Assembly (NCBI GenBank): GCA_947462335.1
Contig: OX381718.1
Span: 43,400,281 to 43,464,280 of the forward strand
From: Harmothoe impar
Lineage: Eukaryota > Annelida > Polychaeta > Phyllodocida > Polynoidae
Length of the DNA: 64,000 nucleotides
Direction: 5' to 3'
The notes under the pieces were generated by a model. That model did not search any database. It was not told the DNA's origin and worked only from the letters and a program-made list of their open reading frames with translations. Positions 1 to 64,000 of this stretch are shown in pieces; the first letter of the stretch is position 1, and each line of letters opens with the position of its first letter. The translations under genes and the position numbers were made by a program.

Positions 1-382
1 GTTGCTTCTGACAAGTCTACTGTGAATGTCCTATCCAGATTCAAGATGTAATATCAAATAAAGCTCTGTAAAACGTTTTCATTTTAACCCACCCACTTCC
101 TTAGACTAAGGATTCTGATGGTTGATTATGAGGCCAGTGTCTACTCAACGTTACACAAAACGTCTACTCAACATTATGGAAACACCAATCACTGGGAACA
201 GACAATCGGCTATTATCAAGGGCTACCCTATTAAACTGACTTTTACAGGCCATTGAGAATATTTAGAGTGAGGAAGCTGCTAAGGAGTCTTTATTTTGAT
301 TGGTCCGCTACACGGAAATTTATCTCTAAAGAAATGGGACAGGCTACTGCACAAGACATGAAATATAATTATGTTTTAACCC
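1..382. other. Non-coding, no recognised feature
   Basis: I see no splice-bounded coding exon or structured repeat here. It lies 3' of the last visible exon of the minus-strand CABIT-like gene, so it is probably intron or the start of an intron whose next exon is outside the window. Confidence 0.5.
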
Positions 383-623
383 TTAACCCTTTAAGGGCCA
401 CATACTACATTACTGTACCAAGGCCTTTGTTGTCATAATGCATGAATGCAGCCCTGGCGAGAGACTTGCCAGTGCTGCATTCAAGCATCGTGGTGACCAT
501 ACAGGGTTGATACCTACTGAAGGATCGGCATGATACACGAATGCAGCAGTGACAAGTTTCTGGGCCTGCATTGATGCACCATGACAACAAATGTGGCCTT
601 TTAGCAACATGGGTCCTTAAGGA
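383..623 (-). mobile_element. TTAA foldback MITE, B/A subfamily, inverted
   Basis: The left end is TTAACCCTTTAAGGGCC and the right end is the outer palindrome GGTCCTTAAGGACC without the final AGGGTTAA. The left stem-loop carries ATGCATGAATGCAGCC and the right one the variant GCATTGATGCACCATG. It ends 24 bp from a splice donor of the minus-strand gene, so it sits at the very start of an intron. Confidence 0.85.
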
Positions 624-647
624 CCAAAATATGAGTCTCAAACGTAC

Positions 648-821
648 CTGGCCATCCTGAGATGCGTCCGAACTCAGTATAGAGGTGTCGTACGGACCGT
701 GCGAACATGTTCCTGTAGTCGTCCCACTCATCGTCCGTAGCGTCCCTCATCCCCACCGCCACCGCGAAGTGAACCCGCAGGAAGGATGGGATGATGGCGA
801 TGTCCGACTGGTCTATCCAAC
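648..821 (-). CDS. Internal exon 4 of CABIT-like gene (last exon visible)
   Basis: On the minus strand the exon is bounded by an acceptor (pyrimidine-rich, CCCTACAG at 830-822) and a donor CCAG|GTACGT at 647-642. It is 174 nt, phase 1 at both ends, and encodes 58 codons beginning WIDQSDIAIIPSFLRVHFAV and ending near TEFGRISGWP. Joined to the preceding exon the junction codon is GGT, giving VDG-WIDQ. The hydrophobic alternation SFLRVHFAVAV continues the beta-rich pattern of the upstream exons, and the acidic tract DATDDEWDDYR follows. No stop is present, so the gene continues beyond position 1. The CABIT assignment rests mainly on the upstream exon; this part alone would not be diagnostic. Confidence 0.6.
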
Positions 822-1040
822 CTGTAGGGTGGAGACAATTTTGTTTTATAAAATGTTATCATTTCATTTTTTTTAAACTTGTGCAGGCAGCAAGGAGCCC
901 TATAACAGCTTGATCCCCTACAATAAAGATAACCTTGATAATGATGATTGTCTATTTTATGCCATAGTCCAGAGCTGAAAACCCCCAAAGATTCAAAGTT
1001 GTATCAATTTGGTGAGACTAAGTATTCTTGAGTAAAGAAG

Positions 1041-1126
1041 CCCTGGTCAGCATGATGCATGAATGCAGCCCTAGCGAGTCTACTCACCAGGGCTGCATTC
1101 ATGCATCATGCCGACCCTTCAGCATT
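1041..1126. mobile_element. Fragment of TTAA MITE: one stem-loop
   Basis: A single core stem-loop (ATGCATGAATGCAGCC ... GGCTGCATTCATGCAT) followed by the start of the central CCGACCC hairpin. Both terminal repeats are missing. Confidence 0.75.
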
Positions 1127-1138
1127 AATCCAATTTGA

Positions 1139-1209
1139 GATACACACACAGAAAAGTGAGAGTCATAGTTTTAGCGACAATGGCTCTCACTTTTCTGAGG
1201 GTGTATGTG
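1139..1209. repeat. Imperfect hairpin, about 25 bp arms
   Basis: The arms are 1141-1165 and 1180-1208, both built around AGAAAAGTGAGAG and its complement, with a 14 nt loop. It lies between the MITE fragment and the C16 run next to an exon donor. Its family is unknown. Confidence 0.7.
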
Positions 1210-1223
1210 ACCAGCTGGTGACA

Positions 1224-1239
1224 CCCCCCCCCCCCCCCC
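1224..1239. repeat. Poly(C)/(G) tract, 16 bp
   Basis: Sixteen C on the plus strand. In the transcript of the minus-strand gene it is a G-run starting 14 nt after a 5' splice site. Confidence 0.95.
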
Positions 1240-1253
1240 AGATGATAGCTTAC

Positions 1254-1424
1254 CGTCGACAATGCTGTTGCCCTTGACGTAGGTGTCCTCATGTGTGTCT
1301 ATGATGTTGATGGTCTGCCCTAGGATGTTGGCCTGTCCTATCCTCATCCCCTCTCGGGCCGACACCACCTGCACACACAGGGGCAGGTTATACTTCCTGA
1401 CCGCCGACTCCAGAGACCTCACCT
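1254..1424 (-). CDS. Internal exon 3 of CABIT-like gene
   Basis: The acceptor TTATTTTCAG ends at 1425 and the donor G|GTAAGC begins at 1253. The exon is 171 nt, phase 1 at both ends. After the junction codon GAG it reads VRSLESAVRKYNLPLCVQV and continues through a GQANILGQTINIIDTHEDTY stretch to GNSIVD. A helix-like SLESAVRKY followed by LP-x-V-x-V strands, then a DTHEDTYVKG segment, is the layout I associate with CABIT modules of THEMIS and GAREM proteins, which act as adaptors in receptor tyrosine kinase and antigen-receptor signalling. That family link is from memory of the fold pattern, not a computed match. The splice phases agree exactly with both neighbouring exons, which strongly supports a real gene. 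Confidence 0.7.
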
Positions 1425-1838
1425 CTGAAAATAATAAAATATTTCGTTAAGTATCACAGAATAAATGATATTGAATATCTGGAAAGATGATAAAGTAATG
1501 CAGAAATTAGTGACATGACGTGAGCAATACGAGAGAGAATAATTCACTCCTAATTTTGTTGTCATATGTCACCGTTCGGCATATTTTCAGTTAGAGCATC
1601 CGCTAGCAAACGAACATCCGGAGTAGTTCTAGTGAGAAGTAAATGTTGGAAAAAACGCTAGGTCTTAGTAGATTACTTCATAAACTTAAAGCATCTGATA
1701 TCCATGGAATCGTTATTGGAGGTGGGCAATAATGGGAGCTTTGTTTCCGCCAACAAGCGAACTGCACGGTCACTGCTAATAAACATCTGATACACTTAGT
1801 TTAAGAGCCCACAAACCTAATCGTAACAGGCATTCCAT
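1425..1838. other. Intron sequence, nothing recognised
   Basis: Part of the 7.2 kb intron between the exons at 1424 and 8582. No repeat or coding segment was seen. Confidence 0.5.
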
Positions 1839-2058
1839 CTAACCCATTAAGGGCCGCAAAGTGCTTTAATGTGCTATGCCCTTTGGCAGCAGAATGTATG
1901 AATGCAACTGTGGCAAGTATACTAGCCAGGGCTGCATTCATGCATCACGCCGACCCTATGTATACTCCCGAAGGGTCGCCATGATGTATGAATGCAGCCC
2001 TGGCGAGTTACTCGCCAGTGCTGCATTCATGCATCATGAGGACAAAGGGCATGCCTTA
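1839..2058. mobile_element. TTAA MITE, A/A type, right end replaced
   Basis: The left terminus is CTAACCCATTAAGGGCCGCA, with two stem-loops flanking a CCGACCC...GGGTCG hairpin. Instead of its own right terminal repeat it abuts the next copy at TTAA 2059-2062. Confidence 0.85.
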
Positions 2059-2277
2059 TTAACCCTTTCAGGACAGTATGTCCCTAAAATATTACATTTG
2101 TTGTCATGATGTACCAATGCAGCGAGTAACTGAACGCTGCTGTCTTGGTGCATTGGTCTTCAGGGGTGCCTTACCCCAATAGGGTAGGCATGATGCTTGA
2201 ATGTAGCCCTACATTCATACACATCATGACTACCACGGGTATGCTGCATCAAAGCACTATGCGGCCCTTAAAGGTCC
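2059..2277 (+). mobile_element. TTAA MITE, B/A subfamily, head-to-tail with previous copy
   Basis: Begins TTAACCCTTTCAGGACAG; the left stem-loop has the ATGTACCAATGCAGC variant and the right end reads GCGGCCCTTAAAGG. The arrangement suggests insertion into, or recombination at, the terminus of the copy at 1839. Confidence 0.85.
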
Positions 2278-2581
2278 CAGGTAGTCTATGTGGGGGGAGA
2301 GTAATAAAGAATTTGGTTTATGGTGGTCGTTATACCTACTGACCCAGTGCTCAGGTTACCATGGTGGGGCATTGGGACCAGGTTACCCCCAAAGGGATGA
2401 GGGCACGACAGCTATAACAATGTCTCTAGTCCTGAACAATAAATACTATCTTGTAGTTATTATATATAGTATATCCCCGACCCTCAGACTAATGTTTGGA
2501 ATAGTGGAATGCCTGTCGAATACAGCTCTACTTCATCAAATTAAACCTTGAAGTATGCATGTCGTTTGATGATGCCCATTA

Positions 2582-2670
2582 TCGTCATGATGCACCAATG
2601 TAGGCCTTGGGGGTATCTCAAACCTGTAGGGTCGGCATGATGCTTGAATACAGTCCGAGTTTAATGCAGC
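2582..2670. mobile_element. Decayed TTAA MITE core
   Basis: ATGATGCACCAATGTAGGCC and GGGTCGGCATGATGCTTGAA are recognisable; the termini are gone. Confidence 0.6.
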
Positions 2671-3126
2671 TGAGAACTGCTGAGTTAAATGTTTAAATTC
2701 GCTACTCAGTTGGTGGCCATCTTTGATTTAGGGGGCTCAGTGATAATTACCGGTAGTATTGCTTCCCCTTCTAGGCTGATAGAGAATAGGGGGGGGGGGG
2801 GTCAACATGGACTTTGTGTCAGCTTTCGGAATTGTATCCAATCAGTCCCCTATGGACCCAAAACTGACCTTTTAAAACCGCCCCTACTATCATAAATCTG
2901 AACAACTTTACCCCTCATCTGTGCCCTTTCCCACAACTATAATATCCAAATTGTCAAGGTCATACTGAAGACTTCTAGGGACCCGGATAAGGCAGGTTGG
3001 GTTCCCGGATGTGGGCTGGTGCATACCCGTATGTAGGACTAAGCCCCCTACATTCTGTGTCAGGGTTCAAGTGCTCCTTTGGATATAAAGACCTACTGGT
3101 TTTAAACCACAGCAATTTGGGTGAGT

Positions 3127-3385
3127 TAAGCCTTAAAGGATGGCGGCATAATGCATTGATGTATCATGCCCTTGGTCGTTACAATGTATTGATGCAGCCC
3201 TGGCGAGTAACTTACCAGAGCTGCATTCAAGCATCATGCCGACCCAACAGGACTGAGACACTGCTGACGGGGCAGCATGATGCACCAATGCAGTACTAGT
3301 GATTACAGTTGCCAGCTAGGGCTGCATTCATGCATCATGATGACGAATGCTATAATCTAGCGACGTGCCGTCCTTAAAGGGTTAC
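3127..3385 (-). mobile_element. TTAA MITE with duplicated flank
   Basis: Two stem-loops and termini CCTTAAAGGATGGC and CCGTCCTTAAAGGGTTA. The flank CAATTTGGGTGAGTTAAGCC on the left recurs with two substitutions on the right (3391-3412), so the element sits inside a locally duplicated segment. Confidence 0.85.
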
Positions 3386-3482
3386 CTACACCAATTTGGA
3401 TGAGTTAAGCCCCATTCAAAAGCCGGGGATGAATGGGGGAGGGTATTTAGAAGGGACAATGTAATACCAGGAAACCAATAAT

Positions 3483-3567
3483 ACATATATGTGACATGCA
3501 CTGGCAAAAGGGACCTTAGTGCACCCTGCAATAAGGACCTTTTTTGCAGATGGGGTCACATATGTGC
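3483..3567 (+). repeat. Short foldback repeat, copy 1
   Basis: Ends ACATATATGTGAC and GTCACATATGTG; the interior contains CAAAAGGGACCTTAGTGCA and CCTGCAATAAGGACC. A related copy lies inverted at 14487-14551. Confidence 0.7.
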
Positions 3568-4392
3568 ATTAAATCAGCATCTGACCGTGAACCCACAAGA
3601 TTTATCAGGTTCATGAGTCATTAGCTTTGAACAATGGCACACTATTGATGTTTTTATGATATACACTTGAGTACAGCTTCATTTCTGCATAAAGTCCTGT
3701 ATATGTATTAATAGGGTCTTATAATGTTTCATTCAAGTGACCTATATATATATATAGTTTATTTAGGTAATTCCTTACTCATAGCAACACTACTCATTGT
3801 GTCCTCAAGGATAAGCATGGACTATAGAAGCCGAATTGAACTGCACTTAATATGGAATAAACAAAGTATTGCCACCTATCATAACTTCAAAGTAAAGGGA
3901 CAAAACTCTTATGCCCCTTGGGCCAGCTTTGGAGCTTCCAGTATGGAAATACAAACTGTGAGCCGTAAAGCTAACATGAATAGGGCCTGTTCTTACCATG
4001 CCTGCGGCTCACCGAACAGTACTGAGCATTCCTATACTCTGTTTTGTTAATGCATGAATGACAAAAAGCACACCGAAGGAATATCAAGAACAAAGTTGTG
4101 TGTGGACCAGCTAAGCAGGTTTGACTCCATGCTAGCATAATGCCCTAAGCAGCGGTGTCGGAAGCAACTTGACTTTGGCCAGGGGGTAGAGGACAGCCGT
4201 ATATAATAAAGTTATAAGGGGAGGGCAGATCAATCTCTATCATTGAACTCATCCATCACACCCTCGCACTCCGCTCATCCCTTGGCGTGGCTATTACCGG
4301 GTCTTGAATGCCTGTCACCACCGGTGGCTTTAAAAGTTATCGTATCGAGGGCGATTCAGAGAGTAGGAACGATGCACTCAAAGTGCGAGGCA

Positions 4393-4497
4393 GAGATAAA
4401 AATAGAAATACAAACGATGAAGAAAAAAGTCTCTGGTTTTGGCTCCAACAGTCCAAGTGATGTTGTCTGGTGAGCTAGTGATAAGGATTGTTTGAGG
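4393..4497 (+). repeat. Direct repeat, copy 1
   Basis: Shares GAAAAAAGTCTC and GGTTTTGGCTCCA, then GTTGTCTGGTGAG, with 4747-4843 in the same order. Both copies show a similar minus-strand open frame (EPKPETF), so apparent protein similarity between them reflects the duplication. Confidence 0.7.
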
Positions 4498-4639
4498 CCT
4501 GAAGACTGATAACTATGCTCCTCACCTTTTGCAACCTGTATTTTCTTTAGCATTTTCTTAGCCTCCACTGTACTTCAGGAACAGTATACGGGTCTATATG
4601 TTCTTTTCATAACGACTTCATTGAATGTAACCCTGCTGA

Positions 4640-4728
4640 GTTACCCCACAAAGCTACAGTCAAGCATCATGCCGACCCTATAGGGCTGATGCAATACTGC
4701 AGAATCGGCATGATGTATGAATGCAGCC
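4640..4728. mobile_element. TTAA MITE fragment
   Basis: Half stem-loop, CCGACCCTATAGGG hairpin and GGCATGATGTATGAATGCAG; truncated on both sides and followed directly by direct repeat copy 2. Confidence 0.7.
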
Positions 4729-4746
4729 CTACACAGAGATAGTTGG

Positions 4747-4843
4747 AGATAGAAGTAAAAGCACACATGACAGAGAAGAAGAAAAGTCTCAGGTTTTGGC
4801 TCCATTAGCTGTTGTCTGGTGAGGTGGTAGAGAGGGAGTGTTT
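4747..4843 (+). repeat. Direct repeat, copy 2
   Basis: Second copy of the segment at 4393-4497, about 350 bp downstream, with a fragment of a TTAA MITE between the two copies. Confidence 0.7.
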
Positions 4844-4989
4844 GAAGTCCTCCTCCAGCCCTGGAGGAACAACAACAACAGCTAGGAAGCACTGGAGGAG
4901 CCTCTAGTCACACCCTGCAATGGCAGCATAGTGCCTTAACCCTGTTAGGGCAGAATAATGATAAAGCCCTGTAAGGGTAGGACAGTCCC

Positions 4990-5243
4990 TTAACCCTGTA
5001 AGGGCCGCATTTTGCTGTAATCTGCTACGCCTTTTGTCGCTAGGATGCATTCATGCATCCCTGGGTTGTAACTCGCCAGTGCTGCATCCATGCATCATTA
5101 TGACCCTTGGGGAGTGTATCCACCTCATGTGGCTAGCATGATGCATGCATGCAACCTGAGTAGACCAGGTAGGGCTACAAGCATGCATCACGCCAATAAA
5201 GGACATAGTGCATTAAAGCACGTTGCGGCCCATAAAGGGATAT
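4990..5243. mobile_element. TTAA MITE, A/A type, diverged
   Basis: TTAACCCTGTAAGGGCCGCA at the left and GCGGCCCATAAAGGGAT at the right; both stem-loops are present with mismatches. Extra terminal-repeat fragments (CCTTAACCCTGTTAGGGC, CCCTGTAAGGG) lie at 4935-4975. Confidence 0.85.
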
Positions 5244-6690
5244 AATCAAAGGTTCGAAACCATGCTTGTAGGCATTTACGATCTGTATTTCATTAAAGTA
5301 TGCATGGATAGGCTTTTCTTAGTCTTCCCTCCACCTCAGTAGTAAAAGGTACATGCATATGGATCTACGTTCTTTCCATGATGGCTGGAATTCAGCTCTT
5401 CATAAAACCAATACGGATCTATTGTGATGCTGATAAAATACAGAATACCTTGACAGCCCAAGGCTTAAGTCTAAAATATCCGCTTTAAAAGATTTCTCCT
5501 ATGTGGCTTTTGTCAATGCTGATATCGATGTTGGCCGACTAGTGGCCTTGACTAAATTCATAGTGAACTACTACCAACTTCCTAATTTAGATTGGAATGT
5601 ATGGCAGACAGTTTTCATTCCAATGAATTACCATGGGTTCCATTTTGCCAGATGACATTTGTTGGATTAACAAAATCACAGTCATCGAGGAATCAGAGCC
5701 CTTTCACAGACAGTCTCAGGCAAACTTATATAGGGGGTCTGGATGGGGGGTCCCAGTGTAGGGTGGCCGGAGGATTTTTATAAATCGATCTGACAAGTAT
5801 GTATCATATATACAGAGAAAGCCCCAATATCCGCATTTAACAATCTTTTAATGTGATCTTCAAATGTTTTATAGGAAATGGATGATAGATGACTAGAATA
5901 GCCTCACCCCTCTCACTTGTCTGACAGCTTTTGATATTTCAAGAGTGTACATACATACCTCACTCATAGCACAGGGCTGCTGCAGTGTCAAAGGTCTAAA
6001 CTAAAGTACAACTGATCACCTTGTTGGCTGTCTCTTTAACCTATACGACAGGGGTGCCATCTAGTGTTGATTGCATGATATGATCTTTGGATTATGACCC
6101 AAATGACCCTAAATGACCCCCAGCAGATGGCCTGACGCTGGCAGGCGGTAGGTTGTATCATTTCCATTCCAAATGCATCATTTTCAGCTGATTTAGCTCG
6201 ATTTTCAGTAGTCAACCGTGAACTACCAATTGAAGATTTCTAGAAAAATAATTGAGCTAAAAATAACCATTTTAGATGGCTTATCTGATAAGGATCTGAC
6301 TGTGTCAGGCAATCATGGAATCCCTCATGAGATACCTGCATACAGGATGCTTCACACACAAAAAGAATTTCGTTATTACATGGATTATCCATCAACCAGT
6401 GCAAATTGTACCAATGGAGAGGTTCAAGAGATCTCCCAGATATTGAGCACAAAAAAGACTCAACATCTGAGGTTAGTCAATATTGCCCCTGAATTACATT
6501 ATGTAATACACTTTTTTATGCCTATTCCAGCCTGTACATGATGGACCCATTCAAGATCTGTTGATAACAAATTACTAGAAGTTTCTATCTGCCCTGAAAC
6601 AAAAATGGGGACATATCATAAAAGGGTCATTTAACATAGGATCAGATACAGACTGGGCACTCACGCCGACCCTCCGGCCACCCTACCCAG
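5244..6690. other. Intronic or non-coding stretch
   Basis: No MITE or spliced coding exon could be supported. An open frame at 6218-6541 is discussed under rejected items. Confidence 0.4.
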
Positions 6691-6890
6691 TGTCGATTGC
6701 CGATCTTAAAAAATGGCCATGTCGCATGTCAATGTCGCTTAATAATGCCCATGTCCCATGTCGATTTTAAGAATTGCCCATGTCGCCTGTCACTATGTTT
6801 TTTGAGCCTCATGTCGCATGTCACTAGGCCTCATGTCGATTGTCGATTATAAGAAATAGCCATGTCGCCATGTCGAATTTGGTGGTCCAC
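6690..6890 (+). repeat. Diverged CATGTCG-rich tandem repeat
   Basis: CATGTCGCATGTCAATGTCG-like motifs recur about eight times with irregular spacing, separated by TTTTAAGAAT-type segments. A complementary-orientation relative (GACATGGGACATG motifs) lies at 55868-56005. Confidence 0.65.
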
Positions 6891-7156
6891 ACCCATTATA
6901 TAAAAAAACCTGTTTTATCAACTTCTTTTCATGAGTTCACCAATCAATTCCTCTGCACCAAATCCTGTGCACAGCCTGACAGGAAGTAACAATCTTAATA
7001 TAGCAGACCCTCCAGTCGCATTTGGAGCCCTTGTGGTGGAAAAGGGTACTGGTTGAGCGAGTCTGTTTCAGAGATTGATATTCCTCAGCTGGTCTGACAG
7101 ACGTCACCCCACACAAATATCGGGTAAAAGAACATGCTTCCAAGGGTCACACAGTG

Positions 7157-7390
7157 CAGCACTTAGTGTTCGTTATCAAGATGATGCACCAATGCAACCC
7201 CGGTGAGTAACCCACAAGGGCTGCATTTAAGTATCATGCCAAACTTACGGTGTATATTATACTCTCCCGAGGGGCCGACATAGTGTATGAATGCAGCCCT
7301 GGTGAGTTACTCGCCGGTGCTACATTCATGAATGATGAGAACATTATAGACATACCATATTAAAGGACACTGTGGCTCTTAAACCCGCAG
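7157..7390. mobile_element. TTAA MITE without intact termini
   Basis: Left stem-loop in the ATGCACCAATGCAACC form, central hairpin, right stem-loop in the ATGTATGAATGCAGCC form, then ATTAAAGGACACTGTGGCTCTTAAA as a decayed right end. Confidence 0.75.
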
Positions 7391-7446
7391 GTCTCGGTAC
7401 CCCTCCACCGACAGTCAGGGCGCAGTCGGGACAGGTACTCAGCCCT
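7391..7446 (-). repeat. Repeat shared with 46015-46072
   Basis: The reverse complement shares GGTACCTGTCCCGAC-like and GGAGGNGTACCGA blocks with 46015-46072. In both places it adjoins a TTAA MITE, suggesting a second repeat that travels or recombines with it. Confidence 0.6.
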
Positions 7447-8172
7447 ATTTATAGGGGAGCTGGGGCTTTAAAGGGTTGGAGAACATCTCACGATATGAAC
7501 ATCAAAAGGCAGACAACAAAGAGAGCCGTCTGGTACGCTCATTCCTAGACCGTTCCAAAGGAAGGCTCTGGTAACAACCAATATGACCTTGAACTTTTCT
7601 GATGGGTCCGGGCAATCCCTTCTGGTAGCTTGGGACCAGTGAACAGGAACCAGAATATATGCTGGCAAGCTAGCCCCAACTCGTCCTCGGACGCGTCCCA
7701 GCGACATCACTGGTATCTAAGGGGCCATGACCGCGTCACTTCCCCCCGTACATTGGGGGGGATTCCTACGCGGTACCCATCTGCACTTTTAATACTACAG
7801 CACCAAGCATACAGGAACTATTTTAACCAGCAACCTTTGGTGCCAGCGATGACACTCGGGAACAGAGGTCAAGGTGTGGCCAGCTTGATATGATGGTAGT
7901 TATGCTTTCTGGTACCAGTTCTGGTTCCTGTTTTCTGGTTCCAACTTAAAAACCCAGATCCAGCAGAGATTCAAGTTCAAGGTGATAGTGATGTTACATG
8001 CGCCATTTGTGTGCCATATTGGCGCGTGGGACACTGGTACCTGGTGTGTCTGCACCCAAACACACACATACACCTGCACCGACTGGGAACCAGCAGACAC
8101 AAGGCTGATTACACGTATCATGTGTTTCATAATTACTAAGGTGGTCAGACAGTCTGCGGGCAGATTTAATTA
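7447..8172. other. Non-coding stretch with CTGGTTCC motifs
   Basis: Several GGAACCAGAA/CTGGTTCC motifs (7645-7660, 7909-7945, 8083-8095), also seen at 13600-13720 and 44370-44392. I see no gene; this is intron of the minus-strand gene if that model holds. Confidence 0.4.
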
Positions 8173-8197
8173 GTTACCCTGTAAGGGCCGCATGGTA
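8173..8197 (+). mobile_element. Solo TTAA MITE left end
   Basis: TTAGTTACCCTGTAAGGGCC-type terminus with nothing of the interior. Confidence 0.5.
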
Positions 8198-8325
8198 TTT
8201 GGGTACATACATGCACTGGACTTTACTGGGACTGTATGAAATGCTATAACATCTCATGAACAAAATAATAGTTCAATTTTTCCAATTGCTTCCTAAGAAA
8301 CTGTGGTCTATCGTAACCCAGCCTT

Positions 8326-8465
8326 CACTGCAAAAAGTTTTTTTTTTTATGTAGCTATACAGTAGAATCAGCCTACGTACTATAGGTGTACAGTTTAGTG
8401 TAGGTACACAGTGTAATCTACTACAGGTATACCGTTTAGTGTAGGTAAACTGTAAAAAAGAAAAG
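8326..8465. mobile_element. CACTG-ended element fragment
   Basis: Starts CACTGCAAAAAG and contains repeated TGTACAGTTTAGTGTAGGT motifs; the right end GTAAACTGTAAAAAAG is not a clean match. Related to the elements at 24202 and 51737. Confidence 0.5.
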
Positions 8466-8581
8466 GGGTAAATTATCTGTAAAGATGTACTAATATCTAC
8501 CTAATTATATCAGTAAAAATCAGTGAAAAATGCACACAAATACACAATTTTCCTCAGCCTGAGAAGAATAAACTGACTGAC

Positions 8582-8705
8582 CTCTAGTGTTGGCGTTGAC
8601 GACGGTGACGTCCACAGGGTACTCTAGGGGGATGCTGAGACGCCGACCGGTCGGGTCTGTGGCTATAAGACGCTCCTGGATGCCATGCCCCTGCAGCTGA
8701 ACCAC
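8582..8705 (-). CDS. Internal exon 2 of CABIT-like gene
   Basis: The acceptor CTCTCACCAG ends at 8706 and the donor AG|GTCAGT begins at 8581. The exon is 124 nt, phase 0 at its start and phase 1 at its end. It encodes VVQLQGHGIQERLIATDPTG, then RRLSIPLEYPVDVTVVNANTR. The pattern of a polar segment followed by IPLEYPVDV matches the strand that closes a CABIT half-module (I/F-x-L/I-P-hydrophobic). Its 3' phase fits the exon at 1424 exactly, with GAG at the junction. The first half of this CABIT module is not visible, so further 5' exons probably exist unless the product is divergent. Confidence 0.65.
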
Positions 8706-8819
8706 CTGGTGAGAGAAAAGGGAACTGATAGTTAGCATGGGATGTGATTTTTTTTTAACATTTTTTAATTTGGAAACAATTGAAAAGAAAAATATGAGCA
8801 TGTTTGGTATCACATTTAA

Positions 8820-8905
8820 GTTCCTACACTGTTAACAGCTGGTTGCCAATTCTACTGCACACATTGTACGTGTGCAGTAGAATCTACCGTAGGTGTACCG
8901 ATTTA
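8820..8905. repeat. CACTGT fragment with TCTACTGCACAC palindrome
   Basis: TCTACTGCACACATTGTACGTGTGCAGTAGA (8852-8882) is a near-perfect palindrome, and ACACTGTTAACAG lies just left of it. Same motif vocabulary as the 51737-52384 element. Confidence 0.55.
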
Positions 8906-9071
8906 CAAACGATGAGGGGGGTGGGGACACATTTATCAGTGATACTCACAACCAGTGCTAAGATCTGAGCAATCCTATGTGTATTAACTGACTTGGTACC
9001 CAACCCCCGGCATCAAACCATGTATCTACAACAAGAGCTACTGCAAAAGACCAATTTCTTTTAGCACATCC

Positions 9072-9257
9072 TATTTAACTCGCCTGGGCAACATTAGTGC
9101 ATCATGCCGACCCTGAGAGAATGTCTCAAACCCGTAAGGTCGGCAATATGCTTGAATGCAGCACTGGAGAGTTACTAACGAGGGCTGCATCCATGCATCA
9201 TGACGATCATACAAAGGCATGATGCATCAATGCATCATGCGGCCCTTAAAGGGTTAA
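9072..9257. mobile_element. TTAA MITE, left terminus missing
   Basis: Right half complete, ending GCGGCCCTTAAAGGGTTAA. The left part begins inside a stem-loop (ATTAGTGCATCATGCCGACCC). Confidence 0.85.
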
Positions 9258-9369
9258 ACAAGCTCCAGTGTAGACATGGCCACATCTTCATTGTTACCAC
9301 ACACGACATCCTTAAGAAAGCCAATTTGTTTAGAGCTCTTCTCGGGGGGAGGGCAAAATGTAATTTTTA

Positions 9370-9730
9370 TCTTCTTTGAACTCCTTCCGCCGCCCCTTCC
9401 GGTGTGGCGGCGCAGGGTTGACCCTGCGTATTCCCTGCCTCCCTTTATCTCCGCCAGAGGGAGCCAGCGAATTGACAGCAATTACCCACAACGCATTGCC
9501 ACAAAGCGCACCCAGCCCCCTCCCCTGTCTGTTCCGGTTCCGGCGCAGCTATTGTCTAAGCGGAGACACCACCGGAAGACGCTATCTAAGCACACATGCG
9601 CACTAGACTAAGATCGGCGGGCACAGCGACCCCTGGTGACCAACACGCTATTACTTCCGGTTCCGTTCCGCTTGGTCCCGTCTTTTACATCAAGCCAGCA
9701 CCGGAAGTTGATGTTGTCATGGAGACAAAG
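9370..9730. promoter_or_regulatory. Putative CpG-rich housekeeping-type promoter
   Basis: CpG and GC content rise sharply against the AT-rich surroundings. Visible motifs are ETS-like ACCGGAAG (9571), ACTTCCGG (9653) and CACCGGAAGT (9699); TACCCACAACGCATTGCC (9483), which resembles the ZNF143/SBS element; ATGCGCAC (9597), half of an NRF1 site; and CCGCCAGAGGGAGC (9451), which resembles a CTCF core. Such combinations are typical of TATA-less promoters in animals. No downstream coding exon could be tied to it on either strand, so it may drive a non-coding first exon or an alternative start of the minus-strand gene. Confidence 0.45.
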
Positions 9731-10524
9731 ACAATCGCACTTCTTCCCAGGGGCCCCTAGCAGTGATTCTGTGGGGATAGGGTGGGGCTGGGGCCGGGGC
9801 TGGGGAGGGGGGGGGGGGAGGGTGGAGTAGGTACCCGGGAATGGGGTGCGGAGGACATCTGGAGGACAGGAGGGGGGGTGGGCATTCGCCATTCTGTGGT
9901 GAGGGGTAAGCAGGGGCCCATCAAGGCCTATTACCTCTCCGTATTGCTATCACCATCTTTATACACCTTTTGGGTATTAAATGAATGTTAATTTCAATTT
10001 TGCAGTTGAATTTTAGTCTGGTCCAAGGCTATGCTGGGAGAGTGATGCCTCAGCAAGAGACACTCTTCTAGCAGAGTCTGCAGGTATCCGAGCTAGACAC
10101 TGCCTGGATTCACAAGGTTTTATGGGTAGTTACCATGACAATACAAGATAATACATACACGCATTTAGCAGAGTCCAGCTTCAAGTACAGAATCTGTTGG
10201 GAGAGTGCAGCAGGAGATTTGACCCCCTAGAGCTGTATAGAGAGGCCTTCTGGTGACCCTCTCTGCGGCAGAATGTGAGGGAGGGGGGCTGGGATGGGAG
10301 GGGTGTTTCTCAACATTCTCTGAGACACATAATCAATGGCGCTATCTAGTGGCATTTTGACCAGAGATGATCGGGCCTCACAAGGTTACAACGCTGTGAG
10401 GGGTAAACTGGTATGACTGGCGCACAATAGCCACAGGGGGGGGGGGGGGTGGCCAGCGCAGTAGTAACATAGTAGCCATAAGCAGATTTCCCCAAACACC
10501 CTACTAAGAGGGGTAGGGAGTGTC
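9731..10524. other. Non-coding, G-rich stretch
   Basis: Contains G-runs at about 9803-9820 and 10437-10450. No repeat family or exon was recognised. Confidence 0.4.
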
Positions 10525-10705
10525 TTAACCCTTTAAGGATTACATATAACAGTGTTTTTTATGGCATTATGCCCTTTTGTTCTATTATGGTTATACATTG
10601 TAAAAGACATACTCCTTTGTCTCCTTGTGGTCCAATGACTTTGTTGGAGGATCTTACATTTATGCATCATGATGACAAAGTTCATAATAGATTGAAGTAC
10701 TACCT
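10525..10705. mobile_element. Strongly decayed TTAA MITE
   Basis: TTAACCCTTTAAGGATTACA start, ATTATGCCCTTTTGTT, and TTATGCATCATGATGACAAAG; the interior is largely replaced. Confidence 0.6.
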
Positions 10706-11248
10706 TACTGGCCCATATAAGCACCGGGGTCTCAAATATGCTCCTGCCTGGAATAAACCTCGCAGCTACATGAGCCTTGAAATGAAATAGTGCACTACAT
10801 TCTGGTCTCGAGTAAGCGCTATTTGAGTATAAAATTTAATAAGCGCTAGGGTATGGGAGAAGTGAAATCAATGGGGCGGGCGCTTATACCAGCCAATACG
10901 GTATATAGCCCTTAAGAGCTAAGCGGGGTTGGGAGTGTCTTATGGTGTGGAGGACATCCCTTGGAGCATGATCAGGGGGCGGTGAAGATGTCAGAGATGA
11001 GGCCCCCAGTGTGACATGAAGCCCCTGGAGTAGCCTGATACAGAGGCATTATCGTAAGTGCAATGAGGAATACTGTGGGATTGGCTGGGGGGAGAAGGAG
11101 TGGGGCGGTGTCTGTATTAGTGAAGGGAGGGGTTGAGTGGATTGGGTATGGAAAGCAGAGATGAGATGGGAGAGGATGAGTTGGCTTGGAGGGATTGGCA
11201 CATGGAGAGTCGTACAGAGAGAGTGGAGAGAATGGAGGCATTTACAAC

Positions 11249-11312
11249 AGTGGTGTCCTAGTAGTAGGGATTTCACCTTACAACCAGAAGGTCGGTGGTT
11301 CAGTCCAGACTT
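11249..11312 (+). repeat. tRNA-derived SINE-like head
   Basis: A tRNA-like stretch with an A-box-like CCTAGTAGTAGGGATTTC, an anticodon-arm region around CCTTACAACCAG and the B-box-like GGTGGTTCAGTCC. There is no pairing good enough for a functional tRNA. Confidence 0.45.
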
Positions 11313-11669
11313 TATAATATGTTTTACAAAAGAAAGTGTAGCTATTGCTGGCCTACCAAGAGTTTATAGTACAATCAAGATATTACCTTTTCTTAGTAAG
11401 CCTCTCTGTAGCTTAATCTGATTTTAAAGGATTCATATATATATACTAATTTTTCACAATGATCTGAGCCCTTAGCACAATTTAATGTTGACCATCGACA
11501 AGAACTATATTGCACAGCGAGAAGCACAAATTATAGTGATAATTGTAGCAGAGGGTGTTGTTTAGATTGAGAGGCTCCTCCCGAACCCCGTGCCCCTGCA
11601 CTCAATTCTCCCACTGGCTCCAGCTACTCATCTTCCAAAGTGTTACCAAATTAGGGTTCTGTGGGCGAG

Positions 11670-11925
11670 TTAACCCTTTAAGGGCTGCATAGTGTTTTAC
11701 CGCACTATGCCATTTGTCTTAATGATGTATGAATGCAACACTGGCCAATTAATAGCCAGGGCTGCATTCATGCGCAGCCAAACAGAGCTTTTATGAGCGT
11801 ATCAAACCTGTAGGATCAGTCAGATGGATGCACCACTGGGGAGTTACGCGCCATGGCTGAATTCATGCGTCATGGCGACTAAGGGCATAGTGCATTAAAG
11901 CGATGTGCGGTCCTTACAGGGTTAA
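11670..11925. mobile_element. TTAA foldback MITE, full length (family description)
   Basis: This 256 bp copy shows the family architecture: TTAA target on each side; ends CCCTTTAAGGGCTGCAT and GCGGTCCTTACAGGG, each itself containing the CCTTTAAGG palindrome; a terminal inverted repeat of about 35 bp running to GTGCTTTA; a left stem-loop around ATGNATGAATGCAGCCCTGG with an AGTTACT-type loop; a central CCGACCC...GGGTCGG hairpin; a matching right stem-loop; then GACGACAAAGGGCAT. TTAA targets and CCC-starting ends are characteristic of piggyBac-superfamily elements. There is no transposase, so copies would need one supplied in trans. Confidence 0.9.
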
Positions 11926-12105
11926 TGGCAAGGGTAAAAGGGAACACGAGAACCGCATTACAGGGTATTCACTTTTATTTAGGAAAAACATCATTCAGAT
12001 GTTTGTGTAAGCAGGTTCAGGGTTGGTCAGGGGAAGGGGAAGCTGGAAATGGTAGACAAAATACAAGGATGGACCTCTAGGCAATATAGTACTAGATTTG
12101 AATAA

Positions 12106-12171
12106 TTAACCCTTTAATGACTGCATAATGATGGACTGCAGACCTTCAGTATGCAGTCCTTAAAGAGTTAA
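12106..12171. mobile_element. Minimal TTAA MITE, 66 bp
   Basis: TTAACCCTTTAATGACTGCA ... ATGCAGTCCTTAAAGAGTTAA with only about 20 bp in between. It consists of the two terminal repeats, with both stem-loops and the central hairpin absent, and still has TTAA on each side. Confidence 0.85.
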
Positions 12172-12559
12172 GTGGTGTAAGGATCGATCATTCATTCATA
12201 TTATAATCACCTACATGTGAATGGCGAGGGTGGAGAGAATTGCGGATTCCAAAAGCATACATACAATAAGTACTGGTAATGCTTTAATGCTGTCCTAGAT
12301 GTAGGATATTACTGGTAGATTACCATTTCCCACTGTGTCCATCTACAATCTATTCGTGGACTATAACATGCATGAGTTCAGTACAAGTAGAATTCCTTTT
12401 GAAATGGAGATCAATTCCAGAATTAAACATAAGTTTTCATTACCGTCTAACATTATATACAATGTATATTTAACACATCCCATAGAGTGCCATCGAGCGT
12501 CTAACAATTAAACCCAAAGTGGCAAAGGCAATTGCCTAGCTCAACAATATATTTTTTCT

Positions 12560-12777
12560 TCTCTTTTTTTCTAATATGCAAATGAGTAGTCGGCGCATGC
12601 GCACAGTGTGTCGCGTGAGTGATTGGGTGTGAAGGCAGGCGCCGTGAGGGGGTTCCGCTGGTTGCTGGTGATATATTCTACACGTTATACTGGTGTCTGC
12701 GTGGTACCAGCGTAATGGGGGCTGCTGGGAGGAGGCCCAGGCGTCGGCCATGTGGAGCAGGGGAAGGGCCTATAAAC
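12560..12777 (+). promoter_or_regulatory. Putative promoter with octamer and NRF1 site
   Basis: An ATGCAAAT octamer at 12576-12583 lies 10 bp before a perfect NRF1 palindrome GCGCATGCGC (12593-12602). Local CpG content is raised to about 12760. The segment leads directly into an ATG-containing first-exon candidate. The TATAAA at 12771 is too close to the ATG to be the core promoter. Confidence 0.45.
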
Positions 12778-12818
12778 ATGGCTGACCTGTATATGACTCA
12801 CATGGGTCAGCTTGTTGA
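12715..12818 (+). CDS. Candidate first coding exon, unknown gene
   Basis: The frame is open from 12715 (GTAATGG), with a second in-frame ATG at 12778 in a strong context (AAACATGGC), and ends at a GTGAGT donor at 12819 in phase 2; reading through meets TGA three bases later. From the second ATG the peptide is MADLYMTHMGQLV; the upstream extension is arginine-rich (GRRPRRRP). Support comes from the adjacent octamer/NRF1 promoter and the consensus donor, not from recognised homology. No second exon was found, and the following intron begins with a giant hairpin (12861-13349). Confidence 0.35.
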
Positions 12819-12860
12819 GTGAGTAGGCTTTATGGTACTATGCAAAAGGTATGCAGCCAG

Positions 12861-13349
12861 AGGTCCACGGTCATCTTTGCACCTCCCAATTTTAAAGAGG
12901 TTTTGTTCACAACGTGCAATAGATGGTGATAATCACAGGCTGTAACTGAGTCCTGCTGCCATTGAATGTGTATGTATAGTGTATGTAAAGGTCTGACACT
13001 CCTAGTCCCCGGTCATCTATCCACTTGAGGCGGCAGCACTGTACATGGGATTGTAGGTAGACTGTGGCACCATCTACATGTAGTAGAAAGGTAGGAACTA
13101 CAAATCTCTGTACTTCAGATGGTGCCACTGTTTACCTACAATCCCATGTACAGTGCTGCCGCCTCAAGTGGAAAGATGACCGGGGACTAGGAATGTCAGA
13201 CCTTTACATACACTATACATACACAATACGATGGCAGCAGGACTCAGTTACAGCATGTGGTGGTAATGCATGCCCTGGTCACTTTTTCTGTGGACCCTAC
13301 CTCTTTGTAGAGTATGTTGGGAGGTGCAAAGATGGCCATAGACCTTTGG
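12861..13349. repeat. Giant foldback: about 215-230 bp arms, 42 bp loop
   Basis: Left arm 12861-13075 and right arm 13118-13349 are reverse complements with high identity at the inner about 150 bp (CTTGAGGCGGCAGCACTG block) and at the outer ends (GGTCATCTTTGCACCTCCCA); the segment between, about 12895-12945 against 13265-13315, is diverged. Both arms carry the same pseudo-open frame, so two overlapping ORFs on opposite strands encode nearly the same peptide. Probably a hairpin-type non-autonomous element. Confidence 0.85.
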
Positions 13350-13439
13350 ATGCACATCTTCCGATAATACCCTATTGTTACTCACGCACCAAACTGAGGT
13401 TTTGTTAAAACCTATGGGTGCATGGGTTGTAACCACACC

Positions 13440-13600
13440 AGAAATGTGTGAGCGTCAGCCTGACGCTGGTCATGTCTCCATAGGGTCAAGAACTTTGTTG
13501 AGGGTCAGCCAATGCTGCCTCCTCATTTAGAGGCTGGAGAGTCTGGCTATGCTGGACCCTCTTCCCAGAGACTGGCAATGCTGAACTCAAGGAGCTTGTT
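13440..13600 (+). repeat. Dispersed repeat, relative inverted at 56030-56220
   Basis: GTGAGCGTCAGCCTGACGCTGG followed by several AATGCTG...GGACTCTCTTCCCAG motifs. The reverse complement of 56030-56220 contains the corresponding GAGCATCAGCCTGACGCC and AATGCTGGACTCTCTTCCCA. Confidence 0.5.
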
Positions 13601-13769
13601 ACATGTACTGGTGATCTGTAGGTGTACTGGTATGACTAGAACCAGCAGTGTGCAGCAGTGAGCTGGTTGCTGGTGCCCTGAAGCAGCCAGACTGGAACCA
13701 GTATACAGCAATGCATTATGGACTGGGTTGGAATTCCTGTCAAACTGACCATTATCCGGGTACACTGAT

Positions 13770-14110
13770 ATTCCTAGGCTCCCTATACGCCCAACCTCTC
13801 AGTCACTAGTGCCTAACCTAGTTAGTCATTTTTTGGCTCCCTATACGACCAACCTAGATTAGTTATTATTATCAGGTTGGTCACTACTGACCAACCCACC
13901 TTAGTCTTTTTAGTTCCAGGGGGAGCCACTGAGTGGTCATCACAGGTGGCCCCAACTAGTGGTATACAAATACAACACACCAATGATGGACCTAGGTTAG
14001 CCACTACTGACTGACCCCTTGGTCATTTTTGAATATAACTTTGCCATTGTGACTAACACTCATATGACCAACCTGGGTTAGTCTGTACTGACTTACCCTT
14101 TCAGTATAAT
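13770..14110. repeat. Cluster of GACCAACCTAGGTTAGTC-type repeats
   Basis: At least six degenerate units of ACCAACCTAGNTTAGTCA and the mirror ACTACTGACCAACCC alternate over 340 bp. A related cluster lies at 36190-36370. Confidence 0.6.
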
Positions 14111-14486
14111 GGCAACTTAGAGTAGTATAGACCCGCCAAACACTAATCTGAGGGTCGGAGATTAATGTCTGGATGTATCAGAGCCATGCATATATAACGA
14201 TGACAGAATCCATGTAAACATGTAGCAGCAGTGTGAAGAGGCCATGTTTAGAGGGTTGTGAGTGGGGACAGCATAGACTAGAGGCGGGTAGATGCTTTAG
14301 CCGGTATCATAGTGGGACACGATTTATACCTCGGGGATTTTCGACATTAAAGAGGTGTATGCCTAACTGAAGTAGGCCATTGAAAATGAACCTAATGGGA
14401 TATACTTGGTCTAATGGATAGCAGAGATGACAGATAGCTTAGAGTACAATCGAGAAGTATACGTATTTTGGTCTTGTATTATGGCA

Positions 14487-14551
14487 CGATCTGCAAAACG
14501 GGACCTTATTGCAGGGTGCACTATGACCCCTTTTCCCAGACCATGTCACAA
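14487..14551 (-). repeat. Short foldback repeat, copy 2
   Basis: Reverse complement of the unit at 3483-3567: shares GTGCACCCTGCAATAAGG and the ATGTCAC end. Confidence 0.7.
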
Positions 14552-14935
14552 TTTATTTCATAGAAGAACAATTATCACTCCCTCAAAGGCAATATGAAAT
14601 ATTGCATAATAAATTTCCTCATAAATAATCTCATAGGTTAGAAAAGATTTGATATCACTATATGAAATTCAACCGTGTTACACAAAAACTCAATTCATAG
14701 TGACTTTCTGGGCTGAATCTAAAATCCGTCAAACATATTTCCAGACCATGTTGCTTGAAACATAACTACGTTGGCATTAGGCCAGTTCTGAGACTATTCC
14801 AAATGAGCTGATGTAAAACCATGCAGCACCAGAGGCAAACCCCTTAACATGCTAGAGGGGAGGGGGGGGGGGTGAGGGGTACAGGAGGCTTGGAATAGGC
14901 TCATGGAGGTGAGATGGCAAATCTGATTACTATTA

Positions 14936-15063
14936 ACTCTCAAAGGGCGGCATATCGATAAAAAAAATACAGCGATAGCGAGTTACTTGACAATCTGCAA
15001 TCAACAATTATGACGACCAAGGGCATGATGCATTACTTTTTATGCCATCCTTAAAGGGCTAAT
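14936..15063. mobile_element. Decayed TTAA MITE
   Basis: CTCAAAGGGCGGCATATCG start, GCGAGTTACT loop, ATGACGACCAAGGGCATGATGCATTA and CCATCCTTAAAGGGCTAA end. Confidence 0.7.
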
Positions 15064-15307
15064 ACCAAAGGGATTGGACGCTATGTGGGTGGGCAGGGTA
15101 GTATCAAGAGAAATAGAGTCTGCGCTTAATGTAACATGGTCGGAAAATATCTGGTACTGCGAATGCCCGCATATAACCCGTACCACAAGCAATAGCTAAC
15201 CTAAAATAACCTGCACCCTATAAAGGTATGTTTGGCATCAACTTGCTTCATCTGATTCGTGTACAATACTCAGATTTTACAGTTTAAAGATCTCTTTAAT
15301 GTTGGGT

Positions 15308-15455
15308 CTAATTGCCAGGGCTACCTCCATGCATCATACCGACCCTTCGATGGTGTATCAGCCCTGTAGGGTCAGCATGATGCATGAATGCATCACAGCT
15401 GCGTCATGCATCTTGATAACAAAGGCCGCATTGCATTAGATCGCAATGTGGATCT
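15308..15455. mobile_element. TTAA MITE fragment
   Basis: Starts inside the left stem-loop (GCCAGGGCTAC), with an intact CCGACCC...GGGTCAGC hairpin and a shortened right stem-loop. Confidence 0.75.
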
Positions 15456-15680
15456 GAAAGAGAAAAATACAAGAGGATGATTTCCATAGACTTCGCCTCG
15501 ATTGTGAAATGCTAAAGTTCTCTAAAATCCTATTAATATTTGAATATAACAAAGTTGAGGTGGGTCTATTTCTGTTAACAAGATCGAATGATTCAAAATA
15601 AAAGTAAAAAACACATTTTTTCTCTTGCCTCTGTAGTTAGGGACGGGGTGTGGCTTGGGGTGTAGGTGGGGATTGAGGTG

Positions 15681-15946
15681 TTAACCCTTTAGTTACTGCA
15701 TAGTGCTTCAATGTGCCATGCACAGTAATGTATCATGCACGTTATCATCATGATGAGAGTATAAACTCAGCCCTGGCGAGTAGCATGCCAGGGCTACATT
15801 CATGCATTCATTCCGACCCTACAGGACTGATACACTCCTGAAGGGTCGGCATGATGCATTAATGCAGCGCCCTGGTGAGTACTCTTTGAACCACGACGAC
15901 AAGGGATATGGCACATTGAAGTGCTATGCGGTCCTTAAAGGGTTAA
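15681..15946. mobile_element. TTAA MITE, A/A type, full length
   Basis: TTAACCCTTTAGTTACTGCA to GCGGTCCTTAAAGGGTTAA, 266 bp, TTAA on both sides. Confidence 0.9.
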
Positions 15947-16408
15947 ATGCAATTACCTGCGGAATCCATCAGCCACTAATCATGATCAAAGGTAGGGTAA
16001 CAGGTTTATGCACACCTGAGGGGACATTGGGGGTGTACAAAGTAGCCTCCCCCTCCCCTCCCCTCACCACTACCCCCAATCCTGCCAATTCTAAATCAGA
16101 GGGAGTGATTAGAAGGTCTCTCTGTGGGATTCAAATCTCTAGCAATGAACTATAACTGCATGGACATTAGCATTTAAGAAAACCTTTTTATTGCTTACCG
16201 AGAGGCTTTAAGTTTAGTAAATGTCATTGGTTGAATGCCGAAATTCATACAGTATAACACACTATCCACAGGCGGATAAAGATGACTGAGTCTACACAGA
16301 GAGGCAGTTGACCACATGTAACCAGTGGCACCATCTCTCTTCTTAGAACAGATTCTGGGAATGCCACCTCCCCTAACTTACTCCCACCAGCAGCACGGAG
16401 TCACTCAC

Positions 16409-16429
16409 CTTGGCCTGCATCAAGGCCAT
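16409..16429 (-). CDS. Candidate start exon of CABIT-like gene
   Basis: On the minus strand ATG at 16429 opens seven codons (MALMQAK) ending in phase 0 at AAG|GTGAGT; an in-frame TGA lies 12 nt upstream. Phase 0 matches the start of the exon at 8705. Two cautions: a seven-codon exon is easy to find by chance, and CABIT proteins usually have the first half-module before the segment at 8705, which this exon cannot supply. It could belong to a minor isoform or to nothing. Confidence 0.3.
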
Positions 16430-16500
16430 GGGAAAGGATCACACATTTCTCCCACACCCTAGTACTTAGGATATAGGCCACGGGAAAGGCTCACACAATT
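16421..16500. repeat. Local tandem duplication at candidate start codon
   Basis: GGCCATGGGAAAGGATCACACATTTCTCCCACACCCTA and a diverged copy from 16477 (GGCCACGGGAAAGGCTCACA) repeat with a period of about 54 bp. The second copy has CACG where the first has the CATG that forms the candidate start codon. Confidence 0.7.
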
Positions 16501-16827
16501 TACCCACGCTCTAGGAATTGGAATTGGCCTTTGGAATTTGGAGCAAGCTAAAATGAGGGACCTATACTCAGAGCTGCTTTTTAGTGATAAAACATGTGAT
16601 ATTGTATAGAATCAACGAGGGCAACATTCAGTTACATGTGCATGATTCAAGTGGAGGTTTTCTGTAGACAAGTGTTGCAGTTTATTATTACCTAACTTCA
16701 TTCTAAAATAAGTGTGAAAGCCTTGGAGTACATTATATGTGTATCTAAAAAACGAAAGTGTCTTTCCACTAAACAAGACCTCAAAATATGAATTACATCC
16801 CACCCTTACCATCCACATCACATTATC

Positions 16828-17020
16828 TAAGGGAGTGATCATTTTTAAGATCAGGGGGAGGTGGGTCTTTTTTTGGAGGGGGCAAAAGCATTTTGTCCCC
16901 TCTTGTGGGGGGGGGGGGGGTCAACGTCTGTTTTAAAGGTACAATGCTCAGCCCCTCTATGTGGGGGGGGGGGGGGCTAAGATTCCACCCGCCTCTTGTC
17001 AAAAAGTGATCACTCCCTAA
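16828..17020. mobile_element. AGGGAGTG-ended MITE with internal G-runs
   Basis: Ends TAAGGGAGTGATCATTTTT and AAAAAGTGATCACTCCCTAA, 193 bp, carrying G-runs of about 14-15 at 16908 and 16962. Probable TA target duplication. Confidence 0.75.
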
Positions 17021-17114
17021 TATAAAATGGCCACTCTCGGGCCCTGAAGCGCCACCTGCAGGCTACATGTTACATCTTGAGGGCCACTCAAACTCTGCAT
17101 GCAAATGATGCACC

Positions 17115-17165
17115 ATAACCCTTTAAGGATGGCATGTCGGCATTAAGCCGCCCTTAAAGTGTTAA
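17115..17165. mobile_element. Minimal TTAA MITE, 51 bp
   Basis: TAACCCTTTAAGGATGGCAT and CCCTTAAAGTGTTAA with almost no interior. Its right TTAA (17162-17165) is also the left TTAA of the next copy. Confidence 0.8.
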
Positions 17166-17322
17166 TGCCCGCATAGTGCTTAAATATGCCATACCCGTTA
17201 TTGGTATGATGCAGGAATGCAGACCCTCTCACCCCCGTAGGGTCGGCATGATGCATTGGTGAGTTACTCGCCCGGGCAAAGGCAAAGCGCGTGAGAGCGA
17301 TATGCGGCCCTTAAAGGGTTAA
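17162..17322. mobile_element. TTAA MITE, internally deleted
   Basis: TTAATGCCCGCATAGTGC to GCGGCCCTTAAAGGGTTAA, 161 bp; the left stem-loop is reduced to ATGCAGGAATGCAG. Shares a TTAA with the 51 bp element. Confidence 0.85.
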
Positions 17323-17638
17323 GGGCCACTTATATTCTGCATGCTAACAGCTAATGATAAAGTGCCCCAGGCTTACACGTGGTGGAGGAAGGGTGTACAA
17401 GACCACAGGCAGAGCAGAACCGGGATGGCTCCAGGTCTGAATATGGTTAATCCTAATAGATGGGATAACTCTATTATTTCATACTGAGAAGGTGAGTTTC
17501 TATAGGTAGGCATGAGACACTCGTTCTCCACAAAGGCTGCGGGATCTGGATATTGCACTCCATGACCAGGTTTTCCACAGCGATGTCATCCATCTTTTTA
17601 GTGTATTTCTTAGGTACAATTAATCGAATATCATTTAG

Positions 17639-17687
17639 GAAGCTCTGTATTGATTTCATATAAATATGAAATGAATACAGAGCTTCA
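17639..17687. repeat. Near-perfect 23 bp palindrome
   Basis: GAAGCTCTGTATTGATTTCA and its complement meet around TATAAATA. It lies inside an otherwise protein-like open frame on the minus strand (17474-17758), which weakens that frame as a gene. Confidence 0.75.
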
Positions 17688-17689
17688 CC

Positions 17690-18366
17690 TAAAAGTGACA
17701 AGTCCTGTTCGCGTTGGTAATTTATCTTTCGGTTCTGTCTATTGGCTACATTCACCAAAGGCTACAAGTGATAAAGACATGTTTTACACAACCAGAATGG
17801 GATAGCTCTTGGTCTGACTTTGGCAACTGCATCTAATACATGTATGTATAGTCGAGGGGTAGGGGTCGTAAAATATTGAAGATGGATTATTTTGGTCGCT
17901 GTTTTTAATTGAGCATAGGAACATTTTATTTGGACTTTGATGACATGAATTCCAATAGTAGATGATCGACAGAAATAACGCCATAACTTTATGATGAGAA
18001 CATTGAATAATATCAGCCCATGTTAATTGGGCTTTCCTTAAAAATCACGTTAATTCATTGATAACCATGCCAGGCAATAGAAAGCGGGGCCTTTCTCTCT
18101 AAATACATGTTCTGTAATATGAGGGACAGATTGTATCACATGGTTTCCTAAAATAATGTCCTAATCTCTCTAGGAGCCTTAGAACTCTGGGCCAGGTCCA
18201 TAGACATGTGTCACATAGACAGACAGGAATACAATGAAGGACAAAACTGCAGAAGTCGCCCATGTCTGTTTGAATTGAAATGCCACACATGTCAATGTAT
18301 TGTGACAGTATCGAGGATTAAAAACCTTGAGGAGTAAAAATGTGAATATTGACAGCTGTGGATATT
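17690..18366. other. Non-coding stretch
   Basis: No repeat family or exon supported. Confidence 0.4.
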
Positions 18367-18602
18367 GATCCTTTAAGGGCCGCAAACTACATGTCTCATG
18401 TCCTTGGTCGTCAAGATGCATGAATGCAGGCCTAGCGAGTAAGTCGCCAGTGCTGCAATATGCTGATCCTACATGGTTGACACTCCCGAAGAGTTGGCAT
18501 GATGAACCAATGCAGCCCGCTAAGTTACTCGCCAGGGCTACACCATTGCATCACTCATGATTATAAATGTCACATTTTAACGACGTGTCATCCTTAAAGG
18601 GT
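18367..18602 (-). mobile_element. TTAA MITE, B/A subfamily inverted
   Basis: CCTTTAAGGGCCGCA left; right end TAACGACGTGTCATCCTTAAAGGG is the B-type terminus. Confidence 0.85.
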
Positions 18603-18609
18603 GAGGGGC

Positions 18610-18827
18610 AACTTTATCCTATAACAAAGTTTGCGCTTTTCGTAATGACACATGAATGCAGATGTCGCAGGAAACTTACCAGTGTTGCATTTAAGCATCA
18701 GGCCGACCATACAAGGTTGATATGCAGGGTTGACACTCCTATATAGGGGTTGCAGATTCCATGCATCACAACGACAACGGACTTTTAAGCTCTTAAGCTG
18801 TATGCGTCCTTTAGTTTAAAGGGTTAA
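18610..18827. mobile_element. TTAA MITE, left end decayed
   Basis: Recognisable ACATGAATGCAGATG stem-loop, CCGACC hairpin, and right end GCGTCCTTTAGTTTAAAGGGTTAA. It follows the previous copy with 7 bp between. Confidence 0.75.
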
Positions 18828-19211
18828 ATTTCAAATACTCATGTCAATGTATCATGACAGGACGGAGGAACTTTGAGGAGTAAAACTATGAATACTGACA
18901 GCTGTTGATGTAAAAACGACATGCATTGTGACCCTGACTGACAGTTCCATTATAACCACAACCCTTGTTGCAACAATAAAACACACGTGGAGCCAAAAGT
19001 AGGAAATAGAACTGAAACCCTCATGGGACATTCCATTGTGTGTTTTTTGGAGGGCAATTTCCATTGTGCATGTTAAATGTATTAACTTTGTGGTACTGGG
19101 GGTCCTGAATAATTGTCTTTGGTGTAGAAATAGATTGGGATTTGGCATGGGACTAGGTCATTGGGGGTTGATTTAATTGGGGAGCACACTAAGATCAGGG
19201 GTTATCATGGC
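18828..19211. other. Non-coding stretch
   Basis: ATGTCAATGTATCATGACAG at 18841 partly repeats ATGTCAATGTATTGTGACAG at 18291, with GAGGAGTAAAA and GACAGCTGT following in both; a diverged direct duplication 550 bp apart that brackets the two MITEs at 18367-18827. Confidence 0.55.
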
Positions 19212-19434
19212 TTAACCCTTTAAGGACCACATAGTGTTTTATTGTGTTATGCCCTTTGTCATCATGATGTATGAATGCAGCCATGGGGATTAGCCTGTCA
19301 GTGCTGCCTTCATGCATCATGCCAACCCTTTGGGCGTGTATCAACCCCATTGCGTTGGCATGACGCTTGCATCATACATCATGACGACCAATAGCTTAGC
19401 TAATTAAAACACTTTGTGGTCCTTAGAGGGTTAG
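19212..19434. mobile_element. TTAA MITE, A/A type
   Basis: TTAACCCTTTAAGGACCACA to GTGGTCCTTAGAGGGTTAG; left stem-loop good, right one shortened. Confidence 0.9.
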
Positions 19435-19572
19435 TTCTTCGGCATCACCATGTGCAACCCTTATCTGGCCATGCATGTGTGGGTACCACAATTGGTGCAT
19501 ACCACAACCAATTTGGAAGTACATGTGCTGCGACTTACAATGATTGAACCAAGAACAGTTCTATTGTTTGTG

Positions 19573-19804
19573 CTAACCCTTTAAGGATGGCATCTCGCTA
19601 AAAGATTACATTTGTTGTTACCATGCACCATTGCAGCGCCACACGGGTGCATCATGCCGACCCTTTAAGAGTGTCTCAACACCATAGGGGCGGCATGATG
19701 CATGAATGCAGCCCTGGCGAGTTACTCACCAGGGCTGCAGTCATGCATCATGGCGACCTAGGAGATAATGCATTAATGCACTATGCCGTCCTTAAAAGGT
19801 GAAC
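19573..19804 (+). mobile_element. TTAA MITE, B/A subfamily
   Basis: Left B terminus CTAACCCTTTAAGGATGGCA then TCGCTAAAAGATTACATTTG; right A half with the full GCCCTGGCGAGTTACTCACC stem-loop. Confidence 0.9.
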
Positions 19805-20136
19805 CAATGCCGAGGACCAAAGCAGATATATCGGAGTGATAGGAGTAGGAATAGCAGTAGACATAACTACTATAGACTAGAAGGATTTTGTCAACAGCTA
19901 AACAACATATTACTGGAAATGTTTGCTAAATAAATTGTAGTAAAGAGACTCCCCTGGCGTATGGATGTCCGTTCCCCCTATTTATCCACTTAACGGTTTT
20001 TGAAATTCAAAATCTTGAAGTGATAAATTTAAAGATGGCAATAGAAATGCGATAAAAACCTGAACGCATGACTGGCAGACTATGGAGGACCGACAGTGCC
20101 CCCTTCAACGACAACTCATAAAACTGACATCCACTC
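19805..20136. other. Non-coding stretch
   Basis: Nothing recognised. Confidence 0.4.
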
Positions 20137-20367
20137 TTAGGGAGTGCTCATTTCTTAAGAACATGGGGGGGGGGGGGGGTGGCGGTGAGATTTCACACAG
20201 AACGTACAAAAAGTATCCCCCCCGACAGGTCAATCGCGCCCGTTTACGCCCCGTTTGTAACCCATGGACTTTTTGAGTCAAAACATGTGGAAGAGGTCAA
20301 GAGGGGTCATGATATTTACCCCTCCCCCCCCCCCCCACGCAGTTGTTAAAAAATCAGCACTCCATTA
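20137..20367. mobile_element. AGGGAGTG-ended MITE, second copy
   Basis: Ends TTAGGGAGTGCTCATTTCTT and AAAAAATCAGCACTCCATTA, with G-runs just inside each end in mirror orientation (G14 at about 20164, C12 at about 20325). Confidence 0.7.
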
Positions 20368-20711
20368 AAATAGCTGCCCAAGTAAAAACCCCGCTGGAAA
20401 AAAGGAGATGGCAATAATACATACAGTATGCTTCAGTACACAGAAGTAAACTGTCCCCTCCCCAATAAAAGAAATACAGTAAGAAAGAAGAAAGATTTAA
20501 TCATAAACTCAAGTGTCTGTATACATCTCCATCTTGCCGACACAATGACACAGGATTTCCCAAAGTATGGTTTTCTTAGATTTAGGAAATTGATATTCTG
20601 TGTATCATCAGTATTTTCTTTCATTCTTAAAGTTTGATTGCGAGACCTTTATATGGTATCAGTTTACATGAATCCATTGCACTCATTTATAATGTATAAA
20701 GGCCACTCTCA

Positions 20712-20850
20712 TAGGGCCGCATAGCGCTTTAATACGCAATGTCCCTTGTCGTCATGATGCATGGATGCAGCCCTAGCTAGTCTACTCGCAAAGGCTGCAT
20801 TCATGCATCATGATGGAATGATGATGACGGACATTGCACATTATATCAAT
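20712..20850. mobile_element. TTAA MITE, left half only
   Basis: GGGCCGCATAGCGCTTTAAT through one stem-loop to ATGATGACGGACATTGCACATTA; the right half is deleted or fused directly to the right terminus. Confidence 0.8.
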
Positions 20851-21169
20851 AAGTGTCAGTTTTACAATAAATCACCAATACAGGTTTTATCATACATGGA
20901 TGATTAGAAATATCAGTGTCCGCCTCATAGTTTCTGTCCGACTAATGGTGAAGGTACGCTCATGGTGAATCTACCCTATAATCTGCATTCAACTAAATCT
21001 GTCAAGTCTCACAGCTGATAGCTAAATCATCTCTTACTGCCTTTAAGAAGTTAGAAACTCCAAGATGGGGCCATTCACTGGTATTGCATTCTCCTCCCTG
21101 ACTGCAGAAAGGGATGAGATGGTCTGGTAGTGTTGCCTTTGTATGTTACCAATCGGTCAAAGCTGTTGT

Positions 21170-21409
21170 TTAACCCTTTATAGACTGCATATTGCTTTAA
21201 TGTGCTTTGGGTGCATACCCTTCATCGTCATAATGCATGGATGCATCCCTGGCGAGTTCGTCATGATGCATGGATGCAGCCCTGGCGAGTTTCTTATTCT
21301 TTTATGCATCAGACCAACCCTCTTGGGTTGATACACCACTAAAGGATCGACATGATGCATGGTAAACAAGGGGCTATGAGGCAGCACTATGCAGCTCTTA
21401 AAGGGTTAA
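21170..21409. mobile_element. TTAA MITE with tandem internal module
   Basis: 240 bp with TTAA at each end. The half-module CGTCATNATGCATGGATGCA plus CCCTGGCGAGTT occurs twice in tandem (21227-21289) in place of a proper stem-loop. Confidence 0.9.
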
Positions 21410-21754
21410 CAAACTTTCCGAGTGAAATACAGTCATCACTGATAAGGACGATGGTGGGGAGGGGGGGGGGGTGTCTATACTGACATAGGGTGGCGTTTTA
21501 TTCCAACGCCAGAAGGTGCAAGGAGGCTGATAACATACACCATCTATACTTTTGACTTCAAGTGGAGCGAAAGACGATAGGAGTCAGATCGGCTCCAGAC
21601 TGCCCATGGTGCAGGGAGGCAGAGGGAGGGATGATAAAGATGTTTTAAGTGGATATGGTGTGGTGTTACTGGGCTGTATGTGGCCTTAGAGGGAGGGCCT
21701 TATAGGGGCCTCCACTCTACGCTCCACCCAGGATGGGCTGTGTGATGACGCGTC

Positions 21755-21998
21755 TTAACCCCTTAAGGGCTACATACTGCTTTAATATGATAAACTACTT
21801 GTCGTCATGCTACAAGAGTAGACTTACCATGGCTGTATTCATGCATCATGATGGCCGTTTTGGGAGTGCATTAACTCTGTAAGGTCAACGTGATGCATGA
21901 ATGAGGCTCTAGTGAGTTACTCGCCAGAGCTGCATTCATGCATCATGGCGATAAAGGACAGAATATATCTAAGCATCATGCGGCCCTTAAAGGGTTAA
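21755..21998. mobile_element. TTAA MITE, A/A type, 244 bp
   Basis: TTAACCCCTTAAGGGCTACA to GCGGCCCTTAAAGGGTTAA. The right flank TTAAGTGGATGCGGTGTGG also occurs 350 bp upstream (21645) as TTAAGTGGATATGGTGTGG. Confidence 0.9.
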
Positions 21999-24141
21999 GT
22001 GGATGCGGTGTGGCCTTACAAGGTTTGTATGAAGGTAGATCTTAAAATAATCTTCAGCTGAGCGTGCAATGGGTGGATGTATAAAGGGCCCTGTGCCCTG
22101 TGCTGTGGGCCCTTTGTATGCTACCACCGGCGTAAAGGGGGTGATCCACTGCCGCGAATTTGCTCAGTTTTTTTTTGCTACGAGTTTATAATGCACTGGT
22201 GTGAGTAAACACGGATAGAATGTCCCAGGAGTAAATCACAGTCTCTGTAACAGCTTATCCACAAGGTTCGTGTGTGTACACTGAAAAAGTAAGTCTGTCT
22301 CCAGATTCTTTCAAGTGACTGAAAATAAACGAGTTCAAAACGTGTCAAAGTAACAAGGAATCGGGTCTTCTAGCTGGAGATAAAAGACCCACTTGGCATG
22401 TACCAGCCCAAAAACCGACATTTGCCAGCTCCAGATTCTATTTCTGGGATGGTAACCTGATAGGTTAGACAACTTTTGACTCGTTTATTTTCTGACAGAC
22501 AATATTCGACACAAACTCGCGCCAGTGGATCAGCGGCTTAAGTAGACGTGGATATGTGAAAAAGATCGTTAAAAAGAAGTAAGAATGTTTAAAGTCAGTG
22601 CTAAAAAAGTAGAGTGGAGGGCAGAGACGGAGAGAGAGAGGGGGTGGTAGAGAGGTAGAGAGGGGGAGGGAGGGCAGGATATAGCGATAGGGGAAGCGAA
22701 AGAAAGAGGTACAGCGAATCTGAGAGAGTGAGAATCGGGGGTAGTGGAAGTAGGAAGGAAAGGAAGGTATATTTTCATAGACCATCTTTGACAACTTTAT
22801 GTGGTTTTGTAAAGATTGGGTTTCAATTGCAGAGGAAATTGAACTCCAGCCATGAGTGGGTGGTAGGTGGGAAACTACTATAAAATAGCTTCATAACAAA
22901 AAGAAATAGCAAGTCTCTTGCGCACCAGGGCATACATACACATCCTATGTAACCAAAGCATGAATCTTTGAATATAAGATATGGATGGATCTATAGGTAG
23001 CTTTGTAATTCTGTGGCTAATTCTGTCTTCTCAAAACCTCATAGGAAAGCACAGCCTGTTAGATGGAATAAATGTCCATGTCAGGACCTGCAATGCAGCC
23101 TTACCAAAGTCCTTGTAAGACCTTTGAAATCAGACTAACACCCTGAATAGGTCCTTATGAAAGCTTCCCATATCCAATTCAGGCTTGGTACCATGACTCA
23201 TCAGCATCAAATTATATATCCTTACGAAGCCAATAAATATCACCATTACCGTATGAATCATTTGCTGATTATTTCAGTATCTTGTGATTATTTTTCATTT
23301 TCTTCTTTCAATTGACTTCAGTGCATTCATAACACCTCTTCCAATTAGTAGTTCAAGGTAGCTTCAGGACCTGTCATCTCCATACCTCTACCATTCACCA
23401 CTTTTATAGACTAACCGATACTTCACCCCCTCACACCACGCCTCATCACTTCAGTCCTATGAGGAGGGCTAACAGTAAAAACTGGAGATTATATCTCTAC
23501 CTTTCCATCATTTTCCCTAGGCCTACTCATAGCGATATCCCACATATTCACACATAGGGCCCTTTGATAACAACCTACATGACCTATTGATGTAGGTGTC
23601 AAAGTATGTCACAGAATGTATTTCCTGAATATGTTGACAGCCAGCGATTTAATTAACCACACCATGAGGCGTGAGCCTAGTTTAGAGGTGTGGAATAGTG
23701 TAAGGTGCTGTGAAATAAGATCTCAGAAATTGGATAAGATTATACAGGATCGGCCCTATCCCAGTGGGCATAAGATCCAGTTTAACATTGAATCAATGTT
23801 GAATCAATGTTGAATCAATCAGCATTGGCAACAACGTGTCAATGTTGGTGCCATGTTCTGTACCTAACCGGGTGTTACTAGGTAGAGTCAGGTAGCCTGA
23901 AACATACTTTTTTCTTCCTCTTTTTAATATTTTAAAATATTTTTTTACTTAAGTAAGTCATGCCCAGGTAGTTTTGACTTCTTCCACTCCATCCCCCACC
24001 TGTGTAAGGCATCCTTACAGCAAGTAAAACATCCCCAGGTAACTGGTGCATCCAGGCGTCCCCAGCATACAGCCTCTGCCCCTGAGAAGAACCTGTTTGT
24101 ACTCCCTCCAGGGTGTCGGTAAACACCCCCTTCTTACTGAC
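21999..24141. other. Non-coding stretch with simple repeats
   Basis: Holds a short hairpin AAAGGGCC...GGGCCCTTT (22085-22118), a GA-rich tract (22615-22690) and three 12 bp units of TTGAATCAATG (23788-23818). No exon supported. Confidence 0.45.
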
Positions 24142-24532
24142 TTAACCATCCAAGGGCCGCATAGTGTTTTAATGTGATATGCCCTTGGTAAGATTGATGC
24201 ACACTGTTAGAAGTCAATGCGGCTAGGCAATAGAATCTACTGTAGTTTTACAGTGTATACTATGGTATTAGTGTCCATTGGTAGTAAAATCCATTGTTTT
24301 ACAGTATAAAAAGACGAATTCGAGATTCAGTATTTACAGTGCATAAAAATACAGCCCTGATGAGTCGACTGTCGAGTGTGCATCATGTCTACCATTCAGG
24401 CGTGTATCAAACCCGTATTGCCGGCCTGATCCATTAATGCAGGCCAGGGCTGCATTCATACATCAATGGCATCAATGGCATAACTCAAATGGCATAGCTC
24501 ATTAAAGCACTATGCGGCCCTTAAAGGGTTAA
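24142..24532. mobile_element. TTAA MITE interrupted by a CACTG element
   Basis: Left terminus TTAACCATCCAAGGGCCGCA at 24142, right terminus GCGGCCCTTAAAGGGTTAA at 24514-24532. Removing the 140 bp insert restores an ordinary A/A copy of about 250 bp. Confidence 0.85.
24202..24341. mobile_element. CACTG-ended MITE, 140 bp, nested
   Basis: Ends CACTGTTAG and TTTACAGTG, with internal TCTACTGTAGTTTTACAGTG. It lies inside the left stem-loop of a TTAA MITE, flanked by CA on both sides. Confidence 0.75.
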
Positions 24533-24627
24533 CTAGGATTAAAAGGTATATGATCTACGAAATCCACACCGTAGGTGTGGTGGCCGGCTTCCATCAAGGA
24601 TTCTGGATCACATATACTATTCTATAA

Positions 24628-24850
24628 TTATAATTGATGCACTAATGATGCATGATTGCATCACTGTTCACTTTAAGCAATACATGTATGCTGTCTTTAA
24701 ACGTGCCTTTAAAGGGTTAGTGTGGAGAGGTCATGATACATGAATGCATCGTGGTTCACCTGAAGTGCCATGCTGTCCTGAAAGGGTTAGTGTGGCGAGG
24801 TCATGATGCTTGAATGCATCACGGTTCACCTGGAGCGCCATGCTATAATG
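24628..24850. repeat. Tandemly repeated MITE-derived segment
   Basis: Units starting AAAGGGTTAGTGTGG at 24711 and 24781 repeat with a 70 bp period; each includes TCATGATNCNTGAATGCATC and GCCATGCT, i.e. right-end MITE sequence amplified in tandem. Confidence 0.7.
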
Positions 24851-25092
24851 ACCAATGGAATACTGTTATGCATCCATGTATCTGAGTGATACAGCAATCA
24901 CAACGGGTACATGCTGTTACATAATGTTCCCTAAGAATTCCGCAGTGAAGGCCAAGGAATTTTCTCATTGGTTGATAATGCAACCGGCTAGACGCCTATA
25001 CCCGGTACATGCCTTGGTCAGGCAGCTCTCAGAAAACAAATACTCTACCCCCACCCCCGTGCAAAGGTGCCGAGGTTATTCTGTGGGGACTC

Positions 25093-25248
25093 AGACGTGT
25101 GAACAACATCGTCTGACTGGTGTGCAGCAGGCCGGAGCGGGCTGTGTCAGCATTATTATGGCAAGCGCAAGAGTGGGGAGGGTAGACGTGTGACAACATT
25201 GTACCTATTGAAAACTCAGTAGACCGGAATGAGCAGTGCATTCTGGGT
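25093..25248 (+). repeat. Direct repeat, copy 1
   Basis: Shares GTGTCAGCATTATTATGGCA and AGACCGGAATGAGCAGTGCA with 25493-25628 in order. Confidence 0.75.
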
Positions 25249-25492
25249 CCGGGGGGGCCACTCCCTATCTTCTCTATAGTAACTGTGTGACCATCACCTC
25301 TAGTATTTTTTCAGTCGTTTGGGCTTAAAATGTACCCCCTTTTACTCCATAATTACCAAAAAAAAAAAAACCTTTTCAAGGGCCCTAGCGGGTCCATGCC
25401 TAGGGCCCAAAAACGGACACTTTCCCTTGAAATTGTGTTCACACATGGTATCGAAATATGAGTGAGTACCCCCCCCCCCCTCCGACGGCTTG

Positions 25493-25628
25493 TGACGTGT
25501 TAACAACATCCCACACTCCACACAGGAAAGCCGGATCATGCCGTGTCAGCATTATTATGGCAAGTGCCGACCAGACCTGTGAGCTATTGAAAGTTCAGCA
25601 GACCGGAATGAGCAGTGCATTCTGGGTG
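25493..25628 (+). repeat. Direct repeat, copy 2
   Basis: Second copy of 25093-25248, offset about 400 bp. The two copies are separated by AT-poor sequence with a poly(A) run at 25360 and poly(C) at 25470. Confidence 0.75.
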
Positions 25629-25702
25629 AGAGACGTGTGAAAAACATATAGAATGGTTGCAGGTAAGGTCTAATGCGTAAGGGGAACGAGCAGACGACGC
25701 AG

Positions 25703-25822
25703 CGTTCTGATCACGCTACAGCGGAGTGCAGTGCTGAGGGGTGGGAGACCACAGAGCCGCAAGGTTCTGATCAGCGGACAGCGGAGTGCAGTGCTGAAGT
25801 ATGCGGGACTAGAGAGCATATG
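25703..25822 (+). repeat. Two-unit tandem repeat, 60 bp period
   Basis: GTTCTGATCA...ACAGCGGAGTGCAGTGCTGA occurs at 25703 and 25763. Confidence 0.8.
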
Positions 25823-26392
25823 TATGTAGGGTGCAAAAAGCAAACGATGCAATGCTAATCCTATGGACGCGCAGATCACGTTGAAACCTTACGGAAAAGT
25901 GAACTCCTTAACCATGGCCGGGGACTCCGTCGCCGGCCAATAACAGGTTTGCTGATCCCTCACCACTGTCGTATCTGAGTACGTTTTTTTTATAATAGAA
26001 GAGAGAATAATTTATGTTAATTCAGGAAAATAAGCTGTATGCATTTGATTTTCAACAAACCTACTTCGGTGGTTTTATATTTGACAAGGACATAAAACCT
26101 CGTAAGACGCGATTTTTCTTACATTTCAATTGATCTCTTCGCAAGAATAGTATAATAGCTCTTGACGTCAAAAACTCTACCGACTGAAGGAGGAGTGAGA
26201 CATATCCATTGTAGGCTATTCGAGTTTACCCACGTAATATCGTCACTTTTTAGGTAAGATGACACAAATGGCAGAGTAATAGTATTGAGCTGTTTATAAA
26301 GATTGCACAATATTGGATATGAAAAGATTTAATGATGCTGTCTCAAATATCTAAAACGCTTATAACAGACAAGTAGTAGGGGACCCATTCAA
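25823..26392. other. Non-coding stretch
   Basis: No exon or repeat recognised. Confidence 0.4.
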
Positions 26393-26640
26393 TAACCATT
26401 TAAGAGCTGCATAGTACTTTATTGTGCTTGATCCTAGATCGTCATAATGCATGAATGCAGCTTTGGTGAGTCTGTTTGCCAGGGCTGCGCTAATGCACCA
26501 TCTTGACCATTCAGACGTGCATCAGACCCGTTCAGTAGACAACATTGGGGAGTCACCCACCAGGGCTGCATTCATGTATATTGGCAATAAAGGGCACAAT
26601 GCGTCACAGCACTATGGCTATGCTGCACTTGAATGGTTAA
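26393..26640. mobile_element. TTAA MITE, diverged
   Basis: ATAACCATTTAAGAGCTGCA to TGCACTTGAATGGTTAA; both stem-loops are recognisable with many mismatches. Confidence 0.75.
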
Positions 26641-26789
26641 AGGGTCCACAGCACCTGGTCAAGTGGAAAATGGCCTCAGTCCCACTTCAAAGCCCTTAAA
26701 TGTCTGTGAATGACAGAAAGGGACCATTTACAGTCTAGATCAGCGTGTCCCCCAGGGGCACCACACTCACAGGGCAGTCTGAACGACCC

Positions 26790-27070
26790 TTAACCCTTTA
26801 AGGGCCACAGAACGCTTTAATGTGCAATGTCCATTGTTGGCACGATATGATAAATGCAGCCTTGGTGAGTATACACTTGTATGAATGCAGCCCTGGCGAG
26901 CCTACGTACTCATGCATTATGCCGACTCTCCGGGAATGTATCAACCTTTTGAGTCTGCATGGTGCTTGAACGCAGCAGCACTCGCTAGTTACTCAACAGG
27001 GCTGCATGCAATCATCATGATGACAATGAACATTGCACAACAAAGCACTATGCGACCCTTTAAGAACTAA
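26790..27070. mobile_element. TTAA MITE, A/A type, with internal duplication
   Basis: TTAACCCTTTAAGGGCCACA to GCGACCCTTTAAGAACTAA. The left stem-loop half ATGAATGCAGCC...GGTGAG/GGCGAG is repeated in tandem (26849-26900), making it 281 bp. Confidence 0.85.
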
Positions 27071-27699
27071 ATCCGGGGGTGGCTCACTTTGTTTGGAGAC
27101 AAGCCCCAGCTCCCGTAAGGGCTTTTTTTTTTGATTTGAGAGATGTGCATAACACATCCTCGTTTATTTATACTGAATAAAGAAAGAGCTTTTTCAGCTC
27201 GATTAACATCCTTATCCAGTGTCGTGTATATGATTTTAACCTCGTATAATATATAATATTATCAGCAATAATGCTATTGCTTATACATAGTTATTATTAC
27301 ATTAGACACATCCAAAAATATCACATCGCGATTACATCATTTCTATCATGAAAATATAGACTTTGACTATCATCGTGTACTTGGGTTGGTCTAACATTTC
27401 AAACAAACAAAGTATAAGTATATAAATATAAAGGACCGTGTTGTGAAATTACATTCTATTCCTCGATAATATCTACCTGAGTAATATTGCATGTATGTAT
27501 GACAGTAAGGGATGGGCTCCCTGTACATAAGTATTCATGTATATTCAACGCTGTGTACCGGTATATTTTCAATATGCATGGATTTACAAATTTAATGAGT
27601 AGTATGTATATGGTCGATGAATAACTCTCATCTGAGATCACATTTTTTTTTATCCATAGATAGATACAAGAATACGTATACAACTAGTGGGGGGGGGGG
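27071..27699. other. AT-rich non-coding stretch
   Basis: Includes a short poly(T) at 27126 and a G14 tract at 27689-27702 that abuts the 3' side of the LINE. No coding exon supported. Confidence 0.45.
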
Positions 27700-27759
27700 G
27701 GGAGAGAAAAAATGGGTTCGGTGGGCCTATGTCACCGAAATTTTGTAACACAGCATAGC

Positions 27760-30651
27760 TCAGAAGTACATAAAGTTGTAGTTTGTGCTACCGAGCCATT
27801 TTTTTCTATTTAAATTGAAATCCTCATACGATTCTAAATTTCTTATATTAACATCAAGACAGTTCCATAGCATGGCTCCTCTATACAGAACATTTTTTCT
27901 CCCAGTCTCATTTTTGGGCAGGTATACTTTGAACAGACTGGCATCATGCGCTCGCGTGAAAATTTGTCTAACATTTAGCATTTCTTTATTCTTCTGTTGT
28001 TTGAACATAAAATTATAAAGATGCATAATCCTCCTAGGCTTTAGCTTTGATATTTTAGCCTCCTGATGTGTCGCCACAGTGGGGTACATGTGATTGACCT
28101 TTAAACATTTCCTGAGCGCTTTGTTTTCAATCACTTGTAATCTATCTAATACATTTTTGTTTGCAATATCATAAAATATATCCCCGTAATCAGCATGGGG
28201 CAATACCATGGTCTTATAGATGTCCAGGAGGGTTTTTGTGTCCAAAAGTTCATTTAGATTTGCCAACAAATATGATTTAAAAATCATTTTTTTACAGGCT
28301 AACTCCGCTTGCATATTAAAATTTAATACTTGGTCTATCGTGACCCCTAAATATTTCACAGAAATGCATCGTTCTAATTTCTTATCGTCTAACATTAAAG
28401 AGTGGTTCACAATTTCTTTTAGCTTAGACCTGAGGCCAAAAATTATATAATTTGTTTTTTTGGCATTTAAAGTGAGCTTATTCTTACAGAACCATTTACT
28501 TAGCAATTTTAAATCCTCCTGCATATCTATTGTTAAACTCTGTAGATTTTCACCCGTTAGAGACAGTACAGTATCGTCCGCGTACAAAAAAGACGTACAA
28601 TTTTTTAACACATTTTTGAGGTCATTTATATAAGCTAAAAATAGGGTAGGGCCCAAAATTGATCCCTGGGGTACTCCACAGCTCACCTCACCTTCGTTCG
28701 AGACTATCCCATTTGCAAAAGTTTTTTGTTTTCTATTTTCTAAATAATTTTTAAGCCAATTTAGACTTGATCCCGAAATTCCCATTTTTTCCAATTTTTG
28801 TATTAAAATTAAGTGATTTACGGTATCAAAAGCTTTTTTTAGATCGATTAGTGTTGCTATTGTATATTGTCTGTTATTTAACCCTTTATATATACTATCG
28901 GTGAAGTGAGCTATGGTGTCAATTGTTGAGTGACCCTTTCTAAAACCGCCTTGGTTTTTGTCTAATAAATCATTTGACTCAAAAAAATTCATTAACTGAC
29001 TATTTACAACCTTTTCAAGCAGCTTTCCTATTACCGGTAATAGGGTTACTGGTCGTAGATTTGCAACGTCGGACTTGTCCCCCTCTTTTTGGAGAGGTAT
29101 TACCGTACCAACTTTCCAGCTGTCTGGTACCATGCCCTGAGACAAAGACAAATTAAACAACTCGACAACTTTTTCTGGAATGGCTGACAGACAGTCCTTA
29201 AGCGCCCTGGAGGAGACTCCGTCAATACTGGATGCCTTGGCTATATCAATATCTTTGATAATATTTACAACCTCTTCTAGATTTGTTTCAAAGGATAATA
29301 GCGTTGGGGCTCTAGTTTCCCCATCAAAAGACCACGGTTCAACATAATTTCTCGCTAGATTTGGCCCTATATTTAGAAAGTACTCATTTATAAAGTCAGG
29401 TGTGTTCTCATGCTCAACCGCTATATCATCAATTTTGTTAATTAATTGAAAATTTGTAGATTTTTTTTCACCCTTTACCAATTTATTTATTATTTTCCAG
29501 AATTTTTTACTATCATCCCTGTTCTCCTCCAGTGCGTCTTTCACATATTTAGCCTTTGCTTTACGTATAAACTTAACAGTGCTGTTCCGTAACCGTTTGG
29601 CTATCTCCCAATCGTCTTGAGACTTAGTTCTGATAGCCTTTTTCAGAGCACAGTCTTTATCATGTATCAGTTCCAATATGTGGTCTGTTACCCATGGAGA
29701 CCTGTCCTGTACTACCTTAAATTCTTTTACCGGGCACATAACATCAAGTTGCCTTGTTAATATATTAAGTATAAAATCCCACCTCTGATTTACATTTTCG
29801 CAATCATCATATGGTCCCCAGTCTGCACCCCTGATACAAGCTTTGAACAGATCTGTGTTATATTTCCTATATGTTCTTCCAGAGAATTTAACCTTTGTGG
29901 ATGTTTCATAGTGGTCTACTAGGGTGATACCAACGACTACATGGTCACTGATGTTCCATGCCCTGGTGAAACTTTTATATAGCTTTGACGTGTTGGTGAT
30001 CACCCAGTCTAGACATGTTGCAGTATTTTCATTGCTCCTTGTTGGAATGTCAATTAATTGTTTTAGGCCCAAAAGATTAATACAAATTTTCATTAATTTT
30101 GTTGAGACTTTGATAGGATCCAAAAAGTCAAAATTAAAATCTCCCATGATAATTAGGTCTTTACGTCTCAAATTTGCTAATTCAATTTTGTTGTTAAAAA
30201 TTTCAATAAATTTTGCCTTATCTCCATCAGGGGGTCTATAAATATTTGCAACTACAATATTTTTCTTACCATTTCTAATTAACTCTGTCCACATGATTTC
30301 CATATCATTTGTGCTAGCGTTCAAATGAGCATAACTACTGTTTGAGTACAAAACATCATTTCGAATATAGATACCCACTCCTCCACCACCCTTAATCTCC
30401 CCTTCCCCCCAGGCTCTGTCAAGCCGTTCGAATTGATACCCCCTAATATCTACCTTATGGCTTGGAACTATTTCTTCCATCCAACTCTCAGAAATTCCCA
30501 TTACAGCATCACCACAGTCTCTCATATGTATACGTAGAGTCTCAATTTTTGATCTAAGACTGCGTGTATTTAGGTGAGAGAGGGTGTAGTCATTTCTACT
30601 ACTCCTTACATAATTATCATCTCCTACAGCTATAGTATTTTTTTGCCCATT
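27760..30651 (-). CDS. LINE ORF2: APE endonuclease / reverse transcriptase
   Basis: Nicks target DNA and reverse-transcribes the element RNA at the nick. The first ATG is at 30525 (921 codons), but it lies inside the endonuclease domain: the same frame is open to 30651, and the upstream part encodes YTLSHLNTRSLRSKIETLR, the usual endonuclease N-terminus with its catalytic Asn. Counting from the ATG, ISESW is at 11-15, GDFNFDF at 128-134, SDH at 193-195, the RT domain at about 465-735 with DLKKAFDTVNH at 561-571, GVPQGSILGP at 617-626, and catalytic YADD at 648-651. No ATG precedes the endonuclease, so initiation may be non-AUG, by reinitiation, or the start codon was lost. No RNase H is visible. 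Confidence 0.92.
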   Translation of the reverse strand, partial: NGQKNTIAVGDDNYVRSSRNDYTLSHLNTRSLRSKIETLRIHMRDCGDAVMGISESWMEEIVPSHKVDIRGYQFERLDRAWGEGEIKGGGGVGIYIRNDVLYSNSSYAHLNASTNDMEIMWTELIRNGKKNIVVANIYRPPDGDKAKFIEIFNNKIELANLRRKDLIIMGDFNFDFLDPIKVSTKLMKICINLLGLKQLIDIPTRSNENTATCLDWVITNTSKLYKSFTRAWNISDHVVVGITLVDHYETSTKVKFSGRTYRKYNTDLFKACIRGADWGPYDDCENVNQRWDFILNILTRQLDVMCPVKEFKVVQDRSPWVTDHILELIHDKDCALKKAIRTKSQDDWEIAKRLRNSTVKFIRKAKAKYVKDALEENRDDSKKFWKIINKLVKGEKKSTNFQLINKIDDIAVEHENTPDFINEYFLNIGPNLARNYVEPWSFDGETRAPTLLSFETNLEEVVNIIKDIDIAKASSIDGVSSRALKDCLSAIPEKVVELFNLSLSQGMVPDSWKVGTVIPLQKEGDKSDVANLRPVTLLPVIGKLLEKVVNSQLMNFFESNDLLDKNQGGFRKGHSTIDTIAHFTDSIYKGLNNRQYTIATLIDLKKAFDTVNHLILIQKLEKMGISGSSLNWLKNYLENRKQKTFANGIVSNEGEVSCGVPQGSILGPTLFLAYINDLKNVLKNCTSFLYADDTVLSLTGENLQSLTIDMQEDLKLLSKWFCKNKLTLNAKKTNYIIFGLRSKLKEIVNHSLMLDDKKLERCISVKYLGVTIDQVLNFNMQAELACKKMIFKSYLLANLNELLDTKTLLDIYKTMVLPHADYGDIFYDIANKNVLDRLQVIENKALRKCLKVNHMYPTVATHQEAKISKLKPRRIMHLYNFMFKQQKNKEMLNVRQIFTRAHDASLFKVYLPKNETGRKNVLYRGAMLWNCLDVNIRNLESYEDFNLNRKKWLGSTNYNFMYF

Positions 30652-31229
30652 TTACATACATAATACATACACAAATTTCATTTAAATCGGACATTAGTAG
30701 GTATGGGTGTCTAGCACCACCTACCAGTGGGGTATTTCTACCCATTACGAGGTATAGTGACTCCTTAACAGTGGAGTGAGTGCAGCTAGGCTACTAACAC
30801 ACTTAGTTAACATTTTACATTTCATTTACTAAATTCTTAGCTACCCTTTGTAACAGCAAATCAATGTACATACAAGTGCCTACAGAAATATAAATAATTT
30901 TTTTTTTTTTTTTTCGCTAGAAATACCGTATACTCATCGTCCTAACACACAAGTTAGCTCTGCCCCTCCATCTCTCGGGGAGTGTGGAGACCATAATTTC
31001 ATTTGATTCACTTTTGAGCCGTCAGGTGGCGCCTCTGTTCTGTACCGCGCTGACCCTGCTCTCGTACATAGCCTATGTTTGCGTCTGCTCTGTCTTATCA
31101 TAGTAAGGCCTAAATACATACAATCTATTAGGAATTTAAACAATAAATACTTTTAGCCTTGGTGTGTACGCTTCAGGTTTCATAATTAATTACTCATGGT
31201 TTACAGGCATATGGGACAACAAGAATCTC
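30652..31229. other. LINE inter-ORF spacer
   Basis: 578 bp between ORF1 and ORF2, with a T-run on the plus strand (A-run in element RNA) at about 30898-30914. Longer than the usual short spacers; it may include a small insertion ending in that A-run. Confidence 0.6.
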
Positions 31230-32597
31230 TTATAGTAGCTTCATTTTTTCCCTTACTTTTACCAATAGATCCCCCATTCTATTGCTCTCATTGGAAGCGT
31301 TTGGGTCGATGTTATCTATATTAGATATGGTTTGCCCACATCCCCAGCCTTTTTCTGTCGTGCATTCCCAAAGTCTGCCTTTTGAAGCTATCAGCAAGTC
31401 TCCCAGTGAATCGTCCTGCATAAACTTCATCTCGATGACCTCTTCCATAATTTCATATTTGATAACCGTATCGTCTTTGGTCTTCTTGATCCTATGTGAG
31501 AGTTTTTTTGCTTCGTAGCCGTCTGAAGAACTTGCAATCTCTGCCGCTGTTGTGGTGTCCCCATGGAATGTAGCCAGCATGTACCAGTAGAGCTGCTCGC
31601 TGGACGTCCAAGTGATGCGATCGTATGAGATGGTACAGGGATACATATTTGACAGGTAGGCATGGTGACTTTGGAACGCTGTTCCGTGCTCAAACTCAAT
31701 CAGTTTAGCTGCTTTTAGTGTTATACCTATGGGAAGATCTTTCACGTCCTTGTAGTAGTATGTTCTACCCGCATCATTCTCCAGTTTGTTCCCTTTAAGC
31801 CTTAATGTTAGGTTGTGATATGCTCCCAGCGCAGACAGGCATCTCAGGTCCTTCCTCTCAGCTTGTTGTTCGACTGTTAAGTCATCAGAAATATAGACTT
31901 TCTTCCATTTGGGGAGGTGTCTCATTTTATTTACATTTTGAAACAATGCAATCTTGTTGTCCATGTCTTTGTAGCGTATAAGGATATTTCGGGGTGACTG
32001 TGGGTTTGCTCTTACCCTACCTATTCGAAAGGCACTCTCCAGGCCTATCTTTACCCCAGCAGCCACTGCTCCAATGTCAACCATCAGATTATGAACAATT
32101 TTCCTTGGGGTTTCTCCAGCCACCTCCGGTACCCCCTCTATGATAATGTTTTTACGTTTAGCTGCTTCCTCAACATGTCTTATCCTCTCTCTATCCTTCA
32201 TGCTAGACCAACGTAGGCGTGAGTTGTCCATCTGCAGTTGTTTTCTGTCCGCTTCCCCCTCTGTCAATCGGCGCTCTGCGCTGTCACACCGACCTTTTAA
32301 CAACTTAACCTCTTCCAGCATATCTGTCATATGGTCTTCTGCCTTAGCTATATGAGAGTTCATAGTGGTTGAATTAGCTGCTATGGTAGCCTCTAATCCC
32401 TCAAATTTAGTAACCATACTTAGATTTGACGCTGTCATGGCTTGCATCGATTCTAGTAGTTGTTTGTTTACATCTGACGCCCCAGGCTGGACTGCTGCCG
32501 GAGTACCGTCCCCCTCTGTCACCGCGTCTCCTCCACCTCTGCCCGCTCCTCGCCTACCTCCGGACCTTCCACCTCTCTTTTCTTCAGTAGCACTCAT
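31230..32597 (-). CDS. LINE ORF1: coiled coil, RRM-like domain, NADAR domain
   Basis: 455 codons from ATG at 32597. Order: Arg/Gly-rich basic N-terminus (1-24); low-complexity linker; coiled coil (about 45-145, heptad-like, e.g. MLEEVKLLKGRCDSAERRL); RRM-like domain (about 147-235) with RKNIIIEGVPE and PRNILIRYKD as RNP-like strands; C-terminal RNA-binding domain (about 236-285), as in L1-type ORF1 chaperones that coat the element RNA. Residues about 300-453 match the NADAR layout: AYLSNMYPCTISYD (313-326), TWTSSEQLYWYM (329-340), AKKL, MEEVIEMKFMQDDSLGDLL, and WGCG (418-421). NADAR (YbiA-type) proteins act on N-glycosidic bonds of riboflavin intermediates or ADP-ribosylated guanine. The SN-x-Y-P and SSE motifs are kept; the acidic residue usual before the C-terminal WG appears replaced by Lys. 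The stop-free state argues for selection. Confidence 0.85.
   Translation of the reverse strand: MSATEEKRGGRSGGRRGAGRGGGDAVTEGDGTPAAVQPGASDVNKQLLESMQAMTASNLSMVTKFEGLEATIAANSTTMNSHIAKAEDHMTDMLEEVKLLKGRCDSAERRLTEGEADRKQLQMDNSRLRWSSMKDRERIRHVEEAAKRKNIIIEGVPEVAGETPRKIVHNLMVDIGAVAAGVKIGLESAFRIGRVRANPQSPRNILIRYKDMDNKIALFQNVNKMRHLPKWKKVYISDDLTVEQQAERKDLRCLSALGAYHNLTLRLKGNKLENDAGRTYYYKDVKDLPIGITLKAAKLIEFEHGTAFQSHHAYLSNMYPCTISYDRITWTSSEQLYWYMLATFHGDTTTAAEIASSSDGYEAKKLSHRIKKTKDDTVIKYEIMEEVIEMKFMQDDSLGDLLIASKGRLWECTTEKGWGCGQTISNIDNIDPNASNESNRMGDLLVKVREKMKLL
31233..31700 (-). other. NADAR domain region within ORF1
   Basis: Sub-region of ORF1 (residues about 300-455). The domain call is from motif order and spacing, not from a computed profile. 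Confidence 0.75.
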
Positions 32598-32760
32598 AAT
32601 TAGGCTAAATATGGTGTCCTATGGTGAGTACACTACCTTTATGAAGCTCTGTGTGGATATATGACTGGGTATCCGTTCTGCAAGTGCTCAAAAAAGCGTG
32701 TTTTCGCCGCTGTCGCTCGAGTCCTAACTGCTGGTGTCGGCCATCTTGTTCTTCTAGTGG
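32598..32760 (-). promoter_or_regulatory. LINE 5' UTR / internal promoter region
   Basis: Contains CAAGATGGC (32748-32740), the YY1 core that also sits at the 5' end of mammalian L1, within the context CAAGATGGCCGACACCAGC. Its ATG opens a six-codon upstream frame (MADTSS, stop). CpGs are locally enriched (32700-32720). Confidence 0.5.
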
Positions 32761-33711
32761 TGCTGTTACCTAAAGGTGCCTCCCCATGGGAATAACGGCT
32801 CTTGAGGTGAATTTAGGCGCAGCTTGTTAAAGGCCCAACTCTTACTGGCCCTCATGCAATAGTCTGAGTAGAGCGGGGACCGATACCCCCCCCCCCCCCG
32901 CCCGCCTCCACCGCCTTCCCTTTTGGAGAACAATTAAGATTTTTATAATTATATGGTGGCTCACTTATCGTTCTGAAATCATGGATATGATGGTGATGCC
33001 TGTATATAAGTGTGACTATAATACCGTCATTGGTCACTTCTGCCTCCAAGAAAACAGCCAGTTGTCAGAGTCGGACAGGCCTGCTGGGACTAACTGAAAA
33101 AGGTGCTTTGACAAAACAGCATATATCTTGCGTAGTCTTAATAGGCATATACCGCGTAGTCTGGGCTATTAGTGCTGCTCTATCCCTCTAAATGTCGACA
33201 CAATCTCTCCCAATAACAGGGGTATAATAGTTGTTTTATATCGGAGGCTCTGACCAAGAGCCCCCTTTTCATTGTTCTTTTTCCTCTATCAAACTGATAA
33301 AAAGGGTATATCCTGTAGTCTTCATAGGCATAGACCACATAGTCTTGGGCCTCCTTTGTAGTCTGCTCTATCGCTCTTTGTCAAGGGGCTATTTTCAGTT
33401 AGTTCCTTCTTCAGACATATACCTCCTACTGCGAAGCGATATGCATGTAGAGAACATGGCTGACGCTCATATTTTTCCTCAGTGTAGGAATTAATATAGA
33501 CCAGTTCTACAGTTATAGTTTTGTAAGAGACACTGAGGAGGAGGTAGGGGGTCGACGAGGACTTGGGGAGCGGGCGGGGTCTTGTCAAAGCGCCATGGGC
33601 ATGGTGATTGAAGCGCAGGATTGAGGTTTACCTTCAAGGGATTCACAAATGGGGCAGGTCTGGCAGGGAGGGGTGCTCCAGTAAGTAGATAGATATATCA
33701 GAGGAGCTGTA
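32761..33711. other. Non-coding stretch
   Basis: Holds a C-run (about 32887-32898). No exon supported. Confidence 0.4.
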
Positions 33712-33806
33712 AGCCTTTATGGGCCGCATAGTGCTTTGATGTCCTATGCCCCTTTATCGTCGTGATGCATGAATGCAACCCAGACGAGTAACTCATTAGG
33801 GCTGCA
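33712..33806. mobile_element. TTAA MITE, left half
   Basis: ATGGGCCGCATAGTGCTTTG through a stem-loop to CATTAGGGCTGCAG, then broken by a G-rich element. Confidence 0.75.
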
Positions 33807-33990
33807 GTTGGGGAGGGGGGGTGGTAAAAAATGTCGACCCCTTGACTGGGGTATTATAGCATTTCAATTTTTTAACCGGTGTGTGTCAGAAAATAATCAC
33901 CTGTTTTGAACACGCATTGCTACAAATTAAGGGGCTAAAAAAGAGATCGGCCCCTCCATCCCCCAGTTATCAAAAATGAGCACTCCCTAA
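33807..33990. mobile_element. AGGGAGTG-type MITE, third copy (partial)
   Basis: Right end CAAAAATGAGCACTCCCTAA is clear; the left end is blurred (GGGGAGGGGGGGTGGTAAAA). It truncates the TTAA MITE at 33712. Confidence 0.55.
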
Positions 33991-34541
33991 AGGCTTGAGT
34001 TTGTGACTAGGCACTGGACTAGGGATGGCTGGGGTGGGAATGGCTGCGGGGTCCACAGATACAATGTTATTGATCCCAGATCTCAGGGCCTTATTGTCCA
34101 CAAGTTGATGAATACATCACATAGGGTAGAAATTTCGATAGGGATGGCGACAGAACATTTGTTCTACTTAAAGATGCATCTTAGTTTTAGAATGTACAAA
34201 TGTATACACTCAGGAGTAACAAGTATGCATACTTCTGAGTGGTGTTGATTGTTTTTCCTTTCAGTCATTATTGATCTTGACATTTATGCTATATACATGT
34301 GTGTCATTTCACAACGATAACAATGTTGCTGAGACACCATTATATCTATTACACGTAATCAAAGACACACTCAGTGTACAGGGTTTTTCGTATAGAATAA
34401 AATACACTTTAATGGCAGTAAACCAAATTTTCTTCTTTTTGCAGTGTCGAAAAGAAATTAGCATTGTAACGCCTCTATTATGCAAAGTTGATTCTGCTGG
34501 CATTGATCGTACATTGCTATAGCCTAGAGAAATCAAAGCTG

Positions 34542-34791
34542 TTAACCCTTTCAGGACAGCATAATGCATTAATGGATCATGCTTTGGTCGTCAATATACA
34601 TAAATGCAGCCCTGGTAAGTTACTCGCCAGTGCTGAATTCGAGCACCATGCCGACCCTACAGCGTCGAGACACTCCCAATGGGTTGGCATGATACATGAA
34701 TGTAGCTCTGGCGAGTCACTCGCCGGGGCTGTAATGGTGCATCATGAAGGCAAATGTCATCTTTTAGCGACATCTGTCCTTACAGAGTTAA
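34542..34791 (-). mobile_element. TTAA MITE, B/A subfamily inverted, 250 bp
   Basis: TTAACCCTTTCAGGACAGCA left; right end CTTTTAGCGACATCTGTCCT...GAGTTAA. Confidence 0.9.
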
Positions 34792-34934
34792 GTGGTAGAA
34801 CACCATGTGTGACCAGCCTGTGTGTGTCTTTCTGCTGCAGACACAAATGGACTGAATAATGAATCATCTTATACTGATGTGTTTTGTACATGCACGCCCC
34901 CTCACGCCTCCAGCTATGCCCAATCATGCGGCAA

Positions 34935-35177
34935 CTAACTCTTTATGGTGCGCGTGATACCTCAAGCTCGTCATGGTCCATTTGTTGGCATGATGCACCA
35001 ATGCATTGCCAATGAGTTGCTCAGCGGTTATGCATCATGCCAACTCCTCAAAAGGTTATCTATATACCTGTTTGCATGATGCCTGAATGCAGCACTGCAA
35101 ACTATTTGCCATGCATTATTATGTCAAAGGGGTATATTTCATATTAAAGCACTGTGCTGCGCCTATAAATAGTTAAC
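34935..35177. mobile_element. TTAA MITE, diverged
   Basis: CTAACTCTTTATGGTGCG to GCGCCTATAAATAGTTAA, both stem-loops traceable. Confidence 0.75.
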
Positions 35178-35218
35178 ATGTGCTGCGCCAGCTAAGTGCC
35201 TTGACAAGGGTGGATGGT

Positions 35219-35236
35219 GGGGGGGGGGGGGGGGGG
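35219..35236. repeat. G18 homopolymer
   Basis: Longest G-run in the window. Confidence 0.95.
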
Positions 35237-35690
35237 TGAGGTGTTAAAGAGCTAAAGGTGCTGATTGAAATCACCAAAAGTGATGCTTCGTGTAACTTGG
35301 CCAAAATAAATGCATGTCCGACATTTTAAATCTGATATATAAAGTGATAATTATAAATAGGAAGACGAAAAAGAAAATGTGTTTAAACTACGATTTCTCT
35401 AAAATGTTCAAATGGACTGTAAATAAATATCACAGCATTTGCATAAAGATACTTATGGCATGTTTTTCATGTTTACGAAAATGTTTACTGACAATGTTGG
35501 GAGTGCTCTGATAGGCATGTCCAGGTAGCATGAAACTTTTTGTATTGCCTATAAAGCAGTGGCGTCGGGGAGGAGGGATGCATTGATTGGGATAAGCTGC
35601 ACTGCTGATGTACTGGGGGTGTCTACATAGACTGGGAAAAAGGGCGCCAGAAAAAGCAGTGAGAGACAGAGCCACCCGAACTCTACTCTT

Positions 35691-36003
35691 TATAGACTGG
35701 TGGTCGGGGCAGTGGGAAAAATTCCTAAGGGCATGGAGCAGTAGAGCTAGGCAACATGAATTTTTTTCATCTCTTGAACGTGCTGAATCTGAATATCAAT
35801 GTTGCCCAGCTTGAATTTTGGGGTTTCTATGTTTAATCTTCAAATGAAAAAAAAGGTAATAAATACAAAAAAAATGAAATAAATTGTAAAAAAAAAGCAA
35901 TAAAATGCCATATATTGACTCAAACTTGTGGGATATACAAAGCCTAGTGTTGCCTTAACAATTATGTAGGATATGGTTATCTTTGTATGAAGGTCAAGGT
36001 CAA
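35691..36003 (+). repeat. Arm A of 313 bp inverted duplication
   Basis: Reverse complement of 38691-39013: shares TATAGACTGGTGG, GGGCATGGAGCAGTAGAGCT, AATATCAATGTTGCCCAGCT and GAAGGTCAAGGTCAA. The middle (35850-35960) is diverged. Confidence 0.85.
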
Positions 36004-36189
36004 CAGAGTGAAAATGAGAAACTATTTCTGGTAGCACTTTGTGTTTGCATCCAGGCACTTATTAATATAGACTTTTTACCCCCAGTACCTACGAGACAGG
36101 CTTACTTGAGACCTAAATATATTGTCTATATCATATACACTGAAAATCCATAAGTTTATAAGGTAAGTTAGTAGTGGATATCCCAGGTT

Positions 36190-36370
36190 TGTCTAGGGTT
36201 ATTAATCCTTCATTGGTCAAAATGACAAACTTATATTCAAAATGTCTAATGCAAAGTAAATGCCTTAGTCAAAATGACTAACCCTAATAGGCATAAAAAA
36301 GAAAAGGGTTAGTCAGTTTGACTAACTTGACAGGATTGGCTAACATAGCCACTACTGACTAACCTCTCAA
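36190..36370. repeat. TTAGTCA/TGACTAA repeat cluster
   Basis: Five or more TTAGTCANNNTGACTAA units, related to 13770-14110. Confidence 0.6.
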
Positions 36371-36439
36371 ACCTATAGATTATCTGTGTAGTGCATTTAT
36401 TTATTACATCATGGTACTGGATTGCTATGCTAAGCCTAT

Positions 36440-36495
36440 GTGACCTCCATACTCCATGCTCCCATGGAGTATGGTGTAGCCATACTCCATGGCCT
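36440..36495. repeat. CCATACTCCATGG palindromes
   Basis: CCATACTCCATGCTCCCATGGAGTATGG and a further CCATACTCCATGG 15 bp on. Confidence 0.7.
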
Positions 36496-36560
36496 CTAGG
36501 TTTGTTGATTCTGCTCATTTTAAGACAGTAAGAACATGTAATTAACACAAAACCCCACTT

Positions 36561-36681
36561 ATTGACATACATGTACATCATACCTCACTCGTTGAAGCTG
36601 GGTCATATCACGCTAAGCCTTTGGCATTGTGTGATATGACCCAGCTTTAACTCATGAAGTATGATGTAAATGTATGTCAAT
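36561..36681. repeat. Long hairpin, about 50 bp arms
   Basis: ATTGACATACATGTACATCA...GAAGCTGGGTCATATCAC and its complement, with a loop of about 18 nt; the best-paired part is GCTGGGTCATATCAC. Confidence 0.8.
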
Positions 36682-38690
36682 GGCATTGAGTTTTGTCTAT
36701 GTATCAACTTATATGCATTTTTGTATTCCAATACCCAATGCGATATATTTCTACATTGATTATAGAGGGATATGTCTCATAGATAATCCAGGGGCAGACC
36801 CAAGGATTAAGAAAGGGTAGACACAAGTTATTGAAATGGGTTGCGCCTTGAACCAGATGAATGAAATAATCAAACTGTTCTGAGAATATTAGGGTGGCTC
36901 CTGATTGAGCTAATGTTTACCCCAATAGTTCACTTTACAGAAGATAGGGACCCAGAGTATACATAAAAAATAGCAAACATGCTTTGATTCCACTATGACC
37001 TTTAAGTTTAGTTACTATACACAGAATCTGGTGTCTGAACATATTACTGAACTAAGATAATGTACATTTCAAAATATTTTATCAGCTATATAAAGGCACC
37101 AGCATTTATATGTGTGTATGCGTAGTTACCCCTGCTATGTTATTCAGTGAAAAGTTCTCAATATACCTGGCAGGGACCATTGGTGACATTGCTGGTTGGA
37201 GACGAGTCTCTTGTTTCCGCTATTGGTCAGGTCATTCGAGCGCGCCAAACCTCTGTTACCCGGTAAGGGGCGCCCCCTATGTTTTGTATCTAGGCGGAGT
37301 GTGTACCTTGGTTACCACCTTTGTTTACGCCAGAGCGCCGCCCAGAGAGGTGGGACAGCTCGATGCTCGCTTGCTTTGTGTCATATTTATCGTGGTTAGT
37401 TAATTTTTTTTAAATTTTTTTTCTTTCAATTGGCTTGTGTGAAGTCAATACATATCTAATAAATAGGCAGGTTAAAATCCAGCCCAAGTCCATATAACGT
37501 ATTGTGCTTTATTCACCATCAGAATCACCTTTAACCAATAAGATGTCGCTGAATCAAGCCATAGTCAATTTCAAAACCCTGCAGCAGGAGGAAGCTTCCT
37601 CATGAGCTCTACAGGGTAGGCTTGCTATACAACTGACTGTTGCGATTTTAAATATTACGGCTGGAGGGAAAAGATTCACAGGCCTATTATGTCAAGAGTC
37701 AAGGTTGGGGGGAAAGCTGAAGACAAACACCCCTTTCCCTGAAGTTCAGCCCAGGAAAAGGACCAAGGACATCCACTCCCAAGTTTGAAGGTAGAGACAG
37801 TTCTGCTGAATGATTGACTAGGGTTAGGAAAAGTTTGATCTGAAATGCTATACAAGGGGTTGTGAACCAAGATCTCTTTTACTTGAAGAACTTATGTATG
37901 TATATCTGAATTGGGCCTTAGATGAGGGCACATTCTATACCATAGATGAAATGGGAAAAAAATCCTTTCTCACTTGTTTTTTTTTAATCTTTGAAAGCCT
38001 AGAGTGATAAAGGCCTTTCAGATTAATTACCGGATCCATGGTTAGCTGAAATTAACATAAGGAACAATAGTATCTAAGTGGTAGATATCTCAAAAACTTT
38101 AATCTGATAATTTCACAGGAGGCATGGTAATGTTTTGCTGACAGTAAATAATGTAAATAACTTGCAACCCCCCCCCCCCCCATTTCTACAAAGGGTGTCG
38201 TCATTTCTTAAAAGGGACCTTTAGTAAAGACGATGTAGCTCATTGGTGCACACATATCTTTATTAGTACTGCTATGTTTGCATTACATAAGCTACATCAG
38301 GTGTGCTAAAAGTCACTGTTAACATTCAGTGGAAGGTGGGTTGATTTGGGAGGGGGTTGGAAGAAATGTGGACATGTTGAGGGAGAATACCAACATTTAA
38401 TTAGTTGCTAGGCAACCATGCATAAATAAAATTGCTCAAGGGTGGAACACCCCACCCACCTGAAATAATTTGTTGGGTTAAACATCTTTCAGAATCTTAA
38501 ACAAAAAAAACTCAAGCACTTTGAGGTATCACTAGCTCTCTTTCCTTGATCCCTGACCTTTGACCCTTCGACCTTGATTCAGATAGCCTCCGTAATATGC
38601 ACTATTAGTCAAGATTACAAATGGAAAGATTAGATGCAAAAATATACAGTCTCATTCACAAGATATCTCCCATCTTTTATATTTGTTTAC
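36682..38690. other. Spacer inside the inverted duplication
   Basis: Mostly AT-rich. 37190-37390 is CpG-enriched with CCAAT boxes (ATTGGTC at 37222), possibly a promoter remnant. No exon was recognised. A C-run lies at about 38167-38180. Confidence 0.35.
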
Positions 38691-39013
38691 TTGACCTTGA
38701 CCTTCATACTAAGATAACTATAATCATCAATTATCATTAAGGAGACACCCAGCTATGAATATTCTAGGAGTCTGAGTTGTTATATGGCATTTCAATATTT
38801 TTCTTAATATTTTATTTCAATTTTTGGTATTTTTCAACAATTTTTTTCATTTGAGGATTAAACATAGAAAACCCAAAATTCAAGCTGGGCAACATTGATA
38901 TTCAGATTCAGCACGTTCCAGAGATGAAAAAAATTCATGTTGCCTAGCTCTACTGCTCCATGCCCTTAGAAATGATTTCTAGAGGCTTTTTGAAGCTTGG
39001 CCCACCAGTCTAT
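38691..39013 (-). repeat. Arm B of 313 bp inverted duplication
   Basis: Partner of 35691-36003; see that entry. Arms 2.7 kb apart suggest a 3.3 kb element with long terminal inverted repeats or a local inverted duplication. Confidence 0.85.
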
Positions 39014-39544
39014 TAACTTCAGGCATTGCCTCGCGCTAACCATGGAAGTCAGCGTCGCCAAGAGTTTAGTTTTGGCGACGCTGACTCATCTTCTCCTTAT
39101 TTTTTGTGGTAATAACAAGTAGAAATGGTCATAAGTCAAGCTATACGTCAAGATATATATCTGATCTAGATCTCCAATAACTTATTTCAACCAACTTGGA
39201 AAGCCCTGATGGACTAAATGAAATCAAAATGTTACTAAGTGATGACTTTATTTATTTGATTTCAATAGGGTATTGACATTTGAAAAGGAAAGCACCTCCA
39301 CTATTAGCCTCTGTTTCTAGTGGTTTCAATCTGCTCATAATATTAAGATGTAATTATTATACCTTTCGCCTGTTATTAAGGAATTACCACCCCTACGTCT
39401 GTGGCAGGTAAAAGATAAAACTGGAGCCCCAAGGCAAATATACCCCCAACCCTACCCTCCATGCCTCCCGGCCTGAGGCTAAAACCATGTCCCAAAACAC
39501 ACACTAATGCATGCTGTATTGGGTGCACGCACGCCTATAGTCCT
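39014..39544. other. Non-coding stretch
   Basis: Contains TGGCGACGCTGAC with an inverted partner GTCAGCGTCGCCA (39049-39086), a short hairpin. Nothing else seen. Confidence 0.45.
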
Positions 39545-39790
39545 TTACTTTAGGGGGCGCACAGTGCACCATTGTATCGCGATATGCCCTTTGTCGTCAT
39601 GATGCATGAATGCAGCCCTAGTCAGTAACTCGCCAGTGCTCCATAGGGTCGCATCATGCCGGCCCTATGGGGTGGATCCGGTCCTGGAGAGTCGGCATGA
39701 TACATGAATATACTCCCACAGCTGCATTCATGTATCACGACGGCCAAGGTCATTACACATTAAGACAACATGCGGCCCTTAAAGGGATAG
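39545..39790. mobile_element. TTAA MITE, left terminus decayed
   Basis: TAGGGGGCGCACAGTGCACC to GCGGCCCTTAAAGGGATAG; both stem-loops present. Confidence 0.85.
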
Positions 39791-40144
39791 CCCAAGGACA
39801 GGGAAGCTATCATGATAGGTTCAGGTCATCTGGAAAATATCATCAAGAAAGCACAGCCCTTCCAACAAGGTTTATATCTCCCTGGATGGATGTGGCTCAT
39901 GAGTTTTGATATTAATTGAGCCGCTACAGACTCAGCATCGTTATCATTTAATTTTTATTGTAGTTTTAATTTTAAATCCTCTTGAAAATCCTCTTAGGCA
40001 GCATTAAACATGTCAATGCAAGGTGAAGTTAGAGAAAAGACCAGGAAAAACTTCAGTCTTAACACTCATTAAGCACTAAGATAATGCTGGTTAGAACTCT
40101 ACCTTATACATTACCAGGAAGGAAGGTCTTCTCAGAAGATACCA

Positions 40145-40349
40145 CTAGCCCTTTAAGGGTCGCATAACACTTCCATCCACTATGCCTTTAATTGTGGTCA
40201 TTATGGAAAATCTATTCATGCATTATACCGAAGGATTGGCATGATTTTTAAATACAGCATTGGCAAGTTACTCACCAGGGCTGCAATCATGCATCATAGC
40301 AACAAAGGGGTTAATGCAGTAAGGCACTATGCTGTTCTCAAAGGGTTAA
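40145..40349. mobile_element. TTAA MITE, left half shortened
   Basis: CTAGCCCTTTAAGGGTCGCA to GCTGTTCTCAAAGGGTTAA, 205 bp. Confidence 0.85.
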
Positions 40350-40436
40350 AACATTTTGGTGGTAGGTAAACTACCATTAGTACTTTGGACTTTGGCCAAG
40401 TTCCTGGACGCTGCTCCCAGGAATGTTCATCAGGCA

Positions 40437-40689
40437 CTAACCCTTTAAGGACGGCATGTCGCTAAAATGCGAGACTTGTCGTCATGATGCACCAATATGG
40501 CAGCAGCGAGTAACTCGCCGTGGCTGCATTGGTGCATCGTGCCGACCCTTTGGAAGTGTATCAACCCCATAGGGTCAGTATGATGCCTGAATGCAGCGTT
40601 GGTAAGTAGACTCGCCAGGGTTGCATTCATGCATCAGGGCGACCAAGGGCATGATGCATTAATGCACTATGCGGCCCTTAAAGGGTTAA
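40437..40689 (+). mobile_element. TTAA MITE, B/A subfamily, full length
   Basis: CTAACCCTTTAAGGACGGCA, TGTCGCTAAAATGC, left stem-loop ATGCACCAAT...ATTGGTGCAT, right stem-loop ATGCCTGAATGCAGC...GCATTCATGCAT, end GCGGCCCTTAAAGGGTTAA. This is the clearest example of the asymmetric subfamily. CAGGCAC occurs just outside both ends. Confidence 0.92.
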
Positions 40690-40817
40690 CCAGGCACACG
40701 TCTTCTTACCCCTCACTGCACACAACACACATTTTAAGTCTATTAGCTCAGCTCACTGACTTTTGCTGAGGTACCTGGTCTTGGTAAATGGGGTGTTCCT
40801 AGAAATGGGGGACTTAA

Positions 40818-41052
40818 ATAACCCTTTAAGGATGGCATGTTTCTTTAAATCAATATTTGTCGTCATGATGCACCGGCACTAGAGTACCAACACTAGTGTA
40901 TCAAACCCATAGGGTCTTCGTGATGCATGAATGCAGCCCTGGCGAGTTACTCGCAAGAATACTGTGCTGGTTATTAAGCAGGGCTACATTCATGCATCAC
41001 GACGACAAAGAGCATCATGCATTAAGGCACTACGCCGTCCCGAAAGGGTTAA
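40818..41052 (+). mobile_element. TTAA MITE, B/A subfamily, left stem-loop collapsed
   Basis: TAACCCTTTAAGGATGGCAT left; only ATGATGCACCGGCACTAG of the left stem-loop; the right stem-loop carries a short insert (AGAATACTGTGCTGGTTATTA); end ACGCCGTCCCGAAAGGGTTAA. Confidence 0.88.
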
Positions 41053-42185
41053 CTCATAAGGGGGCATCTAAGAAGGCAGCCTTCTGGGAAACAATCTTTG
41101 CTGAACCAAGTCGTTTATGAAAATAAAATTAATACTGTGTTCGTAAGGTGATCAGAAAAAGCAGACAGGAGGAACCAAGTATAAATGTATGCTTCTTGAT
41201 TCATCGCCGAATTCATCATAAGTTGACTTTCTCAATATACTGTTCTGGTAAACTAGATCTTATTGGCACTTGAAAAGGCAGAAATTCTTAAAAGATAAAA
41301 GTCATATTCTATATTACTCCATAAGTTAGAACTGCACACCAAAAAAACTCCATCTGTTACAGTTTTCCAAAGCAGCTGTGTTAAGAGAGAAAAGTTCTGT
41401 AAACTTTGCACCACCACGAGAAAATCCAAGTAAAGCCTGACTGATCATCTTCAAATTGCAAACATTCCACGTTCAGACCCCGAGGCACTGCTGCATTCTT
41501 CTGGCCTAATGTGGCCAAAAGTAACATGGCCACGCCATGGGAACCTTGAGGGGGGGGGGGCACTTCTCTTTTTTTCTTTTTTTTGTACACGGGTGTGCGG
41601 CTGAAACTCAGGCCACCCTTATATTTGGAAGGGTCATTCTCTTTATTTGAGGTTTTTAAAATTCTATGTATCTTTTTTGGAGCGGGGAGGGATACATTAT
41701 ACTATGTTTGGGAAATCAACTAAGAATAATAGGTACTCTTATTCCAAGGATTCTCATGAAACCTGGAAAATTCTGGTGAAAACTCGAAAATGTGTGCCCA
41801 ATTTCACGGGAAATGTAGACATGAGTATACAAACTATATAAAGAACTCACGCCCCCCCCCCCCACAAACACACCCACTCAAAGGAATGGGAAGCAGCAAA
41901 TGCCTCCCCCTAACAAACATGCACAACCAGACTAAGCCTCAGGGAGGCGAGTGATCCCAGGGCACAGAGCCTGCGGGCGGAGATCGATAGGTATGACTCA
42001 GCAGCAGTTGGAGGGGGTGATTTCCCAGAGTCCAGATAAACCCGACCAGACCCATCCAGCACCTAAATCTACACAAATAGGTGTTGTTTTATGAGGTTTA
42101 TCGGGATTTAGGAGCCGGGCCTGTGCCTCTATACATCACAGTAAAGCAGGACTAATCCCATGTCCACCCTAGTGCCCGGGGTGTC
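41053..42185. other. Non-coding stretch
   Basis: G/C homopolymers at about 41550 and 41850. No exon supported. Confidence 0.4.
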
Positions 42186-42438
42186 TTAACCCTTTAAGGA
42201 CCACATAGTGCTTTAATGTGCTATACCCTTGGTGGGCATGATGCATGATTGAATGCAGCCCTGGGGAGTCTACTGGCCAGTATTGCATTCATGCAGAATG
42301 CCGATCATTTGGGGAGTGCACATCAACCCCCCTAGGGTCGACATAATGCTTGAATGTAGCACTCGCGAGTTACTCACCAACGCTGCATTCACAAAGGACA
42401 TGACGATTTAAAGCACTATGCGGCCCTTAAAGGGTTTA
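42186..42438. mobile_element. TTAA MITE, A/A type
   Basis: TTAACCCTTTAAGGACCACA to GCGGCCCTTAAAGGGTTTA. Confidence 0.9.
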
Positions 42439-44209
42439 TCCCCCAGCCCCCGTCTTCCTCCACGCTAAGGCCACGCCCAAAATTAATCTCCTTCCCTGGA
42501 GGCCCCCCGGTCCCTCCAGCCTGCCTACAGGCATGCACTACCCCCCCCCCCCCACCCTTTCACACACATAGATACATACAAGTTTGGTTTTCCTCAGATA
42601 GCAAAGGTAATCCCTTACTTTGATCTAACTTCATGTACATTAGTAGAACTCACAGAAAGAACCAAAGCATAATGTACTCCCAGGTAACTTCGCATCGCTA
42701 ATGCATTACGACTTGCTTCCCCCCTTGCTTTCCCTGAGTTGAATATTTCTACATTTGCTCCATTATCCCTATTCCCATCAAACATGCTCGATGTTGCTAC
42801 TCACCCCCCCCCCCCCGCCTCAATCCCCTGTTTTATACCCCCCCCCCCCATCCCTACCAATTACACATCACATAAAAATACCATTTTAGGGTTAATCTCT
42901 AAAGTCCTGGTCCTTATGTGATACCCTTGGGTGAGCCAGGGAGCTATGTGACTCCCCTTGGTGACTCCCTTAATGAGTTAGGGAATCCCCTAGGCTCTCT
43001 TAATCAGCCAGTGATTCCTATAAAGAGGGGAGTCATTCTGTGGGCAGCCTGGACTCCCTTTTGACTCAGTTTATTTTTCCCTGTGCTCCTATTCCCTACA
43101 AGGGACATACTGAGCTACAACTGCATTGGGACATGCCCCCACCCCCTCCTTCATCCACAACACCCCCCCCCTTTCTTTTTCTTCTACCTCGCCTACAGGG
43201 GCCATACCGGGTAATCCGTGCCGTTCTTTGTGGCTATTAACCGCCTGACGTGATAGAGGGGAGTGTGTGGAGGGAGGGACTTAAGGGATATATGTGTCTT
43301 ATTGACGTATGGATGTTTGGTTGGTGGTACCCCCCCCCCCCACCCCCCGGCCAACTCTGCCTCTGTCTACACTTTGTTGTCCTTTTCACCTTATTACAGC
43401 AGATACATATATATCTGTTTGTGGCATTTCTGTCTGTTAAACAACTAAATAAATGCGATCTTAAGTTGCTCTATTACATCAACTTCATGAGGGGTCTCAT
43501 TTATTGCCAACTGGAGTGGTGCACACATTTCAAGCCCTCGTCCATAGTAGGGGGGGTTACAAAATTTCGCTATTTTTTAGCGAAAGACCTGCATATTCAG
43601 CGACAATAATTCTGAACCTGCGCTCCCACAACACTCCACCAAACAACCCCAGTTGTTAGAAGTTGATCAACTTCTACAGGCTGAGTTGTGTGAATGTTCT
43701 TCTTCTAGAGAAGTCAACAATATGGCTTACCTCCCAGTCCTGCCATTTTAGGAATTTCTGACAAGAATCAAAATACCCCTGCTATTGTTCAGGGATGGCC
43801 GTGACCATAAGCACACTACACTGCACTTTCCCTTTGCTAGAAGCAAAAATATTGGGATGAATTTCAACTGGTATGATAATTATCATTAGTTTTGATATAA
43901 TGGGGGTATCTATAGAGATGGTCTGATGAATTGCCCTAAAGCAGTGATTCGTAATGCTCTCTCTCCCTACTTTCATACAAAGGTTTCACACACGAGGAAA
44001 CAATGATAATTAAATAATCTTTAAAAAGAAAATATCCTGCTACCATGATTGATATATAATGCCATTGATTGATGGAGCTCCAAGGGTTGTAAGGTCTTAT
44101 CATGCAGTTTTAAGTTGGAAAATAATAATTTATCTTATCAATCTTCAGAACACTTTGTGAGTGCTCCGTGACTGATTTCCATTTCATTACTCCCACCCCG
44201 CCATCTGTA
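42439..44209. other. C-run-rich non-coding stretch
   Basis: Poly(C) runs at 42541, 42806, 42840 and 43330; degenerate GTGACTCCC/GAGTCA repeats at 42905-43075. No exon supported. Confidence 0.45.
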
Positions 44210-44458
44210 TTAACCCTTCAAGGACGGCATGTCGCCAAAAGCACGTGTTTTCGTCATAATCCATTTGGCCCCCAATGCAGTGCTGGCAAGTAACTTGCCA
44301 GGGCTGCATTAGTGCATCATGCCGACCCTTCGAGGGTGCATTAACCCAATAGGGTCGGCATGATGCTGCCGGTTCTGGTTCCAGTTTCTCGACAGGAGTG
44401 TATTCATGAATCATGACGAGCAAGGACATAACGCACTATGCGGCCCTTAAAGGGTTAA
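44210..44458 (+). mobile_element. TTAA MITE, B/A subfamily, 249 bp
   Basis: TTAACCCTTCAAGGACGGCA, ATGTCGCCAAAAGC, to GCGGCCCTTAAAGGGTTAA. The right stem-loop is partly replaced by CTGGTTCCAG-type sequence. Confidence 0.9.
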
Positions 44459-44595
44459 TATGGTGCTGCTTGGCTTGACATGGGCACAGTGTGACGTATC
44501 ATGGCAATCTTACAGTTGGTGCTTGCCTGATTTAAGTGGATTTAATTGCTTTTTACAATGTGACTATGAATGCCAATGGGTTGGGAAAACATATT

Positions 44596-44675
44596 TTAAC
44601 CCCTTCACCACGGGGTTTCTTGTAACTCAATGCAATTTTGTGCAATATATTGGCTTACCGGGTGGAAGGGGTTAA
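44596..44675. mobile_element. Second TTAA-type mini element, 80 bp
   Basis: TTAACCCCTTCACCACGG and GGGTGGAAGGGGTTAA form a 15 bp inverted repeat bounded by TTAA. Sequence differs from the main family. Confidence 0.6.
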
Positions 44676-45240
44676 GGTCCCAACTGTGCGGTATGATTAT
44701 ATGATTTATTCAGCATGTGCAAGCTTAAAAACAGTCATAAATAGCAGTCGCCATACGATTGCATGCTGCATGATGTATTATAAATGCATACCACCAAATA
44801 TACCTTGAATATAAATCGGATTCCCAGATGACAATACTCTTGGCAATTCCTTATTTCTTTGATTAACCCACGAAGGAAGGCGGAGACAAAGGACTGTAGA
44901 CCTTGGGTACATCGTATAGCCTCACATAACCGACGGTTAAGTCAGATAGCCATAGGTTATCACACCACGTCTCGACCCTTTGGGCAGTGGTTATAATATG
45001 GCATAACCCTGTCCAGGTATAGGTTATACAATACTTACTAGGCTATAGGACAGCTGAAGCCGAGGCCCCTTTCCTACTACTACTCACTCTAGCAGTGCCC
45101 CACCCCACGACACATGACCAGTGCCAGGCCTCGTGTGGCGTGAAGTAAAGCAGGCAGTGCGGCTGTCATGTGTGCTGCACTGCCTCCAGGCCAAACCAAC
45201 ACAGAGATGTTTCTGGACAGTGGGGAAATAGTCGGATAAT
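44676..45240. other. Non-coding stretch
   Basis: Nothing recognised. Confidence 0.4.
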
Positions 45241-45372
45241 CTAACCCTTTGGGTACAGCAGGATTCCCCAAGGCTTGTTGTCATGATGCACCATTGCGGC
45301 ACCGGACAGTAAACTCTGGATTGTGACTCATTTCGACTGCATTGGTGCATCATACCGACCATTCAGGAGTGT
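45241..45372 (+). mobile_element. TTAA MITE, B-type left half only
   Basis: CTAACCCTTTGGGTACAGCA, then ATGATGCACCATTGCGGC and GACTGCATTGGTGCATCATACCGACC, breaking off in the central hairpin. Confidence 0.8.
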
Positions 45373-45685
45373 TGTGACAGTCCCTGGTCTAGTACTTTCC
45401 CGTCATTGACAGCCTCTAATATTTTACTTTGATATAATTAACAGCCCCCCCCTTTTTTTTTTGCTTCGACGCGCGCACAGCAACAGCTCTTCGGGGTAGT
45501 TACCACAGTTGGTAGCCATTCCTATACTAAGTACCTCCCCCCCCCCGACCCCGGTAGCCTAACTTACAACGTGTACAACACCCACTACCACGTGTACCAC
45601 ACCCAGCCCCCCAGTGGGAGCAGATTGTACCAACTCATTAACACGTGCTACTACCATGAGCGTCATTGAGATGAAGGACGAGCTG
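45373..45685. other. Non-coding stretch with C-run
   Basis: C-run at about 45537-45547; degenerate ACGTGTACNACACCC repeats at 45570-45605. Confidence 0.45.
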
Positions 45686-46416
45686 TTAACCCTTTAAGGG
45701 CCGCATTGCACTTTATTAACACACTATGTCCTGTGTAAGTACTGCATTCATAAACCATCCCGATAGGGTCGCCATGATGCATGAAAGCAGCTCTGGCGAG
45801 TAACCCGCCAATGCTCGATTGGTGCGTTATGCTGACCCTTCAGGAGTGTATTAATCCCATCGGGTTGGCATGATGCCTGAATGCCGCCCTGGAGAGTTGC
45901 TCTATGCCCTGCGCCAGTGCAGCACTTTATACATCACCCTGACCCTTCGAGTCGGTATGATGCATGAATGCCCTGTCGAGTTACTCACCAGGGCTGCATT
46001 CATGCATCATGAGTCCAGGGCTGGGTACCTGTCCCGACCCCACACCAACTGTCGCTGGAGGAGTACCGAACTTTGCTCTTTTAAATGTGCCATGCCCTTG
46101 GTCGGCTTGATACTTTGTCAGGGCTGCATGCACGTCTCATCACAGCGTTGATGCATCATGACGACAAAGGGATTAATGTATTAACATGATGCCTTAATGC
46201 ATCATGCCCTTGGTCGTAGGTTATGGCAGCCCTGGTGAGTAACCTACCACGTACATTCAAGCATTATGCTAGGGCTGAGACACTCCGGAAGAGTCGGCAT
46301 GATGCACCAATGCAGCACTGTCGAGTTACTCGCTTGGGTTGCATTGGTGCATCATGTATCATGCCGTCCCTAAACTGCTAAAGGGTTAAAGCAGTTTGCC
46401 GCCCTGAAAGGGTTAA
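45686..46416. mobile_element. Composite array of TTAA MITE modules
   Basis: Starts TTAACCCTTTAAGGGCCGCA and ends at two successive CCCTGAAAGGGTTAA/AAAGGGTTAA termini (46389 and 46416). In between are at least six stem-loop half-modules and four central-hairpin pieces, i.e. two to three copies recombined or nested, with the 46015-46072 repeat embedded. Confidence 0.85.
46015..46072 (+). repeat. Repeat shared with 7391-7446
   Basis: GGTACCTGTCCCGACCC and GGAGGAGTACCGAAC blocks; inverted relative to the first copy. Confidence 0.6.
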
Positions 46417-46533
46417 CACCATGGAGATGATGGACTGGAGGACGGACCGCGCCATTAACCACGCGTCCAGGCGTGAACTCATGTTGACTCATTCAGACGC
46501 GCCTGATTAAGGGTCTCCAGGGGGCACCAGGGA

Positions 46534-46768
46534 ATTTAATGTACTATGCCCTTTGTGGTCATGATGCAAAAATGCAGCCCTGGTGAGTAACTCGCCAGGA
46601 ATGCATTCATGCATCACGCCGACCCTAGGGGATTGATATACTCCAGGAGGATCGGCATGATGCATGAATGCTTGCAGCCCTGGTGAGTAGACTCGTCAGG
46701 GTTGCTTTCATGCATCATGACGATCAATAGTGTAGCACATTAAAGCACTAAACGGTCTTTAAAGGGTT
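46534..46768. mobile_element. TTAA MITE with duplicated flank
   Basis: TTAATGTACTATGCCC left (outermost repeat missing) to GGTCTTTAAAGGGTTGA. GATTAAGGGTCTCCAGGGGG (46502-46521) on the left recurs as GATTAAAGGTCTCCAGGGGG (46767-46786) on the right. Confidence 0.88.
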
Positions 46769-46786
46769 GATTAAAGGTCTCCAGGG

Positions 46787-47968
46787 GGCCAGATGGGTAG
46801 GACCAGGAGGACAGGGGGTGAGGGGTGATGGGAGGGTGGAGGGCGGGTATTGGATGAGCTACACAACTTGATGGCCTGGTGTAATGAGGTTTTTCTGCCA
46901 AATAGAAATATCCAGAATTCAAAACTCAACTTCACACGTTGATAAGTGTGTGGTAAAATGGGATCGAGACCGAATTGAATTTATTTTAATTGCGCATATA
47001 TATGTGTTTGACCTTAGGGGATCTGCTTTAATAGTTTTTAAACTTTTGATTTAATAATCCAATCAAACAGGCCAGCCTGTTTTTCTTGACCAATACATAT
47101 TAGGAGGGATGACTGACTGTGTGTCACAGTTTCTACCTGCAGGGGATTCGGCCTGTCACATTTTGCCTGCCTTACTCATTTTTTAAAGGTCGGAATCACT
47201 TTGCCTGCAATCACTTGTTACGGCAGCCTATGGTATAACCTTAGTGCTAGAATGCAAAATAGACATCAGTCTATTTGGTACCACCTGACAGAAAACCCTC
47301 CTCTGAAATCGTGGTAGCCAGCATCATTACACGTCTATACTTGTTATAGGATGGACCCTAGAAAGTAATCAGTTTGCCTTTCCACTGGGAAGTTATCAAT
47401 GTGAAGAGGAAGTGGGACACAGTAAATCTATCTGTTCTGTCTCTAGTTATAGTAACATTATAATGATTATGTTCTATAAAGAGTAGAGCTTTATATATTC
47501 TTCAATACCTCAATCTTTATTTATGGTACAGTTTCTCCCACAAACACAGAGCCCTAGTCCTACCTTAGAGAACGGGTCTGTTGATTCATGATAGATTGTT
47601 GATAGATAATTGCTAACTTAAAAGTTAGAATTATAATAATGTTAATCATGTTGGATGTGCAAAGTTTAACAATGTCACCACACAACCACATAACACGTCA
47701 TTATAGCCAACCCAAGCTTTCAGCTCAGCCCAGCGTTTAGCTTGGGTTCTCCCTTTCCAGCTAACTATTGCAAATGGTGAACTGAATTCAATTACAAATG
47801 CAAATCTACACTATTTAGCCAGACCACTTTGGTCACTGGGGAAGTAATATTGCAGTTCGTGTGGGTTAAAAGCCATTCTCCTTAGGTTCCTCCACTTGAC
47901 TGCGCTATTCCTACACACCCTTGGGCATACTTAGCTAATAATGGACCAGGGAGGCAGAAACATGTTAG
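46787..47968. other. Non-coding stretch
   Basis: No exon or repeat recognised. Confidence 0.4.
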
Positions 47969-48225
47969 TTAACCCGTTAGGCCCTGCATAGTGCTTTAAT
48001 CCATTGTCGTCAATCTCATGATGTATGAATGCACCTCTGGCGACTAATTCACTGGGGCTACTTCCATGCGTCATATATACAAACCATTTGAGAATGCATC
48101 ATCCTATATGGTCGGCATGATGTTTGAATGCAGCACTAGCGAGTTACTCGCCAGGGCTGCATTCACACATTATGACGAAAAGGGACATAATCCTTTAACA
48201 CACCATGTGGCTCTTAAAGGGTTAA
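47969..48225. mobile_element. TTAA MITE, A/A type, 257 bp
   Basis: TTAACCCGTTAGGCCCTGCA to TGTGGCTCTTAAAGGGTTAA. Confidence 0.9.
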
Positions 48226-48269
48226 CTAGATGGGCTTATTATACGATCGGGCCACTCATCGTGCTTTTT

Positions 48270-48365
48270 CTGTGATATCCCCGTGCTGATATCTAGTGAT
48301 ATCGGCACCCTTCCGGTGGATATCAGCACGTTTCCGGGGGATATCATCCCGTTTCCGGTGGTCCT
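48270..48365. repeat. GATATC-containing inverted repeats
   Basis: GTGCTGATATC, GATATCGGCAC, GTGGATATCAGCACG and GGGATATCATCCCG alternate, separated by TTCCGGTGG units. Confidence 0.7.
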
Positions 48366-48404
48366 GAGCAATTCCGAAATTTCGTCCCCCATAAAATCCG
48401 AGGT

Positions 48405-48475
48405 TCTATGGAGACTCGAACACGCTACATCAAGACTTGAAGTCCGATGTGCTAACCACCACGCCGTGAAGACGC
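48405..48475 (-). repeat. tRNA-like sequence (pseudogene or SINE head)
   Basis: On the minus strand GGCGTGGTGGTTAGCAC (A-box-like), GGACTTCAAGTC around the anticodon position, and GTGTTCGAGTCTC (B-box). Stems are imperfect, so a functional tRNA is unlikely. Confidence 0.5.
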
Positions 48476-48724
48476 TGGTAGAGGTGGGTGGCGAAACAAG
48501 GAGTCTACAGGCGGATTTCCAGCCCTGTAGGACCATTATTTACCGAGTTACAGAAGAAAAGGCATTTTTTCGTATAATTTCTTTGAAAATCGATATTTTA
48601 TTTTAATTTCTTTTTTACTATAAAGGTAGTAGTTGGACTTTATTTACCTAGTCGTTAAAATAATTTTAGGGGGGGGGGGTTTCACATACATATAGGCCTT
48701 TTAAAATTGCTACGTTTCCACCCG

Positions 48725-48792
48725 TCCACCCTCAGGTTCGAACCGGGGATCTCATGCATGTGAGCCGTACACGCTAACCGCTCGGCCACAGC
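48725..48792 (-). repeat. tRNA-like sequence, Ser/Leu-like A box
   Basis: Minus strand: TGGCCGAGCGGTTAGCGTG, CTCACATGCATGAG arm and CCGGTTCGAACCTGAGG. T-arm four of five pairs; acceptor stem not convincing. Confidence 0.55.
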
Positions 48793-48993
48793 TGATATGA
48801 TACAGGGCTGGGGAAACGCTGCCTATATTGAAGTGTAAAGCTTCTGCTTCCTCACCTCCGCTACTGAAGAGTTCCACAACATGGCGACTGCACCCTCTGT
48901 ACAAGACGACTTATGTATCATTCAAAATGGCTAAATTAGGACATATATAAGGTAATTAAAGACATTTAAATGGAATAATCGTATAATAAACCT

Positions 48994-49114
48994 AATAATG
49001 AATGGCTGACGCCCTCACTCGGGGCTGTATCGCTGGATATCGTCACTCGTGCTACGCACTCGTGCCGATATCCAGCGATACAGCCCCTTGTGAGGGCGTC
49101 AGCCATTCATTATT
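48994..49114. repeat. Long perfect-type hairpin, about 50 bp arms
   Basis: AATAATGAATGGCTGACGCC...GGGGCTGTATCGCTGGATAT pairs with its complement after a short TGCTACGCAC-type loop. Pairing is almost complete from 48994 to 49042. Confidence 0.9.
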
Positions 49115-50165
49115 GGTTAATTAATGCCAGAGGTTTAGGTGTATGTCGCACTTAGAGTAGAGTGGGCACTGGGACTCTGGCCACTGTAGTGTGGTGACAC
49201 ATACAGGGGAGGTTGTGGGATAACGCCATGCTCGAGTTCTACCGTAAACTGTAGCGTATAAGCCTAATTCGCGTTTTGGTCGCACCCCTAACTATTCCTA
49301 TAAGCCGCACAGGGAGTTTGAAAATTTAGTATTGTAGTATACTTATAAAAAGTCTCATATAGGCTGCACTCTATATATAGGAATTTTTGGTATCAAGTTA
49401 AAGCTGAGTCGGAGTCGCGTACAAGCCGCGGCTTCTACTAGTAATTTTTATGCAAGAATCTATGATAGTTGTTACAAAGATGCAATAAGTTACATTCTCT
49501 TTGCATATTTGTAGGGAAATAATTGCAGCCTTTTAATGGCAATGATGATTTGAAAGAAAATAACAAATTGAAAGAAACGTTTCTAAATCACCTATTTATT
49601 AGAGAAAAGTATGTTTTAAGACGTTACTATGTATGTAACATACAAAACATGTATATATACCCGTTGAGACTTAACAGAAAGGGGCATGCGTTAGAGTAAT
49701 AATGAAAACTGAGATTCCTTACCCAAACCCTGCAATACTCTAGCTCTGCAGAATATAATCCAGGACCCATGCACTTAAGTTCACCAAAGCCAGGATTGAA
49801 TTGAGACCATCTGAGAAATAGGTGGATTGGGCCTTTTTATGATGAGCAAGTTCTGTATAGTTGGTATTCAGTCTGCCCCTATACACCCCTTGCATGTGTA
49901 GATATGAGTGATGTGGTGTATACCTTAAGGGGTTGAAAAGGCCATGGTTAAGTGATAAGGATACAAAAGGAATGCCCAGGCACCCCCCTACCCCAGCCAA
50001 ACTGGTCTACTACACAGCCCACCCCTGCTCCACCACCACTAAAGTAGTATTCAATGGCTCCCAGTGGTAGGAATGGTCCCAATACAAATAATCTGAATCT
50101 TCAGAGGACCCTCCTCCAAACTAACAAGACCATATATGGATTACAAAGAACTGTTATGGTCATGT
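49115..50165. other. Non-coding stretch
   Basis: No exon or repeat recognised. Confidence 0.4.
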
Positions 50166-50414
50166 CTAACCATTTAAGGACGGCATAATGCGTGAATTCA
50201 TTACGCTCTTGGTCATCATGATGCATGAATGCAGCCCGGATGAGTAACTAGCCAGGTTTGCATTCATGCATCATACTGACCCTTCAGGGTTGAACACTCC
50301 TGAAGCGTGGGCATGATGCACCTATGCGGTACCGGCGATTTCGGTACTGCCTGCATTGGTGCATCATGACGACAAATGTAATCTTTTAGCGTAATGCCGT
50401 CCTTAAAGGTCTAA
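50166..50414 (-). mobile_element. TTAA MITE, B/A subfamily inverted, CTAA on both sides
   Basis: CTAACCATTTAAGGACGGCA to CTTTTAGCGTAATGCCGTCC, AAAGGTCTAA. CTAA occurs at both ends rather than TTAA. Confidence 0.9.
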
Positions 50415-51736
50415 CAGTTTATCAATGAGCACCATGCTGAAAGGATTCAGGGCAGTACTCTGTTTGAATTGGTATTGTATGATACTGGGAGAACACATTT
50501 AAAGGGCTTTGTGACGGGTTCAGGTGATAACTTGTTTATACAGCCTCCAAAATACTTAACCTAATGATTATTGTGGATTGGATCTATATTTTTGGATTAT
50601 TGGTGACATGCACTGAGTCTGCCCTAGGGTCATCCTATCTTTACATGTGAAGAGTTTGGATTCAGAATTGAAGTATATAGGCCTAGTGCTTTTTGGAAAG
50701 ACACCCTGGGGTCAATTATTATACTTTAGTAACAGAGTGTATACTGAGTAGGTCCTAAAGATATGAAAAATAGTAAATCTTGGAAAAATTGTTTGAGGAT
50801 TATAGTTCACTCTCACTAATCTTCACTTTTGTCAGATGTCTGTCCCTATTTTTAGAATGGCGCTTGTGTCGTTTTGCATTCAAGCTCTTCATGTCCTAAC
50901 TCACCTTTATCAGCCCTTTAAATGTCACACTTTGGCATTATATTATATCTTCTCACCGTTTTTAAAAGGGGAATTTCATGGTCACTTTGTAAACTACATA
51001 GCGTGTATAACTGCAGAGGGGTAGGTTACACCATACTTCCCATGGGAGTCATGTGGGATTTATAGTCGATCAAGGGAGTGGGTGGGAATGGTAAGAAGCT
51101 ATGCCAAACATGACCACTTATACACCATGCCTACAAGCCTAGATGTCTAGTTTTGGCATTATTGCTGCCTCTATGGAGCTGTATAGACAAATCGGAAAGT
51201 AGCAGTAGCTGGTGATTGAACTTAACTGTGACATATTTATGTGAATAGTATAAATGTGACCGTTAATGTTGTCCTGAAGCACCAAAATATAAGATTCTAC
51301 AATGACATTGTCAAGAGGCAATTTGAATCTAAGAAAAAGGGGCGGGGGTCGAAATTTTAAGCATATTAACACACATTTTCGCCATCCCAAATCTACCCCC
51401 AAATGTGTACTTCCAACCAAGGCCACCCAGTGGAAGTTGATCCAACTTGTTGCACCCATAGGGTTTAACTGATTCAATGAATCCACAGAAATGTTTGTGA
51501 ATATAACATGATAATTTAATTTCTCAGATACCTATGATAATAGAAAAAGGACACCTATTAAATCGTTTGTTTTATTGTTGATGCTACTTATATCTAACCC
51601 CTTTAATTCAAGGTGATCAGAAATCAGTATGGTTACAAAGTCATCCCGATGCTATTGTACACGCCTATGAATTTACATTATGCATTTTATCATATTCATC
51701 AAAATAACCCAGGGTGATTCTAAAGGAATCAGTATA
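50415..51736. other. Non-coding stretch
   Basis: Nothing recognised. Confidence 0.4.
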
Positions 51737-51899
51737 CACTGTTAGAAGTAAGTAGTGTTCCTGTACAGCAAATACTGGCGGCAACTTTGGTTCCTGTAGA
51801 TTGTGCTGTAGACCTACAGCAAGTCAGCTTATGTATATTTACAGCACATATACTGTACAGTAACAGCACAATCTACTGTTACTGTACAGCAGAATTAAT

Positions 51900-51950
51900 T
51901 GTAAACCCAAATCTGAAGGTCCTGGGTTCGCCTCCCAGTGCTGGTGATAT
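51900..51950 (+). repeat. tRNA-like B-box segment
   Basis: AAATCTGAAGGTCCTGGGTTC followed by GCCTCCCAGTGCTGG: a T-arm like SINE heads; no A box recognised. Confidence 0.4.
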
Positions 51951-52012
51951 CTTTAATCATCCATGTAAGGGGAAAGCGAATTTTAGGTAGATGTAGGTAA
52001 AACAAGAGAAGT

Positions 52013-52083
52013 GGCTCGACCGAGGATTGAACTCACCACCTGTGGTGTTGGAGACGGGCCCTGATCCGTTGCGCCACGAGCCG
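52013..52083 (-). tRNA. tRNA-like, Trp/Arg-like, probably pseudogene
   Basis: Minus strand begins GGCTCGTGGCGCAACGG, close to the 5' part of tRNA-Trp/Arg, and ends TTCAATCCTCGGTCGAGCCA. The acceptor stem pairs six of seven and position 73 is A. The anticodon arm does not fold, and the T stem has a mismatch. More likely a pseudogene or SINE head than a working tRNA. Confidence 0.4.
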
Positions 52084-52159
52084 GCGTTAAAAATGGTCAT
52101 ATTGGGATATAAGCTAGCTCTGCCATGTCTGTATTAAATGAGCTACAGCCTTGTTGGTA

Positions 52160-52225
52160 AAGATCCCAAATGAGAGGTGACTAGACCAAGGATCGATCCC
52201 ACGACCTCTCGTGTACATATTACAG
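52160..52225. repeat. tRNA-like segment
   Basis: GGATCGATCCCACGACC resembles a B-box/T-arm, with TTGTTGGTAAAG upstream as a poor A box. Confidence 0.35.
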
Positions 52226-52524
52226 GGGAAAGTGCTGTAGATCTACAAGTCACTACCGTAACCTGCATCTACAGTAACAGAATTGTACATGTACAGTAAA
52301 ATTTGCTGTATTATTATTTACAGCTAAAGTACTGTACATTAAACAGCAAATTTTGCTGTTCATGAACAACAGCCTTTTACAGTGTAGTAACAAAGTCAGC
52401 TCAATTCTTTTGTATACCTAAGTACATTTGAACGATTTTGTAATGATCAAAGTGGAATGTATGAATTCAGTAGGTCTACGTGGGAAGACTCCTTTACAGG
52501 GAGTCTAGAAGAAGGCGGCCTTTG

Positions 52525-52777
52525 TTAACCCTTTAAGGGCCACATAGGGCCTTAATGTACTACCGGTATGCATGAGGCATGAATGTAGCCCTGGCGAGTA
52601 ACTTCCCAGGCCTGAATTCAAGCATGATGCCAACCTTCAAGGCTTTATCAAGCTCATAGGATCACCATGATGAATGGATGCAGCACTGGAGAGGTTACAC
52701 TCACCAGGGCTGCATTCATCCATCGTCATGACAAAGGGTATAGCATATTAAAGCACTATGTGGGCCTTAAGAGTTGA
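52525..52777. mobile_element. TTAA MITE, A/A type
   Basis: TTAACCCTTTAAGGGCCACA to GTGGGCCTTAAGAGTTGA. Confidence 0.9.
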
Positions 52778-54205
52778 GGGGATTGTACTGTGATGGCACC
52801 ATTGTATGTGATGACAAATATATAAAGAAACCCCCCCTGGAAGGTGTCTTTTTAGTCAGACACGGTATTGTATGTACAGGAAGGGGAGGTACACTCAGGA
52901 TAAAAAAAGAGACTTTGTCGCAACAAACACTACTTTTCATACTTGAACCGGTTCGGACATGAAAAGTAGATCACAGGTGAAGGTTTTTGTCAGTGATGAG
53001 GGTTATACATGACACAACTGTATAAAGATGAGCTGCTTTACATCATAGTTGTCATCATTCTGACCTGGATACGGCCTAACGTTGGGCAGCTATAGGCCTG
53101 CACATATTTTTATTTGTAAGGAATATTTTTGGCCGCCAAAAAAACGCTGCCCATCTCATGCCATGGGGTGACAAGATTTCCCAGCGGTCAGAGGCAAACT
53201 TTCTTTTTAATTACTGAAACCCCCCATTTTGGGCAATCAGGTGAAGGCATATGGATAAAATGCAATGTCCCGTTCCATATCGCCAAATATTTAGGGTTCT
53301 TTGGTCAGGGTATACCTTTTACCCTTTCATCTTTTGGCCAAGTCTTCCATAAATACAGAGGTCAGAGGCAAAAAAGTTATCAGAATGAAATAGCCTAAGT
53401 AGGTGGACATGTTAGATGTTCCATTCTGTTCAGTGTTATAGTCCCGATAAATATGGAAGGTAGAATCTCATCTATGAAAGGGTACAAATTGATTTTCTTG
53501 AATAACTTTATTCGAGGCAAGCAAGGATCAGACTGATGATAAACCATTGTGATAGACATAAATGGTATGCACGCCAATGGCCATGACATTACACAATCAT
53601 TAGGATTCCACGAAATGTGAACTAGGTGTCATCAAATGTATAATTCCCTAATTATAATGCGTTTGGATCAAAGTCCATAATTATACTCGCCAACATGAAT
53701 TGAAATTGACAGGAATCTAACCTAATATCATTCACCCCACTATGTAGGTATCATAACATAGCAGTACAAGAAAATAAGTCCTGTTATGATATATTTTGAC
53801 CACGGTAACTGCTCCCGTAAATTGGTACTGACCTTAGCTGACCTAATGACCTTACGTGACCTACTCATGTGGGTAAGCCAATTTCATACTACACCACCAG
53901 TGCATGGAACACTGATAAGGCGTCTATGAACAGATAGAAAACTGATAAGCAAAACACCTTGGCGAATTCCTATGACATCACTGTTTCTAACGATATTACC
54001 CTGAGGGAATTAATTGTAATTGTTAAGTATAGGAAGCAAGTTATTGTTGCTTTTTGATATCCTGTATATGGCGTGTGATCACACGCTTGCATGACAATCA
54101 CATATCATGTCGGCCCGCCAAGCATGTCCTCTCCTGAATGGGTGTATATGTGGGGGAGGACACAGGGTAGCATGTTCTGCCTGGGAGAGGATCTGGTCTC
54201 GCATG
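52778..54205. other. Non-coding stretch
   Basis: No exon or repeat recognised. Confidence 0.4.
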
Positions 54206-54445
54206 TTAACCCATTAAGGGCCGCATAGTGATTTAATATGCTATGTCTGTTGTCGTCATGATGCATGAATTCAGCCCTAGTGAGGCTACCCTCCAGGGCT
54301 GCATTCAGCGTCATGGCGTTCGGAAGTGTATCAACCCTGTAGCGTCGGCATGATGCATATATATGCAGCACTGGCGAGTTACTCATGCATCATGTCGACA
54401 AAGGGCATAATGCTTTAAAGCACTATGCAGCCATTAAGGGGTTAG
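54206..54445. mobile_element. TTAA MITE, A/A type, 240 bp
   Basis: TTAACCCATTAAGGGCCGCA to GCAGCCATTAAGGGGTTAG. Confidence 0.9.
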
Positions 54446-55065
54446 TTATAGGGGTAACATGTGTCCTTGTTGAATAGCACACCTGAACCTAAGACAGGTA
54501 CCCTTTGGTATGGGTCTTGGTGCCACATGTTAATGTTTGCGTACTTTGTGAGAGGCTCCTATATACTTTTATTAGCACTGCTATTTGGAGACTAGTTGGT
54601 ATGGATAATATCTATAGTATTTTCATTTAATATCTATAATATCCAGGGTATTCTGTTTGATATGTATTCCCGTCTTTGAAGACCAGGGCCAGGGCATTAC
54701 TCATGTCTCTGAACCTAAATACATCCCTACAGACTGAGTGTTAGGATTTAACCAGAAGTATAGAGGAAGTTACAGCGGCCCAGTTCTATCTATCTTGTCT
54801 TCATATCATCTCAAACACAGACATCCTTTTCGGATATGCCCTATTTCGTCTTCTAAATGGATACAATGTCATAATAATATTCTTTTAAAGGATGATTATC
54901 AAAGCCAACTTGTTAAATGTATCTTTTCCCATCCATCTGGGATTTAATCCTAAGACTTTATATTTTTAATACACACCCCTCATCTGCCTTTACCTGCCTC
55001 ATAATCGAATCACACTTGAATGTGTCTTGCCTATGTTATATATTCATTTTTTCAAATCACAGGGA
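54446..55065. other. Non-coding stretch
   Basis: Nothing recognised. Confidence 0.4.
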
Positions 55066-55382
55066 AGGGAGAGGTCATTTTTTAAGAACAAGTGGGTGGG
55101 ATTTCCAAACTAGTTGGCTGACATATTTTTCCTCCCAATGAGAGGTGTCCAATTACCCCCCCCCCCTACCAGGGTTCAAATATTCATCACAGCCAACCCA
55201 TTTTAAATATAGTAGCATGCTGGCATTTTTCCTTTAAAAAAAAAGGGATGAACTGCTATCCCCCCGAGAGGCGTCCAAATCATTTTGCTCCCTTTCTCTC
55301 TCAACGGTCAATAGTAATTTGTTCGCAGCCTCCTCATTCAAAACCCAACCCCCTCCCCTAGGTGATAAATGACCACTCCCTA
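55066..55382. mobile_element. AGGGAGTG-type MITE, fourth copy
   Basis: Ends AGGGAGAGGTCATTTTTTAA and AAATGACCACTCCCTAAA with a C-run at about 55157. Confidence 0.65.
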
Positions 55383-55867
55383 AATAAGGTAGTTGCAGGT
55401 GCGCGGGAACCTTTGCACAAGTCTAAGTACAACAGGTGTAATCTGCCAGAGATAAGGAGGGGTAGGGGGAGCTGAGGTGTACAAAAAGTGCACGACAGTC
55501 TACAGATGTAGAAACTCTGTTCAAGTCCCATATCTGAGTTATATCCTTTGTTGAGTTTCCAGGCCTGCATCACAGATCTATTACCCCAAGCTTTAGGCAC
55601 CTATCTCTACTACCTAGAACAGATGTACACATGATACCTGGATGGATGGATGGGATGTATACGTGTTTGAAATTGATGTCTTTCCTTACTTTGAGGCATT
55701 GCAGGGCAAGATTTCAAGTTGTCTTGAACCCATGATTCATGCAGAATAACGTTGGTTCAAAAAGGTGAAGAAGGAAGGACAGTAACAACAACTCCAGTCC
55801 AACCCCGCCGTACGTACAGGAATGGAGTGGTTCCCTGGAATTGACATGGCGCCGTGCATGGCCTTTA

Positions 55868-56005
55868 TTTAACATCGACATGGGACATGAAGATTAGTGA
55901 CCATGACATGAGCAAAAGAATAAGTGAAATGACATGGGGGTATTTCTTAAATTCAACATGGGACATGATAGGTGCTTAGAGGCGACATGTGACATCGGAA
56001 GTAAG
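55868..56005 (-). repeat. GACATGGGACATG repeat
   Basis: Opposite-orientation relative of 6690-6890; six or more GACATG units. Confidence 0.6.
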
Positions 56006-56029
56006 TGACTGGTGACAGACTGAGGCAAT

Positions 56030-56220
56030 GCTAGACACCCCTTGTGCAATCCAGCATTTCAAAAGAGTCTGCTAATGCTGGACTCTCTTCCCAGGATCTG
56101 ACAATGCCGGACTCTTAAAGCTTTGAAAGTGAGGCTATTATCCAAATGCCAAACTATGGAAACATAGATCTAACAATGCTGTGGAGGCATTCTTGGCGTC
56201 AGGCTGATGCTCACCTTTTT
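56030..56220 (-). repeat. Dispersed repeat, relative of 13440-13600
   Basis: See 13440; shares AATGCTGGACTCTCTTCCCA and the TCAGGCTGATGCTCAC end. Confidence 0.5.
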
Positions 56221-56299
56221 TTTCCCTTTGTACACCTGTTTAGTATATTACGACTAAATGTGCTGAGTCATTGGCGTGCAGGTGTAAACTTAATATGTT

Positions 56300-56552
56300 T
56301 TAACCCTTTAAGGATGGCATGTCGCTAAAAGATGACATTTGTCGTCATGATGCACCAATGCAGCCTCGGCGCAGGCCCCGGCGCGTTATTCACTGGGGGT
56401 ACATTAGTGCATCAAGTGTCTCAATCACAGCAATAGGGTCGGCATGTTGCTTGAACTCAACACTGGCAAGTTACTTGCCAGGGCTACATTCATGCATCAT
56501 GATGACTTAAGGCACCATGCATCAATGCATGATGCCATATCTTAAGGGTTAA
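56300..56552 (+). mobile_element. TTAA MITE, B/A subfamily, 253 bp
   Basis: TTAACCCTTTAAGGATGGCA, TGTCGCTAAAAGATGACATT, to GATGCCATATCTTAAGGGTTAA. The central hairpin has lost its left half. Confidence 0.9.
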
Positions 56553-56690
56553 CCATTCATGACTCCCTGGTGACACGGTAGACCCCTGCAGGGTTGCTCC
56601 CGGCCACACCCCACATTGTCTCATGTATTGATTCGTCTTTTCAAACCTAGAACAAAAATGCACAACTTTATGATTCATCCTGCACCCGTC

Positions 56691-56923
56691 TTGAACCCTT
56701 TAAGGTCCGCATAGTGCTTTAATGCGACGCCCCCAGGTCACCATGAGGAGTTACTCGCCAGGGCCGCATTCAGGCAGCATGCGGACCCTATAGGTTTGAT
56801 ATACTTCTGCCAGGTTGGCATAATGCCCGACTGCAGCACTGGCGAGTTACTCAACAGGACAGCATTCATGTATCATGGCGACAAAAGGTATAGCATATTA
56901 AAGCACTATGCGGCACTTATAGT
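56691..56923. mobile_element. TTAA MITE, A/A type, TTGA at left end
   Basis: TTGAACCCTTTAAGGTCCGCA to GCGGCACTTATAG; right terminus lost. Confidence 0.85.
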
Positions 56924-57119
56924 AGGGACCGGGTAAAGCACCAGGTGGCACCATGGTGTGAGGGTCTATGAATGCTGTACAGAGGGAGTTCCCCATGGAC
57001 ATGGGAGACCCCCTCACTCTGGCCCACACTGTGAGCCTCATTTTGGGAGTTGTGTGATGTCATGTGATCCATTTGGAAGAAAAAAGATGGCCAATAAGAA
57101 GAGACCAAAGGTTATCACA

Positions 57120-57465
57120 GTTATGTAAGTTATCTGGCCCCTGTGATTTAATAACATAATGGCACCATTTAAACACTGCAAATTGGCATCAAATATTGAA
57201 TCACCAAAATTCACCGCACCATAGGGGTAATTCTATATTACATGCTATTGCATTTCTTCAATTTTTAGGTTTTTAGGTTAAAGCACCTGAAAGCACCAGG
57301 ACATCTAAATGTTGGTGTCTAACTAGCTATCTATAGCTCCTTATACCCTGATTTGCTGCCTGTAAGCTCTAGGATAGTACCACATTGTTACATAATAGCA
57401 AATATGGTAAACTATACTTAGATGATTGACCCTATTCATAGATTTTGATACATTGTACCCTTATG
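57120..57465. other. Non-coding stretch
   Basis: Nothing recognised. Confidence 0.4.
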
Positions 57466-57778
57466 ACCATCCCTCCTCCAGGGTTCCCTATCTCTCCTCC
57501 AGGGTCCCCCACCCCTCCTCCAGGGTCCCCTATCCCTCCTCCGGGGTCCCCTATCCCTCCTCCAGGGTCCCCTATCCCTCTTCCAGGGTCCCCTACCCCT
57601 CCTCCGGGGTCCCCTATCCCTCCTCCAGTGTCCCCCATCCCTCCTCCAGGGTCCCCCACCCCTCCTCCATCTCAACCTTTCCCCTCCTGCAGGTCCCCTA
57701 TTCCTCCCCTATTTGTACCCTCAGTGTTCCTCATCCCTCCTCCAGGGTCCCCCATCCCTCCTCCAGTGTCCCACATCT
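57466..57778. repeat. 21 bp minisatellite, CCCTCCTCCAGGGTCCC unit
   Basis: About 12 units at 57471-57680 and 57735-57775 with an interruption near 57680-57730. The period is a multiple of three, so frames stay open on both strands (proline-rich one way, glycine-rich the other); no splice or start context suggests it is coding. Confidence 0.9.
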
Positions 57779-59133
57779 CCATGTACAAATGTATTACAAA
57801 CCCAACTGATGGTATCAGATGCTACCTCCAGGGTGACTCCTTTATTTAGGCTGACCATCACTCCCAGGTCTTCCTATCCAACTTATATCCTGCTTGATCA
57901 CCATCTCTGTGTCTCTATCTCTTCTAAATGTTCCAAAATGAGTATTTTCCATACCCATTGTGTATTTTTAATGTTACCTCCAGGGTCTTATGCATTCCTC
58001 CAGGTATCCCAATTTTACCACATAGTCCTAATCCTTCTTTCATTATGCCACATACCTACTCATTCAAATGTAGTTTTCCACCTTTGGCATCACTAAATGT
58101 GCTAAGACACCCTACCTTGTGGTAGTCTGCCTGTCAGCAGAGAGCCAGTCCCAAATCACAGTTTCATATACCAGATGCACTCCCCATATCCGACATTTCA
58201 AATCCATTTTTCTCAGCTTCTAATCAAGTTAGAAACAAAAATAAAACTGATTTGGAATACCTATAGAATACTGCAACAGATGTAAGGGGAGCAAAAATTG
58301 TTTTAGGGTTTAATCTTTTTTTGGCCTGTCCCTACTTATAGGATTAACATTATCTGATTATGCAGGTGTCCTCCAAGCTCGTGCCCCACAAACATGAGTT
58401 TAAAAACACACATCAGGACACGTATTTATACTTAGTAATCGCGAAGATCTGTAGAGTTGCAAGAGACACTAACAATTCAAATCAAAATGATATTTTTTTA
58501 CACCAAATGTGTAATGCTCAAGTCCAGGAAGAGGACAGATTTGTCTTAAAGCAATAAGCGAAAGTGGACTTTGGAATTAATTAATTCAGTGCCTGCCTAT
58601 TCATCACTCCTAGGACCAACAATGTCCTTGCACAGGAAAGGCCACTCTGGGTCGTATTTGGTTGAATCAGTGATTACAAACTTGATTAAATGTGTTTTTA
58701 ATCATGTAAGATTAAAATTTCCCAAAATAAATGTTGATTCATGAGAGAGGATCTGGTCAGTCCCATGGTTTGGATTTTTTTCACTGGCAATATATAGAAT
58801 GATGTTTTCCATGACTTGGATTATGGGAATATAGATATGGGAATATAGATAAGACCCACTTAGCATTTTAAGGTTTAGGTAAAACAGATCAGGATAAATA
58901 TTTGTTAGAGCTTATTGGCATGTCACTATGTAAAAGCCCTGAGCTTATCGGTTATCATTATAATTATAACTAAATACTTGGGATCACCTCAATTAATTGT
59001 ATTTATTATCACAGCTACTGCAGTGGATCAACCAATAAACGTTTTCTAAAAAGATAAGTTAATGCAGAGACACAGGAACCCTTGCTTAGGATAGCTAACA
59101 TGTATAAGGTTCACTATGCGTACCCCAGGGCTG
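57779..59133. other. Non-coding stretch
   Basis: CCTCCAGG motifs recur to about 58010. No exon supported. Confidence 0.4.
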
Positions 59134-60039
59134 CACTGCAAAAAAGGTGCTTAGGTTTTAAACATGTTTAGGTCTAAACATGTTTAAAGTCTAAACATTT
59201 TATTAGGTTTGTGTTTTTGAATCCTTCTGTTTAGGAATTAGACACTTTTATTCTAAACACCTAAACATTTATGTTGAATATGTTTAGATGTTTAGTATTT
59301 AAACAGTATGGAGAATTGGTGTTTAGGAAGTAAACATGTGGTGTTTAGATCATAGTATATCAAACACATACCAGATGGCAGCTCTGTGGTTGGCTATAGA
59401 TTCTACAACCACAACCCACATTATTGCTGTTCTAAAAGTGCTTAAATCTGAGTAAATTAGTTCAAATTTCATGGGATACAAAAGGATAATAATACACATT
59501 GTAGGATTCAAGGGTAGAATGCTACTTCACGATGATCACGATGCAATAAAGTTACATCTGTTACATAGACACCTGTTTTAAGAACTCTAAGAATGTATAA
59601 AGCATTATTTTCCCTAGAGGTCTGTTGTATTGACTCAAGGTTGTGTCTATGTTAAAGTAGAGGCCTATGTGAAATAGTGATGCATGTATATTGGCTCATA
59701 GGGGGGACTGCTAGAAGTCTCTTCAAGACACTATATGGAAATAAAATAAATTAGTAATTTATTCAAATATCAGTATCTAAACATAATAATAATCTACATG
59801 CCACTAGACACACCACTTTTATCCTTAAACACTTGATGTATAAACACAATAATATGCTAAACTCTTGAATTCTAAACACTTCATTCTTCTAAACACATTG
59901 ATTTAAACACATAAATTTCTAAGCACTGAGCTAAACATATTATTGATCTAAACATGTTTAGGAACTTATTGTGTGGACAAATACGGGGCAGGATTGTGTT
60001 TAGGATTGTGTTTAGGATCTAAACACCTTTTTTGCCGTG
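59134..60039. mobile_element. 906 bp element with CACTGCAAAAAAGG ends
   Basis: Left CACTGCAAAAAAGGTGCTTA; right end complement CACGGCAAAAAAGGTGTTTA. Subterminal regions (about 150 bp each side) are dense in TCTAAACA/TGTTTAGA units. No transposase frame; non-autonomous. Confidence 0.75.
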
Positions 60040-60600
60040 TGGAGGGGGTGGGGGGGGGGAGGTGCTCCGAGGCAAACCTCTTGCAGGTCAGTAGTACCTT
60101 TAAGTGCTCTGATATTGACGACTTGGTGTGGCCCCTGTACAACCCCAGAACTGCAGCCTTTTGTACATAGTATCAAACAACGAGCTAATGTTACTGGAAT
60201 GAAAGGTTAAAAAGGTTTCAGTTCTCTGATCATTTTATATGAAGGAGTTGATATATGTACATAACTGCGTTCAGCAATACTGTACATGAGATTAAATCGT
60301 TTGATTTCTCCTTTCTTTGGATAGGGGGGGGGGGGGTAGGGGGATGCCTACTTCAGTTTGAAGGCATCGTGTTTTGTTTGGAAACAGTCCATAAAACCTC
60401 CAAACAGAACTAACAATCCATGCTATTATTTCAAGTCATGGTCATATGCCGACTCCCTGTATTTCTTTAGATTTTCTTTCTCTCATTTTGTGATCATGTA
60501 TTATCATATATACATAGATGTGTGTGAACGTCATTTATGAAACAATTGTTCAACTCCATGTGGGTCGTCGACTGTATCCCTTCTGTGTAAATAAAATTAA
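60040..60600. other. Non-coding stretch with G-runs
   Basis: G-runs at about 60047 and 60325. Confidence 0.4.
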
Positions 60601-60617
60601 TTTCTGTTCATTTGAAT

Positions 60618-60865
60618 TCAATCAGAAATACGTTTCATTATTAAAGTCCCAAAACCCTTAATTGTTGTTCCCTGACCACCATTTCCACCAAACATCATAA
60701 TCCCAATGTCTGGCTTCTGTGCTGCATCTGCATTGTGGACCTTATAGTAGGAAAACAAACAACCGGAGAAATTAGTTTCCATTCTAAACGCTGTGGAGAC
60801 TAATGTAATACCCTCTTCAAAATCAGAGACTTTTGCCATTTCTCGATCAATTAGCCTTGGCCTGA
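60618..60865 (-). pseudogene. Possible terminal exon or coding remnant, unknown protein
   Basis: The minus-strand frame stays open from after a TGA (about 60902) to TGA at 60618 and reads like protein (GCLFSYYKVHNADAAQKPDI, then GIMMFGGNGGQG). A possible acceptor CTCCTGTCAG sits near 60866. No upstream exon, recognised domain or polyadenylation signal supports it, so it may be a fragment of a gene or transposon. Confidence 0.25.
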
Positions 60866-61015
60866 CAGGAGAGTCGATAACGATAAAACTTGATCTGATC
60901 TCTCACAAATTGATGCTATCAAATTGGCCACATGGGGGTATAAGTGTGACCATGGAAGCTTTTCTCTATCTTGATGCTCGGTGATTGCATATAAAATCAA
61001 CTGATATTACCACCG

Positions 61016-61285
61016 TTAGTCCTTGAAGGGTAACAGCGCTCTAACAGTCTAAGGTACTAAGCCCAATATAGAGCGCGATGATGCATTCATGCAGCACTGG
61101 CGAGTAACTCGTCAGGGCTACATGCATGCATCATGCCGGCTCTATAGGGTTGATACACTTCTGAAGAGTTGGCATGCATGATGCATGAATGCAGCCCTGG
61201 TGAAAGACCGTGCAAGGCTGCATTCAAGCATTATGATTACAAATGACATCATACATTACATCAATGTGCAGCCTTTAAAGGTTAA
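61016..61285. mobile_element. TTAA MITE, left end decayed
   Basis: TTAGTCCTTGAAGGGTAACA to GCAGCCTTTAAAGGTTAA; both stem-loops present. Confidence 0.85.
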
Positions 61286-62735
61286 ATGTGTCTAGAGGCA
61301 GGCATCATAATAATATACTCCTGAATAGATCCTGATAAGATCTCTTCATAGGATGTCCAATAACTACAGAGAAAATGTTCTCATATATATATTGATGAAA
61401 GGTTATTGGGATGTATTTATGATGTTGATCCAGAAACTATTCCATAAGGGATATGTTAATACATGTGTAGACTTGTATGCATCAGTGATGATTTGGAAAA
61501 TAGATATTAGCATTGCAAATGTGAATAGAGGATTACGGTACAGGTATTTATGTACTAATATTTTAAAAAAAAGAATGCTGAATGACATGCACAGTTTAAG
61601 CTAAGAATCGTGATGGTGCATGGGCAACAAAGGTGTATTTCAAATCATGAATGTGTAATATCATGTAAACCATAGTTTCTTTAAGGAAAGTACATTGCTA
61701 AACTTCTCTTATTCTTTATTGTATTACCTAGGAACAACCAAATATAGCATTGCTCATCAGACATCTATCACGATTTCCCTGATCTGGAGCCAATATCCCT
61801 TTTCATCTACAGAAAACAAAGTACAATGTATATGGTAATGGTAATTGGTCTAGTCCTAGCAGCTGGCAAGGCGTTGTGGTGGAGATAGGCTGGCAGTAGA
61901 CAAGGTGATGTGGTGGAGATGGTGTGTGTCTGTTTACTGGAGTGGACAGACCCCACAGACCACATAGACCTCGACACATGGATGAACGACTCCATAGATC
62001 CTACACGAAACCAAGATGTACAAGGAACATCCTTTTACCTCATTCATTTGTATATATTCATCTGTTGTATGTAAATAGTTTATTACCAGACTGTAATCTC
62101 TGCAGCAAAAGGTGGGTGGAACCTGAAGGTCAACTAAAGATCTGTTCAACCTAACGATAAAATGTCTTATATGTATTCACTGGATGGATTACCCCCGCGG
62201 AAATTAACCGGGAAGATCATAATGTCGCATTGCATGTTATGAACGGTTAAATAAAAAAATAAAAAATAAAAAATAAAAATTTCATATGGAGAAACAAAGC
62301 TTAAGTACTAGAATGGCCTTTTCCAACCCCGTGTAGGAACCGATGCTCATTATGCATGAGTTTTCTCTCCATAATGACGTTACTAGAATAGCTATGAAAC
62401 CAATCTTTAAAGGTCATTTTTAGATTAAAAATTTCGCTAGATGGACAGGAGTTCTAGTTAATTCCATACATTCTATGCCATACTCCCTAGTTTGCTGGAC
62501 AATTGACAGTCCCAATTTCCTGTAAAGTGTAACAAGATTTAGTTTTGCACTATCCACAACAATTAGTGTTGGTCTGTTGCCGGAAACACGTCTGCCCCTT
62601 TCCCCTACTATAACTCAGCCACACCTCTACTATAGGAAAGCGGTTTCCTCTTATTCACAACCATCCCCACAGCTAATATAATATAGTGTGACCAACATAC
62701 AAGCTATGTTAGACAGGTCCTGCACTGTGTATAGT
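61286..62735. other. AT-rich non-coding stretch
   Basis: An (AAAAAT)n-type run at 62250-62280. No exon supported. Confidence 0.45.
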
Positions 62736-62909
62736 TTAACCCTTTAATTAAGGACTGCATTTCTGCATCATGCCAAGTGTGTCAACACTGGCGGGTCGGC
62801 ATGATGCTTGAATTCAGAACTGTCTAGGTCCTCGCCAGGGCTGCATTCATGCATCATGTCGACAAAGGGTAATGTATACTAAAGCACTATGCGGCCCTTA
62901 AAGGGTTAT
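62736..62909. mobile_element. TTAA MITE, internally deleted, 174 bp
   Basis: TTAACCCTTTAATTAAGGAC to GCGGCCCTTAAAGGGTTAT; the left stem-loop is lost. Confidence 0.88.
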
Positions 62910-64000
62910 ATAACCCAAATTTGTAGGTCCAGGTAGTATCCTTGAGATGCAAACCTGGGGTTGACCAATATGTGAGGTATAAGGTCCTGTAGTGCAAAGT
63001 ATAAGCATACACACACACATTATACACACCATAAACATACAAACCCCTCCATACACTTCATAATCCCCTGGACATGTTAATGCAAAACTTAATTATTGGC
63101 CCCCAGCAAGGCCTAGCTGGATGTATGTATACCTTTATTTTGGTGAAGTTGGTCGCTGTTTATTTTGGCTACGTTTAAGGCATCAACAGGCTTAAATTGT
63201 GGACCACAGTCGATGGTGAATAATCTAAAATCCCATTGCCTGTTGGGAATGTCACCAAAAATGACATAATACTGTCTAATTCCTCCTTTAGGTCTACAAC
63301 CTGCTAGTTTATGTCAATTCAACTCGGCTTCTATATGTGCCAGCCTACTGAAGCATAATACAGACCGTTTTCTGAGCTGCTATATTTACCACACACTAGA
63401 TGGGACAGTTCACATTGTGGGCCACAGGTTCTAACGGAGCAGCATGCCTCATTAAATGGTGTAGGCGTTTGCATGGCGGTACCCTATGCCCCTCCCGCAT
63501 GGTCAGCACTGCATGGCAAGAAAATCTACAAACTTGGAGGCCATTGAGTATAGCTATACCCTACTCTGTGGGGGCATGGCCTTCTGATGAGGACATGGAG
63601 AACGTAGCTCCCATAGGTTTAAGCTGACATAGAGAGGGTCGTATCTGTCATGTAATAAACTTGTAGACACGTACACCAACCAGTCCAGCATGCTGCTCAG
63701 TTACACCCTGTATGTGACCACGTGGAGAGGGTTTTGGACCATGAATGCACCTGTTTGTGAACTTTTATAGATCTAGTTACATTAAATGTAGCATCTAGAC
63801 TATATACCACTATAGCTACTTGTTAAATCTATCCTAGCCCATGAATCATACATATAGAAGTATAATGTGTTTGTGTCTAGGTCACTGAGTTCGATGCTAT
63901 CGCTAAGTAATACTAATGTGGATGCTTATGGTAATGGCATAATCATACTGCCATTAGGGATTGTACATTTGAATTTCACTATAATCAATTGCACATGACA
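62910..64000. other. Non-coding stretch
   Basis: No exon or repeat recognised; a 75-codon frame at 63400-63627 has no supporting context. Confidence 0.4.

Follow-up and report, generated by a model that had tools for sequence, protein, structure and literature searches.

A C-terminal NADAR domain in the ORF1 protein of LINE retrotransposons from the annelid Harmothoe impar

What does a NADAR domain do at the end of the RNA-binding protein of a LINE? The question arises from a 64,000-nucleotide stretch of the Harmothoe impar genome (the window), in which the first-pass annotation described a LINE ORF1 protein with coiled-coil, RRM-like and C-terminal RNA-binding parts followed by a NADAR/YbiA domain. 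We examined the element, its copies and lineage, the selection acting on the domain, and the residues that would form its active site.

The LINE in the window and its ORF1 protein

The window contains a near-complete LINE (Table 1), the ends of which are defined by alignments to other copies that begin at window position 32755 (L029) or 32764 (L030) and end at 27125 and 27126. ORF1 is open in all three copies compared (the window, L029 and L030), and its linkage to ORF2 is seen within the H. impar genome, where the window and L030 align over 5658 columns across both ORFs. Only an endonuclease and a reverse transcriptase were detected in ORF2 by Pfam (Exo_endo_phos, E 8.4e-08; RVT_1, E 2.2e-37). 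None of the three copies is clearly whole because of defects in ORF2: in the window the first in-frame ATG falls behind the first endonuclease motif, with no earlier ATG in frame, L029 is missing an internal stretch, and L030 has ORF2 split into several frames, with an ATG opening a 119-codon frame that contains the first endonuclease motif. A 12-base direct repeat (32966..32955 and 27089..27078) was considered as a target-site duplication and rejected as a chance match, since it lies outside the copy-defined boundaries. The 5' end of the LINE bears CAAGATGGCCG (32738-32748, minus strand), which we take to resemble the YY1 site that opens the 5' UTR of human L1. Elsewhere in the window, positions 57469-57777 hold a 21-base minisatellite of 11.4 copies, together with a second short array.

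Table 1. Positions, within the window, of the LINE, its reading frames, and the domains and selected residues of its ORF1 protein.
Feature	Position	Strand	Description
LINE element	27123..32755	-	length about 5.63 kb, from a 5' end near 32755 to the A-run 27132..27123 at the 3' end
ORF1	31230..32597	-	455 aa plus stop; first ORF of the LINE
Coiled-coil helix	32163..32474	-	ORF1 residues 42-145; AlphaFold2 model
RRM-like domain	31875..32159	-	ORF1 residues about 147-241
C-terminal domain (CTD), L1 ORF1p kind	31716..31874	-	ORF1 residues about 242-294
NADAR/YbiA domain	31233..31715	-	ORF1 residues about 295-455
E334	31596..31598	-	equivalent of 8bau E43 and E. coli C7 E88; kept
L341	31575..31577	-	place of 8bau K50 and E. 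coli C7 K95; lysine absent
E411	31365..31367	-	equivalent of 8bau E125, the YbiA-family glutamate (last strand); kept
ORF2 open frame	27760..30651	-	APE-type endonuclease and reverse transcriptase; first in-frame ATG 30525 (921 aa)

The Pfam NADAR profile scored 64 bits against ORF1 residues 310-452 (curated cut-off 35.1), and structure comparison assigned the domain to the YbiA fold. The proposed C-terminal NADAR domain thus held up in two of the checks that the first-pass annotation had suggested, a profile search and a structural comparison with YbiA, and it recurs in many copies and several LINE families. The three preceding parts were likewise recovered, by a single-chain AlphaFold2 model and by matches to human LINE-1 ORF1p structures (2yko, 2ykp and 2w7a): a coiled coil, one RRM and a CTD, in the order of type II (LINE-1-like) ORF1 proteins and of human ORF1p itself. 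The solved human chains match only window ORF1 residues about 100-299. PF02994 (Transposase_22) gave no score for window ORF1 in the Pfam scan, and a genome search with it gave zero matches at ORF1 loci and likewise zero at the controls. NADAR scored in all 14 aligned ORF1 proteins (the window and P0001-P0013) and, in the window and P0001-P0009, follows the RRM/CTD immediately. To our knowledge, human LINE-1 ORF1p carries no NADAR domain. Judged from sequence and model, the window ORF1 protein is best explained as a type II, predicted RNA-packaging protein that permanently carries a YbiA-type NADAR as its fourth component.

Copies, lineages and selection

A search of the 1.51-Gb genome with the whole ORF1 scored 93 matches among 3521 candidates, a lower bound, and 90 of the 93 extend to residue 410 or beyond. 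Seven full-length open copies, the window included, share 93-100% identity and lie on five large contigs; other relatives are 43-85% identical, in groups near 83, 57, 52 and 44%. A domain confined to a single copy, the finding that would have spoken against the fusion, is therefore not what the genome contains. The Pfam NADAR profile scored at least 150 loci among 3484 candidates, all above the cut-off and spread over 18 large and four small contigs, and none of these 150 starts within 3 kb of any of the 93 ORF1 matches.

We inspected 27 distinct NADAR loci, comprising 20 hand-picked from the 150 for varied open-frame lengths and scores, together with L001-L008 (L005 and L009 are one and the same locus). 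LINE ORF2 frames follow the NADAR frame in 22 loci, one has a LINE-like ORF1 followed by another retroelement, and four are without a LINE frame. Among the 20 picked loci, a LINE-type reverse transcriptase lies behind the NADAR in 19 (weakly so in L016, at 19 bits). L006-L008, outside these 20, hold additional ORF1s like that of L009, each followed by the start of an ORF2. The exception among the 20 is L015, where a NADAR ORF1 like that of L014 precedes what by eye is a different retroelement (L015:4734-9378:+); its frames look DIRS-type, comprising a tyrosine-recombinase-like frame besides a reverse transcriptase, and may be a nested insertion. L001-L004 are the best four NADAR-family matches (150-178 bits), with short frames and no LINE frame of at least 200 codons within the 3.45 kb examined. 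L001 lies on C19 and L002-L004 lie within 30 kb at C21:30056293-30086070; all four are probably host genes, the latter three probably a tandem cluster. In genomes of this kind, most NADARs may reside in retrotransposons. L011, L018 and L019 have ORF1 frames of 1153-1327 codons, and in each the NADAR falls within the final quarter.

The NADAR-bearing LINEs belong to more than one lineage. Window ORF2 scored 49.8 bits against human L1 ORF2p, over the reverse transcriptase region only, and 50.8 bits against R2, scores that mark it as not L1/Tx1-like. In contrast, L012 ORF2 is L1/Tx1-like, matching human L1 ORF2p with 344 bits over residues 3-1167 of 1257, and the L028 reverse transcriptase groups with that of L012 (100/100); a piece of L022 ORF2 scored 91 bits against L1 and 67 against R2. 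We infer that the window LINE is CR1/L2-like, its reverse transcriptase being 41% identical to that of L009 and placed without support in a tree without named CR1/L2 references. Human LINE-1, for all the likeness of its ORF1p, has an ORF2 partner from another lineage. An RRM-CTD profile built from the window and P0001-P0013 matched 18 of 20 other ORF1s at E < 0.01 and 16 at E < 1e-5, E-values that refer to a search of 20 sequences. Because the matches include the L1-like L012 and L028, one kind of NADAR-ORF1 is common to LINEs of distant ORF2 lineages, in keeping with the accessible text of PMC4120745, where ORF1 of CR1 and L2 elements is described as evolving reticulately. Trees of the reverse transcriptase and the NADAR agree in most shallow clusters, with L010 placed differently; deeper branching is poorly supported, with long branches coming together under a midpoint root, and the NADAR may have been captured once or several times.

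Two of the 20 ORF1s, L016 and L022, gave no match to the RRM-CTD profile. Both (L016:2401-4062:+ and L022, on the minus strand) have a NADAR ORF1 without a recognizable RRM-CTD and with about 200 residues behind the domain, perhaps a separate capture. In 10 of 20 loci (L010, L013, L014, L017, L018, L020, L023, L024, L025 and L027), ORF2 is separated from the NADAR ORF1 by one or two additional ORFs of 223-293 codons. By eye, many begin with a nearby GDSR-, GDDR- or DDR-like motif and some have a DG-x-HP toward their end, like SGNH hydrolases; Pfam returned no significant match (the GDSL profile reached only E 0.15, in L018), leaving an SGNH esterase as a motif-based guess.

The first-pass annotation had also called for dN/dS across the domain, and the ratios obtained are low: 0.03-0.07 for the NADAR in the 11 window-clade pairs whose NADAR dS is below 1, 0.00-0.03 for the RRM-CTD in seven pairs with dS below 1, and 0.02-0.16 for the N-terminal part in 11 pairs. 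Most of the 55 window-clade pairs are saturated for dS in some part, and ratios at dS above 1 (up to 0.29 for the NADAR) were not used. Against the distant relatives P0005-P0009, the NADAR is 35-41% identical and the RRM 27-28%. In other LINE families, NADAR dN is 0.05-0.45 across 10 pairs, dN alone being usable because NADAR dS is saturated in nine; in the pair L014/L015 the NADAR diverged faster than the 200 residues preceding it. On these substitution patterns, the domain is retained by the element under purifying selection and is no passenger.

The active site and a candidate function

In the Phytophthora nicotianae NADAR structure 8bau, as given in the available portion of PMC11543638, E43 and E125 hold the distal ribose, and K50, R79, W89, R93 and W133 hold the pyrophosphate; for E. 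coli C7 NADAR the same portion reports that the lysine is essential and that, in vitro, only arginine can substitute for it. The equivalents of E43 and E125 are present in 33 of 33 aligned rows (20 other LINE NADARs, four solo genes, P0010, P0011 and seven window-clade rows) and in all 11 copies of the window clade in the genome. At the K50 place, 18 of the 20 other LINE NADARs have K and two have R, and K is also found in the four solo genes and P0010-P0013; in the other LINE families examined, the active-site residues would allow an enzyme. The window clade is non-basic there in 11 of 11 copies (L in seven, F in two, and one each of V and I) and in P0001-P0009, the seven aligned rows having L, M, Y or V, and P0006, P0007 and P0009, read apart from those rows, having M. 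The clade therefore lacks the basic residue at K50/K95 expected of catalytically competent guanosine-ADP-ribose NADAR hydrolases. A K or R stands one position ahead of this place in five of the 20 clade members (11 own-genome copies and P0001-P0009), namely P0002, P0003, P0007, L037 and L038, where it might stand in for the lysine; the window, P0001 and L029-L036 have neither.

Other ligand-contacting positions are altered as well. S occupies the G78 place and H or Y the R79 place in 11 of 11 window-clade copies, the latter change saying little alone because R79 is kept in just one of the 20 other LINE NADARs. W89 is lost in five of seven window-clade rows and kept in all 20 other LINE NADARs, and the equivalents of K75 and W133 are each kept in 11 of 11 copies. 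Together, the changes at K50, G78, R79 and W89 suggest that ADP-ribose binding may be gone in the window clade. A tree of 40 NADAR domains, 26 with the basic residue and 14 without, places the difference at one change (support 100/99; 100% of 200 bootstrap trees); with a midpoint root, this would be a loss of lysine and not a gain elsewhere, as lysine is present in the solo genes and in characterized NADARs. A binding-only role, raised as an alternative in the first-pass annotation, gains weight from these data, although the change concerned is the one at the K50 place and not the one named there, near the usual acidic residue before WG. In residues 304-320, around GTAFQSHHAYLSNM, identity to the window is 88-94% for P0001-P0009 and 29% for P0010-P0012, and the segment may mark a changed ligand or interface.

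These observations lead us to favor, at a probability of about 0.45, a reading in which the NADAR acts on the ribonucleoprotein of its own element. NADARs act on guanosine-ADP-ribose in DNA and RNA and require the lysine, according to the accessible parts of PMC11543638 and PMC11833690; all links to ADP-ribosylation drawn here are through relatives about 22-26% identical. Coating its own RNA, a LINE protein with a NADAR would be placed to clear or read guanine ADP-ribose. The RRM/CTD would tether the NADAR to LINE RNA, the NADAR would recognize guanines in the element's RNA or cDNA that bear ADP-ribose, and for most LINE families it would also remove the modification. In the window clade, the phosphate-binding lysine is gone and selection has kept the domain since, the two retained glutamates most likely still holding a ribosylated ligand; a binder or a slow, re-specialized enzyme is our best guess here, because the residues oppose the known chemistry, whereas purifying selection points to a function. 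The effect would be to protect the element from a host opponent. In place of the host PARP-type antiviral enzymes first suggested, a guanine-specific transferase like clam CARP-1 may be the better candidate; clams have a DNA guanine-N2 ADP-ribosylating activity, from which the purified enzyme is CARP-1 (PMC11209040, in the part available).

Three alternatives would assign the domain a different task, and a fourth would assign it none. The NADAR could serve the LINE particle structurally or by binding RNA, without any ADP-ribose ligand, which is possible but doubtful. Its position right behind the RRM/CTD and the altered ligand-contacting residues of the window clade agree with this, and an RNA role without ADP-ribose is conceivable because nematode SNA-3 NADARs serve trans-splicing with substrate and chemistry unknown (PMC9303266, as far as its available text goes); a purely structural domain would, however, have no need of both ribose-coordinating glutamates, which all rows keep, and the 20 other LINE NADARs retain the basic residue too. 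Conversely, the window-clade NADAR could still be an efficient guanosine-ADP-ribose hydrolase whose phosphate binding comes from elsewhere, such as the conserved QSHH stretch, the neighboring basic residue of some members, or the RNA-binding core. The invariant glutamates, K75 equivalent and W133, the conservation of residues 304-320, the strong purifying selection and the K or R one position earlier in a quarter of members all point that way, yet the essential lysine is replaced by hydrophobic or aromatic residues and G78 and W89 are changed, and we consider an efficient hydrolase distinctly unlikely.

A metabolite N-glycosidase acting, like YbiA, on riboflavin intermediates and carried for a metabolic reason is very improbable: such an activity has been reported for YbiA, as related in the available text of PMC9303266, but a metabolic role would not explain why several LINE families have the domain joined to an RNA-packaging protein. 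A chance capture or an artefact of assembly is practically negligible in the face of seven open copies on five large contigs, their more distant relatives and dN/dS far below 1. Beyond the favored action on the element's own ribonucleoprotein lies the broader idea, which we regard as unlikely, of a eukaryotic counterpart of phage antitoxins, in which LINEs of several lineages would carry, in ORF1p, a guanosine-ADP-ribose hydrolase that frees their RNA or cDNA of ADP-ribose made by the host, and one clade would have become a reader or decoy after losing the lysine. If this were true, some invertebrates would employ ADP-ribosylation of guanine to combat mobile elements. The possibility that nucleic-acid ADP-ribosylation adds a layer of transposon control can now be tested directly, with the lysine-keeping families and the lysine-lacking clade, which selection has kept, as a natural experiment on eraser versus reader.

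Relation to described systems

The first-pass annotation left open whether the fusion had been described. It is already known: one sentence in PMC12477816, as far as that paper was available, places a NADAR in ORF1 of Tx1 LINEs from the Pacific oyster Crassostrea gigas, and this was the only earlier mention of a NADAR in a LINE ORF1 among the matches listed in a search of mostly open literature, outside bioRxiv and Repbase. The oyster elements resemble the window LINE in having a YbiA-family NADAR in ORF1, and L012 and L028 look to be of the same kind; the window LINE differs in an ORF2 that is not L1/Tx1-like and in a NADAR without the lysine. The oyster passage contains no active-site analysis, copy numbers or selection. 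As far as the literature searched tells, the fusion in a non-L1/Tx1 LINE, its abundance within a single genome, the selection analysis, the fold and the lysine-lacking clade are new.

Compared with E. coli C7 NADAR and 8bau, as described in the accessible part of PMC11543638, the window domain lacks the K50/K95 equivalent and is fused to an RNA-binding LINE protein. Nematode SNA-3, in the portion of PMC9303266 available, is likewise an animal protein in which NADAR works with RNA; it differs in having three NADARs, in being a host gene and in serving spliced-leader trans-splicing. Algal LTR elements are also retrotransposons with a conserved YbiA-family NADAR, differing in their LTR type, in the location of the domain in Pol and in their algal host.
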